A stretch of 64,000 bases of DNA from Thiomicrorhabdus sp. (lineage in GTDB: Bacteria > Pseudomonadota > Gammaproteobacteria > Thiomicrospirales > Thiomicrospiraceae): positions 2,562,985 through 2,626,984 of the forward strand of contig NZ_OY759719.1 of assembly GCF_963662555.1 (NCBI RefSeq), given 5' to 3'. The notes under the pieces are model-generated. The model was not told the DNA's origin, did no database searches, and saw nothing but the letters and a program-made list of their open reading frames with translations. Of the stretch, positions 1 to 64,000 are shown one piece after another (the stretch's first letter is position 1; each line of letters begins with the position of its first letter). The position numbers and the translations under genes are program-made.

Positions 1-374
1 TCTGCCGCCAAGCGAGCCAAAGCTAAAGTCGCATCTCGGTTTACTTTACGATACTCCGCCAAAGGATCTTCCGCAGCCTCACGCATAATATGCGCCCGCG
101 CAGCGGCATGCGCAATCACATCAATATTCTCTAACATCAATTCGAGTGAAGCACAGAAATTCACGTTATCACCGTCATTGCGAGAAGCGGAGCGACGTGG
201 CAATCTATCCGCAACAACCAATGAATTCAAATCCCCCACCACTGACTCAACCCCATCTGGCAAACCAACCGATCCATTGCGAACCAAAGCCACAGCTTCA
301 ATCCCATCCGCTACAAATCGCTGCAACAATGTCGTACCCACAAAGCCTGTTGAACCTGTCAAAAATACCTTCAT
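1..374 (-). CDS. NAD-dependent sugar-nucleotide epimerase, N-terminal part (runs off the window edge)
   Basis: An open frame of 124 codons starts at the ATG at 374 and leaves the window at position 1. It opens with the Rossmann dinucleotide-binding motif TGSTGFVG (residues 6-13), followed by a GDL motif (48-50) and HAAARAHIM (89-97), as in extended short-chain dehydrogenase epimerases of the WbpV/UDP-glucose 4-epimerase type found in O-antigen loci. The family role is inferred: epimerisation or reduction of a UDP-sugar in the cytoplasm. Residues about 57-67 (RLPRRSASRND) are encoded by an inserted small dispersed repeat (174-207) that keeps the frame open. The C-terminal catalytic half is outside the window, so neither substrate nor integrity can be judged. 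Confidence 0.8.
   Translation of the reverse strand, partial: MKVFLTGSTGFVGTTLLQRFVADGIEAVALVRNGSVGLPDGVESVVGDLNSLVVADRLPRRSASRNDGDNVNFCASLELMLENIDVIAHAAARAHIMREAAEDPLAEYRKVNRDATLALARLAA
174..207 (+). repeat. Small dispersed repeat, copy 1, inside the epimerase gene
   Basis: The copy begins GTCATTGCGAGAAGCGGAGC and ends GTGGCAATCT. A diverged second copy lies at 1154-1191. Sequences of this general GTCATTGCGA...GCAATCT type occur as small interspersed repeats in many bacterial genomes (recalled, not searched). This copy lies in a coding frame and adds about 11 codons without a stop. Confidence 0.6.
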
Positions 375-474
375 TAAAATACCTTAATAGATTAACTTTT
401 CGTAAGAGATTACTGCAGAACACGAAGTCGTTAGATATCTTCGCACGGCACAAATAACTCTAAATAGACAATGG

Positions 475-738
475 CTATTCATAATGACTCCAAAGACGAA
501 TAATTTTGATTACTTTGTCTTGCTCTATTACCTGGTAAACAATACGGTGCTGGATATTAATGCGCCTTGAATAGGTACCATTTAAGTCACCTACCAATTT
601 TTCGTAGCGTGACGGAGAAATAAAAGGAGCTGCTTGAATTAAATAAAGAAGTGCTTTCGTTTTAGGCTTTAACCCGCTCGCATTCAATTTTTTTGCATCT
701 TTTAATTCTTGCTTGGTATAAACCAGATTCCAAGCCAT
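475..738 (-). CDS. yoeB: YoeB/Txe-family toxin (mRNA interferase)
   Basis: The 87-residue protein has the RelE/YoeB layout: an N-terminal helix pair, then YEKLVGDLNGTYSRRINIQHR (split here only as a landmark at residues 45-65) and a C-terminal VIKIIRLWSHYE. YoeB toxins cleave mRNA on the ribosome when freed from the YefM antitoxin. The arginine-rich strand and the terminal histidine-tyrosine pair match the family's catalytic end, and the length is normal, so the toxin looks intact. Its start lies 4 nt after the ancestral stop of the antitoxin at 743-985, the usual coupled arrangement. That antitoxin carries two frameshifts, so the toxin may be unguarded here or unexpressed. Confidence 0.8.
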   Translation of the reverse strand: MAWNLVYTKQELKDAKKLNASGLKPKTKALLYLIQAAPFISPSRYEKLVGDLNGTYSRRINIQHRIVYQVIEQDKVIKIIRLWSHYE

Positions 739-742
739 GCGT

Positions 743-985
743 TTACCAATCTAACTCAGTAACACGTTCATTCGCAGGCGTGTTTACACCCTTCAACAAT
801 CGATTCACGCATCCCAGGCATATTCAACAAAAACAAAGTTTCATTAATGGAACTCCAATCGTCTTCAGAAATAAGCACTGCTTGCCCTTTTTGCCTGTTA
901 TTGTAATAGGTTTATGAGATTCGTTTACCTGGGCAATCAATCCATAGAAATTTGTACGTGCTACTGTTGAATTAAGTGAAGTCAT
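743..985 (-). pseudogene. YefM/Phd-family antitoxin, two frameshifts
   Basis: The start at 985 (MTSLNSTVARTNFYGLIAQV) has a good AGGAG ribosome site and matches the N-terminal DNA-binding part of YefM/Phd antitoxins. After the glycine-lysine run (GKKG), one base appears to be missing; the natural continuation AVLISEDDWSSINETLFLL is in the next frame. After MRESIVEG one extra G shifts the frame again, and the expected tail VNTPANERVTELDW then reaches its stop at 743-745. The toxin-binding C-terminal half is therefore out of frame. The two changes are one-base indels of opposite sign. They could be real decay or sequencing errors. Confidence 0.7.
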
Positions 986-1153
986 CTTTAAACTCCTTAA
1001 ATAAATAAAACAAATTGTACGCTGTAACGTATACCTAGCAAGTACTATTAAGAGACTTTTCCGCGACACAAAGAACTCGGCTGTAGAGACGAAAACTAAA
1101 GATTATCCAATGAAGCTGGAAACGGCGTAGGAATTTGAGTAATGTCGCTATAT

Positions 1154-1191
1154 TGTCATTGCGAAGAGTGTCAGCGCGATGTAGCAATCTA
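1154..1191 (+). repeat. Small dispersed repeat, copy 2, intergenic
   Basis: This copy begins GTCATTGCGAAGAGTG and ends GTAGCAATCT, sharing both ends with the copy at 174-207 and diverging in the middle. It lies in the gap between the broken antitoxin and the first glycosyltransferase. Nothing else recognisable is present between 986 and 1255. Confidence 0.55.
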
Positions 1192-1255
1192 ACTCAACCC
1201 CCTGTAAACCCGCCACCCGCTACAATATGCCCCACTTTACCTGTCACTAAAATCA

Positions 1256-2026
1256 TCACTTACATTTGCGAAATACTTTATGGATGAACTTAATCGGCAA
1301 GCGAGTCAGGATAACAAGCATATTTGAGTAAATACCATTTACTCTTAATGCACGAACTTGCTCCTTAGACGACACCCAGTAACTTTTCACCCCAGAAGTA
1401 CTTACCCCTCCTTCACGCATTCGCACAAGTGTTTTATTCAACTTAACATACAACGACTTATGTACTAAAAACGCACGTACAAACCATTCAAAATCCGCGC
1501 CGATTTGATATCCTAACTTATAAAGCCCTACTTTTTCATAAGCCGAACGTTTTATAAATGCCCCTGGATGTGCAGGCATAAATCCAAAACGCATTTTCCA
1601 CGGTTTAAAATGAAACGAAGAATAAAACCTTACTGGCCAGTCTAAATTATAGGGATGAACAAAATCCACATTCCCTAAAACCATATCAACATCTGGATTC
1701 GCTTCAAAAGCTTCCACTACATCTGAAATAACGAAGGAGTTTGGATAAAAGTCATCCGAGTTTAAAATCCCAATCACATCCCCCGAAGCCAAAGCCAAAC
1801 CTTTATTCATCGCATCATATATCCCCTTATCTGGTTCGGAAATAATATGAGAAACAGCTCCCCTATACTCGTTTATGATTGAAATCGTTTGGTCAGTAGA
1901 GGCCCCATCAATGATAATATATTCAATATGAGGATATGATTGGTTCAATACAGATTCGAGTGCTGACTTTATAAAACGAGAAGAATTAAAACAAACTGTA
2001 ATAATTGATATTTTGGGGGGCTTCAT
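1256..2026 (-). CDS. Glycosyltransferase family 2
   Basis: The 256-residue protein is a GT-A fold glycosyltransferase. The nucleotide-binding start ISIITVCFNS (residues 6-15) is followed by YIIIDGASTD (36-45) and by the metal-binding stretch NSDD (89-92) after GDVIG. Such enzymes move a sugar from a nucleotide donor onto an undecaprenyl-linked oligosaccharide at the inner face of the membrane. There is no transmembrane segment. The start codon directly abuts the stop of the upstream gene at 2027, so the two are co-translated. Donor and acceptor cannot be read from sequence. It is the last gene of the polysaccharide operon. Confidence 0.88.
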   Translation of the reverse strand: MKPPKISIITVCFNSSRFIKSALESVLNQSYPHIEYIIIDGASTDQTISIINEYRGAVSHIISEPDKGIYDAMNKGLALASGDVIGILNSDDFYPNSFVISDVVEAFEANPDVDMVLGNVDFVHPYNLDWPVRFYSSFHFKPWKMRFGFMPAHPGAFIKRSAYEKVGLYKLGYQIGADFEWFVRAFLVHKSLYVKLNKTLVRMREGGVSTSGVKSYWVSSKEQVRALRVNGIYSNMLVILTRLPIKFIHKVFRKCK

Positions 2027-2845
2027 TTAGCGTTTACCTAATGTCCAATTCTTTTTTTTCAAGTCATAAAACCATATATTTTTAAAGAACTTACTCCTTA
2101 AATTCGCATCCAACCCCCAAAAGAATAATTCGTAAATCACTTCAAAACAAGTAAATATACTCTTTCTATCGACAAAACCACTTAATTCATTCCAATAATC
2201 ATTTATATGTTCAGACTGTTGTCCCTCATGGACTTTAAAAATTCCTAGAGGAGATTTAACTATTTCTAAAGTTGCACGTTTAGAAAAGCTGAACCAAAGG
2301 AAATAATCACCTGCAAGCTTTAACTGCCGTAACTTTGCTAAATTTATTGTTGAGTTCAACTCCCTTGACCAAAAGGTTGATTCCTGTTGTATGTAAGGTA
2401 GTAATTTCCCGTATACTCCTTTTGAAACCAATCCGCGTTTATAACGAAAAGGAAGTTCAACTCTTGTAATAATATTATGGTCATTACAAACACTTCTATA
2501 ACCCGTTAGCCAGTCCACATTATTTTTTGACATAACATCTGAAACAACTTCTAAAGCATTTTCATACAAAAGATCACCAGCATTTAGATAACCAATAATA
2601 TCACCAGTAGCCAACTCTAGCCCCTTGGCTAAGGCATCATACATTCCATTATCTTTTTCAGAGATAAAATAATTAACTGTTTGCGGATATTTTTTTATTA
2701 AATCAATAGTTCCATCAGTAGAACCGCCGTCAATAATAATGTATTCAATATTGTGATAGGATTGGTTTTTAATGGATTCTATAGTCTCAGTTAATAATTT
2801 CTCTCCATTAAAGACTGGAGTAATAATTGTAAATTTCACTTTCAC
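2027..2845 (-). CDS. Glycosyltransferase family 2
   Basis: The 272-residue GT-A protein is a paralogue of its downstream neighbour: FTIITPVFNGEK (5-16), YIIIDGGSTDGT (35-46) and a metal-site region NAGD (88-91) in place of the usual DDD/SDD. That substitution is seen in a subset of bacterial GT2 enzymes that still bind the donor. The C-terminal 80 residues are rich in aromatic residues and may contact the lipid acceptor. It is part of the minus-strand polysaccharide operon, 39 nt after the sulfotransferase at 2885. Its sequence is noticeably AT-rich, like the whole 2-10 kb stretch. Confidence 0.87.
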   Translation of the reverse strand: MKVKFTIITPVFNGEKLLTETIESIKNQSYHNIEYIIIDGGSTDGTIDLIKKYPQTVNYFISEKDNGMYDALAKGLELATGDIIGYLNAGDLLYENALEVVSDVMSKNNVDWLTGYRSVCNDHNIITRVELPFRYKRGLVSKGVYGKLLPYIQQESTFWSRELNSTINLAKLRQLKLAGDYFLWFSFSKRATLEIVKSPLGIFKVHEGQQSEHINDYWNELSGFVDRKSIFTCFEVIYELFFWGLDANLRSKFFKNIWFYDLKKKNWTLGKR

Positions 2846-2884
2846 GCTTACCTTATTGAATTAACTTCCTAATTCAAGTTTAAA

Positions 2885-3859
2885 CTAAGACAAATATTTT
2901 GTTCTTGTCCATGACTTTAGTTTTTTAGCAAAAAAGATATTTGCTTTAAGCTTTCTAACTAGAAACAAATACAATAGATGAATACCATCCACTATCGATA
3001 ACTTCAACTTACATTTAATATTAATCTTTTCAACCTCGTCCAATAATTCCAGTTTTGTATAACCCTGAATTTTTAAGACACTCTCATCAATACTCGATAA
3101 ATAATCAAATGCAATTTTTCTTCTTAATCTTGTTGAAAATGTAATTTTCCATTTCTGTAGGGAATCTTTGCTAACCGTGTTATAGACTTTAACACCTGTA
3201 GGATCCCCCATTCGACCACCCGTATTTTGAATAGAAAAATCTTTTAGCATCTCTTCTTCAAAACTTAAATCTAAATATTTACAAATTTCACTCGTATAAA
3301 AAGTCGGATCTTCTACAAATTTTTCATACTGAATACCAAATGCATTACCTCCTAACACTTGATAACCTTCTGACAATAATTTAGGCCCCTCGTTTAAATC
3401 CGTATCATATGCATACATTTTATTGAAGCCACCATTACTCCATGTCTGCATCATTGAACTCATTACATGAATAGGGTTACGAAATAAAAAAATGAATTTA
3501 GCATCAGGAAACACTTTTAATATCTCAGGAATAATCAAATAATATCTTGGTGTTTTATCTAGAAAGTAAAGTTCATTATTTTTGCACTGTTTTCTATAAA
3601 GAGTACTTGCAAATTCTCCGACAGCTTCATAATAATCGCCCTCCTTATTCGGCAGGTTATCAATAAAGTCTTCTATAGCTGAAAAGGATACATTATGGCT
3701 ATATTCCGTTAACACCCCATTTGGTTTATAGGCATAACTAAACGGGAGCATTATCCAAGGTTCTGCTACACTTGCAATTTCCGAGTGAGACATTAATACA
3801 CGTTGTAATAGCGTTGAACCAGAACGAGGTAAAGAGAATAGAAATATAGGGGATTTCAT
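2885..3859 (-). CDS. Sulfotransferase (PAPS-dependent), polysaccharide-type
   Basis: The 324-residue protein starts with the 5'-phosphosulfate-binding loop LPRSGST (residues 10-16) and has the 3'-phosphate motif FLFRNPIHVMSS (R127 to S135) plus DKTPRYY (101-107), the classic signature of PAPS sulfotransferases. It would transfer sulfate from PAPS to a hydroxyl of a sugar in the polysaccharide repeat. It overlaps the upstream glycosyltransferase by 4 nt. PAPS would come from the cysD-cysN-cysC genes of the same strand at 14-19 kb, and PAP would be removed by cysQ. The acceptor is not known. Confidence 0.85.
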   Translation of the reverse strand: MKSPIFLFSLPRSGSTLLQRVLMSHSEIASVAEPWIMLPFSYAYKPNGVLTEYSHNVSFSAIEDFIDNLPNKEGDYYEAVGEFASTLYRKQCKNNELYFLDKTPRYYLIIPEILKVFPDAKFIFLFRNPIHVMSSMMQTWSNGGFNKMYAYDTDLNEGPKLLSEGYQVLGGNAFGIQYEKFVEDPTFYTSEICKYLDLSFEEEMLKDFSIQNTGGRMGDPTGVKVYNTVSKDSLQKWKITFSTRLRRKIAFDYLSSIDESVLKIQGYTKLELLDEVEKINIKCKLKLSIVDGIHLLYLFLVRKLKANIFFAKKLKSWTRTKYLS

Positions 3860-4779
3860 TTAATTTTATCTTTTAATGATTTGAGCATAGGATAGATACC
3901 AGCCTTTCTAGAAAGCTCGGTGAACTGACTTTTTAAACTACCACTTCTGAACTTAAAATTTGCCTTTCTAATTTGTTCGTTTACTTTAGGTTTTTTTTCA
4001 AATACAAAACCCTCAGTCTTGCCCCATAACTTCATATGATGAAATTTACTACTTCTTCCACAATGTTCACCACTTCCATCATGACCAATATTTTGAACAA
4101 GAGAGTAGCGAGGGTAAACGGTATACTGAGAGTTCAACAACTGATGATACATACACCTTACATCGCCTGCTTGCAATGAGCCTACAACCTCTTGCTGTAC
4201 CATCCGCATTACATCACTGCCTGCAACATACATTCTTTTCTGTTTTGATACTCGTTCAAATTCAGCTTTATCAATGGGTCTATTAATCACATCGAGCGTT
4301 CTTCGATACAGCCCCATCCCCCAAGCACAATTTCGTGGCAACACAAAAAAATCCTTATTGTATGTATTTATTATTCTTATAGGCGGACAATATCCCGTAA
4401 TACTTAATATTTCTTCATCATTCTCATAAAAATCAAGAGCATCATTCATGAACCGTAAAAAACCTGGAGCCGTGACAATATCCTCTTCTAGAAAAATCAT
4501 TTTTCCACAAATTCTAAGGACATCGTCCATGCCAGAGCGGTTATTAACAATACGATCATTCGTATCCCGCTCAAACACATGAACCGACTTAAATCCATCA
4601 ATCTCTTTCAGGTAACTACGCACCGCCAATACTTTTTCTTCGTCTCCTGGCTTGGGAGCATCAGAAAAAACATACAGCTCACTTTCCTTTGCTAAAGTGT
4701 TTCCCTGTAGAGCTTTTATAGTTTGCTTTAAATGGTTAAGCCTACTATATGTACTTATTCCAATCGGTACTAATTCCAC
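3856..4779 (-). CDS. Glycosyltransferase, GNT-I-like GT-A fold
   Basis: The 307-residue protein begins VPIGISTYSRLNHLKQTI, a GT-A nucleotide-binding start, and has a metal-binding triplet EED (98-100) in the context FLEEDIVTAPGFLRF, which resembles the EDD region of GNT-I-type N-acetylglucosaminyltransferases. The following ITGYCPP and CAWGMG segments also fit that group. It overlaps the flippase upstream by 10 nt and the sulfotransferase downstream by 4 nt, so it is tightly operonic. The predicted role is adding one sugar to the lipid-linked repeat unit; the donor is unknown. Confidence 0.72.
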   Translation of the reverse strand: MELVPIGISTYSRLNHLKQTIKALQGNTLAKESELYVFSDAPKPGDEEKVLAVRSYLKEIDGFKSVHVFERDTNDRIVNNRSGMDDVLRICGKMIFLEEDIVTAPGFLRFMNDALDFYENDEEILSITGYCPPIRIINTYNKDFFVLPRNCAWGMGLYRRTLDVINRPIDKAEFERVSKQKRMYVAGSDVMRMVQQEVVGSLQAGDVRCMYHQLLNSQYTVYPRYSLVQNIGHDGSGEHCGRSSKFHHMKLWGKTEGFVFEKKPKVNEQIRKANFKFRSGSLKSQFTELSRKAGIYPMLKSLKDKIK

Positions 4780-6068
4780 CCCTCCCCCTTTTTAAAATTC
4801 AACAAATATATTGGATTCACTGATCTTATCATCGCCCATGTACTAGTTCGAAGTGGCCGCCAGAGAAACGAAAATACCCATGTACTCAAGGCTTGGGCAG
4901 AAAGAGTTGCTATGGCTGCCCCTGTGATACCTAGCGTTGGTATAAGCAATATGTTTACAGTTACATTTAATATCACTGCAATAATATTGTTATACAATCT
5001 ATATTTTTGTAAATCTTCGCTTACCATCCATATCCCTCGAGCTAATGCCTGAGATATAAAGATGCCATTCCATATATTAAAGACTAAAGCCCCATAAGCT
5101 CCAATATAATCCTCACCAAAAAGAAGCTGTATAATATCCTCTCCAAATATTATAGTAACCAGTCCGACAGCTACACCCATCCAGAACATCAGCGAATAAA
5201 GTTGTATTAATCTACGATGATATGACTCGCTACTTGTCTCGCGTAAATTGACAAAATATGGCATCAGAGTACTTACCAAAATAGCGGGGATAAATATCCA
5301 AAACTCAGCAAGTCTTACTGCGACACTATATATTCCTACTTGCTCAGTATCTAGCATATTTCCTATCATAACTTGGTCTATTTTCATATGAATAGATATA
5401 AGAAATACACTTAAAGCTAACGGCCAAGAAAATTTCAAAAGCCTTATGGCTATTTTCTTACTAAATCTCCACTTGCGTATGCTCCCACCTGTTTTTTTAT
5501 AAACAAATACTAAAAAAGCTCCGGAAAGTGCCAAATTTATGGTGTTTGCCAAGGCGAAATAAATCACATCATACTCATAAACCAATAAATAAACATTTAG
5601 CAAGCTACTTAATATAAAAGCACTGTTTCTAGCTATAACAACATACTTTGAGAGGACTTTAGACTGATAAAAATAATCTATCACATCAAGCGACTGAAAA
5701 ACAAACCCGGCACTAATGATAAATATAACTATTTTTGTAGTTGAATCAGCCTCAACAAAAAAAAGCGACACATATATACTAAATATGGAGACAACAGACC
5801 CAATCAACTTAAGACCAAAAGCAGTACCCAGAAAGTAGCTTGTGAGCTTTGGTTTTCTAACAATTTCTCTTACTATAATTTGGTCAAGCCCTAGCTTTAC
5901 AAAAAGCAAAAAAAACGCCGTATATGCCAAAGCGTAGTTCAATACCCCAAAATCACTTGGCCCTAGATACCTTGCGATCCAAATACCTATAAATAGACCA
6001 CCAAATATCCTTATGCCTTTATCAAAAAAAAGCCAAATTAAATTTTTAAGGATCTTATTATTTGTCAC
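4770..6068 (-). CDS. Oligosaccharide flippase (Wzx-like, MATE superfamily)
   Basis: The 432-residue protein is almost wholly hydrophobic, with about 12 membrane spans. It begins with a lysine-asparagine stretch and GGLFIGIWIARYLGPSDFG (an 18-residue landmark near 18-36), the typical RYLGP signature of Wzx/RfbX flippases. These move undecaprenyl-PP-linked repeat units to the periplasmic side. The length is normal. A broken second wzx lies about 0.5 kb upstream (6590-6944), so this copy may have replaced it. The 260 bp before its start are very AT-rich and hold no gene. Confidence 0.88.
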   Translation of the reverse strand: MTNNKILKNLIWLFFDKGIRIFGGLFIGIWIARYLGPSDFGVLNYALAYTAFFLLFVKLGLDQIIVREIVRKPKLTSYFLGTAFGLKLIGSVVSIFSIYVSLFFVEADSTTKIVIFIISAGFVFQSLDVIDYFYQSKVLSKYVVIARNSAFILSSLLNVYLLVYEYDVIYFALANTINLALSGAFLVFVYKKTGGSIRKWRFSKKIAIRLLKFSWPLALSVFLISIHMKIDQVMIGNMLDTEQVGIYSVAVRLAEFWIFIPAILVSTLMPYFVNLRETSSESYHRRLIQLYSLMFWMGVAVGLVTIIFGEDIIQLLFGEDYIGAYGALVFNIWNGIFISQALARGIWMVSEDLQKYRLYNNIIAVILNVTVNILLIPTLGITGAAIATLSAQALSTWVFSFLWRPLRTSTWAMIRSVNPIYLLNFKKGEGWN

Positions 6069-6589
6069 TATTATTCATCTAAAACCTTTCTAAGGACGTT
6101 TTACATTCGAATCTGATTACTTTCTGAACCTCAACATCTAAATTATTTTCCATTTAAATATCACGTTTTTACTTTAAGACTCGATTAGTTTTTTTTGTTT
6201 GTTCTGAACAAGGAAGACCAAAAAAACTAAATATTTTCTTTATTTCATCTTCTATATTTGTTTTAATGTTTTCGTGTTGAAATAGTTAAAGTTCCTATAT
6301 TTTTCTTAAAATTCAATATACTGCAACAGAACTTGTTCCCCATTATTAAATCCCCAGAATTCTTCAATGGAGTTTTTTCTACACTTGCCACTTCTCCATT
6401 CATCAAGCCGGACCAGAAGGCACTCAAATGTTTTAGGGCTAGTTTACACCGTTATTGTGGGGAAACAGCCATCACTCACACCGCTCAACAGCCTAACCCT
6501 ATCCTTAAAGGCCTATTTATGCAGATTACTCTACACTGGAAATTGAATCCGCTCTTTACGCATATCGACCTCAAAATGGCCGCATTCTA
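6069..6589. other. AT-rich gap with no recognisable gene
   Basis: Positions 6069-6330 are very AT-rich without a convincing ORF. From about 6330 to 6589 composition rises and a plus-strand frame stays open (6333-6668), but its translation resembles no family I know, it has no ribosome site, and it runs antisense into the flippase remnant. The abrupt change of composition at about 6340 suggests a join between sequences of different origin, possibly an insertion-sequence scar. Confidence 0.35.
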
Positions 6590-6944
6590 TCAGTTAATGA
6601 TCTCGGCCACAAAGTCGGGGGATTGTTTCAGATTTAATCCAAATTTGTGCAATCCACTCACGAAATAAATAACCGCAACAACCAGGAGAGTCAAGCCAAA
6701 GAAAATGACTTCAAAACTTTTCAACGGGCGTAAAAAACCATAGTCATTGACTTGACCCCCTGTATAAGCAACCTGCCGTCCAAGCATTGGACTCAAACCT
6801 AAATCCAATAAATTCAAAACCGACTCAACCATAAGCTTCTCCGTTTAGGTATTGTAAATACAGTGGGGTAATGACAATACCAATACATAACAACATATGA
6901 TTGGCCTAAATAATTGGCAGAATATTTTTGCGAAGACTACTCAT
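6590..6944 (-). pseudogene. Remnant of a second Wzx flippase, N-terminal part
   Basis: From the ATG at 6944 the frame reads MSSLRKNILPII then stop, continues in the same frame as MLLCIGIVITPLYLQYLNGEAYG, and then shifts into VESVLNLLDLGLSPMLGRQV up to about residue 110. The pieces together match the N-terminus of polysaccharide flippases (RKNILaNYxGQ ... GIVxTPLYLQYLGaEAYG ... NLLDLGLSPTLxRQ). It carries an in-frame stop, a frameshift or deletion, and loss of everything after about the third membrane span, so it is dead. Confidence 0.65.
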
Positions 6945-6952
6945 TTATAGAA

Positions 6953-7996
6953 TCATAACTCTAAATTATAATATTGTTTAGGCAAATCTAGTCCTACCAT
7001 TTTAGAAAAATCAGCATTTTCAGATTCATAAAATATCTTCATTTCTTTCAAATAAACCAAATCGGCATCATAAGAAATTTTTACAGGATTTAATTTAGCT
7101 AATTGCTGAGCTTTTGTAGTGAGCAACCTCTTTATCCTAATATCAAAAAACGAATCTGCAACTTGAACATGTCTAAATTTAGAAAAATATTTATTCAAAC
7201 GATGATTATCTGCAAATTCAAACATAGAACCCCCCAAATCATGAGGGTATTTCTTGTTTAGATGTTGTTTATGATATAGTTCCGAAGAAGTTAAAGGTGC
7301 GTTACTATGGCCCAAATCTTTTATTCTAGGCTTTACCTTCAAAATTGAGTCCAATTTACTTAAGAGTTCAGGGTAGCCATCCTTCGTACAAAGCGCCCCT
7401 GTTTCATCTCTTATTTCTTCAGCAATAATTATTTCAATATTTTTCGAACCAAATTCTTGTGCAAACACTTGATATAAATTTTTATAACTAAAATCATAAA
7501 AGAAGCTTCTGCTTTTATATAAAAACAGATAGTCAATATATTCCCTATAAGTGCCTGGATATCCTATCTTTATGAATTCTCTATACATCGACTTTATTAG
7601 ATCTGCTTGATTTCTAATAACCATTAGTATCTTTGTATCATCACCAAACAACAACCTCAAGCGTCTTGCCTTAGTTGTTATATCAATCATATCTGGTGTA
7701 AAGGTAAAAGAAAGTAATTCTAATGAAGCACCAAAAGCCACGGAGCCATTCTTTGTGGCCTTATCTTTATGCTTTTTAATAATACCTCTGAACTTCTGCT
7801 CGCTTATAGAATATTCATAATCTCTTGAATAAAGTAAGTAGTTTTCAAACAGTACATTAATGTCATCGTCGATATAGTCGATTAAGGAGCCATTGCCGAC
7901 TCCTAAATGATATATATCTTGGTGTTTTGAAAAATAATACTCTTGCAATGTTGATGATAGATTTTTAGGCATTCCTATATGTAAATAATTAAGCAC
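6953..7996 (-). CDS. Sulfotransferase-like protein
   Basis: The 347-residue protein has a P-loop-like start LHIGMPKNLSSTLQEYYF (5-22), the position where sulfotransferases carry GxPKTGTTSLQ, and a later ILMVIRNQADLIKSMYREF (123-141) matching the 3'-phosphate motif with R128 and S136. The PSB loop is altered (NLSS instead of TGTT), so PAPS binding is likely but not certain. It overlaps the propeller protein upstream by 8 nt. With the enzyme at 2885 it would be the second sulfotransferase of this locus, perhaps acting on a different sugar or position. Confidence 0.65.
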   Translation of the reverse strand: MLNYLHIGMPKNLSSTLQEYYFSKHQDIYHLGVGNGSLIDYIDDDINVLFENYLLYSRDYEYSISEQKFRGIIKKHKDKATKNGSVAFGASLELLSFTFTPDMIDITTKARRLRLLFGDDTKILMVIRNQADLIKSMYREFIKIGYPGTYREYIDYLFLYKSRSFFYDFSYKNLYQVFAQEFGSKNIEIIIAEEIRDETGALCTKDGYPELLSKLDSILKVKPRIKDLGHSNAPLTSSELYHKQHLNKKYPHDLGGSMFEFADNHRLNKYFSKFRHVQVADSFFDIRIKRLLTTKAQQLAKLNPVKISYDADLVYLKEMKIFYESENADFSKMVGLDLPKQYYNLEL

Positions 7997-8930
7997 AATT
8001 ACTCCTTACTGCAATTCCGAAACCACTAGCACCAAAAGAGTTTCCGTTATACAACATCACAAACTTATCATCGGAAAGCCTTGTTATTGAGCAATATTCA
8101 ATCATTTCTGAATCCCAGCCTTCTTCAGATGTAGAAATACCTTCTTTTTCATCATCTCTCGTCCAGTTTATGCCATCTTGAGATATCGCATAGCCTATAG
8201 TGTAGTGTTCCCCATCTTTTGAACGATAGTTAATACTACCTCGAGTTGAATACCACATATGATACAAACCATTTTCTTTTACGACCCAAGGTCGCCCAAT
8301 AGCCTCCCCTTCAAATTTATAGTCAATTACAGGTGCCGTTGTTTTACTCCAGTGGATTCCATCAATAGATTCTGCATACCGTATCAAATACAAGGGTTCA
8401 GGTTTACCTTCAACAATAGTCCACCCCGTACACGATACATACCACATTTTAAATATTTCTTCATCTCTGATAACGCATGGAGCGGTATTAAAATATATTT
8501 CATCAAGTCCCCTATCAAGTAAAGGACCCTCTGAATACTTCTTAAAAGTTCTCCCCCTATCAACACTTATTGCCAATCCAATTGACAATCTATATGAAAC
8601 GGTTACTTGAGGATTCCATGCGATATAGTACATGTATAGACTTTCACCCACCTCCACTATACTTGACGGCATAATACCACTATCATCAAAAGTGCCAAGC
8701 GCACCGTGCTCTAGTAATGGAGTCTTTTCTACATACACAACACGTCTTGAATCAAAATCATAATCTAAATAAAATGGATAAGTCTTTCCGTCTTCATCTC
8801 TCGCTGAAAAATAAATTCTTTGAACGGCTCCATCTCCTGATTTATATATAAATGGAATTTGAGCATGTGAAAACATCTTTGAACTCTCACCATTTGCACA
8901 AAATACTTTACCTTGTTTTAACCAATTCAA
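7989..8930 (-). CDS. Five-bladed beta-propeller, glycoside hydrolase 43/32-like protein
   Basis: The 313-residue protein consists of repeated blade motifs: YFSARDEDGKTYPFYLDYD (45-63), SLYMYYIAWN, FKMWYVSCTGW, LYHMWYSTRG and FVMLYNGNSFGASGFGIAV. It also has the DG-x-(N/H)-W pairs typical of GH32/GH43-like propellers. No secretion signal is visible, so it is probably cytoplasmic. Proteins of this type recur in O-antigen loci with undefined roles; hydrolase activity is not shown. It sits between the acyltransferase and sulfotransferase genes in the same operon. Confidence 0.65.
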   Translation of the reverse strand: MNWLKQGKVFCANGESSKMFSHAQIPFIYKSGDGAVQRIYFSARDEDGKTYPFYLDYDFDSRRVVYVEKTPLLEHGALGTFDDSGIMPSSIVEVGESLYMYYIAWNPQVTVSYRLSIGLAISVDRGRTFKKYSEGPLLDRGLDEIYFNTAPCVIRDEEIFKMWYVSCTGWTIVEGKPEPLYLIRYAESIDGIHWSKTTAPVIDYKFEGEAIGRPWVVKENGLYHMWYSTRGSINYRSKDGEHYTIGYAISQDGINWTRDDEKEGISTSEEGWDSEMIEYCSITRLSDDKFVMLYNGNSFGASGFGIAVRSNCA

Positions 8931-8931
8931 T

Positions 8932-9591
8932 TTATATCCCTCTCAATCTATTACTAGGAACCCGAGACTTCTCTGTTTCACTAGGTGAAAAAACAGCCCT
9001 ATCCTCTGTATTACTTAAAATCAAAGACCCTGCACCAATCACATTCTCTTCGCCAATTTGAACATTGTCCCTAATCGTTGCATTAACTCCAACAAAGCTA
9101 AGACTACCTAAAGTTACACTGCCCGAAATAACTGCATGGGAGGCAATAAAACAGTGATCTTCAATCTTTGAATGATGCCCTATATGATTCCCACTCCACA
9201 AAATACAATTATCACCAATCTTAGTAAACGGCTGAATTACATTGTTTTCAAAAATAAAACAATTTTCCCCTACAGGTGTTCCATAGTATGTTGCCTTTGA
9301 GCTGATATAACTAACCAGGCTATAGCCTTTAGACTTCGCGTCTAAAAATTTTTCTTTGCGTGCTTTATTTACTTTTGCATAACTTATTGGAATAAAAAGT
9401 GAATATTCGTCCGGAGGATAATTCTCAATAATGTCCTCATAGGCTACAACTGGCAACCCAGAAAAAGAATCCTCGCTCATAAATGCTGCATCTACCGTAA
9501 ACCCTACAACATCATGCACACTGTCATTTTCTAGGTAGAAGTGGGCAATCTCAGCTATCTGCCCTATCCCAAAGATAATTACTTTAGCCAC
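8932..9591 (-). CDS. NeuD/PglD-type sugar O- or N-acyltransferase
   Basis: The 219-residue protein has an N-terminal Rossmann-like domain (VIIFGIGQIAEIAHFYL, residues 4-20) and a C-terminal left-handed beta-helix of hexapeptide repeats (about 105-200, for example IGDNCILWSGNHIGHHSKI). The pair GHH (about 138-140) is the catalytic histidine region of PglD/NeuD enzymes, which acetylate an amino sugar with acetyl-CoA. Its position directly after the WbqC and VioA-like genes suggests that it acylates the 4-amino-4,6-dideoxyhexose made by that enzyme. The acyl donor cannot be told from sequence. Confidence 0.78.
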   Translation of the reverse strand: MAKVIIFGIGQIAEIAHFYLENDSVHDVVGFTVDAAFMSEDSFSGLPVVAYEDIIENYPPDEYSLFIPISYAKVNKARKEKFLDAKSKGYSLVSYISSKATYYGTPVGENCFIFENNVIQPFTKIGDNCILWSGNHIGHHSKIEDHCFIASHAVISGSVTLGSLSFVGVNATIRDNVQIGEENVIGAGSLILSNTEDRAVFSPSETEKSRVPSNRLRGI

Positions 9592-9611
9592 ACACCCTCC
9601 AAAAAGGTCAT

Positions 9612-10304
9612 TTAATTAGTTAACGAATAGTTATTTAGAGCATGTTTAATGTTTGATTTATCATTAAACATCAAGATATCAATAATAGACAAATTTGGTA
9701 CAAATTCATTTTGAAACTGTTTGTATTCTATTTTAAGCGACTCTAAAAAATAAAGCTCTAATCCATTCTGTCGGAAAGCTCCACTTTCGTAAAGAGACCT
9801 TCCCCCTATTGCATTAACATACTCTGTTGCCTGCATTTTTTTACATATCTCAATAATCTTATCTTGTGATTTAAGAGTGTTGTTTTTCTCAATCTGACTC
9901 GAATAAATAAAATGAGTATAAATTCCCATATATTCAGATAATTTAAATAAAGAATAACCTATGAACCTTGCTAAGTTTTTTTCATTCTGCATAAGAATAT
10001 CTTTTAAAATAGGGAAAACATCTTGATAGTAAGGCGCGTTCTGATAATTTATTTCTATTAATTTTAAGATTTCGCTGGCGTTTTCACCAACTTCAGTTTC
10101 ATTAATTAATTTATTTTGACTTGCTTTTACTAATTGCAACGTAAATCGTTTGGGCTCAGCATCAACTAAAATGTTATTTCTATTAATAAATCCTTTTTTA
10201 ATGAAATTTACATCATCAAAAATCACAAATTGTTCAACTGCATTTATTAATTGCCAATAACCTATATATGGGAATAGATATGGTTGCATAATAGCTACTT
10301 TCAT
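9612..10304 (-). CDS. WbqC-like family protein
   Basis: The 230-residue protein begins MKVAIMQPYLFPYIGYWQLI and continues with FVIFDDVNFIKKGFINRN, the hallmark of the WbqC-like family. Members accompany dTDP-amino-sugar pathways in O-antigen loci; the reaction is poorly defined, with proposals including N-acyl transfer to a 4-amino sugar. It overlaps the aminotransferase upstream by 4 nt, so it is translationally coupled. Length is typical of the family. Confidence 0.82.
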   Translation of the reverse strand: MKVAIMQPYLFPYIGYWQLINAVEQFVIFDDVNFIKKGFINRNNILVDAEPKRFTLQLVKASQNKLINETEVGENASEILKLIEINYQNAPYYQDVFPILKDILMQNEKNLARFIGYSLFKLSEYMGIYTHFIYSSQIEKNNTLKSQDKIIEICKKMQATEYVNAIGGRSLYESGAFRQNGLELYFLESLKIEYKQFQNEFVPNLSIIDILMFNDKSNIKHALNNYSLTN

Positions 10305-11374
10305 AAAGCACCTTTAATTATATTGGTTACTTTTACAGTCGCTGACTGGGCTAAACCTGGATACATCGGTAGACAAAGGATTCGGCTAGCTATATCTCTT
10401 GATACATTACAAACCTGATCCGCTCCCAGATACTCCAAAGCATCTAAACTTGGGTAAAAATAGCGCCGTGAAATAATTTCATGTTCTTTAAGCGCCGCTT
10501 CAGCTTCTAGTAACTGGTCTTCTGATTCAAACAAAACAGGTGCATAAGCATAATTATTATTACTGTTTTTACTCCACTTCTGAAAAGCTACCAGGCCTGG
10601 TAGTTTTTCAGAATAGTTTTGCCATACATTTCTACGTTGTTGTTTGATGACATCTATTTCATCCAAAACAGACAAGCCCATTGCCGCTTCAAACTCGTTC
10701 ATCTTGGCATTGGTTCCAACAAAATCTATTGTAGTTGGGCTGGTGATACCGAAGTTAATCAGTAAGCGGATTTTTTTTGCCATCTCATCATCATTAGTAA
10801 TAACCGCGCCACCTTCAATGGTATGGAAGAGTTTGGTTGCGTGGAAACTTACGGTACTAATATCACCATAATTTAAAACACTTTGGCCTTTATATTCTGT
10901 GCCAAACGCATGGGCAGCATCGTAAATTACTTTTAGGTTGTGCTTATCCGCAATGGATTGGATAACTTCAACCTCACAGGGATTACCAAACACATGCACC
11001 GGCACTATCGCGCAGGTATTATCATTGATTAATGCTTCAATATTTGCAGGATCAAGATTAAAGCTCTCTTGATTAATATCAGCGAATACTGGTTTTAATC
11101 CTTCCCACGCCAAAGTACTGGTCGTTGCCACAAAGCTAAAGGGGGTAGTAATGACCTCACCCTTTAAATCCAATGCTTTATACGCCAATTGCAAAGCAAA
11201 AGAACCATTGGCAACCAGAATTAGATTTTTTACACCCAAATACTCAGCTAACCGTTGTTCTAGTTTTTGTAGCAATGGTCCGTTATTGGTCAACCAACCA
11301 CTCTCAAACACCTCATCTATATAAGCTTTATATTTTTCTTTATTCGGTAAATAAGGCTTGGTGACAGGAATCAC
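10301..11374 (-). CDS. DegT/DnrJ/EryC1 aminotransferase, VioA-like
   Basis: The 357-residue PLP enzyme of sugar aminotransferase type shows TKPYLPNKEKY (5-15), the loop SGWLTNNGP, the aspartate DAAHAFG and the Schiff-base lysine in SFHATKLFHTIEGGAV. The FHATK-LF-T-EGG pattern resembles VioA, which makes dTDP-4-amino-4,6-dideoxyglucose from dTDP-4-keto-6-deoxyglucose. The substrate would come from rfbA and rfbB immediately upstream, and the product would be acylated by the NeuD/PglD-like or WbqC-like neighbour. It is coupled at both ends by 1-4 nt overlaps. The exact amino-sugar isomer is inference. It carries one copy of the CCAGGCCTGG palindrome, read as LPGLV. Confidence 0.82.
   Translation of the reverse strand: MIPVTKPYLPNKEKYKAYIDEVFESGWLTNNGPLLQKLEQRLAEYLGVKNLILVANGSFALQLAYKALDLKGEVITTPFSFVATTSTLAWEGLKPVFADINQESFNLDPANIEALINDNTCAIVPVHVFGNPCEVEVIQSIADKHNLKVIYDAAHAFGTEYKGQSVLNYGDISTVSFHATKLFHTIEGGAVITNDDEMAKKIRLLINFGITSPTTIDFVGTNAKMNEFEAAMGLSVLDEIDVIKQQRRNVWQNYSEKLPGLVAFQKWSKNSNNNYAYAPVLFESEDQLLEAEAALKEHEIISRRYFYPSLDALEYLGADQVCNVSRDIASRILCLPMYPGLAQSATVKVTNIIKGAL
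10591..10600. repeat. CCAGGCCTGG palindrome, copy 1
   Basis: Perfect 16-bp form CTACCAGGCCTGGTAG, within the aminotransferase gene (LPGLV). Confidence 0.9.
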
Positions 11375-12246
11375 TAGATACTATCCTTTAATAAACCTAC
11401 TAAATACTCACCATAACTGTTTTTGGAGAGTGCTTTTGCTGTCTCTAATACTTGTTCATCACTAAGCCAACCATTCCGCCAAGCAATCTCTTCCAAACAG
11501 GCAATTTTATAACCTTGACGTTTTTCAATAGTTTCTACGAACATAGCCGCTTCTAATAAACTTTCATGAGTACCCGTGTCAAGCCAGGCAAAACCTCTAC
11601 CAAGCAATTCGACATTGAGGCTACCGCGTTCCATATACATTTGGTTAATTGTAGTAATTTCTAACTCACCCCTTTTGGATGGTTGAACTTGTTTAGCCAT
11701 TTCTATAACCTGGTTGTCATAAAAGTAAAGTCCAGTTACAGCGAAGTTTGATTGTGGTTTCTCTGGTTTCTCTTCAATACTTATCGCTTTTTTACTCTCG
11801 TCAAAAGTAACAACTCCGAATCGTTCTGGATCTTTTACTTGGTAACCGAAGACACTAGCTCCTTCCTTTCTTGATGCCGCACGTTTTAAAATCGGCGTAA
11901 ATCCATGACCCCAAAAGATATTGTCGCCTAAAACTAAACAGACACTATCCTTACCGATAAACTCTTCGCCAATAATAAATGCTTGAGCTAAACCATCTGG
12001 TGTTGGCTGAACAGCATAAGATAGATTAACCCCAAACTCAGAACCATCACCAAGCATCCGAACAAAACCCTCTTGATCTTCTGGCGTGGTGATAATCAAT
12101 ATATCTTGAATACCTGCAAGCATTAAAACAGACAACGGATAATAAATCATCGGCTTGTCATAAACAGGCAATAACTGTTTAGATACCCCTTTGGTGATTG
12201 GGTATAAACGTGTTCCAGAACCGCCAGCTAAAATAATCCCTTTCAT
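11374..12246 (-). CDS. rfbA: Glucose-1-phosphate thymidylyltransferase
   Basis: The 290-residue protein starts [18 protein letters not shown], the nucleotidyltransferase signature, and has [13 protein letters not shown] and the full RmlA length. It makes dTDP-glucose from dTTP and glucose-1-phosphate, the first step to dTDP-deoxysugars. It overlaps the rfbB stop and the aminotransferase start by single bases. No rfbC or rfbD follows, so the 4-keto intermediate probably goes to the amino sugar rather than to rhamnose here. Confidence 0.95.
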
Positions 12247-13343
12247 TATTTATTCCCTAATCTTTCTCTTTGATAACTTCCATCTTGCACATGCTTACAC
12301 CAGGCCTGGTTATCCAGATACCATTCAACAGTCTTTTTAATACCTGATTCAAAAGTTTCTTGCGGTGTCCAACCTAGTTCTTTTTGAATTTTACTCGCGT
12401 CAATCGCATAACGCATATCATGACCAGGACGATCAGCTACATATGTAATTTGATCTTCATACTTGGTTTCTTTCGGCTTTACTTTGTCGAGGATTTTACA
12501 AATTGTTTTTACAACGTCGATATTTTGTTTTTCATTATGACCGCCAATATTATAAGTTTCTCCAACTTGACCGTTAGTTGCTACTTTAATCAATGCTCTT
12601 GCGTGGTCTTCAACATACAGCCAATCACGTATTTGATTACCTTGACCATAGACTGGAAGTGGCTTGTCCTCTAGTGCATTTAGTATTACCAACGGAATTA
12701 ACTTTTCTGGAAAGTGATAGGGACCATAGTTATTTGAGCAGTTGGTAACTAATGTTGGTAGGCCAAAAGTCCTTTGCCATGCTCTTACTAAATGATCACT
12801 TCCGGCCTTACTCGCTGAATAAGGAGAACTTGGTTCATAAGCAGTTTCCTCAGTAAACATAGGTAATATACCTTGCTCTGAGTCTAATACTTCATCGGGA
12901 TGAGGTAAATCACCATACACTTCATCCGTAGAGACATGATGAAAGCGAAAATTGGCTTTTTTATCACCATCAAGCTGATTCCAGTAAGCTCTTGCCTGTT
13001 CCAGCAAAGTATAAGTTCCTACGATATTGGTTTGAATAAACTCACCAGGTCCATCAATAGAACGGTCCACATGAGATTCTGCTGCTAGGTGCATAACAAT
13101 GTCTGGTTGATACTTTTCAAAAATTTGCTTAATCCCTTGGATATCACAAATATCAAATTTTTCAAACTTGTAACGGGGATTTTGATCGATTGTCGTGAGA
13201 GACTCTAGGTTACCAGCGTAAGTTAACTTATCTACATTGACGACGTTATGATTAGTGCTGTTAATCAGCTCCCTGACAACAGCAGAACCAATAAAACCTG
13301 CTCCACCAGTTACAATAATAGTCTTGGCTTGATTATTATTCAT
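12246..13343 (-). CDS. rfbB: dTDP-glucose 4,6-dehydratase
   Basis: The extended short-chain dehydrogenase has [15 protein letters not shown] near the start, the STDEVYGDL loop and the catalytic [11 protein letters not shown] motif, giving dTDP-4-keto-6-deoxyglucose. I place the start at 13343, where ATG overlaps the cysQ TGA in a 4-nt coupling ([14 protein letters not shown], 365 aa); an ATG five codons further upstream is possible but less usual. A CCAGGCCTGG copy encodes NQAW near the C-terminus. Confidence 0.95.
12300..12309. repeat. CCAGGCCTGG palindrome, copy 2
   Basis: 12-bp form ACCAGGCCTGGT within rfbB (NQAW). Confidence 0.9.
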
Positions 13344-14122
13344 TTGACAACAAACCAACTATTGAGAAGTTTTTCTTTATTATAAATATGAGATGAATAC
13401 CCTCCATACTCATACTGTTGCAAGTGCATTCCTGCCTCTTTTACAATGGCATGCGCCGCACCCGTGTCCCATTCCATGGTTGGCCCCAGTCGTGGATAAA
13501 TATCCGCTTCACCTTCGGCCACTAAACAGATTTTAAGTGAACTCCCTATTGAGACTAGCTCCTTCTCTTTATTGGTTTCAATCGCATCAATAAAGGCTTT
13601 GGTTTCGTCTGACATATGCGAGCGACTAGCTACGATTTTATACGACTTACGCTCTTGTTCTGTTTTTAAAGGCAGTCTTTGACCATCCTTAAACGCACCT
13701 TCACCTTGTTTTGCCCAATAGGTAGTATTTAACGCAGGTGCATAGACAACGCCTAACACAGGCGTATCTTTGTGTATAAGTGCAATATTGACAGTAAACT
13801 CACCATTCTTCTTAACAAATTCCTTCGTACCATCAACAGGATCAACCAACCAAAAGTATTCCCAGTTTTTTCTCACTTGGTAGGGAATGTCCTTACCTTC
13901 TTCAGAAAGAATTGGAATTTGAGTACCGTTTTGCTGATCAAGTTTTAGCAGGCCTGCTTCAATAATATAGTGAGCTGCTTTATCGGCTTCAGTCAAAGGA
14001 GACTCATCAGCTTTGAATTCGACGTCAAAATCTTTTTCGTAGACAGCTATAATGGCTTCGCCCGCTATCTTCGCTAGAGTGACAATATCTTGTATGTTAA
14101 TTTTATTGAGCATTATGAACAT
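13340..14122 (-). CDS. cysQ: 3'(2'),5'-bisphosphate nucleotidase
   Basis: The 260-residue inositol-monophosphatase-fold protein has [12 protein letters not shown] (the DPxDGT metal site), ILSEEGKDI (the upstream EE metal ligands) and [15 protein letters not shown] near the end. It converts PAP, the by-product of sulfotransferases, to AMP. In this locus it would relieve product inhibition of the two sulfotransferases. The start could be the ATG three codons in (MLNKINIQ); neither start has a strong ribosome site. It lies between cysC and rfbB. Confidence 0.93.
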
Positions 14123-14128
14123 TTTTCT

Positions 14129-14722
14129 TTAAATATAATTATGTTGTTGTAAGTAGTTGATGACATTTTGGGCGGCGGCCTCAATGGTAATGCCATCATT
14201 CTTTATGTGAACTTCAGGCTTACTCGGCACTTCGTAAGGCGAGTCAATTCCAGTAAAGTCTTTAATCTCACCTGCACGTGCTTTTTTATATAAACCTTTA
14301 GGGTCTCGTTGTTCACACGTACTTAAAGGCGTATCAATAAACACCTCAATAAACTCACCAGGCCTGGATATTTTCCTCACCATATTCCTGTCCACTTCAA
14401 AAGGGGAGATAAAAGCGGTTAGAACAATTAAACCAGAATCACAAAAGAGTTTAGCTACTTCACCGACACGACGAATATTCTCAACACGATCTTCTTCTGA
14501 AAACCCCAGCCCTTTATTTAAGCCATGACGAACATTATCGCCATCTAGAAGATAGGTATGCTTGTTCATTTTAAACAGAAGGTTTTCAACGGCATTAGCT
14601 ACCGTAGATTTTCCGCTACCACTTAATCCTGTAAACCAGAGAATACAAGGAGTTTGCTTTTTAAGCTGGGCTCTTTCTTTTTGAGTAATGTGATGGTCAT
14701 GCCACACTATATTTTCATTCAT
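14129..14722 (-). CDS. cysC: Adenylylsulfate (APS) kinase
   Basis: The 197-residue protein has the Walker A motif GLSGSGKST (32-40), the substrate loop [20 protein letters not shown] and [21 protein letters not shown], all diagnostic of APS kinase. It makes PAPS from the APS produced by CysDN. Just upstream is an SLC13-type permease, and cysQ follows 6 nt after its stop. A palindrome copy encodes ISRPGEF. Confidence 0.96.
14358..14367. repeat. CCAGGCCTGG palindrome, copy 3
   Basis: Core 10 bp within cysC (SRPGE). Confidence 0.9.
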
Positions 14723-14738
14723 TTTTATTCAATCTTAC

Positions 14739-16475
14739 TTAAAACGGAAAAAACATGGGAACTAGAGCCAACACTATTAAAGAATACAAAATGGTCAAAG
14801 GCAAACCTGCTTGTATATAGTGTTTAAACTTGTAATTTCCAGGTCCATATACCATTAGATTTGTTTGATAACCATAAGGTGTCATAAAACTTGCACTGGC
14901 CGCATAAGCCACGACCATAATAAATGGCCATGGACTTACACTTAAAATTTCTGCGGTTGCTAAAGCGATTGGAAAGCCAATTGCTGCAGAGGCATTATTG
15001 GTAATGATTTCGGTTAATAACAATGTCAGTAAAAACACGCCTATTAAACTCCCCATCACACCCCAAGCAGAGAATAGGCTCATGACCCAACCCGCAATCA
15101 TTTCAGATACGCCTGTACTCATCATCACACTGGCAATACCTAAGGCAGAACCAATTACAATCATGAGTTCGTAGGGAAAACGTCTTTTAACCTCTGCAAA
15201 AGTAATGAGTTTAAAAGCAAATAAACCCGCCAGCAGTATCATTAACCCTTTTAACAAGGGAATTATACTCAATGCAGCCAAACTTAATACTGTAATGAAA
15301 CCGCCACCAACCAATAAGCTTTGTAGGTTACTTAGTGAGGCAAAGGATTTTATTTGTGAATAAAAATAAAAGTTTTGTTTTAGGTTTTCACGTTTATAAA
15401 AATCACTCCCAGTTGCCAGCACTAAGGTATCGCCTGGTTGTAACTCAATATCAGCCAATCTTTTATTTAACTGGTCGCCACCCCGTTTAATCGCCACCAC
15501 AGCTGCATCAAATTTATTTCTAAATCCGGCTTCTTTGATGGTGCTACCAATCAGGCTTGAGGTGTGTGCTAATATCACTTCAACTAAGTTAGGTTGCTGT
15601 ATATTGCTACTGCCTCCTGCTAAAGCAAGCCCTGCTTGCTGTAATAACTCAGGAGCTTCTTTTATATCCCCCGTAAACAATAGTCGATCTTGGACTTCAA
15701 TTACTTGCTCGGGACCCACTGGGCTAATTAAGTTTCCGTTTCGATAAATTTGCACTAAAAACAGGCTACCCAATTCCCTTAAACCCGCCTGCTGTATTGT
15801 CTTACCAATCATTTTTGAATCAAGCACTATTTTTGATTCAATAAAGTACTGTTCGGCAATAGCTTGCTTCACCTCTATCTCTGGTAAAAATCGACTACTT
15901 ACAAAGGCAATAACAAGGATACCAATTAGTAGCAAAGGTAACCCAACATAAAGGAAATCAAACAATCCTAACTCTGGCAGACCTGCTTGAACAACAAAAC
16001 CATTAATGATTAGATTTGTTGATGTACCGACTAACGTTAATGTTCCACCCAATATCGCAATATAGGATAGGGGGATTAATAACTTTGACGCAGTATGATA
16101 TGAGTTATTTTTAACCGATGATAGTAGCGTAGCGACAACAGCCGTATTGTTTAAAAAAGCGGAACTTAATCCAACTAAGGCTCCCATTCGTAAATAGGAG
16201 TGTTTTTCGCTTTTAACAAAAAGTAACTTTGAGATTACGTTAATCCAACTTGTTCTCTCTAAGACAAAACTCACCAGCAACAAGGCTATAAGCGTGATTA
16301 AAGCTGGATTTACAAAGTTACCAAGTAAGCTTTCCAAACTAATTAAACCCGTTAGGTAGTAGATAAATACTAATCCACCAAACAATTTAAAAGCTTGTGT
16401 TTTCCCTCTTGCCAATAATGCGAGCAAGGCGATGAGTGATCCAAATACTAACCAAGTCGTCACAATATTAATCAA
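14739..16475 (-). CDS. SLC13-type permease with internal TrkA-C (RCK_C) domains, probable sulfate transporter
   Basis: The 578-residue membrane protein has a hydrophobic half of about five spans, including SAFLNNTAVVATLL and LVGTSTNLIINGF (the NT and STN signature of DASS/SLC13 carriers). Two soluble RCK_C modules follow in the middle (about 210-375; QQAGLRELGSLFLVQI and IKEAGFRNKFDAAVVAI), then a second membrane half with ITNNASAAIGFPIA. Relatives such as algal SLT-type carriers move sulfate with sodium. Its place between cysN (4-nt overlap) and cysC points to sulfate uptake for PAPS synthesis. Substrate is inferred from context. Confidence 0.82.
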   Translation of the reverse strand: MINIVTTWLVFGSLIALLALLARGKTQAFKLFGGLVFIYYLTGLISLESLLGNFVNPALITLIALLLVSFVLERTSWINVISKLLFVKSEKHSYLRMGALVGLSSAFLNNTAVVATLLSSVKNNSYHTASKLLIPLSYIAILGGTLTLVGTSTNLIINGFVVQAGLPELGLFDFLYVGLPLLLIGILVIAFVSSRFLPEIEVKQAIAEQYFIESKIVLDSKMIGKTIQQAGLRELGSLFLVQIYRNGNLISPVGPEQVIEVQDRLLFTGDIKEAPELLQQAGLALAGGSSNIQQPNLVEVILAHTSSLIGSTIKEAGFRNKFDAAVVAIKRGGDQLNKRLADIELQPGDTLVLATGSDFYKRENLKQNFYFYSQIKSFASLSNLQSLLVGGGFITVLSLAALSIIPLLKGLMILLAGLFAFKLITFAEVKRRFPYELMIVIGSALGIASVMMSTGVSEMIAGWVMSLFSAWGVMGSLIGVFLLTLLLTEIITNNASAAIGFPIALATAEILSVSPWPFIMVVAYAASASFMTPYGYQTNLMVYGPGNYKFKHYIQAGLPLTILYSLIVLALVPMFFPF

Positions 16476-17917
16476 GCATTTAATACATCGTTAATCGACT
16501 TACATTCCCATTCAGGAAAGTGCTGTCGAATCAATGAGTTTAAGTCTTTTTCAAAAGGCGTGTATTCACGACTTGCTGCATTTAATGTGACATCTTGTGA
16601 TTTCTTAACAATCATACCCGCTGCTAAAGTGGCATTGGTGTATTTATCAATCACGATAAAAGAGCCCGTGCCTTTAATTGCCGAGTACGGATCAAAAGAA
16701 ATTATTTGATTCAAACACAATTGACACTGAGCAATTTCATTAAGCTCTAAAGTTTCAGCAGCTCCTCTTTCCAAGGTGTTCACATCGACTTTAAAGTCAA
16801 TTTCACTAAAACGCCCCGTGGTGACATTGGTTGCACGTTTAATAAGGTAATCTGTTCCAGGACGCATGGCAACTTCATCCATCCATACCAACATGACCTC
16901 TAAATTATCCGCAACCTCAGGTATATCAGAACTCTTAACAATCATGTCACCACGACTGATATCAACCTCATCATTTAGAGTTAACGTTATTGCCATGGGT
17001 GCAAATGCTGTTTCTACTTCCATTGTGTCCTTTGAAACTGCTGGCTGTATAACTTGTTTAATAGTTGATGTTTTCATTGAAGGTAAAACCGTAATCCCAT
17101 CACCTACAGCAATACTCCCCGCGGCAATGGTGCCGCAGAATCCACGAAAGTCTAAGTGAGGTCGGTTAACATACTGAACAGGAAAACGGAAGTGTTCATG
17201 GTCAATTGAATCTCCGATTTCGATCGTATCGAGCAATTGCATTAGGGGTGCTTCTTTAAACCAAGGCATATTTTCACTTGGGTTTACAACGTTATCACCC
17301 GTTAAGGCTGATACAGGACTGAAGATTGGATTTTCAATACCAAGCTCTTTGGCAAACTCAGAGTATTCTGCTCTAATTTCATTAAAACGCTGTTCACTAA
17401 AATCGACCAAGTCCATTTTATTAACTGCCACCACTATATTTTTAATGCCTAGTAAGCTAGTGATATAGCTGTGTCGACGAGTTTGAGTCTGAACACCATA
17501 GCGTGCATCAATCAAAATAATAGCTAAATCAGCAGTAGAAGCACCTGTTGCCATATTGCGAGTGTATTGTTCATGACCTGGAGTATCGGCAATGATGAAC
17601 TTGCGTTTATCGGTTGCAAAGAAGCGGTAGGCGACGTCAATGGTAATACCTTGTTCACGCTCAGATTGAAGACCGTCAACTAATAATGCCAAATCAACGT
17701 CTTCACCTGTCGTACCATGTTTTTTAGAATCCTTATTGATTGCCGCTAATTGATCTTCAAAGATCATTTTGCTGTCATGCAGTAAACGACCTATCAAAGT
17801 ACTTTTACCATCATCCACACTTCCGCAAGTGATAAAGCGCAATAATTCTTTATTCTCATGTTGCTTAAGATACGCTTCGATATCGGTTTCTAATAAATCT
17901 GTTTTCTCTACTGCCAT
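16472..17917 (-). CDS. cysN: Sulfate adenylyltransferase, GTPase subunit
   Basis: The 481-residue translation-factor-like GTPase has CGSVDDGKST (31-40), DTPGHEQYTRNMATGAS and the guanine motif NKMD. It couples GTP hydrolysis to APS synthesis with CysD. It is a stand-alone CysN with no fused APS kinase; cysC is separate downstream. It starts 12 nt after the cysD stop. Confidence 0.97.
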   Translation of the reverse strand: MAVEKTDLLETDIEAYLKQHENKELLRFITCGSVDDGKSTLIGRLLHDSKMIFEDQLAAINKDSKKHGTTGEDVDLALLVDGLQSEREQGITIDVAYRFFATDKRKFIIADTPGHEQYTRNMATGASTADLAIILIDARYGVQTQTRRHSYITSLLGIKNIVVAVNKMDLVDFSEQRFNEIRAEYSEFAKELGIENPIFSPVSALTGDNVVNPSENMPWFKEAPLMQLLDTIEIGDSIDHEHFRFPVQYVNRPHLDFRGFCGTIAAGSIAVGDGITVLPSMKTSTIKQVIQPAVSKDTMEVETAFAPMAITLTLNDEVDISRGDMIVKSSDIPEVADNLEVMLVWMDEVAMRPGTDYLIKRATNVTTGRFSEIDFKVDVNTLERGAAETLELNEIAQCQLCLNQIISFDPYSAIKGTGSFIVIDKYTNATLAAGMIVKKSQDVTLNAASREYTPFEKDLNSLIRQHFPEWECKSINDVLNA

Positions 17918-17929
17918 AACCGTAATCCT

Positions 17930-18838
17930 TTAGAAGTACCCTTCAATTTTTTTCTTTTCCATTGAGCCTGCTTCATCATGATCAATTAGGCGACCTTGTC
18001 TTTCTGAGACTTTGGTAAGAAGCATTTCTTGAATGATTTCTGGAAGCGTTGCGGCTTCAGAAGGCACAGCCCCTGTTAATGGGTAACAACCTAGAGTTCT
18101 AAAACGCACTTTTTCCATTTTAGCAGTTTTACGAAGTTCTTCTGGCATACGGTCATCATCGACCATAATCTTTGTACCACCATACTCAACCACTGGACGT
18201 TCTTTAGAAAAGTATAAGTCTGGAATTGGGACTCTTTCTAAATAGATATACTGCCAAATATCAAGCTCTGTCCAGTTTGATAGAGGAAAGACTCGGATTG
18301 ATTCGCCTTTTTGATGGCGGCCATTATAGATTTCCCACAATTCTGGACGTTGATTCTTTGGATCCCAACGATGATTCTTATCACGAAAAGAGTAGATACG
18401 TTCTTTTGCACGTGATTTCTCTTCATCACGACGTGCTCCACCAAATACTGCATCATACTTATAAATATCCAACATCTGACGAAGCCCTTCAGTCTTCATG
18501 ATGTCGGTATGCATAGCAGATCCGTGGGTAAATGGAGATATATCTAAGTCTTCCCCTTTAGGATTGATATGCACAATTAATTCCATGCCAACATCTTTAG
18601 CCCGTTGGTCACGGAACTCAATCATCTCTTTGAACTTCCATGTAGTATCAACATGCACTAAAGGAAAAGGAGGTGGCGCAGGATAAAAGGCTTTTTGAGC
18701 CAAATGTAGCATAACCGATGAATCCTTTCCTACACTATAAAGCATTGCAGGATTTTCAAACTCTGCAATCACTTCTCGCATAATATGAATGGATTCTGCT
18801 TCAAGTTTTCTAAGATGGGTTAATCTGTTATTATTCAT
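17930..18838 (-). CDS. cysD: Sulfate adenylyltransferase, small subunit
   Basis: The 302-residue PP-loop ATP pyrophosphatase-fold protein has [16 protein letters not shown] (the SxGKDS loop) and the C-terminal [23 protein letters not shown] family end. It transfers AMP to sulfate. It is the first gene of the sulfate activation block. No cysH or cysIJ lies in the window, so the block is set up to make PAPS rather than to assimilate sulfide. Confidence 0.97.
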
Positions 18839-18894
18839 TCATTAAAAACCTTTTAATATTTTATCCACTCAAATAATTCATCTAAAGACAAAAA

Positions 18895-19878
18895 TTATTT
18901 TCTGTAGTCATCTTGATGAGCTAAAAACCATTCATAAGTCGCAGTTAAACCTGCTTCTAAACTGGTGTTTGCTTTCCAGCCTAAACGCTCTAATCTAGAG
19001 ACATCCATAAGCTTTCTTGGTGCACCATCGGGTTTACTGGTATCCCATTCAATTTTGCCTTGATAGCCTACTACTTTAGCCACCGTTTCCGTTAACTCTT
19101 TAATGGTGCAATCCACACCTGTTCCTACGTTAATGTGAGACAGCATGGGTGAGGTTTTTTGTTGATAGGTTACATTATCTAAGTTCATCACAAAGATAGA
19201 GGCTTGAGCCATATCATCGACATGTAAAAATTCGCGCATTGGTTTACCTGAACCCCAAGCCATGACAACAGGATCATTATTCAGCTTCGCTTCATGAAAA
19301 CGTCTTAATAATGCAGGGATTACGTGCGAATTCTCTGGATGAAAGTTATCATTCTCACCATACAGGTTGGTAGGCATCACGGAGCGATAATCACGACTAT
19401 ATTGGCGGTTATAACTTTCACACAATTTTATCCCCGCAATCTTAGCAATGGCATAAGGTTCATTAGTACATTCCAACTCACCCGTTAATAACGCATCTTC
19501 TTTCATTGGCTGTGGGGCTAGCTTTGGGTAAATACAAGACGACCCTAAAAACAGCAGTTGCTGAACATTATTTAAGTGTGCCGCATTAATAATATTGGCT
19601 TCCATCATCAGATTTTCATAAATGAATTCTGCAGGGTATTCGTTGTTAGCATGAATACCGCCCACTTTAGCGGCGGCTAAATAAACTTGGTCAATGTTGT
19701 TTTCGGCAAAAAAACGGTTTACCGCTTGTTGATTGGTTAAATCCAATTCAAAACGGGTAGCGGTAATAATCGTATTATTAGCATCTTGCTGTAATTGACG
19801 GACAATAGCAGAGCCTACCATTCCTCTATGGCCTGCAACATAAATACGTTTGCTATTTGATTGAGCAGGTGAACTCAT
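18895..19878 (-). CDS. fcl: GDP-L-fucose synthase
   Basis: The 327-residue short-chain dehydrogenase has [14 protein letters not shown] (17-30), [17 protein letters not shown] and the catalytic [19 protein letters not shown] (19 residues around Y-x3-K). It carries out the epimerase and reductase steps from GDP-4-keto-6-deoxymannose. Directly downstream of gmd (3 nt), it supplies GDP-L-fucose for the polysaccharide. Confidence 0.95.
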
Positions 19879-19881
19879 TGC

Positions 19882-21000
19882 TTACTCCACAGACACCGGG
19901 ACATCATGCCCGTGTTCTTTAAGTAACGCATGGCGTTGTGCTACTTTTAAATCTGCGGCGACCATTTCAGCACACATTTCTTGTACGGTAATTTCTGGTG
20001 TCCAACCCAGTTTGGCTTTGGCTTTAGATGGGTCACCTAATAAGGTTTCAACTTCTGCAGGGCGGAAATATCTTGGGTCAATTTTAACAATTACATCACC
20101 CACTTTTAGGGCTGGGGCTTTATCGCCTTTAATCGCAGTAATGGTTCCAATTTCATCAATACCTTCACCGGTAAATTCTAAGGTAATGCCTAACTCTTCT
20201 GCAGACCAAGAGATAAACTGACGAACCGAATATTGCACACCCGTTGCAATCACAAAATCATCAGCTTTATCTTGTTGCAACATCATCCACTGCATACGCA
20301 CGTAGTCTTTTGCATGCCCCCAGTCACGTAAGGCATCAATATTACCCATATATAAGCATTGTTCTAAACCTTGGGCGATATTGGCTAAACCACGGGTGAT
20401 TTTACGGGTTACAAAGGTTTCACCACGACGAGGTGATTCATGGTTAAACAAAATACCGTTACAGGCATACATACCATAAGATTCACGGTAGTTTACAACA
20501 ATCCAATATGCGTACATTTTTGCAACCGCATAAGGTGAACGTGGGTAAAAAGGGGTGGTTTCTTTTTGAGGGATTTCTTGTACTTCACCATACAATTCGG
20601 AGGTAGAGGCCTGGTAGAATTTTGTTTTCTTTTCTAGCCCTAAAAGACGAATTGCTTCTAATAAACGTAAAGTTCCCATACCATCGACATCAGCGGTATA
20701 TTCTGGTGATTCAAACGATACGGCTACGTGAGATTGAGCACCTAAGTTATAAACTTCATCAGGTTGCACTTCTTGCAAAATACGCGTTAGGTTGGAGGAG
20801 TCGGTTAAATCACCGTAATGCAGAATAAAGTTTTTATTGTCGACGTGGGGATCTTGGTAGATATGGTCAACACGTTGAGTGTTAAACAAAGAAGCACGTC
20901 TTTTAATGCCGTGAACTTCATAGCCTTTTTCTAATAAAAATTCGGCTAAGTAAGAGCCGTCTTGGCCGGTTACACCTGTGATTAATGCTTTCTTTTTCAT
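19882..21000 (-). CDS. gmd: GDP-mannose 4,6-dehydratase
   Basis: The 372-residue protein has [19 protein letters not shown] at the start, the [11 protein letters not shown] loop, [17 protein letters not shown] and [17 protein letters not shown] (catalytic Y-x3-K). The glycine motif TGQDGSYL and the length are those of GMD. It forms a pair with fcl and is 2 nt downstream of glmS, so precursor synthesis genes are joined in one transcript. Confidence 0.97.
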
Positions 21001-21002
21001 AT

Positions 21003-22856
21003 TTATTCTACTGTAACTGATTTTGCTAAATTTCTTGGTTGGTCCACATCTGTACCTTTAATCAAAGCTACATGATAACTCAATAATTGTAGCGGTATAT
21101 TAAAGGTAATCGGGGCGGTGATTCGGCCTACGTTTGTGGTGGTTTTTACTACTTTAAAGTCTTTGTCTGAACTGATATCGGATTCTTCATCTTCAAAGAC
21201 AATCATTTGACCACCGCGGGCTTTAACTTCTTGTAGATTGGATTTTAACTTTTCTAATAGATCATCTTTTGGTGCAATCGCGACAACGGGAATAAGCTCA
21301 TCAATAAGAGCTAGCGGGCCATGCTTTAGTTCACCTGCCGGGTAAGCTTCGGCGTGAATATAGCTAATTTCTTTTAGCTTTAAGGCTCCTTCCATCGCAA
21401 TTGGATACATTGTTCCACGCCCTAAAAACAATGCATTGTTTTTATCTGCAAACGTATTAGCAATCTCTTTGATTTGATCTTCATGCTCTAAAGCACTAGT
21501 TACCAGGCCTGGTAATTTGATTAAACCGTGGACAATTTTTTGCTCTTGTTCTTTATCCATTAATCCCAACGTTTTACCAACAGAAGTTAGCAATAAAGAT
21601 AACGCTACTAATTGAGTGGTAAAGGCTTTGGTCGATGCAACACCAATCTCTGGACCCGCATGAGTTAAAAAAGTTAAATCACTCTCTCTGGTTAAACTCG
21701 ATTCTGGAACATTACAGATGGTCAATGTTGGGACGTTGCTTGTCTTTTTAAGTTGTTTAATTTGTTGCAGTGCTGCAAGGGTATCGGCTGTTTCACCTGA
21801 CTGGCTGATTGTGACAAACAAGGTATTGTCTTGAACTACTGGATTTCGGTAGCGATACTCACTAGCGACCTCTACCTGACACGGCAAGCCAATAATATCT
21901 TCAAACCAATACTTTGCGACTAAACCAGAGTGATAAGAGGTTCCACACGCAATAATTTGAATTTGTTTAATCGTTTTAAAAATTGCTTTGGCATTATGAC
22001 CAAAAGCAGAAGTTAATACAGCCTCTTTTGTAATTCGCCCTTCAAGAGTATCCATTACCGCTTGTGGTTGCTCAAAAATCTCTTTATGCATATAGTGGCG
22101 ATGTTCGCCAAGCTCTACTGAATTAGCAGATAATTGTGATTGTTTAATTGGTCGCTCTACCAAATCCCCATTTACATCGTAAATTTTGACACTTTCACGA
22201 GTGATTTCTGCAATATCACCCTCTTCTAAAAAGATAAAATTTTGGGTAACTGGCAATAGAGCTGAGACATCAGAGGCAATAAAGTGCTCACCAATCCCGA
22301 CTCCAATGACTAATGGGCTGCCCTTTCTTGCGGCAATCAGCGTTTCTGGAAACTCTGGTGACACCACTCCTAATGCATAAGCTCCATCAAAATGGGCAAC
22401 TGCTTTTTGAACAGCATCAAATAGTGAGCTTGCTGATTGAAGTTGACCGTGAATAGAGTGAGCAACAACTTCAGTATCAGTCTCAGAGGTAAAACGATAG
22501 CCTTCTTCAATTTGAGAGGCTTTTAAACTTTGGTAGTTCTCAATAATTCCGTTATGAACAACAGCGACTTGATTATTACAAATATGAGGATGGGCGTTAT
22601 TTTCGGCAGGAACACCATGTGTTGCCCAACGGGTATGTGCTATTCCAATACTGCCGCTAAACTCATTCGTTTGAGATTTGATATTTTTCTCAAGATTAAC
22701 AATCTTACCAAGTGAGCGGACTCGTTGAATATGTCCATGAGAATCTAAAAGAGCAATACCAGAAGAGTCATAACCACGGTATTCAAGACGTTTAAGTCCT
22801 TCTAAAAGAATGGGAACAATATTTCTTTCTGCTACACCACAAACAATTCCGCACAT
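21003..22856 (-). CDS. glmS: Glutamine-fructose-6-phosphate aminotransferase
   Basis: The 617-residue protein has the N-terminal glutamine amidotransferase start [12 protein letters not shown] with nucleophile Cys2, [17 protein letters not shown], and two C-terminal SIS domains ending [10 protein letters not shown]. It makes glucosamine-6-phosphate for UDP-GlcNAc. It is the promoter-proximal gene of the minus-strand polysaccharide operon. A palindrome copy encodes LPGLV. No glmS ribozyme or GlmYZ-type site was recognised in the 200 bp upstream. Confidence 0.97.
21503..21512. repeat. CCAGGCCTGG palindrome, copy 4
   Basis: TTACCAGGCCTGGTAA form within glmS (LPGLV). Confidence 0.9.
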
Positions 22857-23058
22857 AAAACATCTACTAATTCATCAATAATTAAGACGCGAATTATAAC
22901 ATTACCTGGTTATTGTTTATAGAAAACTAATTAGAAATAATGATGGGAATTACGTAAACAACACATAGATACTTTGTGAATATTTAGGAAAATTTATGAA
23001 AACTTAAACAAAACTTTTTTCAAAAAATGTGTGCTTTTTTAGATAAAAACTTGCTTTA

Positions 23059-23580
23059 TCATTCTAACTTCATACAAAGTTGTGAACCATTTAATGTGTA
23101 TTCAATATCTCCGCTTGATCTTGAGCCTTCATCTAATTGCGATTCTATTGCCTTGGCTAAATTCACATCAATATCAGTAATACACAACTGATTTTCACCT
23201 GCAATCAATCCATAGTTTGCACCACTACTGCCTCCCCAAGTAGCTTTAAAGGCGGTCCCTATTGATGGCATTGGATTTACATTTTTGGTAAAGCCTGCTT
23301 GATAAATATCGTAGAAAAAACCTTCTGTTGGAGAAGCATCTGAAGATAGAACCGTTTTGAGTCTTCCAGGCTTATTAGCATCTTCACCAGGAATTTTAGA
23401 CAACTTATCTTTATATAGAAGAGTGATTATCTCAAATTCTTTGAGCTTTTTAATATCATCATGTATCTCAGCGTTTTCAATTATTGCCTGTGCTTTTAAG
23501 ACTGCGCCGAATAACAACCCAATAATGGCAAGTACAATACTTAACTCTACTAAAGTGAATCCAGATTGCATTCGTAACAT
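23059..23580 (-). CDS. Type IV pilin-like (pseudopilin) protein
   Basis: I place the start at 23580, where ATG follows a strong AAGGGGAA ribosome site, rather than at 23616. The product (173 aa) begins MLRMQSG followed by FTLVELSIVLAIIGLLFGAV, the prepilin peptidase site (cut after Gly7) with the conserved Glu at mature position 5 and one hydrophobic helix. The rest is an unassigned globular domain with two cysteines (in CITDID and QLCMKLE) that could form a C-terminal disulfide loop. It is a single gene with no other pilus genes near it. Confidence 0.78.
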   Translation of the reverse strand: MLRMQSGFTLVELSIVLAIIGLLFGAVLKAQAIIENAEIHDDIKKLKEFEIITLLYKDKLSKIPGEDANKPGRLKTVLSSDASPTEGFFYDIYQAGFTKNVNPMPSIGTAFKATWGGSSGANYGLIAGENQLCITDIDVNLAKAIESQLDEGSRSSGDIEYTLNGSQLCMKLE

Positions 23581-23677
23581 ACTTTCCCCTTGATTTAAGT
23601 CAGCATGGATACGCATTTAATCTAACACAATAAGATATTTTATTCAAAATTAGTGATTTTTATAAAAAATAACTAAT

Positions 23678-23726
23678 AAAAAAATGCCACCAAAGTAAGT
23701 GATTAACTTAAATTGACGGCATTTTA
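23678..23726 (-). terminator. Rho-independent terminator after glgP
   Basis: Read on the minus strand, AAAATGCC and GGCATTTTTTT form an outer stem, with AAGT/ACTT inside a long loop, followed by a T run. It closes the glycogen operon 50 nt after the glgP stop. Confidence 0.6.
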
Positions 23727-23774
23727 ATGAGTCCTTAGCAAAATTAAGGTGCAAAAAAATTTTAAAAACTGAGT

Positions 23775-26267
23775 TTAAGATTTAATGGTAATGGGCTCCA
23801 GTTTCCAAATATCGTCGTTATATTCTTTCATGGTTCTATCTGTTGAAAAAATACCACTACGAGCTGAGTTAACAATACTCATTCTTGTCCAGTTACTACG
23901 ATTTTGATAGGCCTGTGCCGCTTGCTCTTGAATTTCAATATAGCTTTGGAAATCTGCTAATGTCATCCAAGGATCACTTGGGCTTTTGATTGAATTGATC
24001 ATATCGTTAAAGATGCCTGGTTCAAATTGATTAAAATGACCAGACTCTAATAGAGACATTACTGACTGCAACGCATGACTTTCATTGATGTAATTTTGCG
24101 GCTGATAATGGTGGCGTAACTCTTCGACTTCTGGAGTTTGTAGGCCAAACAAGAAAAAGTTCTCATCACCTACCGCATCCCGAATCTCTACATTAGCACC
24201 ATCTAAAGTACCAATAGTTAAAGCCCCATTCATCATAAACTTCATATTCCCCGTGCCAGAAGCTTCTTTACCCGCGGTAGAAATCTGTTCAGATAAATCT
24301 GTACCGGGACAAATTACTTCCATTGCAGACACTCGATAATTAGGGAAGAACACCACTTTTAATTTATTGCCCACATCTGGATCGGCATTAACGATTTGTG
24401 CAACATTGTTAATTAGCTTAATAATATTTTTTGCCATTGCGTAACCTGGCGCAGCTTTACCACCAAAAATCACACTACGGTTTGTCCAGTTGTGGGTATC
24501 ACCACTTTTAATGCGTGCGTACAGGTGAATTACATGCAATACATTTAATAATTGTCGCTTGTATTCATGAATACGTTTCACTTGGACATCAAACATTGAT
24601 TCAATATCCAATTTAACCCCTGTTTCTTTGGCAACCATCTCGGCTAAACGTTGTTTATTATTTTGCTTAACTTGATACCAGGCCTGCTGAAATTTTGCAT
24701 CTGTTGCCAAAGGTTCAATTTTTTCAAGTTCAGTAAGTTCGGTAATCCAATTCTCACCAATCTTTTCTTTTAACAAGGCTCTTAACTCTGGATTACAACC
24801 TGCTAGCCAGCGACGCTGAGTAACACCATTGGTTTTGTTATTAAATTTTTCAGGCCACAACTGATAAAAATCATTAAACAAACCTTCTTTTAATAACTCT
24901 GAATGCAGAGCCGCAACTCCATTTACAGAATGGCTACCTACTATCGCTAAATAAGCCATACAAACATTATTATGCTCATCAATAATCGACATACGACGCT
25001 GTCTATCAACATCTGCTGGCCATTTCATAGAAACTTGACTTAGGAAACGGTGATTGATTTCATAAATAATTTCTAATGGGCGTGGCAATAGCTTTTCAAA
25101 CAAGCCAACAGACCATTTTTCTAAAGCTTCAGGTAACAATGTATGGTTCGTATAAGCCATCGTTTGAGTTGTTATTGTCCAAGCTTCGTCCCACTCTATG
25201 CCCTCTTTATCAACCAAAAGACGCATCAATTCAGCCACAGCTAAACTTGGGTGAGTATCGTTAAGCTGAAAAGCATTATATTTGGCAAAGTCGGTAAAAT
25301 TACTGTACTTTAGCTTCCATTGCTCAACAACATCTTGCAGACTGGCTGAAACCAAAAAGTATTGTTGTTTCAAGCGTAACTCTTTACCATTTTCACTGCT
25401 GTCATTTGGATATAACACCATAGTTATATTTTCTGCTTCAGCTTTTTCTGCCACAGCTTCATGATATGAACCAGCATTAAACTCTGATAAATTAAATCCT
25501 TCTTGAGCCTGTGCAGACCAAAGTCTAAGTGTATTTACCGTATTATTTTTAAACCCTGGAATAGGCACATCAAACGGCACCGCTTCAACCACTTCGGCAT
25601 GCTCCCAATGCACAATAAGCTGACCGTTATGAGGATCAATATACTCACGCGTTTCACCCCCAAACTTAATCACTCTGGTATATTCGGCTCGCTCAATCTC
25701 CCACGGATATGGGCCAACACCTAACCAATGGTCTGGCTCTTCAATTTGATAACCGTTTTGAATTAATTGGCGAAACATTCCATATTCATAACGTAGACCA
25801 TATCCCATAACAGGTAACTGTAAGGTGGCACAACTATCCATAAAACAAGCCGCTAATCGTCCTAAACCACCATTACCTAAACCTGCATCGCGTTCTGCTT
25901 CTTCAAGCTCTTCTAAATCTATGCCTAGGTCATACATCGCTTGTTGGGTTTCAGACTCCACACCCAAATTTAGCAAGTTATTTGTTAAAGAGCGACCAAT
26001 CAAAAACTCCATAGAAAGGTAATAGGCTTTCTTTAATTTTTTATCATTGTAAGCTTCCCACGTCTTTTTCCAATGCGTCATTAATCTATCTCGCATGGTA
26101 TAAGACAATGCCTTATAAAGGTAATAATCATCAGAAGTGATATTTCTTCCTAATGTGTGACATAGGTAGCGTAAAAAATCACTTTCAATATCTTCTTTTT
26201 CCATACCAATATGCTGCAACATATCAATTATGACGTCCATTCTTTTTGCTTCTGTCTGCGTAGGCAT
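23775..26267 (-). CDS. glgP: Glycogen phosphorylase
   Basis: The 830-residue GT35 enzyme has ERDAGLGNGGLGRLAACF, EYGMFRQ and the pyridoxal-phosphate lysine region EASGTGNMKFMMNGALTIGT (20 residues). It releases glucose-1-phosphate from glycogen ends. Full length for the family. It is the last gene of the glycogen cluster and abuts glgA with no gap. Confidence 0.97.
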   Translation of the reverse strand: MPTQTEAKRMDVIIDMLQHIGMEKEDIESDFLRYLCHTLGRNITSDDYYLYKALSYTMRDRLMTHWKKTWEAYNDKKLKKAYYLSMEFLIGRSLTNNLLNLGVESETQQAMYDLGIDLEELEEAERDAGLGNGGLGRLAACFMDSCATLQLPVMGYGLRYEYGMFRQLIQNGYQIEEPDHWLGVGPYPWEIERAEYTRVIKFGGETREYIDPHNGQLIVHWEHAEVVEAVPFDVPIPGFKNNTVNTLRLWSAQAQEGFNLSEFNAGSYHEAVAEKAEAENITMVLYPNDSSENGKELRLKQQYFLVSASLQDVVEQWKLKYSNFTDFAKYNAFQLNDTHPSLAVAELMRLLVDKEGIEWDEAWTITTQTMAYTNHTLLPEALEKWSVGLFEKLLPRPLEIIYEINHRFLSQVSMKWPADVDRQRRMSIIDEHNNVCMAYLAIVGSHSVNGVAALHSELLKEGLFNDFYQLWPEKFNNKTNGVTQRRWLAGCNPELRALLKEKIGENWITELTELEKIEPLATDAKFQQAWYQVKQNNKQRLAEMVAKETGVKLDIESMFDVQVKRIHEYKRQLLNVLHVIHLYARIKSGDTHNWTNRSVIFGGKAAPGYAMAKNIIKLINNVAQIVNADPDVGNKLKVVFFPNYRVSAMEVICPGTDLSEQISTAGKEASGTGNMKFMMNGALTIGTLDGANVEIRDAVGDENFFLFGLQTPEVEELRHHYQPQNYINESHALQSVMSLLESGHFNQFEPGIFNDMINSIKSPSDPWMTLADFQSYIEIQEQAAQAYQNRSNWTRMSIVNSARSGIFSTDRTMKEYNDDIWKLEPITIKS

Positions 26268-27785
26268 TTACTTTTTCTCCGAATACATTTCTACATATTT
26301 TTTTGCACTATGTTTCCAATCTAATGACTGTTCCATACCTGTTTTTTGAATTTTTTGCCAGGTACGTTTCTTGCCAAAAAGGTGCAAAGCATGCAAGATG
26401 GTTGATTTAAGAGCGTGACGACTTGGGTCATAAAACACAAACCCGGTTGCCGTTCCTGCTTTGATATTTTCATCCGTGGCATTAACAACGGTGTCAGCCA
26501 GTCCACCCGTATGGTGGACAATCGGAGGCGTGCCATACGCTAAGCTATACATTTGATTTAAACCACAAGGCTCAAAACGAGACGGCATTAAAAACATATC
26601 TGCTCCCGCTTCAACCCTGTGTGCTAATGATTCTGAATACCCTATAAATGCCCAAATACGGCTAGGGAACTTTTGTGCTAATAGTTTAACTTGGGCTTCA
26701 TAACTCTTTTCACCCGTCCCTACTATCACAAAGTTTGCATTGGTTTGCTGAATAATTTCGGGCATGACATCTAAGACTAAATCCATGCCTTTTTGGCTAA
26801 CCATTCGACCTACAAATCCAATTAAGGGTTTATCTAAACAGTTGGCTAAACGAGCCGTTGACTTTTTCTCTTTCTCACCTCTTAACAAACATAACTCGCT
26901 CAGCAAGGCTTCTTTATTGGCTAGTTTTCCTGCTATTCGGCCTTTTTTAACCGAATAATTTTGCACAATTAAGTTATCTGTTTCCGGGTTCCAAACATGA
27001 TCATCAATACCATTAATAATACCAACCAAACGCCCTTCTTCATAACGTTTTTGCAATACGCCTTCAAGCCCATAAGCAAACTCTGGATAACAGATTTCCT
27101 TTGCATAAGTTGGGCTTACCGTAGAGACCCAATCCGCTTTAATTAAGCCCGCCTTGAGCATTGAAAAATGGCCATAAAACTCAACGCCTTCAACATCCCA
27201 AAGCGACCAAGGTAAACGTAAACTATCAAATAAAGATTTAGGGAAGTTACCTGGATATGCCATATTGTGAACTGTAAAAACAGTTTTTGGGGCTTCTTTT
27301 TCTAAACTTAACAGTGCTGGAACTAAACCTGTTTGCCAATCATTTGCGTTAACAACATCTGGCTTCCATTTTAACCCTAAACGATCCATAGCAATTTCAG
27401 TTACCACCGCTGAAAATACTGCAAAACGTTCTCCGTTATCCCACCAGTCGGTTCCATCTGCAGCTAAATATGGATTACCAGGCCTATCAAAAAGTTCTGG
27501 AATATCCACTAGCCAAACAGGAAAATCAACACCTTTAATTGCACCTACTTTCAGTTGCAAAATTTGTACATTTAAAACCTTTCCACAACCTTGAACACTT
27601 AACTTCGCCACCTTTTTAAGGGATTTTGGTGGGATTTTTTTTAATACTGATTGGTATGCTGGTAACACCAAACGAGCTTTATGCTTTAACGCCACTAATG
27701 CATTGGGCAAGCTACCCGAAACATCTGCTAAACCACCTGTTTTAACAAAAGGATGGGCTTCAGATGAGGCAAAAAGAATTTTCAT
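26268..27785 (-). CDS. glgA: Glycogen synthase (ADP-glucose)
   Basis: The 505-residue GT5 enzyme has the donor motif KTGGLADVSGSLP (16-28) and the C-terminal FEPCGLNQMYSLAYGT and HTGGLADTV motifs. It extends glycogen from ADP-glucose made by glgC of the same cluster. The stop is directly followed by the glgP start. About 80 bp separate it from glgB. Confidence 0.97.
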   Translation of the reverse strand: MKILFASSEAHPFVKTGGLADVSGSLPNALVALKHKARLVLPAYQSVLKKIPPKSLKKVAKLSVQGCGKVLNVQILQLKVGAIKGVDFPVWLVDIPELFDRPGNPYLAADGTDWWDNGERFAVFSAVVTEIAMDRLGLKWKPDVVNANDWQTGLVPALLSLEKEAPKTVFTVHNMAYPGNFPKSLFDSLRLPWSLWDVEGVEFYGHFSMLKAGLIKADWVSTVSPTYAKEICYPEFAYGLEGVLQKRYEEGRLVGIINGIDDHVWNPETDNLIVQNYSVKKGRIAGKLANKEALLSELCLLRGEKEKKSTARLANCLDKPLIGFVGRMVSQKGMDLVLDVMPEIIQQTNANFVIVGTGEKSYEAQVKLLAQKFPSRIWAFIGYSESLAHRVEAGADMFLMPSRFEPCGLNQMYSLAYGTPPIVHHTGGLADTVVNATDENIKAGTATGFVFYDPSRHALKSTILHALHLFGKKRTWQKIQKTGMEQSLDWKHSAKKYVEMYSEKK

Positions 27786-27864
27786 GCAGTTTCCTAATTC
27801 TTAAAATTTTATATATTGAAGTATAAACGTAACTATTTTTTATTCTGATTTAGCTTTGCTTAAC

Positions 27865-30081
27865 TTACTCAAGCCTTAAAACCAAAACACTTAACGGTGG
27901 CAAGGTTAGTTCAGCTGAATATGGCTGATTCATCCAAGGTTGTTCTTCACTCACCACTAGCCCTGCATTACCAATATTTGCTCCGCCAAAGATTTCAGAG
28001 TCTGAGTTTAAAACTTCAATGTAATTACCCGCTTGTGGTAATCCAATTCTGTAATGCTCTCTAGGCACAGGAGTAAAATTAAAGACACAGATGACTTTTT
28101 GGTTATCTGAATGACGTATAAAACTCAAAATAGATTGTTGATAATCATGGCAATCAACCCATTCAAAGCCACTAGATTCAAAATCTCGTTCATAAAGTGC
28201 TGGGTGTGATTTATACAACTCATTCACTGATTTAGCCAATAACTGTATGCCTCTATTTAACGGCTGATCACATAAATACCAGTCTAAAGAGCGAGACTCA
28301 CTCCATTCACCCCATTGAGCAAATTCACACCCCATAAACAATAGTTTTTTACCTGGGTGCAATGCTTGATAAGCCAACAATAAACGTAAATTAGCCGCTT
28401 TTTGCCAGTTATCACCTGGCATTTTGGCGATTAAAGAACCTTTTAAATGCACCACTTCGTCATGAGACAGTGGTAAAACAAAGTTTTCAGTGTATGCATA
28501 CATTTGACTAAACGTCAGTTGATTGTGGTGATAAGGCCTAAAAATTGGAGCTTTTTCAAAATAGTCTAGAGTGTCATTCATCCACCCCATATTCCATTTC
28601 ATTGAAAAACCTAACCCACCCATCCAAGTTGGTCTAGAAACCATTGGCCAAGAAGTGGATTCTTCTGCCATCACCACAGCACCAGGGCATTGAGCGTGTA
28701 CTTGTTCATTTAAAGCACGTAAAAAATCTATGGCTTCTATATTTTCGCGCCCACCATATTCATTGGGTACCCACTCGCCATTTTCGCGTGAATAATCTAA
28801 ATACAGCATTGAAGCAACCGCATCTACACGCAAGCCATCAATATGTAATTCTTTAAGCCAATAAAGAGCATTACTGATTAAAAAGTTACGCACTTCATTG
28901 CGGCCAAAATTAAAGATGTACGTTCCCCAGTCTTGATGCTCTCCTTTTCGAGGATCTTCATGTTCGTAAAGAGCACTACCGTCAAAACGACCAATTGCAA
29001 ATTCATCTTTAGGAAAGTGAGCGGGTACCCAATCTAAAAATACGCCTATTTCATTTTGATGACAATGATCTACAAAATAACGAAAATCATCTGGTGTTCC
29101 AAAACGACTGGTTGGCGAAAAATACCCGGTAGTTTGGTAACCCCAAGATTCATCTAATGGGTGCTCTGAAATTGGCAGTAACTCTATATGGGTGTAACCC
29201 ATCCACTTCACATATTCAACCAAACGATGAGCTATCTCTCGGTAGTTTAAAAAACCACCATCATCACCTCTCTGCCAGGAACCTAAATGCACCTCATAGA
29301 TGTTTATTGGTGATTTTTGCCAATCAAATTCAGATAAGTTTTTTCTCCAGGCCTGGTCTTTCCATGTATATTCAGAGTCATAAACAATACAACCTGTTTT
29401 TGGTCTATATTCCATAGAAACGGCGTAAGGATCAGTCTTGGTAAAGCTTTGACCTGATTGGCGATTACGTATTTCAAACTTATAAATATCACCAGCCTGC
29501 AAACCAGGGATAAACAACTCCCAAACACCAGACCCACCGTTTACACGCATTGGGTGACGAAGACCATGCCAACCATTAAAGTCACCAACCACAGAAACAC
29601 GCTCAGCGGCTGGAGCCCAAACGGCAAATTGCACACCAGCAATACCATCGACTTTTTTAGGGTGAGCTCCTAAAACATCATATAAACGCCAATGCTGGCC
29701 TTCTGAAAACAGATGTAAATCTAACTCGCCTAATTGAGGTAAAAAAGTGTACGGCGAAACCGCTGTATGCTCTGAGTTATCGTCTTCAATCCACTTAACC
29801 GAGAAATGTTTTGGCAAGGCCTCTTTTTGCTTATCGGTAATAAAGGCCATAAACATATCAGAGCCTTCAACACGATGTAGTTCAATCCCTTCAATACTTG
29901 CCTTTTCTGCGGTAGGTAACCAAGCGGTTAATGTCCAACCATTTTCTTTATGGATATCTTTTTCAGCCGGGTCAACAGGATGGCAACCTAAAAAGTGAAA
30001 AGGATCATGGTGTCGACCTTCAGCCAGTACCCGAATATTTGTTTGTAACAATTTACCAAGTGTTTGCCAACTTATTTGCAT
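27865..30081 (-). CDS. glgB: 1,4-alpha-glucan branching enzyme
   Basis: The 738-residue GH13 enzyme has two N-terminal CBM48-type modules (about 15-110 and 120-230; [31 protein letters not shown]) and the catalytic barrel with [28 protein letters not shown] (nucleophile D), [11 protein letters not shown] (acid E) and [10 protein letters not shown]. It forms the alpha-1,6 branches of glycogen. A palindrome copy encodes DQAW. Confidence 0.97.
29347..29356. repeat. CCAGGCCTGG palindrome, copy 5
   Basis: Core 10 bp within glgB (DQAW). Confidence 0.9.
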
Positions 30082-30139
30082 CTACGTTTTACCAACTTTA
30101 TGTATTATTTCTACTCAAAAATTCTGCAGAATTCTAAAT

Positions 30140-30165
30140 AAAAAACAGGCAATTTGCCTCTATTC
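30140..30165 (-). terminator. Rho-independent terminator after malQ
   Basis: On the minus strand AGGCAAATTGCCT forms a short hairpin followed by GTTTTTTATTT. It lies 31-56 nt after the malQ stop and separates malQ from glgB. Confidence 0.6.
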
Positions 30166-30195
30166 TAGTTTATGTAATTATCTGATTTTTTTACG

Positions 30196-31596
30196 TTATT
30201 TATTTAAACGGCCAGAGGCTTCTAATAATATATGAATGTTTTGTGCCAAGTCCTGCGGCACTTGTGTCCAATCAAATTGCCACTGCCAATTACCTTCACA
30301 AACACCAGGTACATTCATACGGTGTTCACCATTCAACTTTAAAAAATCTTGCATTGGCACAATCACTCGTTGAGCAACAGAATCAAATGCGGCAATAATC
30401 AACGGCCAAGGCATAGGATTAGCATACTCTTCATCCAGTGAAGTTTCAGCCAGTTTATGCTCAACCAATGGCATTAATTGTTGTAAAACCCAATCTTGAG
30501 TACCAGGGTTTTCACTTTGAAACCAACCTAAAGAGGTATCGTTATCATGAGTACCTGTATAAGCAATGGAATGTTCTACCTGTTCGTTTAAAGAATGCGG
30601 GTTATCTGGCAAGCCATTAAAGCCAAACTGTAAAACGGACATACCTGGCAAGTCATACTTTTCTTTTAGAGCGACCACTTCATCTGTAATAATCCCTAAA
30701 TCTTCTGCAACTAAAGGTAAATCAGGAAAATCCGTTTTCAATGCATTTAACAATTCATCACCAGGGGTTTTTACCCAATTACCATTAATCGCCGTTTCTT
30801 CTTTAGAGTCAATTTCCCAGGAAGCTTCTAAACCTCTAAAATGGTCGATTCTTACTAAATCAAACTGCTCTAATGCATCTGCAACCCGTTTACGCCACCA
30901 ACTAAAACCGTCTGTTTGCATAACTGGCCAGTTGTAATGCGGGTTTCCCCAACGCTGACCGGTTTCTGAAAAATAGTCTGGTGGTACCCCCGTTACAACA
31001 GTTGGGTTCAAGTGCTCATCTAACTTAAATTGCTCTGGATTTGCCCACACGTCAGCACTGTCAAAAGCCACAAAAATCGGCATATCACCGAATAGTTTTA
31101 TCCCTCTTTGATTGGCATCTTGTTTCAATTTTTTCCACAACATTTTAAGGACAAATTGTTGTTTTTTGAGTTCAGTTAACTGTACATGATATGTCTTTGC
31201 AAATTCGGTTAAAGCCTCTGTTTCTCTGTACTTTAAACTATGCGGCCAAGAGACCCAAGAAGCGTGTTGTTGACTCTCTCTAATCGCCATAAATAGTGCG
31301 TAGTCTTCAAGCCAGTGTGGTGGTTGGCTTAAATAATCAGCAAAACCAACTTCATCAAAATTAGCAGACCAATTTTCAGGAAGTAATGCTGGATTTAATG
31401 CAAACGCCGAAACAGACTGATAAGGCGAAAGATCATCATGTGGCTGAGTGAGTGGAAGCATTTGCCATATAGACAATCCAGCAGTTTGCATCCAGTCTAA
31501 AAACAACCAGGCCTGGTCATTTAATTGGCCTGGCAAACCATTTTCATTTGGTAATGAAGTTGGATGAAGTAACACACCTGCTTGTCTTTTATTCAC
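30196..31596 (-). CDS. malQ: 4-alpha-glucanotransferase (amylomaltase)
   Basis: The 466-residue GH77 protein has the N-terminal GVLLHPTSLP, LFGDMPIFVAFDSADVWANP, VRIDHFRGLEASWEI (catalytic D), VAEDLGIITDEV (catalytic E) and AYTGTHDNDTSLGW. It moves maltodextrin chains between glucans and so reshapes glycogen breakdown products. The length is that of short GH77 enzymes. A palindrome copy encodes NDQAWLF. Confidence 0.95.
   Translation of the reverse strand: MNKRQAGVLLHPTSLPNENGLPGQLNDQAWLFLDWMQTAGLSIWQMLPLTQPHDDLSPYQSVSAFALNPALLPENWSANFDEVGFADYLSQPPHWLEDYALFMAIRESQQHASWVSWPHSLKYRETEALTEFAKTYHVQLTELKKQQFVLKMLWKKLKQDANQRGIKLFGDMPIFVAFDSADVWANPEQFKLDEHLNPTVVTGVPPDYFSETGQRWGNPHYNWPVMQTDGFSWWRKRVADALEQFDLVRIDHFRGLEASWEIDSKEETAINGNWVKTPGDELLNALKTDFPDLPLVAEDLGIITDEVVALKEKYDLPGMSVLQFGFNGLPDNPHSLNEQVEHSIAYTGTHDNDTSLGWFQSENPGTQDWVLQQLMPLVEHKLAETSLDEEYANPMPWPLIIAAFDSVAQRVIVPMQDFLKLNGEHRMNVPGVCEGNWQWQFDWTQVPQDLAQNIHILLEASGRLNK
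31507..31516. repeat. CCAGGCCTGG palindrome, copy 6
   Basis: 12-bp form within malQ (NDQAW). Confidence 0.9.
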
Positions 31597-31691
31597 ACAG
31601 TTATCTCTTCTCTATATATTTAAAAGCTTCACCACGAAACAAAGAACTCAACTCTACAGCCGGTTTAATTAGTTTCATGGTCAACTCAACA

Positions 31692-33410
31692 TCAATTACG
31701 ACGCATAGTTCCTGAGTTTTCCATCTCGCCACCGCCATAAGAGATTGGAACATCTAAACTCACAGGTGGTGTTTGTTTTAATAGGTCATATAAACGAGTT
31801 AAGTGTCTTCGGTAAAGCTTATCAAAGTCTTGCACGCTGTCTGATGGGTTATATCCACCAAACCACCAAAACCAGTCTGAGCCTTCACAAATTGCTAATT
31901 GCTCTGTTGCTTGTTTGCACTCTTCTGCAGTTAATTCACCTGTTGCCAGCACCTCGTCAAAACACTGTTTTGCTTCAACCAGTAAATCCCAACCTTTATT
32001 CTTATCTTCGTCACCAATCCAGGTAGAAAAAGAACCATACACCCAACTACCGGCTTTAAGCACAGGTAAATGACGAACTTTAGCTCCTTTCTCTAATGAC
32101 TCTGAAAAGGTTGTCATTTCAATATGTGGGTGACTAGATAGTTTGTCATATAAAGCACTTAAAAAATGGTTTGCGTTTTCGGGATAATATTCCCAAGCAT
32201 TTTCACCATCTAAAATAACAGAGACAACATGCTCTTCAACTTCACTACTTAAAAAATTAGCAATGTTATCCATGTGCTGAGCAAAATCATTGGCAGCATC
32301 TATTGGGTTCCAATCTTTATATTGAAAACCGACCATATCTGATAAACCGTCGTCTCTAAAGAACATAGCACAGTTTTGTGATGCATGTTGTAACGGCTGA
32401 TATAAAGCTCTTTTGCTATGCAAGTCATGCTGATTCACGCAAGATGCTTCACATGAATGTCGCCAAACGCCTTCTCCGGATGCAGTCCACTTAATATCAT
32501 ATTCATCGAGCATACCTACCGCAGCACTACTGATTGCGCCTTCTGACAACCAAATACCTTTTGGCTTAGTACCAAAATGCTGTTCATAGACCTCAAAACC
32601 ATGCTCCATATGCCATTTTGAACGCTGATAACCATCAGGATACTCTTCATAAATAGGTGAAGGGGCATCTGGCATAGCGTCTCTCATAGAAGTAAAATCA
32701 ATGAGAAGTGGAACAATAGGATGACCATAAGGTGTCATAGATATTTCAATTTGACCCTTTTCCATCAATGCTCGATAACGAGGAATAATACTTTCTAAAG
32801 CATCAGCCATAATTTCAATTAAGATGCGTTGATCTGCTTTTGAAAACTGGCTTTTCTTAGACATCATGGACTCCAGGCGGGAATCATTTTCGCGTAAACT
32901 TTCCCCCATCCAAGCCAAGTGGTACCACACTAAAATATCAGTAAAAAACTGTTTATTTAAATAGCCTAATTGCTGATTTTGGCCTGCCTCTAATTTGGGG
33001 TTATAGCAAGCGAAATCTACCAGTTTCTTAAACTCAGGTAACACATCAATCATGGTTGGCCCATGAGCACGTAAACAATCACTTACTACTTGCTCACGCC
33101 CTTCAATCGTTGCTGGAATTTCAGTCTGTCCTGCAACTAAATTAAGTAGAGGATCTTGCATTGGTGTGTCGTTTTTAAGCCACTCACGCATTTGGGTTGC
33201 ATAATCATCAAGCTGTTCTAGTAAAACTGGAGCAAAGTTAACAACGACTTTGGCAGCTGGACATTTTTCTAGATGCCACACCATATCGGCATAATCTTTA
33301 ATCGCGTGTAAATACACCCACGGCAATCTATAAAGACCATCTAAACCGTCTCGGTAATGAGGTTGGTGCATATGCCAACACAAAACCACTTTTAACTTTT
33401 TCTTTTCCAT
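31692..33410 (-). CDS. Glycoside hydrolase family 57 protein
   Basis: The 572-residue protein begins VVLCWHMHQPHYRD (GH57 motif HxHxP-like) and contains WLSEGAISSAAVGML (the GH57 catalytic-region motif WLxE) and VSVILDGENAWEYYPEN (the acid D in LDGEN). GH57 members are alpha-amylases, amylopullulanases or branching enzymes; the length and the cluster suggest action on glycogen or maltodextrin in the cytoplasm. The exact linkage is not predictable. Between it and malQ (31597-31691) is a short non-coding stretch. Confidence 0.88.
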   Translation of the reverse strand: MEKKKLKVVLCWHMHQPHYRDGLDGLYRLPWVYLHAIKDYADMVWHLEKCPAAKVVVNFAPVLLEQLDDYATQMREWLKNDTPMQDPLLNLVAGQTEIPATIEGREQVVSDCLRAHGPTMIDVLPEFKKLVDFACYNPKLEAGQNQQLGYLNKQFFTDILVWYHLAWMGESLRENDSRLESMMSKKSQFSKADQRILIEIMADALESIIPRYRALMEKGQIEISMTPYGHPIVPLLIDFTSMRDAMPDAPSPIYEEYPDGYQRSKWHMEHGFEVYEQHFGTKPKGIWLSEGAISSAAVGMLDEYDIKWTASGEGVWRHSCEASCVNQHDLHSKRALYQPLQHASQNCAMFFRDDGLSDMVGFQYKDWNPIDAANDFAQHMDNIANFLSSEVEEHVVSVILDGENAWEYYPENANHFLSALYDKLSSHPHIEMTTFSESLEKGAKVRHLPVLKAGSWVYGSFSTWIGDEDKNKGWDLLVEAKQCFDEVLATGELTAEECKQATEQLAICEGSDWFWWFGGYNPSDSVQDFDKLYRRHLTRLYDLLKQTPPVSLDVPISYGGGEMENSGTMRRN

Positions 33411-33494
33411 AACCTGCTTCTTAACTTAGTCTTTAAATTTTTATTTTTTATTATTGGTACTGGATAGCAGAATTTGCGTTAAAAGGCTATCTGC

Positions 33495-34763
33495 TTACCT
33501 TAAAGTATGTAATTTTTGCCCCAACATTTCAGGCGTGACCAATACGATGCCTGAAGATTCTTCAACATAAAAACGTTTAGCATCTTCTATTGGGTCTTCG
33601 CCAATAATGGTGCCTTCAGGAATAATTGCCCCCTTATCAATCACCGCATTTTGAATACGTGAATTACGACCAACTTCAACTCGTGGTAGTAGTACAGAAT
33701 CTTTAATATGTGAATAACTATGCACACGAGACCCACTGCCCACAACCGAACGTTTAATTCGTGCTCCTGAGATAATACATCCACCTGCCACCATTGAATC
33801 AATTGCCTCACCACGTCGACCTTCATCATCAAATGTAAATTTTGCGGGTGGCATCTGTGCTTGATAGGTCCAAATCGGCCAATCACGATCATACAAATTC
33901 AGTTCAGGTTCAATTGAACAAAGGTCTAAATTTGCTTTCCAAAATGATTCAATCGTCCCAACATCTCGCCAATAAACGGGGTCACCAACTTCATCCACAA
34001 ATGGATAAGCCTGCACATTCCAATCTTCAATAATAGAAGGAATAATGTCTTTACCAAAGTCACGAGATGAATGTGGATTATCGCTGTCTTCAATTAACTT
34101 CTGAAATAAAAATTCGGTTGAAAATATATAAATTCCCATCGATGCCAAAGCCTTACCGGGCTTGCCTGGCATAGATTCAGGGTTAGCTGGCTTTTCAGTA
34201 AACTTAGTGATTTTAAAGTTTTCATCTACTGACATTACTCCAAAACCAGTTGCTTCTTCCTTAGGCACTTCAATACAACCAACGGTAACATCTGCTCCAG
34301 AATTAGCATGCTCTACCAACATCTTGCTGTAATCCATAGAGTAGATATGATCTCCCCCTAAAACCATGACATACTCTGGTGTATGGCGACGCATAATATC
34401 AAGGTTTTGATATAAGGCATCTGCAGTTCCTTTATACCAATCTTTATCAACACGTTGCTGAGCCGGAAGTAACTCTACAAACTCACCCACTTCATAACGC
34501 ATAAAACTCCATGCACGTTGAATATGGCGGATAAGAGAGTGCGATTTATATTGGGTAAGTACACCAATTTTACGAATCCCAGAGTTAACACAATTAGACA
34601 ATACAAAATCAACAATTCGGTATTTACCGCCAAAAGGTACAGCAGGTTTTGCTCGCCAACGAGTTAAATCTTTTAGACGACTTCCTTCACCACCTGCCAA
34701 CACTATAGCTAAAGTTTTTCTTGTTAAATCTGTTGCCGATTTAGTTTCACAATAATATTTCAT
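33495..34763 (-). CDS. glgC: Glucose-1-phosphate adenylyltransferase
   Basis: The 422-residue protein has [17 protein letters not shown], the substrate motif [34 protein letters not shown] and a C-terminal hexapeptide beta-helix. It makes ADP-glucose, the committed glycogen step, and is normally under allosteric control by glycolytic intermediates. The gene is 141 bp from glk and 84 bp from GH57, so the cluster may have more than one transcript. Confidence 0.97.
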
Positions 34764-34802
34764 TCAGCATTCCTCATACCAATAGGGGATTAAAACCATT
34801 TT

Positions 34803-34873
34803 AAAAAGCGTTATGAAGGCAATAAACAACAATAAAATCGAATTATTATTTTCTTGTTAAAACGCTTTTTTCT
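34803..34873 (-). terminator. Probable terminator after glk
   Basis: The ends AAAAAGCGTT (plus strand near 34804) and AACGCTTTTTT (near 34860) pair into a strong stem with a roughly 45-nt AT-rich loop, 30 nt after the glk stop. The long loop lowers confidence. Confidence 0.4.
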
Positions 34874-34904
34874 TTAAAAATTAAGTTAATTTCATTCTGA
34901 CTTG

Positions 34905-36062
34905 TTATTCAGTCATCTTTCTTGCCGCTTGCATGGCTCCTCTAAGGCCTAGGCTCTCGTTGGTAACCAAAAATATAGGCATTTTTTTTGTCACTTTGGA
35001 CATTCGCCCTTTTTCTAAAAAGGCATTAACAAAAAAATCAGATTGCATCCAGTTTTTAATCTTCAAAGCTATACCACCTGCAAGATAAATTCCACCTGGA
35101 GCGTTCCAAAGCAGTGCAGCCGCACCAACAAAAGCACCATAGATGGTCACTAATTCAGTAATTGCTTTAATTGCAACAATATCACCAGACTCTGAAAGTT
35201 TATGAATATCGGGGGCTGAGAGTGTTTTTATTGGTGATTTCGCACCATCTCTAAAACTTTCATATGCAAAAGGTAAGCCTAACTCTTTATTTAGTTGGTT
35301 AAAAACCTTATTTTTATGAAGTTTTTGTGAACTTGTTTGAGAATAAGTATTAGGTAAATCATGCAAAAGAAAAAACTCATATAAAGTTTCCAGGCCAGGT
35401 CCAGACAGAACACGCTCATAAGAAACATGTTGCCATTTTTGCCAAAGCCAGTTAAGCAATATTTGTTGAGTTTCAGAAATAGGGGCAAAATCAAAATGCC
35501 CACCTTCAGAGCTTTGCGGCAGGTAATTGTTACCGTCATAAAATATCGGAGCAACTCCCAAACCAGTCCCTGCTCCGATAACTAAGCGATTACCTATAAA
35601 GCTTGGGTTATTGCTCGGTTTTTGAATCTTTTCAATTGAAGTATTTTCAGGTTGATAAAGTGGGAACTTTTCTTCACTGGTTAAAGCTTCTACCCCTAAA
35701 GCAGCGGCGTAAAAATCATTTACAAAAAGAACCTGCTTAATATTACAAGCCTGTTCAATTAAATCCGCATTCACAACCCAAGGTAAGTTGGTCAATTCAA
35801 CCACTCTTCCACTTACTGGGCCTGGTAAACCAAAACAAGCAGATTCAATTTGATTATTTTGTAAATCGATATTTTTAAGAGAAGAGAGAAATGTAGAGAT
35901 GATTGACTCTAGTGAATCGAACTCACAGCAAAGAAACCGCTGTTCACCAATAACTTGATCAGGTTTAAAAAATTCGCTGTTTTGCACAACTCTATTTGGC
36001 GAAATTTGTATCAATTGAAGTAACGCTTTTGTTCCTCCAATGTCTCCCGCCAAATAAATCAT
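34905..36062 (-). CDS. glk: Glucokinase
   Basis: The 385-residue protein begins MIYLAGDIGGTKALLQL (ATP-binding DxGGTK), then has ACFGLPGPVSG, the catalytic-base region FVNDFYAAALGVEAL and the glucose site GAGTGLGVAPI with EGGHFDFAPI. It is about 60 residues longer than E. coli Glk because of a loop around 240-280. It phosphorylates glucose released during glycogen turnover. Confidence 0.92.
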   Translation of the reverse strand: MIYLAGDIGGTKALLQLIQISPNRVVQNSEFFKPDQVIGEQRFLCCEFDSLESIISTFLSSLKNIDLQNNQIESACFGLPGPVSGRVVELTNLPWVVNADLIEQACNIKQVLFVNDFYAAALGVEALTSEEKFPLYQPENTSIEKIQKPSNNPSFIGNRLVIGAGTGLGVAPIFYDGNNYLPQSSEGGHFDFAPISETQQILLNWLWQKWQHVSYERVLSGPGLETLYEFFLLHDLPNTYSQTSSQKLHKNKVFNQLNKELGLPFAYESFRDGAKSPIKTLSAPDIHKLSESGDIVAIKAITELVTIYGAFVGAAALLWNAPGGIYLAGGIALKIKNWMQSDFFVNAFLEKGRMSKVTKKMPIFLVTNESLGLRGAMQAARKMTE

Positions 36063-36147
36063 TTACATATCCTCTAAACAGGTAATGAGATCATGGCGAG
36101 TGAGATGACTACCGCCATATGCTTTTGCACAAAAATGATTATGATTT

Positions 36148-36732
36148 TTACTCAAAGTCAGCATAGAGTGAATCCAATCCCTCACAAACTAGATGATTAA
36201 AAAAGCTATGGGCTTCTTGAATTCGTGCGGTTGCTTGAGAATCAACCTGTAAGCAGTAGTCTGCCTCTTTACTCATTCGACTAGGCTCTTTACCAATTAA
36301 AGCCACAACAACACAACGGCACTGTTTTGCCATCTCTATAGCTTTAATTACATTGGCACTATTGCCTGATGTGGACATTGCAATAACCACATCACCAGGC
36401 CTGCTAATTCCTTGAATTTGTCGGGCAAAAACCGTTTCAAAATCATAGTCATTAGAGTGTGCTGTTAAGATTGAGGTATCAGTGGTTAAGGCAATAGAGG
36501 CAATTGGTTGCCTATTTCTTACATAACGCACCATTAATTCAGCCGCCATGTGCTGAGCATCTGCGGCACTACCTCCATTCCCCAACCATAGTACTTTTCC
36601 TCCTGCCTCTACAGAGGTTTGTATAGCCTTAACAACATCTTCTACCAGGCCTGCTTGTTTTATAACAGACTCTAAAGCCGTTTTGCTTTCGGCTAAGGCT
36701 TTTTTAAAATGAATAACAGGAGGTTTTGACAT
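36148..36732 (-). CDS. gmhA: Phosphoheptose isomerase
   Basis: The 194-residue SIS-domain protein has LWLGNGGSAADAQHMAAELM and VVIAMSTSGNSANVIKA. It converts sedoheptulose-7-phosphate to D-glycero-D-manno-heptose-7-phosphate for LPS inner core; hldE, the next enzyme, is 60 bp upstream. Two near copies of the palindrome (ACCAGGCCTGCT-type) lie inside it. Confidence 0.94.
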   Translation of the reverse strand: MSKPPVIHFKKALAESKTALESVIKQAGLVEDVVKAIQTSVEAGGKVLWLGNGGSAADAQHMAAELMVRYVRNRQPIASIALTTDTSILTAHSNDYDFETVFARQIQGISRPGDVVIAMSTSGNSANVIKAIEMAKQCRCVVVALIGKEPSRMSKEADYCLQVDSQATARIQEAHSFFNHLVCEGLDSLYADFE

Positions 36733-36793
36733 CTATTTTTTAAATTCTTATATTTTGTTTATCTATTTTTTCTATTGTGCTGGGTTTTAATTT

Positions 36794-38224
36794 CTAATCT
36801 GTTTGGATTTTATCGACCAACTTACTGGTTGAATAACCGTCCCAAAAAGAGAGTATCTCAACTTGTCCACCTGCATCCCAAACACATTGGGCACCAGCAA
36901 TTTCTTCTGGTTTATAGTCGCCGCCTTTTACCAAAACATCTGGCAGCAATTTACAAATCAATCGCTCTGGGGTTTCTTCATTAAATGAAACCACCCAATC
37001 TACGCAACTTAAGGCTGACAACAACTCCATTCTGCCATCTACACCTACAATTGGTCTAGAGTCACCTTTAAGTTTTTTTACTGACTCATCAGAATTTACG
37101 GCAATAATTAAACGTTCGCCTAACTTAGCGGCTTCATTTAAGTAACGAACATGACCACTATGCAACAGATCAAAGCAACCGTTAGTAAAGACCACTTTTT
37201 CGCCATTTTTTTGGGATAATTTCACTAACTCTAACAGTTCATCTTCATTCATGGCCACATAACCTTTGTGACGCATATCCGCTTTAATCGCTTCATCTAG
37301 TTCGGCTTTTGAAACCGTTGATGTTCCTACTTTTCTAACCACTACACTGGCGGCTTGGTTAGCCAAATGTACAGAATTCTGTAAAGATAAACCACTCGCA
37401 AATCCAGTGGCTAAAGCCGCCATAACCGTATCGCCAGCCCCTGTAACATCATACACCTCTTGAGCTCTTGATTTTAACAAGTAAGGTGTATCTTTTTGCG
37501 TAATTAATGCCATACCGTGTTCACTGCGAGTCACCAATAGAGCCTGAAGTGATAAATCGTCAATTAATTTACTGGCTTTTTCTACTACCGCATCATCATC
37601 GACTGCTTGCCCAACAATCGCTTCAAACTCACTTTGGTTTGGTTTAATCAAAGTCGCACTTTGGTAACGGCTAAAGTCTAATCCTTTTGGATCAACCAAC
37701 ACTGGTACATTAGCTTCAATCGCAACAGCAATCATTTGTTCTACAAACTGCAACGCACCTTTGGCGTAATCCGATAAAACTAAAACATCGTAATCTGCAA
37801 TATGCTTTTTAACTAAATCAACCAAAACCTGAGCTGGTACTTCAGGCACGGGCTCTTCAAAATCCATTCGGATAAGCTGCTGGTGATGACTTAACACTCT
37901 TAACTTACAAATAGTGCCACTTGGAGATAATGACCAATCTGTTTTAACCCCTGCTTGATGCATTAAATGGGTTAACTGCTGACCGTGTTGATCTTGCCCA
38001 CCCTCTTCCGTTTGACCAATCACCCCTAGCAGACAAGCTTTTGCGCCAAGAGCCGCAACGTTTAAGGCTACGTTAGCCGCTCCGCCGGCTCGCATCTCTT
38101 CATTAGCGACTTTTACCACTGGAACAGGAGCTTCTGGTGAAATCCTGCCTGCTCGTCCATTCCAATATTGATCCAACATCACATCCCCAACAACAAGGAT
38201 TTTAGATTGTGAAAAGTCGTGCAT
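36794..38224 (-). CDS. hldE: Bifunctional heptose-7-phosphate kinase / heptose-1-phosphate adenylyltransferase
   Basis: The 476-residue protein consists of an N-terminal ribokinase-type domain (GDVMLDQYWNGRAGRISPEAP; DVTGAGDTVMAALA with the catalytic D) and a C-terminal nucleotidyltransferase (FTNGCFDLLHSGHVRYLNEA). I start at the ATG at 38224, preceded by AAGGAATCTT; the frame also extends five codons to a TTG. It makes ADP-D,D-heptose for LPS. It is transcribed divergently from pagL. Confidence 0.96.
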   Translation of the reverse strand: MHDFSQSKILVVGDVMLDQYWNGRAGRISPEAPVPVVKVANEEMRAGGAANVALNVAALGAKACLLGVIGQTEEGGQDQHGQQLTHLMHQAGVKTDWSLSPSGTICKLRVLSHHQQLIRMDFEEPVPEVPAQVLVDLVKKHIADYDVLVLSDYAKGALQFVEQMIAVAIEANVPVLVDPKGLDFSRYQSATLIKPNQSEFEAIVGQAVDDDAVVEKASKLIDDLSLQALLVTRSEHGMALITQKDTPYLLKSRAQEVYDVTGAGDTVMAALATGFASGLSLQNSVHLANQAASVVVRKVGTSTVSKAELDEAIKADMRHKGYVAMNEDELLELVKLSQKNGEKVVFTNGCFDLLHSGHVRYLNEAAKLGERLIIAVNSDESVKKLKGDSRPIVGVDGRMELLSALSCVDWVVSFNEETPERLICKLLPDVLVKGGDYKPEEIAGAQCVWDAGGQVEILSFWDGYSTSKLVDKIQTD

Positions 38225-38432
38225 AAGATTCCTTACCAAAAAACAGAAATGAGACAGTTAAAAAAGTAACAATTAATATAAAGTTTGCTAAAAAATATCT
38301 GAATCAAACAGCGTATAAGCATACTCACTACAAACAGCTAAAATTTGATCTCATTTATTTCTCAACCCTCTATCGTGCAAAGGTCTCATAGATAGATTAA
38401 AATGTGCCAACAGTTTATCAGGAATCCTTTAC

Positions 38433-39092
38433 ATGCAAAATTCAAAAACCACATTTTCTGTTGTTTTAAGTACATTAATTTCAATTAGCGTACTTCTGCC
38501 AACCGCTTCTTATGCTCAAAACTCTAACAATGGCCCTATGTCTCTAGCAATATTGGGGGCTATTGGTTCTTTAGGATTTGCTTGTTATGAGGGTAAACCG
38601 CCTTGTATTTTAGGATCACAACTCAATACCGACAAACTGACATTCAGCACAGATATTGGTGAAGACAGCTCATTAAAACATGAGCGAATCGCGATTGGTG
38701 CTGATTGGAATCAAAAAGTGTATGAAGCAAAAAACTGGGAAGTCGTTGGTCGCTGGGATTTAAGCCTGCACCACTGGCACTCTGACAAAAAGAATATCGT
38801 TAATGATTCAGGTTATATTATTGGCTTAACGCCAGTGTTTCAGTACCAGCTAAAAAATCTGTCTTACACTCCTTTTGTAGAAATGGGCGGCGGTCCACAT
38901 TTATTGAGTGATATTCATTTAGAAAACGACTATAAATCTACCCAGTTTCAGTTTGGTAGTATTTTTGGCTTAGGTGTTAAACGTGGTAATTTTGAAGTAA
39001 GTTACCGTTACCTACATATTTCTAATGCTGGTATTGAGATGCCTAACCCAGGTACAGATATTCACAATATTCACGTTGGTTACCATTTTTAA
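38433..39092 (+). CDS. pagL: Lipid A 3-O-deacylase (PagL family)
   Basis: The 219-residue protein has a signal peptide (LISISVLLPTASYAQ) and a beta-barrel pattern ending in aromatic YHF. The C-terminal YRYLHISNAGIEMPNPGTD contains the His-Ser pair and the NAG-PNPG motif of PagL. This outer-membrane enzyme removes the 3-O acyl chain from lipid A. An AGGAATCC ribosome site precedes the ATG. It sits between heptose and Kdo genes, fitting a role in LPS modification. Confidence 0.85.
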   Translation: MQNSKTTFSVVLSTLISISVLLPTASYAQNSNNGPMSLAILGAIGSLGFACYEGKPPCILGSQLNTDKLTFSTDIGEDSSLKHERIAIGADWNQKVYEAKNWEVVGRWDLSLHHWHSDKKNIVNDSGYIIGLTPVFQYQLKNLSYTPFVEMGGGPHLLSDIHLENDYKSTQFQFGSIFGLGVKRGNFEVSYRYLHISNAGIEMPNPGTDIHNIHVGYHF

Positions 39093-39202
39093 AGCCCACG
39101 CTAATAAAAATTTAAAACCAAAAATTTAAAAACCAAAAAGTTAAACACTTAACCAACTTAACCAACAAAATTATTAAACACAACTAAGGTTAGCTATAGA
39201 TT

Positions 39203-40144
39203 ATGTCAATTGACTATCAAGCCATTGCAAAACAAGTTTTAGACATTGAAGCCGAGGCGGTTTTACACCTTAAAACACTGATTGATGACAACTTCTCAGG
39301 CAGTGTAGAAGCTATTTTGAATACTCAAGGCCGAGTGGTAATTTGCGGCATGGGTAAATCAGGATTAATCGGTAAAAAAATCATGGCAACCTTTGCTAGT
39401 ACAGGAACTCCATGCTTTTTTATGCATCCAGGTGAAGCGTTTCATGGTGATTTAGGCATGGTATCGCCAAAAGATGTGTTTTTGGCGTTATCAAACTCTG
39501 GAGAAACGGAAGAGGTTATTCGCCTACTGCCATTTTTGAAAGACAATGGCAATGTGGTTATCTCGATGACGGGTCGTCCAGATTCGACCTTAGCACTAAA
39601 CGCCGATTTTCATTTAAATATCGCTGTACCAAAAGAAGCCTGCCCGCATCAGTTAGCCCCAACTTCATCCACTACCGCTACCCTAGTGATGGGTGATGCT
39701 TTGGCAGTAGCATTAATGGAAGCCAGAAATTTTCAGCCACACGAATTTGCCCGCTTTCACCCTGGTGGTAGCTTAGGCCGCAAACTACTTACTCGTGTTA
39801 AACATGAAATGACTAGCAAAAACCTACCAATGGTTACGGCTAACTCTTCTGTTCAAGAAGTGATTCACACTATGAATGAAGGCCGTTTAGGACTATGCAT
39901 TGTCGATAACGGTAAAGGCATTATTACCGATGGCGATTTACGCCGTCATATGGAAACCAACTCAGCTAACTTTATGCAGTTGACCGCACAAGATTTAATG
40001 GGATTAAACCCAAAAACGATTGATGCTGAAGCACGCTTAAATGAAGCCGAAGAGATGATGAATGAAAATAAAATCACCTCTTTATTGGTGACTGAAAATG
40101 GTAAAGTTGCTGGTGTTATTCAAATTTACGATTTGAATGGTTAA
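39203..40144 (+). CDS. kdsD: D-arabinose-5-phosphate isomerase
   Basis: The 313-residue protein has an N-terminal SIS domain (VVICGMGKSGLIGKKIMAT, SNSGETEEVIRLLP) and two C-terminal CBS domains (about 205-313; LGLCIVDNGKGIITDGDLRR). It converts ribulose-5-phosphate to arabinose-5-phosphate for Kdo. waaA follows after 79 bp. Confidence 0.95.
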   Translation: MSIDYQAIAKQVLDIEAEAVLHLKTLIDDNFSGSVEAILNTQGRVVICGMGKSGLIGKKIMATFASTGTPCFFMHPGEAFHGDLGMVSPKDVFLALSNSGETEEVIRLLPFLKDNGNVVISMTGRPDSTLALNADFHLNIAVPKEACPHQLAPTSSTTATLVMGDALAVALMEARNFQPHEFARFHPGGSLGRKLLTRVKHEMTSKNLPMVTANSSVQEVIHTMNEGRLGLCIVDNGKGIITDGDLRRHMETNSANFMQLTAQDLMGLNPKTIDAEARLNEAEEMMNENKITSLLVTENGKVAGVIQIYDLNG

Positions 40145-40209
40145 CAAGCTTAATGGCTAATCAAAAAGCGTCATTCTCTGTTAAGAAATTAAACCTAAAT
40201 TCAAATTTA

Positions 40210-40219
40210 CCAGGCCTGG
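40210..40219. repeat. CCAGGCCTGG palindrome, copy 7
   Basis: 12-bp form ending 5 nt before the waaA start codon. Confidence 0.9.
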
Positions 40220-40223
40220 TTAA

Positions 40224-41558
40224 ATGAACCTATTCAGCTATCGTCTTCTAACAACTCTTGCAATGCCTTTGATTGCCTATTCGGGTTGGAAGCGATGCCG
40301 AAAACACCAAGCCCAACAGCTGCAAAACCCAGACTTGCCAGAGATACCAGACTGTTTCAGAAGTCGTTTTGGTTTTAATCGCCAAGCCTACCAAACGGGC
40401 GGTATTTGGATTCATGCAGTTTCAGTAGGTGAAACCCGCTCAATATTTCCATTGCTTAACGCCCTAAAAAGTCAGTATCCAAATCTACCGCTAACTGTCA
40501 CTAATGGCTCAACTCAGGGTGCGTTACAAGCATTACAGTTCTCTCCCGTTGCCATTCAGCATCAAATGCTACCGTACGACTATCCTTTTGCGGTTAAACG
40601 TTTTTTAAACCAAATCAAACCAAAATTAGTGATTATGGTTGAAACCGAGATTTGGCCTAACCTTTACCAGGCCTGTAAAAATCAAAATATCCCCGTTATA
40701 TTGATTAATGCCCGTTTAAAAGAATCCTCATTTAAAGCCTACCAAAAATGGGGCGGTAGGTTGATTGCTAACGCATTAAACCAAACTCAGTTTATTAGTG
40801 CTCAATTTCCAACCGATGCCGATCACTTTAAAGCCTTGGGAGCAAAGGAATCTAAAATCAAAGTTTTGGGCAACCTTAAATTTGATTTAACGATTCAAGA
40901 CAACTTAATCGATAATGCCAACCGCTGGCGAGCAGATAATAACTTAACTGCAACGCCTATTTGGGTAGCTGCCAGCACCCATGCTCACCCTAATAGCAAT
41001 GATCTAGAACAAAGTGAAGAGCAACTCATTTTAGATGCCCACAAACAGCTGTTAACCAAAATACCCAATGCACTATTAATCATAGTCCCTAGACACGCAG
41101 ACCGCTTTGAACAAGTCGCCCAATTATTGAATAACAGTGGGCTCGACTGGCAACAACGCAGTCAATCACAAGAACCTACCCCTAATACTCAAGTCTATCT
41201 TGCCGATACGGTTGGCGAATTAATGCAGTGGTTTGCCGCAGGTGATGTGGCATTTATTGGTGGCAGCTTAGTGCCGTTTGGAGGGCATAATATTTTAGAA
41301 CCGGCGGCACTTAACACCCCCGTAATTTCAGGTGAATATTTTGCCAATCTTAAGGCATTATTTGAGCCATTTATTGAGGACGAGGCTATTAAGATTGTAA
41401 AAAACAGTGATGAACTGGCCGATAGCCTTATTCAAATCTTACAAAACCCAGACAAAGCTAAACAATTAGCTGATAAAGCTCATGACTGTTTTGCCACTCA
41501 AACTGGTGCATTACAACGCACAATGACTTTAATTAACGAGTTATTAAGCCAACATTAA
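40224..41558 (+). CDS. waaA: Kdo (3-deoxy-D-manno-octulosonic acid) transferase
   Basis: The 444-residue GT30 enzyme has an N-terminal membrane anchor, IWIHAVSVGETRSIFPLL (with the catalytic E), VETEIWPNL, and the C-terminal donor site FIGGSLVPFGGHNILEPAAL. It adds Kdo to lipid IVA at the inner membrane. A copy of the palindrome ends 5 nt before the ATG and occupies the place of the ribosome site. A near copy lies inside the gene at about 40665. Confidence 0.95.
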   Translation: MNLFSYRLLTTLAMPLIAYSGWKRCRKHQAQQLQNPDLPEIPDCFRSRFGFNRQAYQTGGIWIHAVSVGETRSIFPLLNALKSQYPNLPLTVTNGSTQGALQALQFSPVAIQHQMLPYDYPFAVKRFLNQIKPKLVIMVETEIWPNLYQACKNQNIPVILINARLKESSFKAYQKWGGRLIANALNQTQFISAQFPTDADHFKALGAKESKIKVLGNLKFDLTIQDNLIDNANRWRADNNLTATPIWVAASTHAHPNSNDLEQSEEQLILDAHKQLLTKIPNALLIIVPRHADRFEQVAQLLNNSGLDWQQRSQSQEPTPNTQVYLADTVGELMQWFAAGDVAFIGGSLVPFGGHNILEPAALNTPVISGEYFANLKALFEPFIEDEAIKIVKNSDELADSLIQILQNPDKAKQLADKAHDCFATQTGALQRTMTLINELLSQH

Positions 41559-41709
41559 TTTAACGTTTAGACGATCAAATAAACGTTGAAAGATATTCAA
41601 TCTAAAGTTTTAAACATCTTATTATTTCAATTTACCACAGTCCTCAAGGGGGTATAAAGGCCTGGTAAATTGTGTTGCAAACCGCTACTTATTCATAAAA
41701 TAAAACATA

Positions 41710-41745
41710 AAAAAAGCCCGGTTAATCTTTTTAACCAGGCTCATT
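41710..41745 (-). terminator. Rho-independent terminator after the yqhA-like gene
   Basis: On the minus strand AGCCTGGTTAA and TTAACCGGGCT form a stem with one mismatch around an AAAGA loop, followed by TTTTTTTATG. It lies between the convergent waaA and yqhA-like genes and serves the minus-strand gene. Confidence 0.65.
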
Positions 41746-41788
41746 GATTACACCTCAGTGTAAGTTTTATGTACTCTAACCTTTATTA

Positions 41789-42376
41789 CTAGTGCTTCTC
41801 ATAAGCTTTATGCGATAAATATAACGCTAAAGAAACCATCATAATCGCTAGCGAGTAATAAAGTAGCTCAAGCGGTTCTGTTGGTTTTAAGAAAATCGCC
41901 TGTTCAAAAAACATAACGATCAAGATCAACACAATCACTTTTGCTAAACGGTCTTTTAAATCATCTAATGAATTGATAAATAAAATGTTGCTAGCACCGT
42001 GTTTACTGCCTGCAATATCTATCTTAGAGATAAACAGTTCATACAAACCTAAAGAAAAAATGAGCAAAATTGCACCCAAAAGATAACCATCAACCGAACC
42101 AACAATATGGGCAACAGTTTGTGACTTTAACAAGGCACGACCAGCATCATCCAGTTGGTGATAATGAGTCAAATGACTGATGGTGTAAAACACATCTACC
42201 GTGGTGGTATAAAAAATAGCAAACGCAGTAAACAAACTGGCAACTACCGCAACCAACACCACAAAACGGCTGTTCCATAAAGCCGATTCAACTATTCTCT
42301 CAGTAACACCTTGGTCTTTAACCGTACACACGACTTCAGGCTCATTATATTTATTTTCACTTTCATGGTTGGCCAT
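41789..42376 (-). CDS. YqhA/UPF0114-family inner-membrane protein
   Basis: I start at the ATG at 42376 (MANHESEN), which has CAGGAG seven bases upstream; the frame continues ten codons further. The product (195 aa) has three or four membrane spans, at FVVLVAVVASLFTAFAIFYT, GYLLGAILLIFSLGLYELF, AKVIVLILIVMFFEQAIF and YYSLAIMMVSLALYLSHKAY. GLYELFISKID is the landmark segment of the YqhA family. Function is unknown for the family. Confidence 0.75.
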   Translation of the reverse strand: MANHESENKYNEPEVVCTVKDQGVTERIVESALWNSRFVVLVAVVASLFTAFAIFYTTTVDVFYTISHLTHYHQLDDAGRALLKSQTVAHIVGSVDGYLLGAILLIFSLGLYELFISKIDIAGSKHGASNILFINSLDDLKDRLAKVIVLILIVMFFEQAIFLKPTEPLELLYYSLAIMMVSLALYLSHKAYEKH

Positions 42377-42476
42377 CAAACTCTCCTGTAAATTCATTTT
42401 TACCATGCATTTATCCCCCTTGCGGGGTGTGGTAAATTTAAAAATGTGCTTTAATTTTGTTTAACTTTAATTCGAT

Positions 42477-43010
42477 TTAACTCAACTCTTCAATCGTTAA
42501 GTTGTGATTCGTGTAAATACATAAATCACCCGCAATATGCAAAGACTTCTCAACCACATCACGTGCCGATAACTGGGTATTCTCCATCAACGCTTGTGCT
42601 GCAGAATGGGCGTAACTTCCACCTGAACCAATCGCAATAAAATCGTCTTGCGGTTCAATAACATCACCCGTTCCCGAAATCAGTAACATATTGTCTTTAT
42701 CTGCCACCAACATCATCGCCTCTAATTTACGTAAAGCACGGTCAGTTCGCCAATCTTTCGCCATCTCAACAGCGGCACGCATTAACTGACCATTATGCGT
42801 TTGCAAACGCCCTTCAAAACGTTCAAATAAAGTAAATGCATCCGCAGTAGCTCCGGCAAATCCAGCAATCACTTGACCACTATATAAACGACGCACCTTA
42901 CGAGCATTGCCCTTCATGACCACATGACCCAAAGTCACTTGACCGTCTCCACCAATAACCATTTGGCCATTACGTTTAGCACATAAAATTGTAGTTCCGT
43001 GAAAAGACAT
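42477..43010 (-). CDS. hslV: HslV protease subunit (ClpQ)
   Basis: The 177-residue proteasome-type peptidase has [19 protein letters not shown] with the N-terminal nucleophile threonine exposed after removal of MSFHG, and [15 protein letters not shown]-like helix [16 protein letters not shown]. It forms the HslUV ATP-dependent protease with HslU. Unusually, hslU is not next to it: it is 3.3 kb away on the other strand at 46269. Confidence 0.96.
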
Positions 43011-43553
43011 ATCTTTCCTTTTAGTTTGTAACTTGATTTTTAATTAGGCTATTTTAAAGTAATTTGATTTAGATAAGACAAAAATTGTTTTTAATGCGAT
43101 GTTTAACGTTTCACCACGAAGATACGGAGCCACGAAGGTTTAAAGATAAAGCAAAAACAGATTCCCGTGAATGACAGCGTGTAGTGGTGGTTGTTTAAAT
43201 TACCAGGCCTGGCATGCCCTGTGGCCATCTAAATTTTGTAGGCATAGGGTAAATTTAAAAACCTTTGAGGTTCGCAGTAGCTTATTGAATTTTGTAAAAA
43301 TGACATAGGAGCGTAATGAGAAGCCTAAAATCAAGGCAAAAATCTATTTTTGCACGGAGCGTACATAAGTACGTGAGTACAAAAATGACTTTTTAACGCA
43401 GAGATTGATACTCCCAAAAACACCGACTTAACTAAAAGCGTGGCGAGAACCTCAAAATCGCGGCGGAAAGTTGATTTAAAAGCGGAGTTTACTTTAGTAA
43501 ATGAGCATTTTAAATTGGCTTTTCAACAAAGAGTTTGAGGTTCGCAGTAGCTT
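43011..43553. repeat. Intergenic repeat array between xerC and hslV
   Basis: No gene is visible in these 543 bp. It contains a palindrome copy (43203-43212) and a 20-bp direct repeat TTTGAGGTTCGCAGTAGCTT at 43264-43283 and 43534-43553, the second touching the xerC stop. There are two hairpin modules: 43346-43388 (ATTTTTG arms around CGTAC-ATAA-GTACG) and 43449-43542 (AACCTCAAA / TTTGAGGTT outer arms, TTTAAAA / TTTTAAA inner arms, GTTTAC-TTTA-GTAAAT centre). The separation of xerC from hslV by such an array is unusual for this operon. Confidence 0.7.
43203..43212. repeat. CCAGGCCTGG palindrome, copy 8
   Basis: Intergenic, in the xerC-hslV repeat array. Confidence 0.9.
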
Positions 43554-44501
43554 TTAGGATTTTTTTGCTCTGGGATGTGCTTTATCATACACCTGCGCCA
43601 AATGCTGCATATCTAACTTGGTATAGATTTGCGTGGTAGAAAGATTGGCGTGGCCTAAAATCTCTTGAACCGCTCTCAAATCACCACTGGACTCTAGAAC
43701 GTGAGTAGCACAGGCGTGACGTAATCTGTGGGGTGACATTTTAGTTGGTAGACCTGCAAGGGTGGTACGTTTATCTAATTGGGTTTGAATAGAGCGTACA
43801 TTTAAACGGCTTCCACGTTGGTTAACAAATACCGCATTTTCATTATCTTGAGCATGCTCATGGCGAATCTGCAACCAATTTTGAATGGCGGTTTGGGCTT
43901 TTGAGCCAACTGGGGCTAGGCGTTCTTTTTGCCCTTTACCTAAAACACGCACCCAACCAGAACCCATTTCATCCAGACCTGGAGAAATATCTAACTCTGC
44001 ACATTCAGAAACACGTAAACCTGCTGAATATAACAACTCAAAAATGGCTTGATCACGAATGTCTTGCCAGGTATCTAAAGGTTGGTCTAGTAAACGAGAC
44101 ATCCAATCCACATCAACACTTTTTGGCAATGGTTGTGGCTGTTTTGGTGCCTTAACGCCTTTTGCTGGATTTTTTAACACTAGGTTCTTTTGCAAAAGAT
44201 AATCGTAAAAAGAACGAATAGCCGATAACTGCCTGGCTAGGGTTCTGGCACTGATTCCATGTTGCACTCGGTAGGATAAAAAGGCCCGTATTGCTTGGGA
44301 GTCGATAATCTGCCAATCACTAAATTGATGAATACTATTCATTAAGGCTTGGTGAGAATCTTCGCTCGAATCTTCCATGTCATCCGCTAAATAGAATTTT
44401 AAAAAATCTTCAATATCTCGCTGATAACTAGACACCGTATGCACAGATTTATTTTGTGACTGCATGTGGCGTATAAAAGATTCTAGAGCGTTAAGGTTCA
44501 T
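43554..44501 (-). CDS. xerC: Tyrosine recombinase XerC
   Basis: The 315-residue protein has an N-terminal SAM-like core-binding domain and a catalytic domain with LLYSAGLRVSE (first Arg), a catalytic Lys in VLGKGQKER, and SPHRLRHACATHVLES (H-x-x-R) and LGHANLSTTQIYTKLD (His and nucleophile Tyr). It resolves chromosome dimers with XerD at dif. It is in the dapF-DUF484-xerC order common in gammaproteobacteria. Confidence 0.95.
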   Translation of the reverse strand: MNLNALESFIRHMQSQNKSVHTVSSYQRDIEDFLKFYLADDMEDSSEDSHQALMNSIHQFSDWQIIDSQAIRAFLSYRVQHGISARTLARQLSAIRSFYDYLLQKNLVLKNPAKGVKAPKQPQPLPKSVDVDWMSRLLDQPLDTWQDIRDQAIFELLYSAGLRVSECAELDISPGLDEMGSGWVRVLGKGQKERLAPVGSKAQTAIQNWLQIRHEHAQDNENAVFVNQRGSRLNVRSIQTQLDKRTTLAGLPTKMSPHRLRHACATHVLESSGDLRAVQEILGHANLSTTQIYTKLDMQHLAQVYDKAHPRAKKS

Positions 44502-44510
44502 AACAAACTA

Positions 44511-45209
44511 CTACTTTACAAAAAGGTGGTTTAAACGGGCAGTAACCAATTCGGCCATCATATTTAAAAAATATGTACCTAAATCTGGATGAAAACGGTC
44601 TGTTTTACTACCCAAAGCCAAGACTCCCCAAACGCGTTCACTACCTAATGGCAATAAACAGACCGATTGCATGAGTTCGTCGGTATGAAACAAGCCTTTT
44701 TGCCAATCGTTTTCAAGCAACCCGCAAACTGGTTTATGAAGCACCAAAGATTGTTTTAATGCATCATTCCAAGACTGACTGACGCCTAACTGGTGCATAC
44801 CATGCAAGCTAATTTGAGGCACGTCCCAAGAGACCATAGCAACTTGATCGACCTTAAATACCGTTTTCATTTGTTCATAGATAGTATCCACCGTGGCTTG
44901 CTCTGTTTGAGCCGCCATTAAGGCTTTGGTAAACTGCTGAACTTTATAAAAAAGCTGACCATTTTCTGAAGCGATATCCATTAAATTATCCACTTCAATT
45001 TGCAATGAGTCACGTTGCTCTCTGAGTTGATACACTTGTCGTTCTAGCAAAGAAACGGCTTTACCCGACTTTGGGTGTGGAATACTTAAACGGTCTAACA
45101 ATCGCGGAAATACATGAAAAAAAGTGGGATTGTTATTTAGATAATCCACCACTTCTTCAGCAGAAAGATTGGTTTTGCTTAAAGGTCCGCTCACGGCTTT
45201 CATATTCAT
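44511..45209 (-). CDS. DUF484 family protein (GAF-like)
   Basis: The 232-residue protein shows VVDYLNNNPTFFHVFPRLLDRLSIPHP (27 residues from about 20; start VVDYLNNNPTFF), then VSLLERQVYQLREQRDSL, a coiled coil, and a GAF-like C-terminal half. These are the landmarks of DUF484. The gene is conserved between dapF and xerC, and its biochemical role is unknown. The start codon overlaps the dapF stop region and has an AGGAG site. Confidence 0.88.
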   Translation of the reverse strand: MNMKAVSGPLSKTNLSAEEVVDYLNNNPTFFHVFPRLLDRLSIPHPKSGKAVSLLERQVYQLREQRDSLQIEVDNLMDIASENGQLFYKVQQFTKALMAAQTEQATVDTIYEQMKTVFKVDQVAMVSWDVPQISLHGMHQLGVSQSWNDALKQSLVLHKPVCGLLENDWQKGLFHTDELMQSVCLLPLGSERVWGVLALGSKTDRFHPDLGTYFLNMMAELVTARLNHLFVK

Positions 45210-46075
45210 ACCAAAATTTCTCCTTCAAATACGGTAACGGCTGGCCCACTCATCCATACTGGCGAATCTTCATTGCCATCCCACTCAATCAATAAATCGC
45301 CTCCCGGCAAACTCACAGTAACTTTATCGCCAACTTGCTGCCAATGTCTTAACACCACCATTGCCGCACAAGCACCTGTTCCACAGGCTAATGTCTCAGC
45401 TGCACCACGTTCATAAACACGTAATTTTATGTGCGTTTTATCTACCGCTTGAGCAAAACCTACGTTGACGCGTTCAGGAAAACTCGGATGAGATTCAACC
45501 GCCGCACCAAACTTTTCAACCGGTGCAGTTTTAATGTCATCCACCGGTAATACGGCATGTGGATTACCCATTGAAACCGCACCAATCAGTACGGTTTCTC
45601 CCAATACATTCAGTGCATATTCATCTGCTTTTTCATTTGCTAAAAAAGGCAAACTCGCTGGTTCAAAATTAGGCAATCCCATATTTACTTTTACCCAGCC
45701 AGAGTCTTCGATATAAAGCACAATAATGCCAGAGGCCGTTTCTACAACAATCTCAGTTTTATCGGTTAAGCCTTTTTCATACACAAAACGAGCAAAACAG
45801 CGTGCTCCATTACCACATTGCTGAACCTCAGAACCATCCGCATTAAAAATACGATAACGAAAATCCACATTTTCTTGAGTTGCATTTTCAACAACCAATA
45901 ATTGGTCAAAGCCAATACCAAAATATCGGTTAGCCCATTCACGAATCGCTGATGCTTCAAGCTCAACCTTTTGGTGAATGGCATCAATCACCATAAAATC
46001 ATTGCCTAAGCCCTGCATTTTGGTAAATTTTAACGGCGTTGATTTCGCCAAAGTATGTTGTATTTGTGCTGACAT
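45206..46075 (-). CDS. dapF: Diaminopimelate epimerase
   Basis: I choose the ATG at 46075 (MSAQIQHTLAKSTPLKF, 289 aa), which has an AAGGAAAG ribosome site; the open frame extends 30 codons upstream without family similarity. It has FTKMQGLGNDFMVID, the two active-site cysteines in QQCGNGARCFARF and ACGTGACAAM, and the expected length. It interconverts LL- and meso-diaminopimelate for lysine and peptidoglycan. It is divergent from hslU. Confidence 0.95.
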   Translation of the reverse strand: MSAQIQHTLAKSTPLKFTKMQGLGNDFMVIDAIHQKVELEASAIREWANRYFGIGFDQLLVVENATQENVDFRYRIFNADGSEVQQCGNGARCFARFVYEKGLTDKTEIVVETASGIIVLYIEDSGWVKVNMGLPNFEPASLPFLANEKADEYALNVLGETVLIGAVSMGNPHAVLPVDDIKTAPVEKFGAAVESHPSFPERVNVGFAQAVDKTHIKLRVYERGAAETLACGTGACAAMVVLRHWQQVGDKVTVSLPGGDLLIEWDGNEDSPVWMSGPAVTVFEGEILV

Positions 46076-46268
46076 TTCTTTCCTTAAACCGCCATCTCTT
46101 TTAATACAGCTGAATTTATCACGCCAACCAAGGATTGGCAAACCATCAACACACAATGCGGGCAATTTTCCTTTATAATGTGTTTTTTATACGTTTGCAT
46201 GTGCCACAAAGGTCTTGCGACCGTTTATTTACCTAATTTTTGCTCATTCGTTTAAGGACCGCTTTTTA

Positions 46269-47588
46269 ATGATGACCCCAAAAGAAATCGTTCACAGTTT
46301 AGATTCTCACATTGTTGGCCAAGCAGATGCTAAAAGAGCTGTAGCTATTGCTCTTAGAAACCGCTGGAGACGCAGTCAACTTAGTGATGATTTGCGTTCA
46401 GAAGTCACTCCAAAAAACATTTTGATGATTGGTCCAACGGGCGTAGGTAAAACTGAGATTGCACGCCGTTTAGCAAAACTCGCTAATGCACCATTCTTAA
46501 AGATAGAAGCGACTAAGTTTACCGAAGTGGGTTATGTAGGCCGCGATGTGGATTCTATTATCCGTGATTTAGCAGAAAGTGCGGTAAAAATGACCCGTGA
46601 AAGTGCTATTCAAAACGTGCAACGCCAAGCTGAAGACAAAGCGGAAGAGCGTATTTTAGACATTTTGCTTCCTCCTGCTCGTGGTCATGAAGAAGAGAGT
46701 TATGACAATATGTCAGAGACTCGCCAAAAATTTCGTAAACGTTTACGTGAAGGTGATTTAGACGATAAAGAGATTGAACTTGACCTTTCTGCGGCTCCTG
46801 CTCATGTTGAAATCTTAGGTGCACCTGGCATGGAAGAAATGACTCAACAACTGCAAGGTATGTTTGAGGGCATGGGCAAAGGCAAAAAAGAAAAACGTAA
46901 GCTTCCGATTAAAAAAGCTCTAAAAGCCCTAACCGAAGAAGAAGCACAACGTTTAGTTAATGAAGAAGAGATTAAAACCAATGCCATTGAAAACGTAGAG
47001 CAAAACGGCATTGTCTTTATTGATGAAATTGATAAGGTTGCTAAACGCCAAGATGCCAGTGGCGGTGATGTTTCTCGTGAAGGTGTGCAACGTGATTTAC
47101 TCCCTTTAATTGAAGGTAGCACCATCTCAACCAAATACGGCATGATTAAAACCGACCATATTCTATTTATTGCCTCTGGTGCATTTCACTTAGCAAAACC
47201 ATCTGACTTAATTCCAGAGCTACAAGGCCGTTTGCCAATTCGCGTTGAGTTAAAGTCTTTGCGTGTTGAAGATTTTGTAAGAATCCTTACGGAACCAAAA
47301 GCCGCCTTAACGACGCAAGCGGTTGCTTTATTAAAAACCGAAGGGGTTGATTTAAGTTTTACTGAAGATGGAATTCAACGTTTGGCTGAAATTGCCTTTC
47401 AAGTAAACGAAAACACAGAAAATATTGGGGCACGTCGCTTACACACGGTATTAGAGCGTTTATTAGAAGATATCTCTTTTGAAGCTCCTACCATGTCAGG
47501 TGCAAAAATTGAAGTCAATGCGGCTTTGGTAGATGAACGTTTAGGTGAGCTGGCTGTTGACCAAGATTTATCGCAATATATTCTGTAA
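46269..47588 (+). CDS. hslU: HslU ATPase subunit (ClpY)
   Basis: The start at 46269 ([18 protein letters not shown]) follows AAGGA and matches the family start; an upstream in-frame extension of 18 codons is not conserved. The AAA+ unfoldase has Walker [10 protein letters not shown], pore motif [10 protein letters not shown], Walker B FIDEIDK, an intermediate domain with acidic helices and the C-terminal DLSQYIL tail that docks into HslV. It is the first gene of a plus-strand group with DUF971 and ubiE. Confidence 0.96.
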
Positions 47589-47602
47589 CTAGAGCTGACA
47601 CC

Positions 47603-47992
47603 ATGCCGCATCCAACTGACATAAAACTACATCAAAAATCAAAAGCCTTAGAAGTGGCTTTTGATACAGGTGAAACCTTTACCTTTAGCTGTGAATTCTT
47701 GCGGGTCTATTCACAGTCAGCAGAAGTTACTGGTCACGCACCTGGGCAAGAAGTATTGCAATTAGATAAACAAGATGTAAATATTGACGACATTACTCCA
47801 GTTGGTAATTATGCAATCAAGCTTCACTTTAACGATGGGCACGATACCGGTCTTTATACTTGGGAACGCCTCTATGATTTAGGCAAAAACCAAGAAGATT
47901 ATTGGGTCGATTATTTACGCCGAGTGATGCGCGCCGGGCATAAACACCCTGAATTAGAAAAGTTACAACAAAGCATAAAATCAAAACAATAA
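47603..47992 (+). CDS. DUF971 protein (gamma-butyrobetaine hydroxylase-like N-terminal domain)
   Basis: The 129-residue protein shows IKLHQKSKALEVAFDTGETF, CEFLRVYSQSAEV and GHDTGLYTWERLYDLG, matching DUF971. The domain also forms the N-terminus of gamma-butyrobetaine hydroxylase. The stand-alone form is common beside hslU or ubiE in gammaproteobacteria; its role is not established. It starts 14 nt after the hslU stop. Confidence 0.87.
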   Translation: MPHPTDIKLHQKSKALEVAFDTGETFTFSCEFLRVYSQSAEVTGHAPGQEVLQLDKQDVNIDDITPVGNYAIKLHFNDGHDTGLYTWERLYDLGKNQEDYWVDYLRRVMRAGHKHPELEKLQQSIKSKQ

Positions 47993-48038
47993 ATCAAAAT
48001 ACTAAACCCAACGTTTAAATGAATCAAAAGGTTCTGTT

Positions 48039-48791
48039 ATGAGTCAAAATAAAAACACCATCGATTTTGGATTTACGGAAGTTCCGTTAGAAGAAAAAGT
48101 CAAAAAGGTCAAAGGCGTATTTGACTCGGTAGCCGGCAACTACGACATTATGAACGATGTTATGTCGATGGGAATCCACCGTTTATGGAAACGCAAAACC
48201 ATTGAATTAAGCGGTGTTCGCCCAGGCAATACCGTTTTAGATTTAGCAGGTGGTACAGGTGATTTAACCAAAGCCTTTGCTAAACGTGTAGGTTCTACAG
48301 GCCAGGTAGTATTAGCTGACATTAACGAAAGCATGGTACGTGTGGGTCGTGATCGCCTAATTAATGAAGGCATTGCAGGCAATGTGGACTACACCATTAC
48401 CAATGCTGAAGCCTTAGGGTTTCCAGACAACACCTTTGATGTAGCAACCATCGCTTTTGGTTTGCGTAACGTGACCAATAAAGACAAAGCATTAGAAGAA
48501 CTATACCGAGTGCTTAAACCAGGTGGTCAACTGATGGTCCTTGAATTCTCTAAAGTCACTCAACCGCTTTTAGCCAAGTTTTATGATTTTTACTCATTCA
48601 ATATTTTGCCAAAAATGGGCAAAGTCATTGCTGATGATGAAGCCAGCTATCAATATTTAGCCGAATCGATTCGTATGCATCCTGACCAAGAGACACTAAA
48701 GAAAATGATGTTAGATGCAGGGTTTGATAAAGCCGAATACATTAACATGAATGAGGGGATAGTCGCCCTACACCGTGCCTGGAAATATTGA
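48039..48791 (+). CDS. ubiE: Ubiquinone/menaquinone C-methyltransferase
   Basis: The 250-residue SAM methyltransferase has [36 protein letters not shown] (SAM site), [18 protein letters not shown] and [14 protein letters not shown] at the end. It methylates the quinone ring. It is followed by ubiJ and ubiB as in the usual ubi block. Confidence 0.96.
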
Positions 48792-48832
48792 TTATTTAGA
48801 ATGCCTTAAAGCACGCTATCTCTTCGTCAGTG

Positions 48833-48861
48833 TTCGGTCGTTTACACTTGTAAACTCCCTC
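48833..48861. repeat. Dispersed hairpin repeat, intergenic after ubiE
   Basis: Read on the minus strand, the core is GGGAGTTTAC-AAGT-GTAAACGACC, flanked by longer imperfect arms (CTTAAAGTACG / TGCTTTAAGG, about 48806-48895). It shares its design with the modules at 43346-43542 and 57235-57275. The 180-bp gap between ubiE and ubiJ holds nothing else. Confidence 0.5.
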
Positions 48862-48975
48862 TCACTTCCTTGACCTCACGTACTTTAAGATCTTCTAAAT
48901 TGCCTAAAATCGATATATTGTTTTTTTACAAAGTTGAGATACTTTATTTATCAAACTTAAGATTGGATTTATGTC

Positions 48976-49581
48976 ATGAACAAACAACCAGGCCTGGTAG
49001 ATTTGGGGTTATCTAAATCTTTAGAATTAGCAATCAATACGGCTATTCATTTGGATGAAGAGCAAGGACGCGTTTTTGAAGCTCTTGATGGTAAAGTCAT
49101 TGAGTTGGTGATCACCCCATTTACTCAACCCCTATTCTGCCTAATCAACCAAAAACAAATTGCTATGCAGCGTGAACTAAATGGTGCTGCCGACGCTACC
49201 TTAAAAAGTGATATTTCTGAATGGATGGCCTTGCCATTAAGCCATAATCTTAAAGCAGAAATTACCGCAGGCGACGAAACCATTGGTAATGCATTTATTC
49301 AAGCACTTAACCATCTTGAAATTGATTGGGAAGAGCACCTATCGCATTACACGGGTGATTTGGTTGCGTTTAAAGTCGGCCACGGCATTCGCTCTTTTTT
49401 AGAAGGTAAACAAAATGCTAAACAACAAGTTGGCAATACCGTTCGTGAGTATCTCCAATTTGAAATCAACACCCTTCCTACTCGCAACCAAGTAGAGCAT
49501 TTTGTAAAAGACGTCAATCAGACTGCCAGTGAGATTGAAACAATGGCTAAACGCATTGATGCTCTAATCAAAAACACATAA
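48976..49581 (+). CDS. ubiJ: UbiJ accessory factor (SCP2 lipid-binding domain)
   Basis: The 201-residue protein has an SCP2-like domain and a C-terminal helix (VEHFVKDVNQTASEIETMAKR). UbiJ binds polyprenyl intermediates in the Ubi metabolon. The palindrome CCAGGCCTGG falls within codons 4-8 (QPGLV), directly after the start codon. ubiB follows after 27 nt. Confidence 0.85.
   Translation: MNKQPGLVDLGLSKSLELAINTAIHLDEEQGRVFEALDGKVIELVITPFTQPLFCLINQKQIAMQRELNGAADATLKSDISEWMALPLSHNLKAEITAGDETIGNAFIQALNHLEIDWEEHLSHYTGDLVAFKVGHGIRSFLEGKQNAKQQVGNTVREYLQFEINTLPTRNQVEHFVKDVNQTASEIETMAKRIDALIKNT
48988..48997. repeat. CCAGGCCTGG palindrome, copy 9
   Basis: 12-bp form at codons 4-8 of ubiJ (QPGLV). Confidence 0.9.
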
Positions 49582-49608
49582 TAATCAGCACTTATAAGAC
49601 ATATATTC

Positions 49609-51222
49609 ATGAAGCTATTTAAAAAACTCGCCCGCATAATCAAAATCAACCGAGTGCTAACGCACTATCAAATCGATAAAATGATTTTGACCGATACCAA
49701 ATACGCATGGTTGATTATCCTCAATAAAATCTTTCCATGGAACTGGCGAACAGGCTCAAATGCTTCACGTGGAGAACGTATTCGTCTCGCTTTAGAAGAG
49801 CTTGGCCCCATTTTTATTAAATTCGGACAAGCCTTATCAACCCGCAAAGATTTATTACCACACGATATCTCTCTTGAATTAGCCAAACTACAAGATGACT
49901 GCCCTCCTTTTGATGAAACGCACTCATTACAACTGATAGAAAAAGGGCTTAATAAAACGGTTGGTGAAGCTTTTGCCACATTCAATCCCGTGCCAATGGC
50001 ATCAGCCTCAATTGCCCAAGTGCATGAAGCCACTTTACACTCAGGTACAGAAGTCGTTGTTAAGGTGGTTCGCCCAGACATTAAGCCAGTAATAGAGCAA
50101 GATGTTTCAATCATGTTCAGTCTGGCTAAACTTTTAGAAGCCGCCGTTAAGATTGCCCGTCGCCTGCACCCTGTTGAAGTAGTTGCTGAATTTGAAAAAA
50201 CCATACTTGATGAACTAGACATGGTGCGAGAAGCCGCTAATGCAGGCCAGTTAAAGCGTAATTTTGAAGGTTCTGATTTGCTATATGTACCAGAAGTCTA
50301 TTGGTCACACACATCTGAAAGTGTCATGACCATGGAACGCATTCGAGGGATTAGAATTAGCGAAACCGAAAAACTGATTGAAGCTGGAATTGATTTAACC
50401 GACTTAAGTGCCAAAGGTGTCATTATCTTCTTTACCCAGGTGTTCAAACACAACTTCTTTCATGCGGATATGCACCCAGGAAATATCTTTGTATTACCAG
50501 ACGGACGCTACGCTGCCATTGACTTTGGGATTATGGGAACTCTAACGCCAGAAGATCAACGCTATTTAGCCGAGAATTTTTTAGCCTTCTTTAATCGTGA
50601 TTATTTACGTGTTTCTGAACTGCATATTGAATCGGAGTGGGTACCAAGAGATACTCGCGTGAATGAACTAGAGTCCGCCATTCGTTCAGTGTGTGAACCT
50701 ATTTGGGATCGTCCGCTTAAGGAGATTTCTTTTGGTTTAGTATTAATGCGTCTGTTCCAAACGGCTCGCCGCTTTGGAATGGAGGTGCAACCTCAACTGG
50801 TATTACTACAAAAAACCTTACTAAATATTGAAGGTTTGGGCCGCCAGTTAGACGATGAATTAGACCTTTGGGATACCGCAAAACCTTTCTTAGAAGATTG
50901 GATGCAAGAACGTGTGGGACCAAAAGGCTTAGCCAAAAAAGTGAAAAGTAATTTACCTTTCTGGATGGAACAAGCACCAGAAATACCAGGCCTGGTCTAT
51001 AACACCTTAAATAAATTATCGCATCAAGGTCTTAGTATTCAGTCGCAACAGATTGCAAAAATTGAAGCTCAATTAGAACAACAAAATCGCCAACAACGCC
51101 AACGGGCAATTGGTTTTGTGCTAATTTTATTTGGGCTTTTATTGCCAATAGATACAACCTATCAAGACTGGATCCAGCTTGGTTTATTGGTTGCTGGTAT
51201 TCTGTTCTTGATCAAAAAATAA
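49609..51222 (+). CDS. ubiB: UbiB, atypical protein kinase-like ubiquinone factor
   Basis: The 537-residue protein has the KxGQ motif (IKFGQALSTRKDLLP), the alanine-rich loop ASASIAQVHEA, VKVVRPDI with the catalytic lysine, HNFFHADMHPGNIF, AIDFGIMG and two C-terminal hydrophobic helices. It supports ubiquinone synthesis at the inner membrane. A palindrome copy encodes IPGLVY. Confidence 0.96.
   Translation: MKLFKKLARIIKINRVLTHYQIDKMILTDTKYAWLIILNKIFPWNWRTGSNASRGERIRLALEELGPIFIKFGQALSTRKDLLPHDISLELAKLQDDCPPFDETHSLQLIEKGLNKTVGEAFATFNPVPMASASIAQVHEATLHSGTEVVVKVVRPDIKPVIEQDVSIMFSLAKLLEAAVKIARRLHPVEVVAEFEKTILDELDMVREAANAGQLKRNFEGSDLLYVPEVYWSHTSESVMTMERIRGIRISETEKLIEAGIDLTDLSAKGVIIFFTQVFKHNFFHADMHPGNIFVLPDGRYAAIDFGIMGTLTPEDQRYLAENFLAFFNRDYLRVSELHIESEWVPRDTRVNELESAIRSVCEPIWDRPLKEISFGLVLMRLFQTARRFGMEVQPQLVLLQKTLLNIEGLGRQLDDELDLWDTAKPFLEDWMQERVGPKGLAKKVKSNLPFWMEQAPEIPGLVYNTLNKLSHQGLSIQSQQIAKIEAQLEQQNRQQRQRAIGFVLILFGLLLPIDTTYQDWIQLGLLVAGILFLIKK
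50986..50995. repeat. CCAGGCCTGG palindrome, copy 10
   Basis: 12-bp form near the 3' end of ubiB (IPGLV). Confidence 0.9.
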
Positions 51223-51244
51223 TGTGCTTTTAAAAAGGATATTC

Positions 51245-51886
51245 ATGAAAAGATTTTTATTTGTTTTTGTTATCTTTGCTCTGTTAACCGGTTGTGCAAG
51301 CTCAAACCCTCTTGGTATGAGTGACGAACAATGGAAATCGATCACCCCTGAAGAACGCCAGGCACTGTTGTTAAAACAGCAACAATATGAAGAAGAGCAA
51401 AGAACTATTCGCATGAAAGCGGAGGCTGAAGAACGCAAGATTCAGTTAAAACAAGAAATGGCCGAAAGAGAACGTTTAGAGCGTTTATATAATGCTCCAA
51501 AAAACGGCAATGTGATGATGATAAATATCCTTGGTGGCAAGTACAAATATGGTAAACGCGAAAAACGCATACTTGAAGAAAGTTATGAAATTGCCCGTGG
51601 CGAAACCAAAAAAATTCAGCTCACTTTAGAAAATCCTAAAAGCCGTTACAACTCAACAGAAACGGCTTATTTGCAGTACAGTATGAATGGCAATGGAATT
51701 TACTTGTATTTAGACAACCCAAAATACAACTCTAGTAAACGTATCGCCCTTTTGCGTGATGGAAATTGGTTATGTGGAACCCGCTATAAGAAAAGCCTAA
51801 ATACCTCGTATGAAAGCCTACATAAAATATCTTTTTTTGTAAAAGAAGTGGGTAGCCGTTGCAATTTACAAAGACGTCACTATTAA
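51245..51886 (+). CDS. Lipoprotein of unknown function
   Basis: I start at 51245 (MKRFLFVFVIFALLTGCASS, 213 aa), after AAAAGGAT. The lipobox LTGC gives a mature Cys17. A charged coiled-coil region (about 40-80, EEERQ-type repeats) follows, then a globular C-terminal part with two cysteines (in NWLCGTRY and SRCNLQ). Serine follows the lipid cysteine at mature position +3, not Asp at +2, so outer-membrane sorting is expected. I do not recognise the family. Confidence 0.72.
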   Translation: MKRFLFVFVIFALLTGCASSNPLGMSDEQWKSITPEERQALLLKQQQYEEEQRTIRMKAEAEERKIQLKQEMAERERLERLYNAPKNGNVMMINILGGKYKYGKREKRILEESYEIARGETKKIQLTLENPKSRYNSTETAYLQYSMNGNGIYLYLDNPKYNSSKRIALLRDGNWLCGTRYKKSLNTSYESLHKISFFVKEVGSRCNLQRRHY

Positions 51887-51922
51887 TATAACTAAATCAA
51901 TTATTGAAATGAGGCATTTAAA

Positions 51923-52453
51923 ATGCGTACAAAAATTATTGGCATAAGCCTAACGCTTATACTGCTATTAGGGTTTTCAAACAGTAAAGCGGGTGAAATT
52001 TTACCGCTTGCGGTTGATCTTCAAAAAACAGGAAACACGGCTGCAAAGTTCAATATTCCAGTTGTCGTTTTTTATACTGCAACCTGGTGTAATTATTGTA
52101 AAAAATTAGAAGAAAACATTATTCATCCTCTAATTGAAACCACCAATATTGAAAGTTATGCTGAATTTAGACAAGTTATCTTAGATAGACCACATTGGGA
52201 AATGAAAGACTTCTCAGGCAAACAAATTGAGATGAAAACGTTTGGCCCTTCTCAAGGTGTAATCGTTGCTCCAACAACTTATATTTACAACTCAAAGGGT
52301 GAACAAATTGCCGAACCTATTTTAGGTTTAACGCTTGAAGAGTTTTACCCTGGTAACTTAGAAAAAGCGATTAACCAAGGGTTAAAAGCCCTAGGCAATG
52401 AAAAACGTTTAGATATATACAAAATGGTTAAAGAGAGCAAAATCAAATACTGA
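51923..52453 (+). CDS. Periplasmic thioredoxin-fold protein
   Basis: The 176-residue protein has a signal peptide (ISLTLILLLGFSNSKAG) and VVVFYTATWCNYCKKLEEN with redox motif CNYC. VAPTTYIYNSKGEQI contains the cis-proline of the fold. It resembles thioredoxin-like SoxW/DsbD-gamma-type proteins; the partner is unknown. Its stop is followed by a strong terminator. Confidence 0.8.
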   Translation: MRTKIIGISLTLILLLGFSNSKAGEILPLAVDLQKTGNTAAKFNIPVVVFYTATWCNYCKKLEENIIHPLIETTNIESYAEFRQVILDRPHWEMKDFSGKQIEMKTFGPSQGVIVAPTTYIYNSKGEQIAEPILGLTLEEFYPGNLEKAINQGLKALGNEKRLDIYKMVKESKIKY

Positions 52454-52473
52454 TTTTCACTCTGCCACCAAAA

Positions 52474-52501
52474 AAACAGGCCTCATTAGAGGCCTTTTTT
52501 A
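52474..52501. terminator. Bidirectional Rho-independent terminator
   Basis: AGGCCTC-ATTA-GAGGCCT forms a 7-bp perfect stem with A runs before and T runs after, serving the thioredoxin-fold gene (+) and the unknown protein at 52561 (-). Confidence 0.85.
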
Positions 52502-52560
52502 TCGCTATTTTTGAGAACAAATTGCATTTACTTTATTGAATCATCTTGATTCATATTGGC

Positions 52561-53121
52561 TTATCTTGGCTCACTCAATAAAGGCAATGCCAAATCTACA
52601 TCCTTATCTCTGTCTAAGGTTTGAATCAACAAATCATAAGAATCGGTTGTACGGACCTCAACAATCATAGACTCTGGATTAGGCAATGGGCTAACAGGTA
52701 AAAAACCATAACGCTTAACAACCTTAGGCAAATCACGTTTATGATAAACCTTAATAATAAATGTTCCGGTCACTACCGCATTATGCCCTGTTTTTTTATT
52801 TAACAGCACAGGCATAAACAACACTTTTGAATTATCTTTTAAAGATTTTTTGGTTAATGGAGCACAGTTTTCTTTTGTAAACCAAGGTTTATCTGTTTGA
52901 TACACATACCAAGCACCATGGTTTTCTAATAATTCAAGTTTCCACTCCTTAGGTATATCTGCTGGCGGATTTAAACTCGCAATACGGTTAGGCTCCTGCT
53001 GATACTCATTATTACCCGCCATCTTAGCCACTAACTGGCAAGGCTCAGAAAAAGACCAGGCCTGGTAACTTTGCAGAAACAAAGCCAACAACAAAACAAA
53101 ACGTAATTTATTCACAATCAA
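52561..53121 (-). CDS. Periplasmic protein of unknown function
   Basis: The 186-residue protein has a clear signal peptide (FVLLLALFLQSYQAWSFS). Three cysteines, including SEPCQL and KENCAPL, could form a disulfide. The C-terminal part (VEVRTTDSYDLLIQTLDRD) resembles the small alpha/beta propeptide-like fold of secreted serine proteases, but no protease domain is present. I do not recognise the family. A palindrome copy lies in the signal-peptide codons and encodes QAW. Confidence 0.65.
   Translation of the reverse strand: MIVNKLRFVLLLALFLQSYQAWSFSEPCQLVAKMAGNNEYQQEPNRIASLNPPADIPKEWKLELLENHGAWYVYQTDKPWFTKENCAPLTKKSLKDNSKVLFMPVLLNKKTGHNAVVTGTFIIKVYHKRDLPKVVKRYGFLPVSPLPNPESMIVEVRTTDSYDLLIQTLDRDKDVDLALPLLSEPR
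53056..53065. repeat. CCAGGCCTGG palindrome, copy 11
   Basis: 12-bp form in the signal-peptide codons of the unknown periplasmic protein (QAW). Confidence 0.9.
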
Positions 53122-53234
53122 AACCCTAAAATAAAAATAATCATAACAGAAGTTTTAAATAGTTGGCCTAAATAGCAGGTTAAAAGTCGTGCTAAAAAAG
53201 ATCCACCACTAAGCCTTTGGGGATAAACAAATTA

Positions 53235-53244
53235 CCAGGCCTGG
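53235..53244. repeat. CCAGGCCTGG palindrome, copy 12
   Basis: TTACCAGGCCTGGTAA form, intergenic, just outside the left end of the retron element. Confidence 0.9.
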
Positions 53245-53297
53245 TAAAACCTGCGGCAATGAAATGTGAACAGAATATAGTTTAATAATTTATTTAA

Positions 53298-53362
53298 TAG
53301 AAACAAAAAAGCCCGTACTTAAATCATTAAGTACGGGCTTTAAAATAGTGGCGGCTACACCG
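53298..53362. other. Left attachment site (duplicated terminator and tRNA-Met tail)
   Basis: The first 50 bp (53298-53347) are identical to 56895-56944 beside tRNA-Met. They contain the GCCCGTACTT-AAATCATT-AAGTACGGGC terminator. The next bases TGGCGGCTACACCGG match the tRNA 3' end (TGGTGGCTACACCGG on the plus strand) with one mismatch. This is what remains at the far end when an element integrates in the 3' end of a tRNA gene. The hairpin is also a working bidirectional terminator shape. Confidence 0.8.
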
Positions 53363-53423
53363 GACACAAATAAATCATAATAACACCATGTTTTTAAAAT
53401 ATTTTTCAAAAACGAGCGACCAA

Positions 53424-53444
53424 AATACCGTTAACAATACCGTT
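53424..53444 (+). repeat. Pair of AATACCGTT repeats (candidate integrase arm sites, left)
   Basis: AATACCGTT occurs at 53424-53432 and 53436-53444, direct repeats 12 bp apart, just inside the left end of the element. A matching copy and a one-mismatch inverted copy lie at the right end (56778-56825). Confidence 0.5.
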
Positions 53445-53457
53445 GAAACCCTAATAC

Positions 53458-54399
53458 TTAGTCTTTTAAAACAGACCTCGCCTTATCTTTAAAAGAAGAC
53501 TGAACCTGTGAAGCAGCACTTAGCCTCCCAACTAATCGCTGCTTGATCGAAGGCAATTCCAAAGGTGTTCCTTTTACCAATTTCCACTGTTCCATATCTT
53601 CAAAAATATTCTTGAGCTGTTGATTTTTAACCTTGGTTTGATTCCCATCAATAATCACGCCTGTCACAAGTTTTTTTTCGTTCTTTCCGTAGATACGCGT
53701 CTTTTCTTCATGAAGCCTGTGGTTATATCTGCCTACAATCTTTTTTAGTGTATTAAGTAGTAACTCATTTACACTATCTCCTGAAATAGTTAAATCGTCG
53801 ACATATACAGTAAATACCAAATTCAAGCTTTTACACAAATTATCAATCTCTTCAAACATTCCATGATTTGCCCAATACGCCATATGCATACTTAAGCGGC
53901 TTCCAGTAGGCAAACCATTTTTAAAACAACAAACGTCTGACATAAGACGTGCGATATCTCCCGGCATTTTAAAATCGTAAAAAAATAAACGAAAAACCAT
54001 CTCTTTACTAGTTGAAGGGAAAAACTTACGTATATCAGTAGTTAACAACTTCTTGTTACCTATATGCTGCTTAGCATTTGTAACATGAGAACGTTTCTTA
54101 AGGCCTGAATGAATGTCTATAGGAATAGCAATCCTACTCATCAGACTAGCTATTCTTGTGTGAATTGCTTCCAGCTCACTTATAGGTTGCTGTATTTCTC
54201 TCACATTACCTTTATCATTGTTCACATTAAAAACATTGTAAAAGGAATCGCTCGATAGTTTTTTAAGGGCTTTAGGAGAACAACCAAGAATATTGGCAAG
54301 TCTTTTTTTTGAAGAAACTTTATAAAATGGGGATTGGGTTATAGAATAACTTTTGCCTTTAGATTGTATTTTAGATAACGGCTTTTTCTTTTGAGTCAC
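53458..54399 (-). CDS. Retron-type reverse transcriptase
   Basis: The 313-residue RT shows the retron hallmarks NAKQH (residues 108-112; NAxxH), TDIRKFF (121-127, first catalytic Asp), GLPTGSRLS (162-170), YVDD (199-202) and VTG (245-247). Retron RTs prime on a structured RNA and make branched multicopy single-stranded DNA; many act with an effector in phage defence. It overlaps the upstream XRE gene by 29 nt. A candidate msr-msd lies upstream at 54943-55111. The length is normal and the catalytic residues are intact. It lies in the 3.6-kb element at tRNA-Met. Confidence 0.93.
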   Translation of the reverse strand: MTQKKKPLSKIQSKGKSYSITQSPFYKVSSKKRLANILGCSPKALKKLSSDSFYNVFNVNNDKGNVREIQQPISELEAIHTRIASLMSRIAIPIDIHSGLKKRSHVTNAKQHIGNKKLLTTDIRKFFPSTSKEMVFRLFFYDFKMPGDIARLMSDVCCFKNGLPTGSRLSMHMAYWANHGMFEEIDNLCKSLNLVFTVYVDDLTISGDSVNELLLNTLKKIVGRYNHRLHEEKTRIYGKNEKKLVTGVIIDGNQTKVKNQQLKNIFEDMEQWKLVKGTPLELPSIKQRLVGRLSAASQVQSSFKDKARSVLKD

Positions 54400-54685
54400 G
54401 CTCGATTACCCACTCTAAAGCACTAAGGACTTTACTAGATACAAATCCACGAAATTTCTCTGAAACTTTTGCATCTTTTGAGTTCATTGTTTCCGAGAAA
54501 AATATAAGGGAAGATACAGGCATATCATACATTTCTGCAATTTTTTCTAGCAGATCAATGCTGATTGTTTTTTTCCCTGACTCGATTTCAGATAAATAAG
54601 ATTTAGATATTGATAACTTCTGAGCAACTTCTGCTTGAGTCATCTTATTATATTGACGGAATGCCTTAATAGCTCTATGAATCAT
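54371..54685 (-). CDS. XRE-family helix-turn-helix protein of the retron operon
   Basis: The 104-residue protein has an XRE HTH over residues 5-60 (MTQAEVAQKLSISKSYLSEIE) and a helical tail. It starts after TTAGGAG and overlaps the RT start. A perfect palindrome TTCGCTA-T-TAGCGAA upstream of the shared promoter is a natural target, so it may repress the operon. It could also be a structural or antitoxin component, as small HTH proteins accompany RT in some retron groups. No catalytic domain is visible. Confidence 0.85.
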   Translation of the reverse strand: MIHRAIKAFRQYNKMTQAEVAQKLSISKSYLSEIESGKKTISIDLLEKIAEMYDMPVSSLIFFSETMNSKDAKVSEKFRGFVSSKVLSALEWVIERDSKEKAVI

Positions 54686-54723
54686 AAAATGAAACTCCTA
54701 AAAGAAATTGAGAGGAACACTGC

Positions 54724-54882
54724 CTAACCACCTCCTTCTTCAATGAACTTAATCGCTTCTCTAATCAAATCTGCTATGCGGATAACCCACAAAACAGCAG
54801 ACCAAGAAAGCTTTCTTTTCTTAGAGCTATCATCGGTTTTAGGTAGTATCTTTCGGTCATGATTAATATTTTTTTCTTCCAT
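54724..54882 (-). CDS. Small ORF (52 aa) in the retron operon
   Basis: ATG at 54882 follows AGAAGGATCC, a good ribosome site, and the frame ends at TAG 54724-54726, 38 nt before the HTH start. The product has a charged N-terminal half (to KKRK, about 21-24), an amphipathic hydrophobic segment LSWSAVLWVIRIADLI (25-40) and the end KFIEEGGG. It could associate with membrane or with a protein partner. I know no family. Its position, ribosome site and spacing support real translation. Confidence 0.6.
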   Translation of the reverse strand: MEEKNINHDRKILPKTDDSSKKRKLSWSAVLWVIRIADLIREAIKFIEEGGG

Positions 54883-54893
54883 AAAGGATCCTT

Positions 54894-54938
54894 CTGTTAA
54901 GCATTCAACGGAATTGTTGAATACGTCGCCATTAACAG
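54894..54938 (-). other. Hairpin before the small ORF
   Basis: CTGTTAA / TTAACAG form the outer stem and ATTCAAC / GTTGAAT the inner stem. The hairpin lies between the a2 repeat of the candidate msr-msd and the ribosome site of the 52-aa ORF, and its 3' arm touches the AGAAGGA site. It could separate the ncRNA from the mRNA (processing) or limit translation of the small ORF. Confidence 0.45.
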
Positions 54939-54942
54939 ATGG

Positions 54943-55111
54943 AACGAGAGTGACCAGAAACTAACCTCTCACTTCCGCGAATGCTGGTCGCCAGCATTCG
55001 CGCATCTCGCCTTATCGTCACAGTTACGGACATGGGCTCGACAAAATTTAGAGAACGAATTCTCTGCGAGTGTTTTTACACACTCTCTTTAGGTGGCGAA
55101 TATCTCTCGTT
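54943..55111 (-). ncRNA. Candidate retron msr-msd RNA
   Basis: The ends are AACGAGAG (a1, 55104-55111) and CTCTCGTT (a2, 54943-54950) on the minus strand, a perfect 8-nt inverted pair as retron a1/a2. Between them lie GAGTGT / ACACTC (55068-55085), AGAGAA-UUCG-UUCUCU (55050-55065) and a 12-bp perfect stem closing a 3-nt loop (54976-55002, CGCGAATGCTGG / CCAGCATTCGCG). This order of short msr-like stems then one long msd-like stem upstream of an RT is typical. The branching guanosine and exact ends are not determined. Confidence 0.6.
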
Positions 55112-55128
55112 TGATTAATCACGAACAA

Positions 55129-55157
55129 ATTATTAAACAAAAAGCATAGCAAGTCAA
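55129..55157 (-). promoter_or_regulatory. Sigma70-type promoter of the retron operon
   Basis: On the minus strand TTGACT (55152-55157), a 17-nt spacer and AATAAT (55129-55134, 5/6 to TATAAT). Transcription would start near 55121, about 10 nt before the a1 repeat. Confidence 0.6.
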
Positions 55158-55162
55158 CAAAA

Positions 55163-55177
55163 TTCGCTATTAGCGAA
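55163..55177. promoter_or_regulatory. Perfect palindromic operator upstream of the -35 box
   Basis: TTCGCTA-T-TAGCGAA is a 7-bp perfect inverted repeat with a 1-nt centre, ending 5 bp before the -35 hexamer. Its size fits an XRE dimer, most likely the product of 54371-54685. Confidence 0.5.
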
Positions 55178-55221
55178 CTTTTACAACCTATAAAATTTAT
55201 TTGACACACGTGAAGAAGCAA

Positions 55222-56214
55222 CTAAATACACAAATGCTTATTTGCAATTTTTAGCCTTTCATGCAGAAGGAAGTTGAAGACAAATGACTGTGCATTCTGC
55301 ATACTCATTGAGGGGGATTTAACCATTATGTCTGATATAAATGCCAATAACGCAATTTCAGTTGAGGGTATGAATTCGTAGCACTCCGAATCAAACGATG
55401 TATTCAAGAACATCCCTGTAATTAAATCAATTGTAGCCGCTTCATCAATAATGAACTCTTCAACGTTTACAGTCGATTCATCATCTATATCAAAAAATTC
55501 TACTGATACATGTTGATATTCAGATGCCAAATCCAAACCATCATAAAGAAGATCTTCTATAGTAAACTGGGATTTTCCATATGATAGAAATTCAAATACT
55601 ACATATATAAGAATTGAGGCTCCATGGAGATTTAATTTTCGAAGAGATTCTGAAGCTTCATCTTTTACGTAGTCATCCCAACGCAACCCTAAAGAAATTT
55701 CTGTTAGAAGGTCTACCTGACTTTTGTTCATAAAGCTTAATACTTGATTTGGAACAACATGATGAACTTTCATCGGAAATTTACTGTTGGACAAATCAGC
55801 AAGTGCATAATTTAACTTTTTTTTATGTTGTTTAAGGTCTGTACAATACAAAATATAGTAATCATCACATCCACTTTGCGAAGCATCTATAATCTGAGCT
55901 TTTAACGTTTTCAACCACTCAGTTTGATTCATATCATCAAACGATTTGACCTGAATACCAATCTTTGACCTGTCATAATCGTTATAGTAAGTGATAAGAA
56001 TATCTACACCTTTATCATTCATACCTTGTATTTCATGAGAAATATTTCCGTATTTCCCACAGCTTTGAATAATGAAATTAAATTTTTGATTAAATACTGG
56101 TAACAAGTCCTTATCATGCTTTAAAGAATTAAACCTTTCTGTTTCATCATCGTCAACAGGGCAACCTCCTGCCAATATTGAAAATATTAAATCTCGCTCT
56201 ACTGATAAATTCAC
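55222..56214 (-). CDS. PD-(D/E)xK nuclease-like protein beside the retron
   Basis: The 330-residue protein starts at GTG (56214) after AAGGAATAG. Residues 57-92 show NISHEIQG, KGVDILITYY and IGIQVKS, giving E61, D71 and Q88-x-K90, the Mrr-like form of the restriction-nuclease core. The C-terminal 200 residues are helical and acidic and match nothing I know. It lies upstream of the ncRNA promoter on the same strand. It could be the retron effector or an independent defence gene. Confidence 0.6.
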   Translation of the reverse strand: MNLSVERDLIFSILAGGCPVDDDETERFNSLKHDKDLLPVFNQKFNFIIQSCGKYGNISHEIQGMNDKGVDILITYYNDYDRSKIGIQVKSFDDMNQTEWLKTLKAQIIDASQSGCDDYYILYCTDLKQHKKKLNYALADLSNSKFPMKVHHVVPNQVLSFMNKSQVDLLTEISLGLRWDDYVKDEASESLRKLNLHGASILIYVVFEFLSYGKSQFTIEDLLYDGLDLASEYQHVSVEFFDIDDESTVNVEEFIIDEAATIDLITGMFLNTSFDSECYEFIPSTEIALLAFISDIMVKSPSMSMQNAQSFVFNFLLHERLKIANKHLCI

Positions 56215-56278
56215 GTCTATTCCTTAATTTTTAACTAAGCATATTACAATTTAGGGGCAGTTGGGGCAAGCCTGCCCC

Positions 56279-56446
56279 ATGAAAATAATCAATCATTCGC
56301 TTTCTTCTCCCAATAATGAGCCCCAAATTGCAATCATTCGTGGACGCTTTTGGTGCTATTTGAAGGAAGCTTACAATCAAAACGACCGCTATCATGCTTT
56401 AAAAAACCTTGAGCATTTAATTCAGATAAAGCAGTTTAATGATTAA
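56279..56446 (+). CDS. Possible small ORF (55 aa), uncertain
   Basis: ATG at 56279 opens a 55-codon frame (MKIINHSLSSPNNEPQI...). It is the only plus-strand candidate in the element, lies between the nuclease-like gene and the integrase remnant, has no clear ribosome site, and its translation matches nothing I know. A GGGGCA / TGCCCC inverted repeat (about 56254-56279) lies just before it. Confidence 0.25.
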   Translation: MKIINHSLSSPNNEPQIAIIRGRFWCYLKEAYNQNDRYHALKNLEHLIQIKQFND

Positions 56447-56529
56447 TATCTCTACACACTTCGTTTTTAAAGGTTTCAGTATAAATATATAGCCCTTCAT
56501 ATTGGTGTTTAAAACCCGCTCTATTAATT

Positions 56530-56745
56530 ACATCTTTATGGTAATCTGGCTTCTTTGAGAGAAATATACGGATAAACCACCGATAGTGATGGTTTGACGT
56601 TTCCCATTAAAACGGTAATCACGCCTCCATGACTTATGGTCTGTGTAGATATGTGAATATAAAGGCCGCCTTTATCAGTGACTTTGTAGTGCTTATCCTT
56701 AACAATTAGGTTGTTGAGTTGAACATCATTAAGGAGAAAATTAGA
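56530..56745 (-). pseudogene. Degraded tyrosine integrase, N-terminal (DUF4102-type) fragment
   Basis: The minus strand reads NDVQLNNLIVKDKHYKVTDK then GGLYIHI, then in the +1 frame KSWRRDYRFNGKRQTITIGG, then back in the first frame YPYISLKEARLP and a stop. Joined, these match the arm-binding domain of P4-type integrases (GGLYLxV ... KxWRxRYRFNGKRxTLSIGxYPxISLxEAR). Two frameshifts, a stop and loss of the catalytic domain make it dead. It lies next to the tRNA, where such integrases normally sit. Confidence 0.8.
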
Positions 56746-56777
56746 CTCATTTATTGAAAAGAGTTATAGCGATTTTT

Positions 56778-56825
56778 GACGGTATTGAACAAAAATCAAA
56801 TTTTAGTGCCGTCAAGAATACCGTT
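56778..56825. repeat. AATACCGTT repeats (candidate arm sites, right)
   Basis: AATACCGTT at 56817-56825 (plus) and the inverted AATACCGTC at 56778-56786 lie between the integrase remnant and the tRNA. They match the pair at 53424-53444. The rest of the gap up to 56894 is AT-rich and without genes. Confidence 0.5.
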
Positions 56826-56894
56826 AGTTTTATGATTAAGTTACTAGATTAAGCATACACTAAAAAGACAAAAAAGCTTTTAAATTCGATATTT

Positions 56895-56944
56895 TAGAAA
56901 CAAAAAAGCCCGTACTTAAATCATTAAGTACGGGCTTTAAAATA
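56895..56944. other. Right attachment-side duplicate and tRNA-Met terminator
   Basis: 50 bp identical to 53298-53347. It holds the GCCCGTACTT / AAGTACGGGC hairpin with T run, the terminator of tRNA-Met on the minus strand. Confidence 0.8.
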
Positions 56945-56946
56945 TA

Positions 56947-57023
56947 TGGTGGCTACACCGGGATTTGAACCTGGGACCCCATCATTATGAGTGATGTGCT
57001 CTAACCAGCTGAGCTATGTAGCC
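56947..57023 (-). tRNA. tRNA-Met (CAT), elongator
   Basis: 77 nt with encoded CCA. The acceptor stem is GGCTACA / TGTAGCC, with D-loop AGCTCAGCTGGTTAGAGC, anticodon loop CTCATAA and T arm GGTTCAAATCC. It matches the elongator type. It is the integration target of the retron element and lies upstream of ychF, as in other gammaproteobacteria. Confidence 0.95.
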
Positions 57024-57136
57024 AAAATGTGGGCGTATTATAAGACCTGGGTGAAATATGTCAACCTAATAGAGTGACAATTTGACACTTTTTTTACAAT
57101 CCCGCAATGCTTATCTAAGTATTTAAATACAACTTA

Positions 57137-57146
57137 CCAGGCCTGG
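57137..57146. repeat. CCAGGCCTGG palindrome, copy 13
   Basis: TTACCAGGCCTGGTAA form, intergenic, between tRNA-Met and ychF. Confidence 0.9.
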
Positions 57147-57234
57147 TAAATTATCTAAGAAAACATTTAGTAATTGGCTTAATTTATCAAATCCAATTTT
57201 GCTGTTATTGGAAGATTGAGGTTGCTCAAGGCAA

Positions 57235-57275
57235 GGTAGGAAATGCGAGCTTACGAATTGTAAGTGAGCATTTCC
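57235..57275. repeat. Dispersed hairpin repeat before ychF
   Basis: GGAAATGC-GAG-CTTAC-GAATT-GTAAG-TGA-GCATTTCC forms a near-perfect hairpin with the same plan as the modules near 43.4 and 48.8 kb. It lies in the ychF-tRNA gap (57024-57319), which also has a palindrome copy at 57137. Confidence 0.6.
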
Positions 57276-57319
57276 TTAACACAGAATAGTGTCTGCTTAG
57301 GAAGCAATAAAACTAAATT

Positions 57320-58411
57320 TTAGACGTTAAAGCGGAAATGCATTACATCGCCATCTTGAACAATGTATTCTTTACCTTCTAAACGCTGTTTACCTGCAGC
57401 TTTTGCCCCTGCATCACCTTTATTATCAATAAAATCTTGATAGGCTGTGACTTCTGCACGGATAAATCCTTTTTCAAAGTCAGTGTGAATCACACCAGCG
57501 GCTTGTGGAGCTGTTGCGCCTTTTTTGACTGTCCAAGCACGAACTTCTTTTACACCTGCTGTAAAGTAGGTTTGTAAGCCTAAAATTTCATAACCTGCAC
57601 GAATAACACGATTTAGACCTGGCTCTTCTTGACCCATCTCTTCTAAGAAATCGGCTTTGTCTTCATCATCTAATTGAGCGATTTCTTCTTCTAGTGAGGC
57701 ACAAATGGCAACCACTTTAGCGTTCTGCTCTTCTGCTAGAGCTTTTACAGAATCAAGAAGTGGGTTATTTTCAAAACCATCTTCATTAACGTTTGCGATA
57801 TACATCATTGGTTTAACCGTTAATAGATGCAAATCCCTTAATTCTTTTAACTCATCATCAGATAAGCCCATTAAGCGAACTAACTTACCTTCTTCTAACT
57901 CAGCTAAAACTTTTTGAAGCAGAGTCATACGAGCTGCTGCTTCTTTGTCGCCACTTTTGGCAATACGCTGTACTTTTTGAATGGCTTTTTCAATAGATTC
58001 CATATCAGCAAAAATCAATTCCATATTGATGATTTCAATATCAGAAATAGGATCTACTTTACCTGCAACGTGAACAATATCATCATTTTCAAAACAACGA
58101 ACAACCTGTACAATGGCATCAGTTTCGCGGATATTGGCTAAGAATTTATTACCTAACCCTTCACCCTTAGAAGCACCTTCTACAAGGCCTGCAATATCCA
58201 TAAAGTCTACTGTTGCAGACAATACTCTTTCAGGCTTAACAATGGCTGCTAACGCATCTTCACGTGCGTCTGGTACAGGCACAACACCTACGTTTGGTTC
58301 GATAGTACAAAACGGGTAGTTTGCTGATTCGATTCCTGCGTTGGTTAGTGCATTGAAAAGTGTTGATTTACCAACATTTGGTAAGCCTACGATACCGCAT
58401 TTAATTGCCAT
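57320..58411 (-). CDS. ychF: YchF/Ola1-type ATPase
   Basis: The 363-residue Obg-related protein has [18 protein letters not shown] (P-loop), [20 protein letters not shown] and a C-terminal TGS domain ending MHFRFNV. YchF binds ribosomes and hydrolyses ATP. It is at the end of the prs-rplY-pth-ychF group. Confidence 0.96.
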
Positions 58412-58487
58412 GCTGTGTCTCCTAAAAACGGAATAATGAATATGGTTGACGAAACCGTTTAAAACGATTTATTTGTGTATTTTAAAC

Positions 58488-59063
58488 TTAAGATTTTGTA
58501 TGCAACTCTTGCATTGCCTTGGCCAAATCACCTTTTACCAAGTCTGGCACAACTCGGGTGGCTTCATAACTTGCGTCATCGATTAGTTGGCGATCTGCTT
58601 TTGATGGATTTTTTAAGACATAATCCACAACTAAATCTTTGTGTCCTGGGTGCCCCACCCCTAATCGCAAACGCATGAATTCTTTTCCCATTGCCGCAAT
58701 GGTGTCGCGAAGACCATTATGACCTCCATGACCACCACCAACTTTCAATTTTGCAGTTCCAGTAGGCAAATCAAGCTCATCATGAGCAACCAGAATAGAT
58801 TCAACAGGAATTTTATAGAATTTAGCTAAGGCTTGAATGGATTGGCCACTACGGTTCATAAAGGTCGTTGGCTTTAATAGCCAAAAATCTAATCCATTAG
58901 ATTGAACTCTTGCGGCTAATCCAAGAAATTTGGTTTCTGGACGAAACTCTACACCGTATTGTCTAGCAATTTCGTCCACAAACCAAAAACCGGCGTTATG
59001 TCGAGTCTGCTCATATTTTTCGCCTGGATTACCCAGACCAACAATTAATTGAACAGATGACAT
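58488..59063 (-). CDS. pth: Peptidyl-tRNA hydrolase
   Basis: The 191-residue protein has VGLGNPGEKYEQTRHNAGF with the catalytic His, KPTTFMNRSGQS and HDELDLPTG, then GGGHGGHNGLRD. It recycles peptidyl-tRNA. It is 69 bp after rplY. Confidence 0.96.
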   Translation of the reverse strand: MSSVQLIVGLGNPGEKYEQTRHNAGFWFVDEIARQYGVEFRPETKFLGLAARVQSNGLDFWLLKPTTFMNRSGQSIQALAKFYKIPVESILVAHDELDLPTGTAKLKVGGGHGGHNGLRDTIAAMGKEFMRLRLGVGHPGHKDLVVDYVLKNPSKADRQLIDDASYEATRVVPDLVKGDLAKAMQELHTKS

Positions 59064-59132
59064 AACGCCGGCTCTCTTTTACAGTAATAATTAAAGTCGT
59101 AATGGGTTTAGTTAAGCCAAACCCAAAACGAA

Positions 59133-59720
59133 TTAACCTTTACGCTTAGGCTTACCAATGTTTACAACCGCTTGGTCGTAATCTGCATTACCGTGAGATA
59201 GTGCAGTTAAGATAACGCCTTCAGGCATAACTAACTGAGAAAGACGTAGGCTTGTACCAGCATCCATTGCTGAAACATCAACGTCGATCTTAGTAGGTAA
59301 ATCTTTTGCTAAACAGCTAACTTCTACAGTAGCTTGTAAGAATGACATTAGACCACCAAGTTTCACACCAGGAGCTTTAGCTTGACCAACAAAGTTAAGA
59401 GGGACTTTCTTAGTTAGTTTGTTGTCAGTACCTGCACGCTGTAAATCGATGTGAGATACATCACCTGTAGATGGATGACGCTGAAGATCTTTAACAACAC
59501 AAGACTCTGTTTCACCACCCTTAACATCAATAGTTAATACAGCATTGAAGTTATCATTGTTTTCAAGTGCTTTCTTAACGAAGTTTTGTGCAAAAGACAC
59601 AGATACTGCATCTTTTCCAGCACCATAAATGATTGCTGGTACTTTACCCGTGTTACGAAGGCGGCGGCTCGCACCTTTCCCTTCTTCTGTACGGATTTCT
59701 GCTGTCCAATTTTGGCTCAT
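59133..59720 (-). CDS. rplY: 50S ribosomal protein L25 (CTC form)
   Basis: The 195-residue protein starts WTAEIRTEEGKGASRRLRN and has the long C-terminal TL5/CTC domain (about 95-190), so it is the two-domain form. It binds 5S rRNA. The prs-rplY gap (59721-60011) holds the terminator and no gene. Confidence 0.95.
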   Translation of the reverse strand: MSQNWTAEIRTEEGKGASRRLRNTGKVPAIIYGAGKDAVSVSFAQNFVKKALENNDNFNAVLTIDVKGGETESCVVKDLQRHPSTGDVSHIDLQRAGTDNKLTKKVPLNFVGQAKAPGVKLGGLMSFLQATVEVSCLAKDLPTKIDVDVSAMDAGTSLRLSQLVMPEGVILTALSHGNADYDQAVVNIGKPKRKG

Positions 59721-59960
59721 TTGATTTCTCCAAATATCGTAGTTTTTTAAACACTTTTATAATGGCCGGCTCTTAAAGCCTAAAAACTACTAAATTAAAA
59801 CATCTCATGTCCGCGACCAAACATGAGGGGAGCGGGCATTATACTTAAAACTCAATAATTTACCACTCTTTTTCTACTTTTTTATTCTGACTTAGTCACC
59901 TAAAAATAGACAATAGATTAAAGTACTTATTGTAGAAATTAGGCTACGAAACCTATAAAA

Positions 59961-59990
59961 CAAAAAAGCACTCATTAAGAGTGCTTTTTA
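59961..59990 (-). terminator. Rho-independent terminator after prs
   Basis: AGCACTC-ATTAA-GAGTGCT, a 7-bp perfect stem, followed on the minus strand by TTTTTTG, 22 nt after the prs stop. Confidence 0.8.
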
Positions 59991-60011
59991 AATATTGCCT
60001 GCTTGATGTGC

Positions 60012-60968
60012 TTAGTGTTTCATCAAAGCCGTAACAGATTCTTCTAGGTTGACACGTCGAATGGTCTCACCCAACATACCTGCAATAGAAACACGACGAA
60101 TTTTTGCACACGCCTTAGCTTCAGCACTCTCAGGAATTGAGTCTGTGACTACTAATTCTTTTAACACTGAATTTTGAATATTTTCAACGGCTGGCCCAGA
60201 TAATACGGCGTGAACAACATAGGCAGAAACACTTTTAGCACCACGCTCCATTAATGCGGCTGCAGCTTTACACAAAGTACCAGCTGTATCAACCATATCA
60301 TCAACAATAATACAGTCATGCCCTTCAATATCACCAATAATATTCATAACCTGAGCTACATTGGCTTTAGGACGACGCTTATCAATAATTGCCATATCGG
60401 CATTTATTGCTTTAGCTACAGCTCTAGCTCTTACAACCCCACCCATATCCGGTGAAACAACGGTGACATTATCAAGGTTATAGTTATTTTGCATATCTTC
60501 AACCAATAACGGTGAACCATAGATATTATCAACAGGAACGTTGAAGAAACCTTGAATCTGATCTGAGTGTAAATCAACTGTAACAACACGATCTGCACCT
60601 GCTGCGGTGATCATATCAGCAGCAAGACGAGCAGTAATAGGAACACGAGCAGAGTAAGGACGTCTATCTTGGCGAGCAAAACCATAGTAAGGAATTACCG
60701 CTGTAATACGAGCCGCAGAGGCACGTTTAAGAGCGTCAATCATCACCAACATTTCCATAAGATTAACTGCTGGTTCTGGTGTACAAGTTGGTTGTAATAC
60801 ATAGACATCTTGACCACGAACGGATTCTTTAATCTCGACCATGATTTCGCCATCACTAAAACGGCCTACATCAGCTTTACCTAATGGAATATCTAAATAT
60901 TGTGAGATGTTTTCTGCGAGACTGACATTTGCATTACCTGCAAAAATCATGACATTTTTGTTAGCCAT
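60012..60968 (-). CDS. prs: Ribose-phosphate pyrophosphokinase
   Basis: The 318-residue protein has [35 protein letters not shown] and the PRPP loop [12 protein letters not shown]. It makes PRPP for nucleotide and amino-acid synthesis. It lies 51 nt after tRNA-Gln, so both may share transcripts. Confidence 0.97.
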
Positions 60969-61019
60969 TTAAGGCGCTCCTGTTCGAGGAAAAAATGACT
61001 TGGGAATTCGGTAGGATAT

Positions 61020-61094
61020 TGGCAGGGCTGGCAGGATTCGAACCTGCGGTACACTGGATCAAAACCAGATGCCTTACCGCTTGGCTACAGCCCT
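61020..61094 (-). tRNA. tRNA-Gln (TTG)
   Basis: 75 nt with encoded CCA. The acceptor stem is AGGGCTG / CAGCCCT, with anticodon stem-loop CTGGT-TTTGATC-CAG, anticodon TTG and T arm GGTTCGAATCC. It sits directly upstream of prs, the usual place; lolB and ispE, usually just upstream of it, are absent. Confidence 0.95.
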
Positions 61095-61198
61095 TTAATA
61101 TCGTTGTCGTTAAAGACAGGTGCGTATTATCCATTTATTTCTTATAAGTTCAAGTCTAATTTCTTAAACTTTATAAAAAAAATCATTAATTCGACACC

Positions 61199-63112
61199 TT
61201 ACTTTACTTTTCCTAATTCCAACTCATTGATTAATTTCTGAACTCTGTCATTTTGTAAAAAATTATTGTGATATTTTTTCCATAATGATTTTGCTCGATT
61301 TATTTCTTGATTCTGCCAGTAGGCACTAACTAAATGGATAAGTACTTCGTCATCTTTTTCGATATCAAAAGCTTTTTGTAAGTAACTTATCGCTTTATCA
61401 AACTCTTTAACCTGATAATAGTACCAACCTAAACTGTCTAAAATGTAATAACTATTAGGCTCTAGCTTTAATGCTTTGTTCAACAAAATATAAGCTTGAT
61501 CAAGCTTGGTATGTCTCTCAACATAAAAATAACCAAGAGCGTTTAGGGCATCTACATCGTTATTATCAACTTTAAGAACTTTTAGCAAATTAGCCTCATA
61601 CTCTTCAAATTTTTCTAAATTGTAGAATATTAAAGATTCAGCTTTTAAAATTTCTAGATTATCAGGTTCAATTTTCAAGGCCTGTTCATATAACTTAATA
61701 GCATCTGCAGTTTTATTTTCAGCGGTATTAAAAATAGCTTTAGCTCGTAAAACCTTGACTTTATCTTTGTCATTTTTTACTTGAATGCTATTTAAAACAT
61801 CAAACGCTTTTTTAGTGTTTTTTTGTGCAAAATAAATTTCAGCTAAATGCAACTGAGAGTCTATAAGGTAATTGTCAGTTTTGACAGTTTCAAACGCTTT
61901 AATGGCTTTTTCAATTTGCCCACTTTCTTGGTACATAATGCCTAAATAGTAATAACCAACCGATTCATAAGCTTTATTTTGCGTAATTAACAGCAGATTT
62001 TTTTCTGCTTGCTCGTATTTATTTTGTTCAATTTGAATTAATGCTACAGATAGACGAGAGGTTAAAGCATTTGGCTCCACTTTTAGTATTTGTAAATAAC
62101 GCTTTTCAGCATCATCGTATCTAACTGCTTGTACTTCTAATCTAGCTACTCTCTCTTGAACTAATAGGTCATCTGGGTGTTTTTCTACATATGGCGTTAA
62201 GGCCTTAATCCCCTCTTCAGGCTGTGAATCCATTAAATAAAGTTGCGATAAAAGATGATAAAAAACAGGTAATGACTTTTCTAAATCTTCTTTGGGCAAT
62301 AACGGTTTAGCTTTCTGTAACGCAACAATACCAACGTCTGGATTTCGATACGCAGCAGAAATCATTGCCAAACCATAATAAGACGCCCACTCATCTGGGT
62401 ATTTTTGAGTTAGAGCCTGAAAAAATTCAGTACCTGATTCTTTAGAGACTGAACCAGCAACTTTGGTTGCGGTACTAACGAGCTCTTCTGAAAGAGTTTG
62501 TTTTGAGAGTTTACGATAGGTATCCCACTCTTTTAAGGCTTGGGCAACCTTATTATGTCTAAGCGTTAATAAAAAAGAAGCTCTCCAAGCAATAGCGGAA
62601 TCTGGAGCGACTTCTCGCCAAAGCAAGGTTGCTTTTTCAATATTAGGCACATTAAAAGTGCCCATGGCAATTTGAAAAGTTCTTTCAGCTAAGGCGGGAT
62701 CTTTAGTTTTTACTGCTAGAGGATATAAAACCTCGAACGCCTGACCCATTTGATTTTTTTGCACCATCATTTCAGCCGCTAAAATCTCAAACATAGTTTT
62801 AGCATCTAAATTTGGTGCATGCTGAGCAACAGGTTCTTTTGGAGCTTTATTCTCTGAGTCTGTTTTTTCAGAATTGACAATTGATGCCTTGTCTTGGGCT
62901 GAAGATTGTTCAGATGATTCTTGATTAGGTGTTAACGCACATCCAGACAAAAAAATGAAACCACCAAAAACAGCGGATAACACCATATTTCTAGTACGTA
63001 ACTTACACTGTGCCGCATTAATATTAAACTTCTGTGTATTTTTGGCTCTCAAAAACAACAGCTTTTGGTCTTTTAATCCTAGTGGATGCACTGTCTTGAA
63101 TATCCTTAACAA
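61199..63112 (-). CDS. TPR-repeat lipoprotein
   Basis: The 637-residue frame has a lipoprotein signal VLSAVFGGFIFLSGC, with about 12 tetratricopeptide repeats from residue ~120 to the end (for example SVGYYYLGIMYQESGQIEKA, DSLGWYYYQVKEFDKAISYL). The annotated start is TTG at 63112; the ATG at 62986 begins just before the hydrophobic stretch but lacks the usual basic residues, so a start between them is possible. Its relatives sit next to hemA and lolB in Pseudomonas; the function is unproven but the position suggests envelope assembly. Confidence 0.82.
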   Translation of the reverse strand: MLRIFKTVHPLGLKDQKLLFLRAKNTQKFNINAAQCKLRTRNMVLSAVFGGFIFLSGCALTPNQESSEQSSAQDKASIVNSEKTDSENKAPKEPVAQHAPNLDAKTMFEILAAEMMVQKNQMGQAFEVLYPLAVKTKDPALAERTFQIAMGTFNVPNIEKATLLWREVAPDSAIAWRASFLLTLRHNKVAQALKEWDTYRKLSKQTLSEELVSTATKVAGSVSKESGTEFFQALTQKYPDEWASYYGLAMISAAYRNPDVGIVALQKAKPLLPKEDLEKSLPVFYHLLSQLYLMDSQPEEGIKALTPYVEKHPDDLLVQERVARLEVQAVRYDDAEKRYLQILKVEPNALTSRLSVALIQIEQNKYEQAEKNLLLITQNKAYESVGYYYLGIMYQESGQIEKAIKAFETVKTDNYLIDSQLHLAEIYFAQKNTKKAFDVLNSIQVKNDKDKVKVLRAKAIFNTAENKTADAIKLYEQALKIEPDNLEILKAESLIFYNLEKFEEYEANLLKVLKVDNNDVDALNALGYFYVERHTKLDQAYILLNKALKLEPNSYYILDSLGWYYYQVKEFDKAISYLQKAFDIEKDDEVLIHLVSAYWQNQEINRAKSLWKKYHNNFLQNDRVQKLINELELGKVK

Positions 63113-63436
63113 TTACAAAATAGATAGAAATAAATAGTAGGACTTCATTCTAGGTGATTTAAAAGCAAATTTGCGAAAATCTCTTGATTTTTAAACACAA
63201 ACGAGTAGTTTATTTATCTAAAACAAGACTAACAACGTGATCAAAACCTTTGTAAAATTAAGCTTCTCAAATATCCTTAAATACCATTCTATCAATTCAA
63301 GTTTTAAAATAAGTTCATAATGCTTATTCAAATTTGCGTCAAAAACTTGCAATTTTGCGGTTTTTTTAGCAAAATTACGCCTCTTCAGTTGTAGATAAAT
63401 TCTGCCAAATATAAGTAACGGTAAAGCCCTGATTCT
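63113..63436. promoter_or_regulatory. Divergent intergenic region between the TPR gene and hemA
   Basis: 324 bp, AT-rich, between two divergently transcribed genes, so it must hold both promoters. I could not assign either with confidence. No hairpin or repeat stands out. Confidence 0.4.
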
Positions 63437-64000
63437 ATGAAACTATGTACCCTTGGCGTAAATCACGAAACGGCACCAGTCGATATCCGTGAAACAGTTT
63501 CATTTTCAAACGATGCCGCTATTCAAGCTATTCAAGAATTAAAGTCGCAAGACTTAGTTTCTGAATGCATCATTTTATCTACCTGTAACCGTACCGAACT
63601 TTACTGTATTCTCAAAGAAAGCCGCTTAGAAGATGCTGTTCACAGTTGGCTACATGATTTTTTTCAACTAGAAAATCAATCACTAACACCTTACCTATAT
63701 GTTCACCATGACTTAGAAGCTGTAAAACACATTATGCGTGTTGCCAGCGGCCTTAATTCATTAGTGCTTGGTGAACCACAAATTTTTGGCCAAATAAAAG
63801 ATGCATACAATTATGCTCATAAAGCCAATAGCATTCACCAGGTTTTAGAAAATTTATTTCAACATATATTTAAAACCGTTAAACAGGTGAGAACCGATAC
63901 CGCAATTGGTAACAGTCCTATTTCAGTTGCTTTTTCAGCTGTATCACTTTCTAAACAGTTTTTTGGCGACTTATCGGAACAAACAGCTTTATTGTTGGGT
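63437..64000 (+). CDS. hemA: Glutamyl-tRNA reductase, N-terminal part (runs off the window edge)
   Basis: The ATG at 63437 opens MKLCTLGVNHETAPVDIRE, then STCNRTELYC (active-site Cys), GLNSLVLGEPQIFGQIKDAY and RTDTAIGNSPISVAFSAV, all HemA signatures. It starts porphyrin synthesis by reducing glutamyl-tRNA. The NADPH-binding domain has just begun at the window end. Confidence 0.95.
   Translation, partial: MKLCTLGVNHETAPVDIRETVSFSNDAAIQAIQELKSQDLVSECIILSTCNRTELYCILKESRLEDAVHSWLHDFFQLENQSLTPYLYVHHDLEAVKHIMRVASGLNSLVLGEPQIFGQIKDAYNYAHKANSIHQVLENLFQHIFKTVKQVRTDTAIGNSPISVAFSAVSLSKQFFGDLSEQTALLLG

Follow-up and report, generated by a model that had tools for sequence, protein, structure and literature searches.

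A type VI retron operon in a tRNA-Met island of Thiomicrorhabdus sp. and a possible RNA switch between reverse transcription and translation of a toxin-like peptide

Results

Organization of the Locus

The window (the whole stretch analyzed, 64,000 nucleotides of contig NZ_OY759719.1) contains, all on the minus strand and in this order, a 330-residue nuclease-like gene (55222–56214), an operator, a structured RNA, a 52-residue ORF (54724–54882), a gene for a 104-residue XRE-family HTH protein (54371–54685), and a retron reverse transcriptase gene (RT; 313 residues, GTG start, 53458–54399), the first 29 bp of which overlap the end of the HTH gene. Every part listed in the initial annotation is present at its position and on this strand, the PD-(D/E)xK label of the upstream gene apart.

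Retron RTs are characterized by NAxxH, YxDD, and VTG motifs. The RT of the window carries them as NAKQH, YVDD, and VTG, intact as previously claimed, and its residues N108, A109, H112, D201, D202, T246, and G247 are invariant among the 14 RTs compared. A midpoint-rooted tree of 53 rows, for which 34 of the remaining 50 nonredundant RTs were used, places the locus RT in a group of 35 with 34 HTH-linked RTs (support 100/99). Among the PADLOC models, the top hits are RT_VI for the RT (318 bits; 163 bits for the second-best family) and HTH_VI for the HTH protein (114.5 bits). Together with the grouping of the RT among HTH-linked RTs, these hits identify the RNA, small ORF, HTH, and RT as a type VI retron, an already published type. 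The proposed retron identity is thus borne out, and the view that the gene set could not be placed in a described type is not: in the accessible text of PMC8541194, which cites Mestre et al. (2020), the study that named the type, type VI retrons consist of an RT, a DNA-binding protein, and a small auxiliary protein.

The features general to retrons (the RT motifs, and a structured msr-msd RNA upstream with an a1/a2-like closure) and those of type VI (an RT of the type VI group, an adjacent XRE HTH gene, and a small auxiliary protein) are all found here. As in other type VI retrons, the RT belongs to the RT_VI group, the HTH gene lies just upstream in an overlapping frame (in 66 of 75 loci the RT frame has a start codon that overlaps the end of the HTH gene), and a small protein precedes the HTH; the only differences visible at the level of genes are the presence of a passenger and the location in a tRNA-Met island.

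The 330-Residue Gene and the tRNA-Met Island

The retron and the 330-residue gene lie together in a 3.6-kb island behind tRNA-Met. A direct repeat that includes a terminator (D1, 88% identical over 67 nt) flanks the island, with one copy adjoining tRNA-Met (56878–56944) and the other at the opposite end (53281–53347), and the site is empty in two same-genus genomes (2 of the 29 other same-genus loci examined); both marks of a tRNA genomic island, flanking repeats and an empty site in relatives, are therefore present. None of the six island ORFs that were compared with Pfam matched an integrase.

The initial annotation had counted the 330-residue gene as a nuclease-like fifth part of the system, and the gene is indeed adjacent to the retron, on the same strand and within the same island. 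However, it lies upstream of the retron operator, and when the ORFs of 119 loci (82 with RT and HTH, L010 omitted; 63 of these with at least 1,500 nt upstream of the HTH) were searched with a profile, it was recovered in L001 and L010 alone, which both belong to the window's own genome, and in 0 of the 117 others, some of which lack long upstream stretches. None of 368 other genomes of this class, sampled evenly from a larger group, gave a match to it. Its only homologues are 10 distant records, all from plasmids and none from phages; one plasmid homologue bears the label DUF4365. Searches for viral-contig relatives and for a solved structural relative of the protein returned none. Its Mrr_cat match (E = 0.13) is below the curated cutoff, its score for XopAX family NF041411 is 96.6 bits against a curated 350, and an AlphaFold model made without an alignment has a mean pLDDT of 37.8, too low to be informative. 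On this distribution the gene is a passenger in the same island, outside the retron, and a five-part system with an upstream nuclease-like effector is very improbable. The proposed survey of close relatives, in which absence of the neighboring genes and RNA was to count against the system, therefore gave a divided answer: the HTH, small ORF, and RNA are co-conserved, and the nuclease-like gene is missing.

Relatives in Phages

Type VI retrons are described in the accessible text of PMC8541194 for the Shewanella Mu-like phage MuM16-1 and the P2-like ST147-VIM1phi7.1 and P2_2H1. Their RTs are 44.7–45.5% identical to the locus RT, and they share its small ORF-HTH-RT order and RNA anatomy, with the difference that they are phage-borne. 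Of 5,426 complete E. coli genomes, 99 contain a match to the P2-like phage version, and in 98 the match spans 80% or more of the length of that version. A pattern scan of IMG/VR gave no RT relatives. In the same text p31, on the opposite strand, is compared with the small proteins of other phages (PMC8541194); an unannotated 48-residue ORF (L028, 2522–2668) is a better fit than p31 as the small protein.

The Small ORF and the Operator

The 52-residue product is a small basic, amphipathic protein. Comparable ORFs occur in 49 of 51 loci, against a mean of 0.9 and a maximum of 3 in 20 shuffle rounds, although the automatic choice of start codon is doubtful at a few loci (L091, L096), and dN/dS lies between 0.10 and 0.59 in 15 pairs that share members. 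These comparisons indicate that the ORF is a real gene under purifying selection, and both it and the HTH, which is co-conserved with the RT in type VI loci, hold their place as parts of the system. A small basic peptide also precedes the RT in HTH-less relatives.

An operator palindrome, TTCGCTAATAGCGAA (55163–55177, minus strand), which is an exact TTCGC-N5-GCGAA, occurs once in the 64 kb (0.02 expected). Upstream DNA is sufficiently long in 72 of the type VI loci; 52 of these have the exact form, and in 12 of the 72 the operator is missing even when one mismatch is allowed. This conservation suggests autoregulation by the HTH protein. The operator immediately precedes a promoter-like TTGACT-17-AATAAT (55129–55157, minus strand), picked out by position only; taken as a class, sites of this kind are no commoner in the region than chance would give (14 against 14.8 expected).

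Structure and Covariation of the Retron RNA

The RNA region (54883–55221) folds with z = −4.37, and none of 100 shuffles was equally stable. Its a1/a2-like stem is formed by P1 (AACGAGAG, 55104–55111) and P1′ (CTCTCGTT, 54943–54950), a perfect 8-bp complement; it also contains the msr hairpin H1 (55050–55065) and the msd hairpin B (54976–55002), which has a perfect 12-bp stem (all minus strand). No Rfam retron family matches the RNA, relaxed thresholds included. In a raw alignment of 24 leaders RNAalifold found H1 as the sole structure, because hairpin A is variable; per-locus words and permutations were used in place of this alignment.

Across relatives, 86.8% of cells in P1 and H1 are paired (94.7% in H1 alone, with two-sided changes in three of its five pairs), and 20 cells are changed on both sides against 7.6 in shuffles. 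The covariation of P1 and H1 is 0.304 against 0.221 (0/500), with slid versions at or below 0.194, and P1 matches its own partner better (5.35) than those of other lineages (4.24; 0/5000, n = 34, 7 of 41 loci in which X was unplaced having been dropped). Counted by pairs, the excess changed on both sides is weak (6 against 4.0; 37/500), and pair types are not raised (13 against 13.8). Comparison among relatives thus shows that stem P1 and hairpin H1 covary, and the structured RNA with a1/a2 repeats in the earlier reading is confirmed by the folding, the 8-bp complement, and this covariation.

A Covarying Triple of Short Words

Three short segments of the RNA are related in sequence (all minus strand). 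The msd loop with its closing bases reads GGCGAC (54987–54992); the same word recurs in UGGCGAC (54925–54931), a bulge in the 5′ UTR of the small ORF; and the msr element X, UCGCCA (55094–55099), is complementary to both. The minimum-energy fold of the window pairs X instead with a third GGCGA (55011–55007).

For comparison among relatives, L038 (divergent by eye), L113, L039, L010, L119, and the distant L015–L018 and L020 were omitted beforehand, and eleven further loci were unscored, hairpin B being absent by the script's rule; 62 loci remained, 51 of them below 85% RT identity. The word shared by loop and UTR has an own mean of 6.47 against 4.51 (0/2000; two controls null). Folding alone located the bulge in 41 of 51 loci, missing it in 10, and the script picked a wrong bulge in a few more. 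With folding-defined bulges (0/5000 in each case), the bulge/loop word scored 5.85 against 3.71, the reverse complement of the bulge in the msr 5.59 against 4.52, and that of the loop 5.15 against 4.52, and three controls (same-sense, reversed, and unreversed-complement) gave no excess. A triple word of at least 5 nt is common to all three segments in 36 of 51 loci (permutation maximum 22) and 25 of 37 lineages (maximum 18), with 17 different words and a value of 4 in the sense-strand control; such a word also occurs in 3 of the 8 HTH-less loci examined. The words are short, mostly 5–7 nt; 15 of the 51 loci have none of 5 nt, and L014 and L097 fall below 4. Comparison of sequences thus shows that the three segments form a covarying triple.

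Mimicry of the operator by msDNA, prompted by the likeness of the half-site GCGAA to the loop word, was discarded as an explanation of the word, since in L012, L048, and L055 the loop and UTR read GGTGAC and the operator is still TTCGC/GCGAA. A GNRA-like apical loop is a second possible reason for the loop word.

The bulge sits inside hairpin D (54889–54944, minus strand), which represents the small ORF's 5′ UTR; the Shine-Dalgarno sequence AAGGA (54889–54893) is part of the outer helix of this hairpin. The pairing probability of the Shine-Dalgarno sequence is 0.77 in the window and exceeds 0.5 in 46 of 51 loci, against a mean of 37.5 and a maximum of 42 in 20 shuffle rounds, such that the predicted leader hairpin sequesters the Shine-Dalgarno only modestly more often than do shuffles.

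Discussion

The small peptide is probably the effector of the system, a putative membrane-active toxin. Toxins of type I toxin-antitoxin systems, e.g., Hok and TisB, are likewise small basic, hydrophobic or amphipathic peptides encoded behind a structured leader. The type VI peptide and its leader differ from them in that the msr, carried on the same transcript and coupled to a reverse transcriptase, would serve as the pairing RNA.

We propose, with slightly less than even confidence, that the type VI operon in the tRNA-Met island contains an RNA switch by which translation of the toxin-like peptide is tied to reverse transcription. The HTH protein would repress the operon, and X would have two alternative pairing partners, the UTR bulge and the msd loop. 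Removal of the msd RNA after reverse transcription would free X, and the msDNA loop, which is the X sequence as DNA, would likewise be free to act on the UTR; either would keep the peptide off, and a phage that disturbed the RT or the msDNA would release its translation. The direction assigned to this switch is a guess. The more specific proposition that the retron's own nucleic acid (msr X or the msDNA loop) controls translation of the type VI effector by base pairing, so that reverse transcription sets toxin output by making or freeing an antisense antitoxin, is rather doubtful. The modest Shine-Dalgarno excess led us to lower both estimates a little, the former from an even chance, the latter from one that was already low.

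The same words could instead mark a GGCGA-like binding site for the RT (or HTH) in the msd loop and leader, giving protein-mediated feedback without base pairing. Identity of the loop and UTR words is the strongest signal obtained and can exceed the complement in X (10 against 5 nt in L044, 9 against 4 nt in L053), as such a site would predict; yet a third segment, X, is complementary and follows the change of word through 17 different words, and none of the same-sense, reversed, and unreversed-complement controls gives an excess; we regard a binding site as unlikely. An X:bulge pseudoknot with P1, which is somewhat unlikely and marginally less so than a binding site, would account for the placement of X directly after P1 and of the bulge shortly after P1′. 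X and the bulge would then be only the 3′ end of the ncRNA, positioning the RT for priming and leaving the leader unregulated, in line with the only modest excess of Shine-Dalgarno pairing over shuffles, whereas the recurrence of the word in the msd loop and the position of the bulge within the hairpin that holds the Shine-Dalgarno fit it poorly.

The purpose of the operon may also differ from phage defense. The occurrence of relatives both on plasmids, conjugative or mobilizable, and in Mu- or P2-like phages, together with the conserved operator and toxin-like peptide, is consistent with a toxin-antitoxin-like addiction module for mobile elements. However, the present copy is chromosomal, and other retron types are described as anti-phage systems in the accessible text of PMC12548924; we consider an addiction role improbable to the same degree as a binding site. 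According to that text, Retron-Sda1 combines a type III-A1 RNA with HipA and DUF3037, a neighboring pair that defended without the RT (PMC12548924); as far as described there, it resembles the present locus in having an HTH gene within the retron operon and differs in RNA type and effectors.

The proposed base-pairing switch, if correct, would tie msDNA synthesis to translation of a small toxin, a different logic from that described in the accessible part of PMC12548924, where complexes of RT, RNA, and RT-DNA sequester an effector protein. In the open literature searched, as far as its text was accessible, no experimental study of a type VI retron was found, and no retron effector was described as being under such control, the founding description of the type lying outside the text searched. 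The aspects that look new concern type VI as a whole, not just the present locus, and the triple names the exact nucleotides that could be mutated in a laboratory-friendly relative.

Gene Content and Type Assignment

The locus lies on the minus strand, with a tRNA-Met gene on one side and a conserved chromosomal flank on the other. It comprises a 330-aa gene (55222–56214), a palindromic operator (55163–55177), a promoter-like site between the operator and the small ORF region, a small ORF of 52 aa (54724–54882), an XRE HTH gene (54371–54685), and a 313-aa reverse transcriptase (RT; 53458–54399), all on that strand; the structured RNA region (54883–55221) folds far better than its own shuffles (z −4.37). 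Among PADLOC models the RT matches RT_VI with 318 bits (next family, 163) and the HTH protein matches HTH_VI with 114.5 bits. A midpoint-rooted tree built from 53 RTs (the window RT, 34 of the other 50 type VI RTs in our nonredundant set of 51 loci with <85% RT identity, and 18 outsiders) places the window RT, with support of 100/99, inside a group of 35 HTH-linked RTs. The locus is a type VI retron, a real system of a known kind. The initial annotation had proposed a five-part retron whose gene set could not be placed in a described type; PMC8541194, citing Mestre et al. 2020, assigns to type VI retrons an RT, a DNA-binding protein, and a small auxiliary protein, so four of the five parts (RNA, small ORF, HTH, and RT) are normal for a described type. 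The 330-aa gene is more probably a passenger.

Type VI loci were found in phages, plasmids, and chromosomes by tblastn, the PADLOC model, and a scan of genome contigs. A profile detected the HTH in 61 of the best 80 of 162 relatives from the genome scan, some of the other 19 being cut by contig ends. Of the 51 nonredundant loci, 49 have a small ORF (ATG start, 38–95 aa, Shine-Dalgarno, stop 12–75 nt ahead of the HTH), against a shuffled mean of 0.9 and maximum of 3 in 20 rounds. The dN/dS of this ORF is 0.10–0.59 over 15 related pairs that have members in common. Across the 51 loci the peptide has a median length of 54 aa and a median net charge of +6, with a positive N-terminal half in 96%. 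Judged by eye, nine of 13 HTH-undetected loci examined (L036, L057–L060, L062, L065, L069, and L074) clearly retain such a peptide immediately ahead of the RT; the peptide can therefore outlast the HTH, which fits a peptide effector with an HTH regulator.

In Shewanella phage MuM16-1 the small retron ORF (48 aa; L028, 2522–2668) is unannotated, and PMC8541194 compared p31, on the opposite strand, instead. A sister group (100/100) of six loci (L015–L020) is marked by a divergent HTH; in L015–L018 and L020 a longer ORF (79–168 aa as called) lies upstream of it, and in L019 the profile did not detect an HTH.

The 330-aa Gene and the tRNA-Met Island

The protein that the initial annotation took for a nuclease-like fifth part matches NCBIfam XopAX at 96.6 bits, far under the cutoff of 350, with a weak hit to Mrr_cat (E 0.13). 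Ten distant matches lie on plasmids, one labelled DUF4365; phages gave none, nor did an even draw of 368 further genomes from the organism's class. When the ORFs of 119 loci were searched with a profile (RT and HTH in 82, of which 63 reach 1500 nt or more beyond the HTH on its upstream side), the gene turned up in the window's own genome only (L001 and L010). It is best regarded as a passenger that shares the island with the retron.

A 67-bp direct repeat (53281–53347 and 56878–56944; 88% identical), corresponding to the terminator, bounds this 3.6-kb island. Among 30 same-genus loci, one being the window's own, in two (L123 and L124) the counterpart of the left-flank gene comes no more than about 130 nt after tRNA-Met and its terminator, and in L125 it lies about 0.9 kb further on; in 26 it was not seen beyond tRNA-Met within the stretch examined. 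No integrase was identified among the six island ORFs that were searched against Pfam. AATACCGTTR occurs at both island edges (53424–53445 and 56817–56826), with four copies in the window, one distant (20452), versus 0.17 expected; the edge copies are possible recombinase arm sites. A 14-mer palindrome, TACCAGGCCTGGTA, has 319 copies in the 2.7-Mb genome (reversed control 0); the window has 10 copies of its 12-mer core (10590–57147; 0 expected), none of them within the retron island. A same-genus genome (G025) carries elsewhere a decayed type VI RT fragment (51 aa, 53% identical; L002, about 1500–1704).

RNA Anatomy and the Word Triple

From 5′ to 3′ the RNA consists of P1 (AACGAGAG in the window), the msr element X (UCGCCA), small hairpins H0 and H1, a variable hairpin A, the msd hairpin B with a GNRA-like loop, P1′ (CTCTCGTT), and hairpin D, the small-ORF leader, whose outer helix contains the Shine-Dalgarno. 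P1 and H1 show covariation: 20 cells are altered on both sides (7.6 shuffled) and the score is 0.304 (0.221 shuffled; 0/500); six pairs are altered on both sides versus 4.0 (37/500), and further pair types show no excess (13 versus 13.8). P1, defined here by the bases that precede X, pairs better with its own P1′ than with those of other lineages (5.35 versus 4.24; n = 34, 0/5000).

The same word occurs in the hairpin D bulge and the hairpin B loop, and X is complementary to it. Seventeen such words, some overlapping, were found by lineage (e.g. GGCGA, GGTGAC, ACGAC, CGAGG, GCGAGA, CGAGAG, and TGTGA). Own segments outscored other-lineage segments for the loop/UTR word (6.47 versus 4.51) and for the reverse complement of the loop in the msr region (5.18 versus 4.52; both 0/2000), and two controls were null. 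With the bulge placed by folding only (41 of 51 loci), the corresponding values were 5.85 versus 3.71 for bulge/loop, 5.59 versus 4.52 for the reverse complement of the bulge in msr, and 5.15 versus 4.52 for that of the loop (each 0/5000), with three null controls. All three segments share a word of 5 nt or longer in 36 of 51 loci and in 25 of the 37 lineages (permutations reached at most 22 and 18 of 51, and the sense-strand control 4), and three of eight HTH-less loci examined have the triple, as GTGAG or GTGAGA. Comparison establishes the parts, their conservation, and the covarying triple.

Proposed Mechanism

Of 72 loci whose upstream DNA is long enough, 52 (38 of 50 nonredundant) carry the operator, TTCGC-N5-GCGAA, some 500 bp ahead of the HTH start, and eight of the remaining 20 have it with one mismatch; all 803,772 nt of loci hold 57 copies. 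The HTH would repress the retron operon, the small peptide would be a toxin-like effector, and X may switch, in a direction that sequence does not reveal, between the hairpin B loop and the hairpin D leader as its partner. In the window the X:UTR duplex is predicted at −8.5 and X:loop at −6.9 kcal/mol; in the minimum-energy fold X pairs with a third GGCGA (55011–55007), which we counted against the mechanism.

In 46 of the 51 loci the Shine-Dalgarno has a pairing probability >0.5 (median 0.83; leader folding mean z −2.4), versus a mean of 37.5 and a maximum of 42 loci in 20 rounds with the part of the leader 5′ of the Shine-Dalgarno shuffled; mean probabilities are 0.78 and 0.64, a modest excess. 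Because of this control, we slightly lowered our estimate for the switch mechanism as a whole, from an even chance to a shade below one, and that for a small-peptide effector under translational control by the retron's own nucleic acid, already doubtful, to somewhat unlikelier still. What is new and testable is the word triple, found across the type, around the leader of the small peptide.
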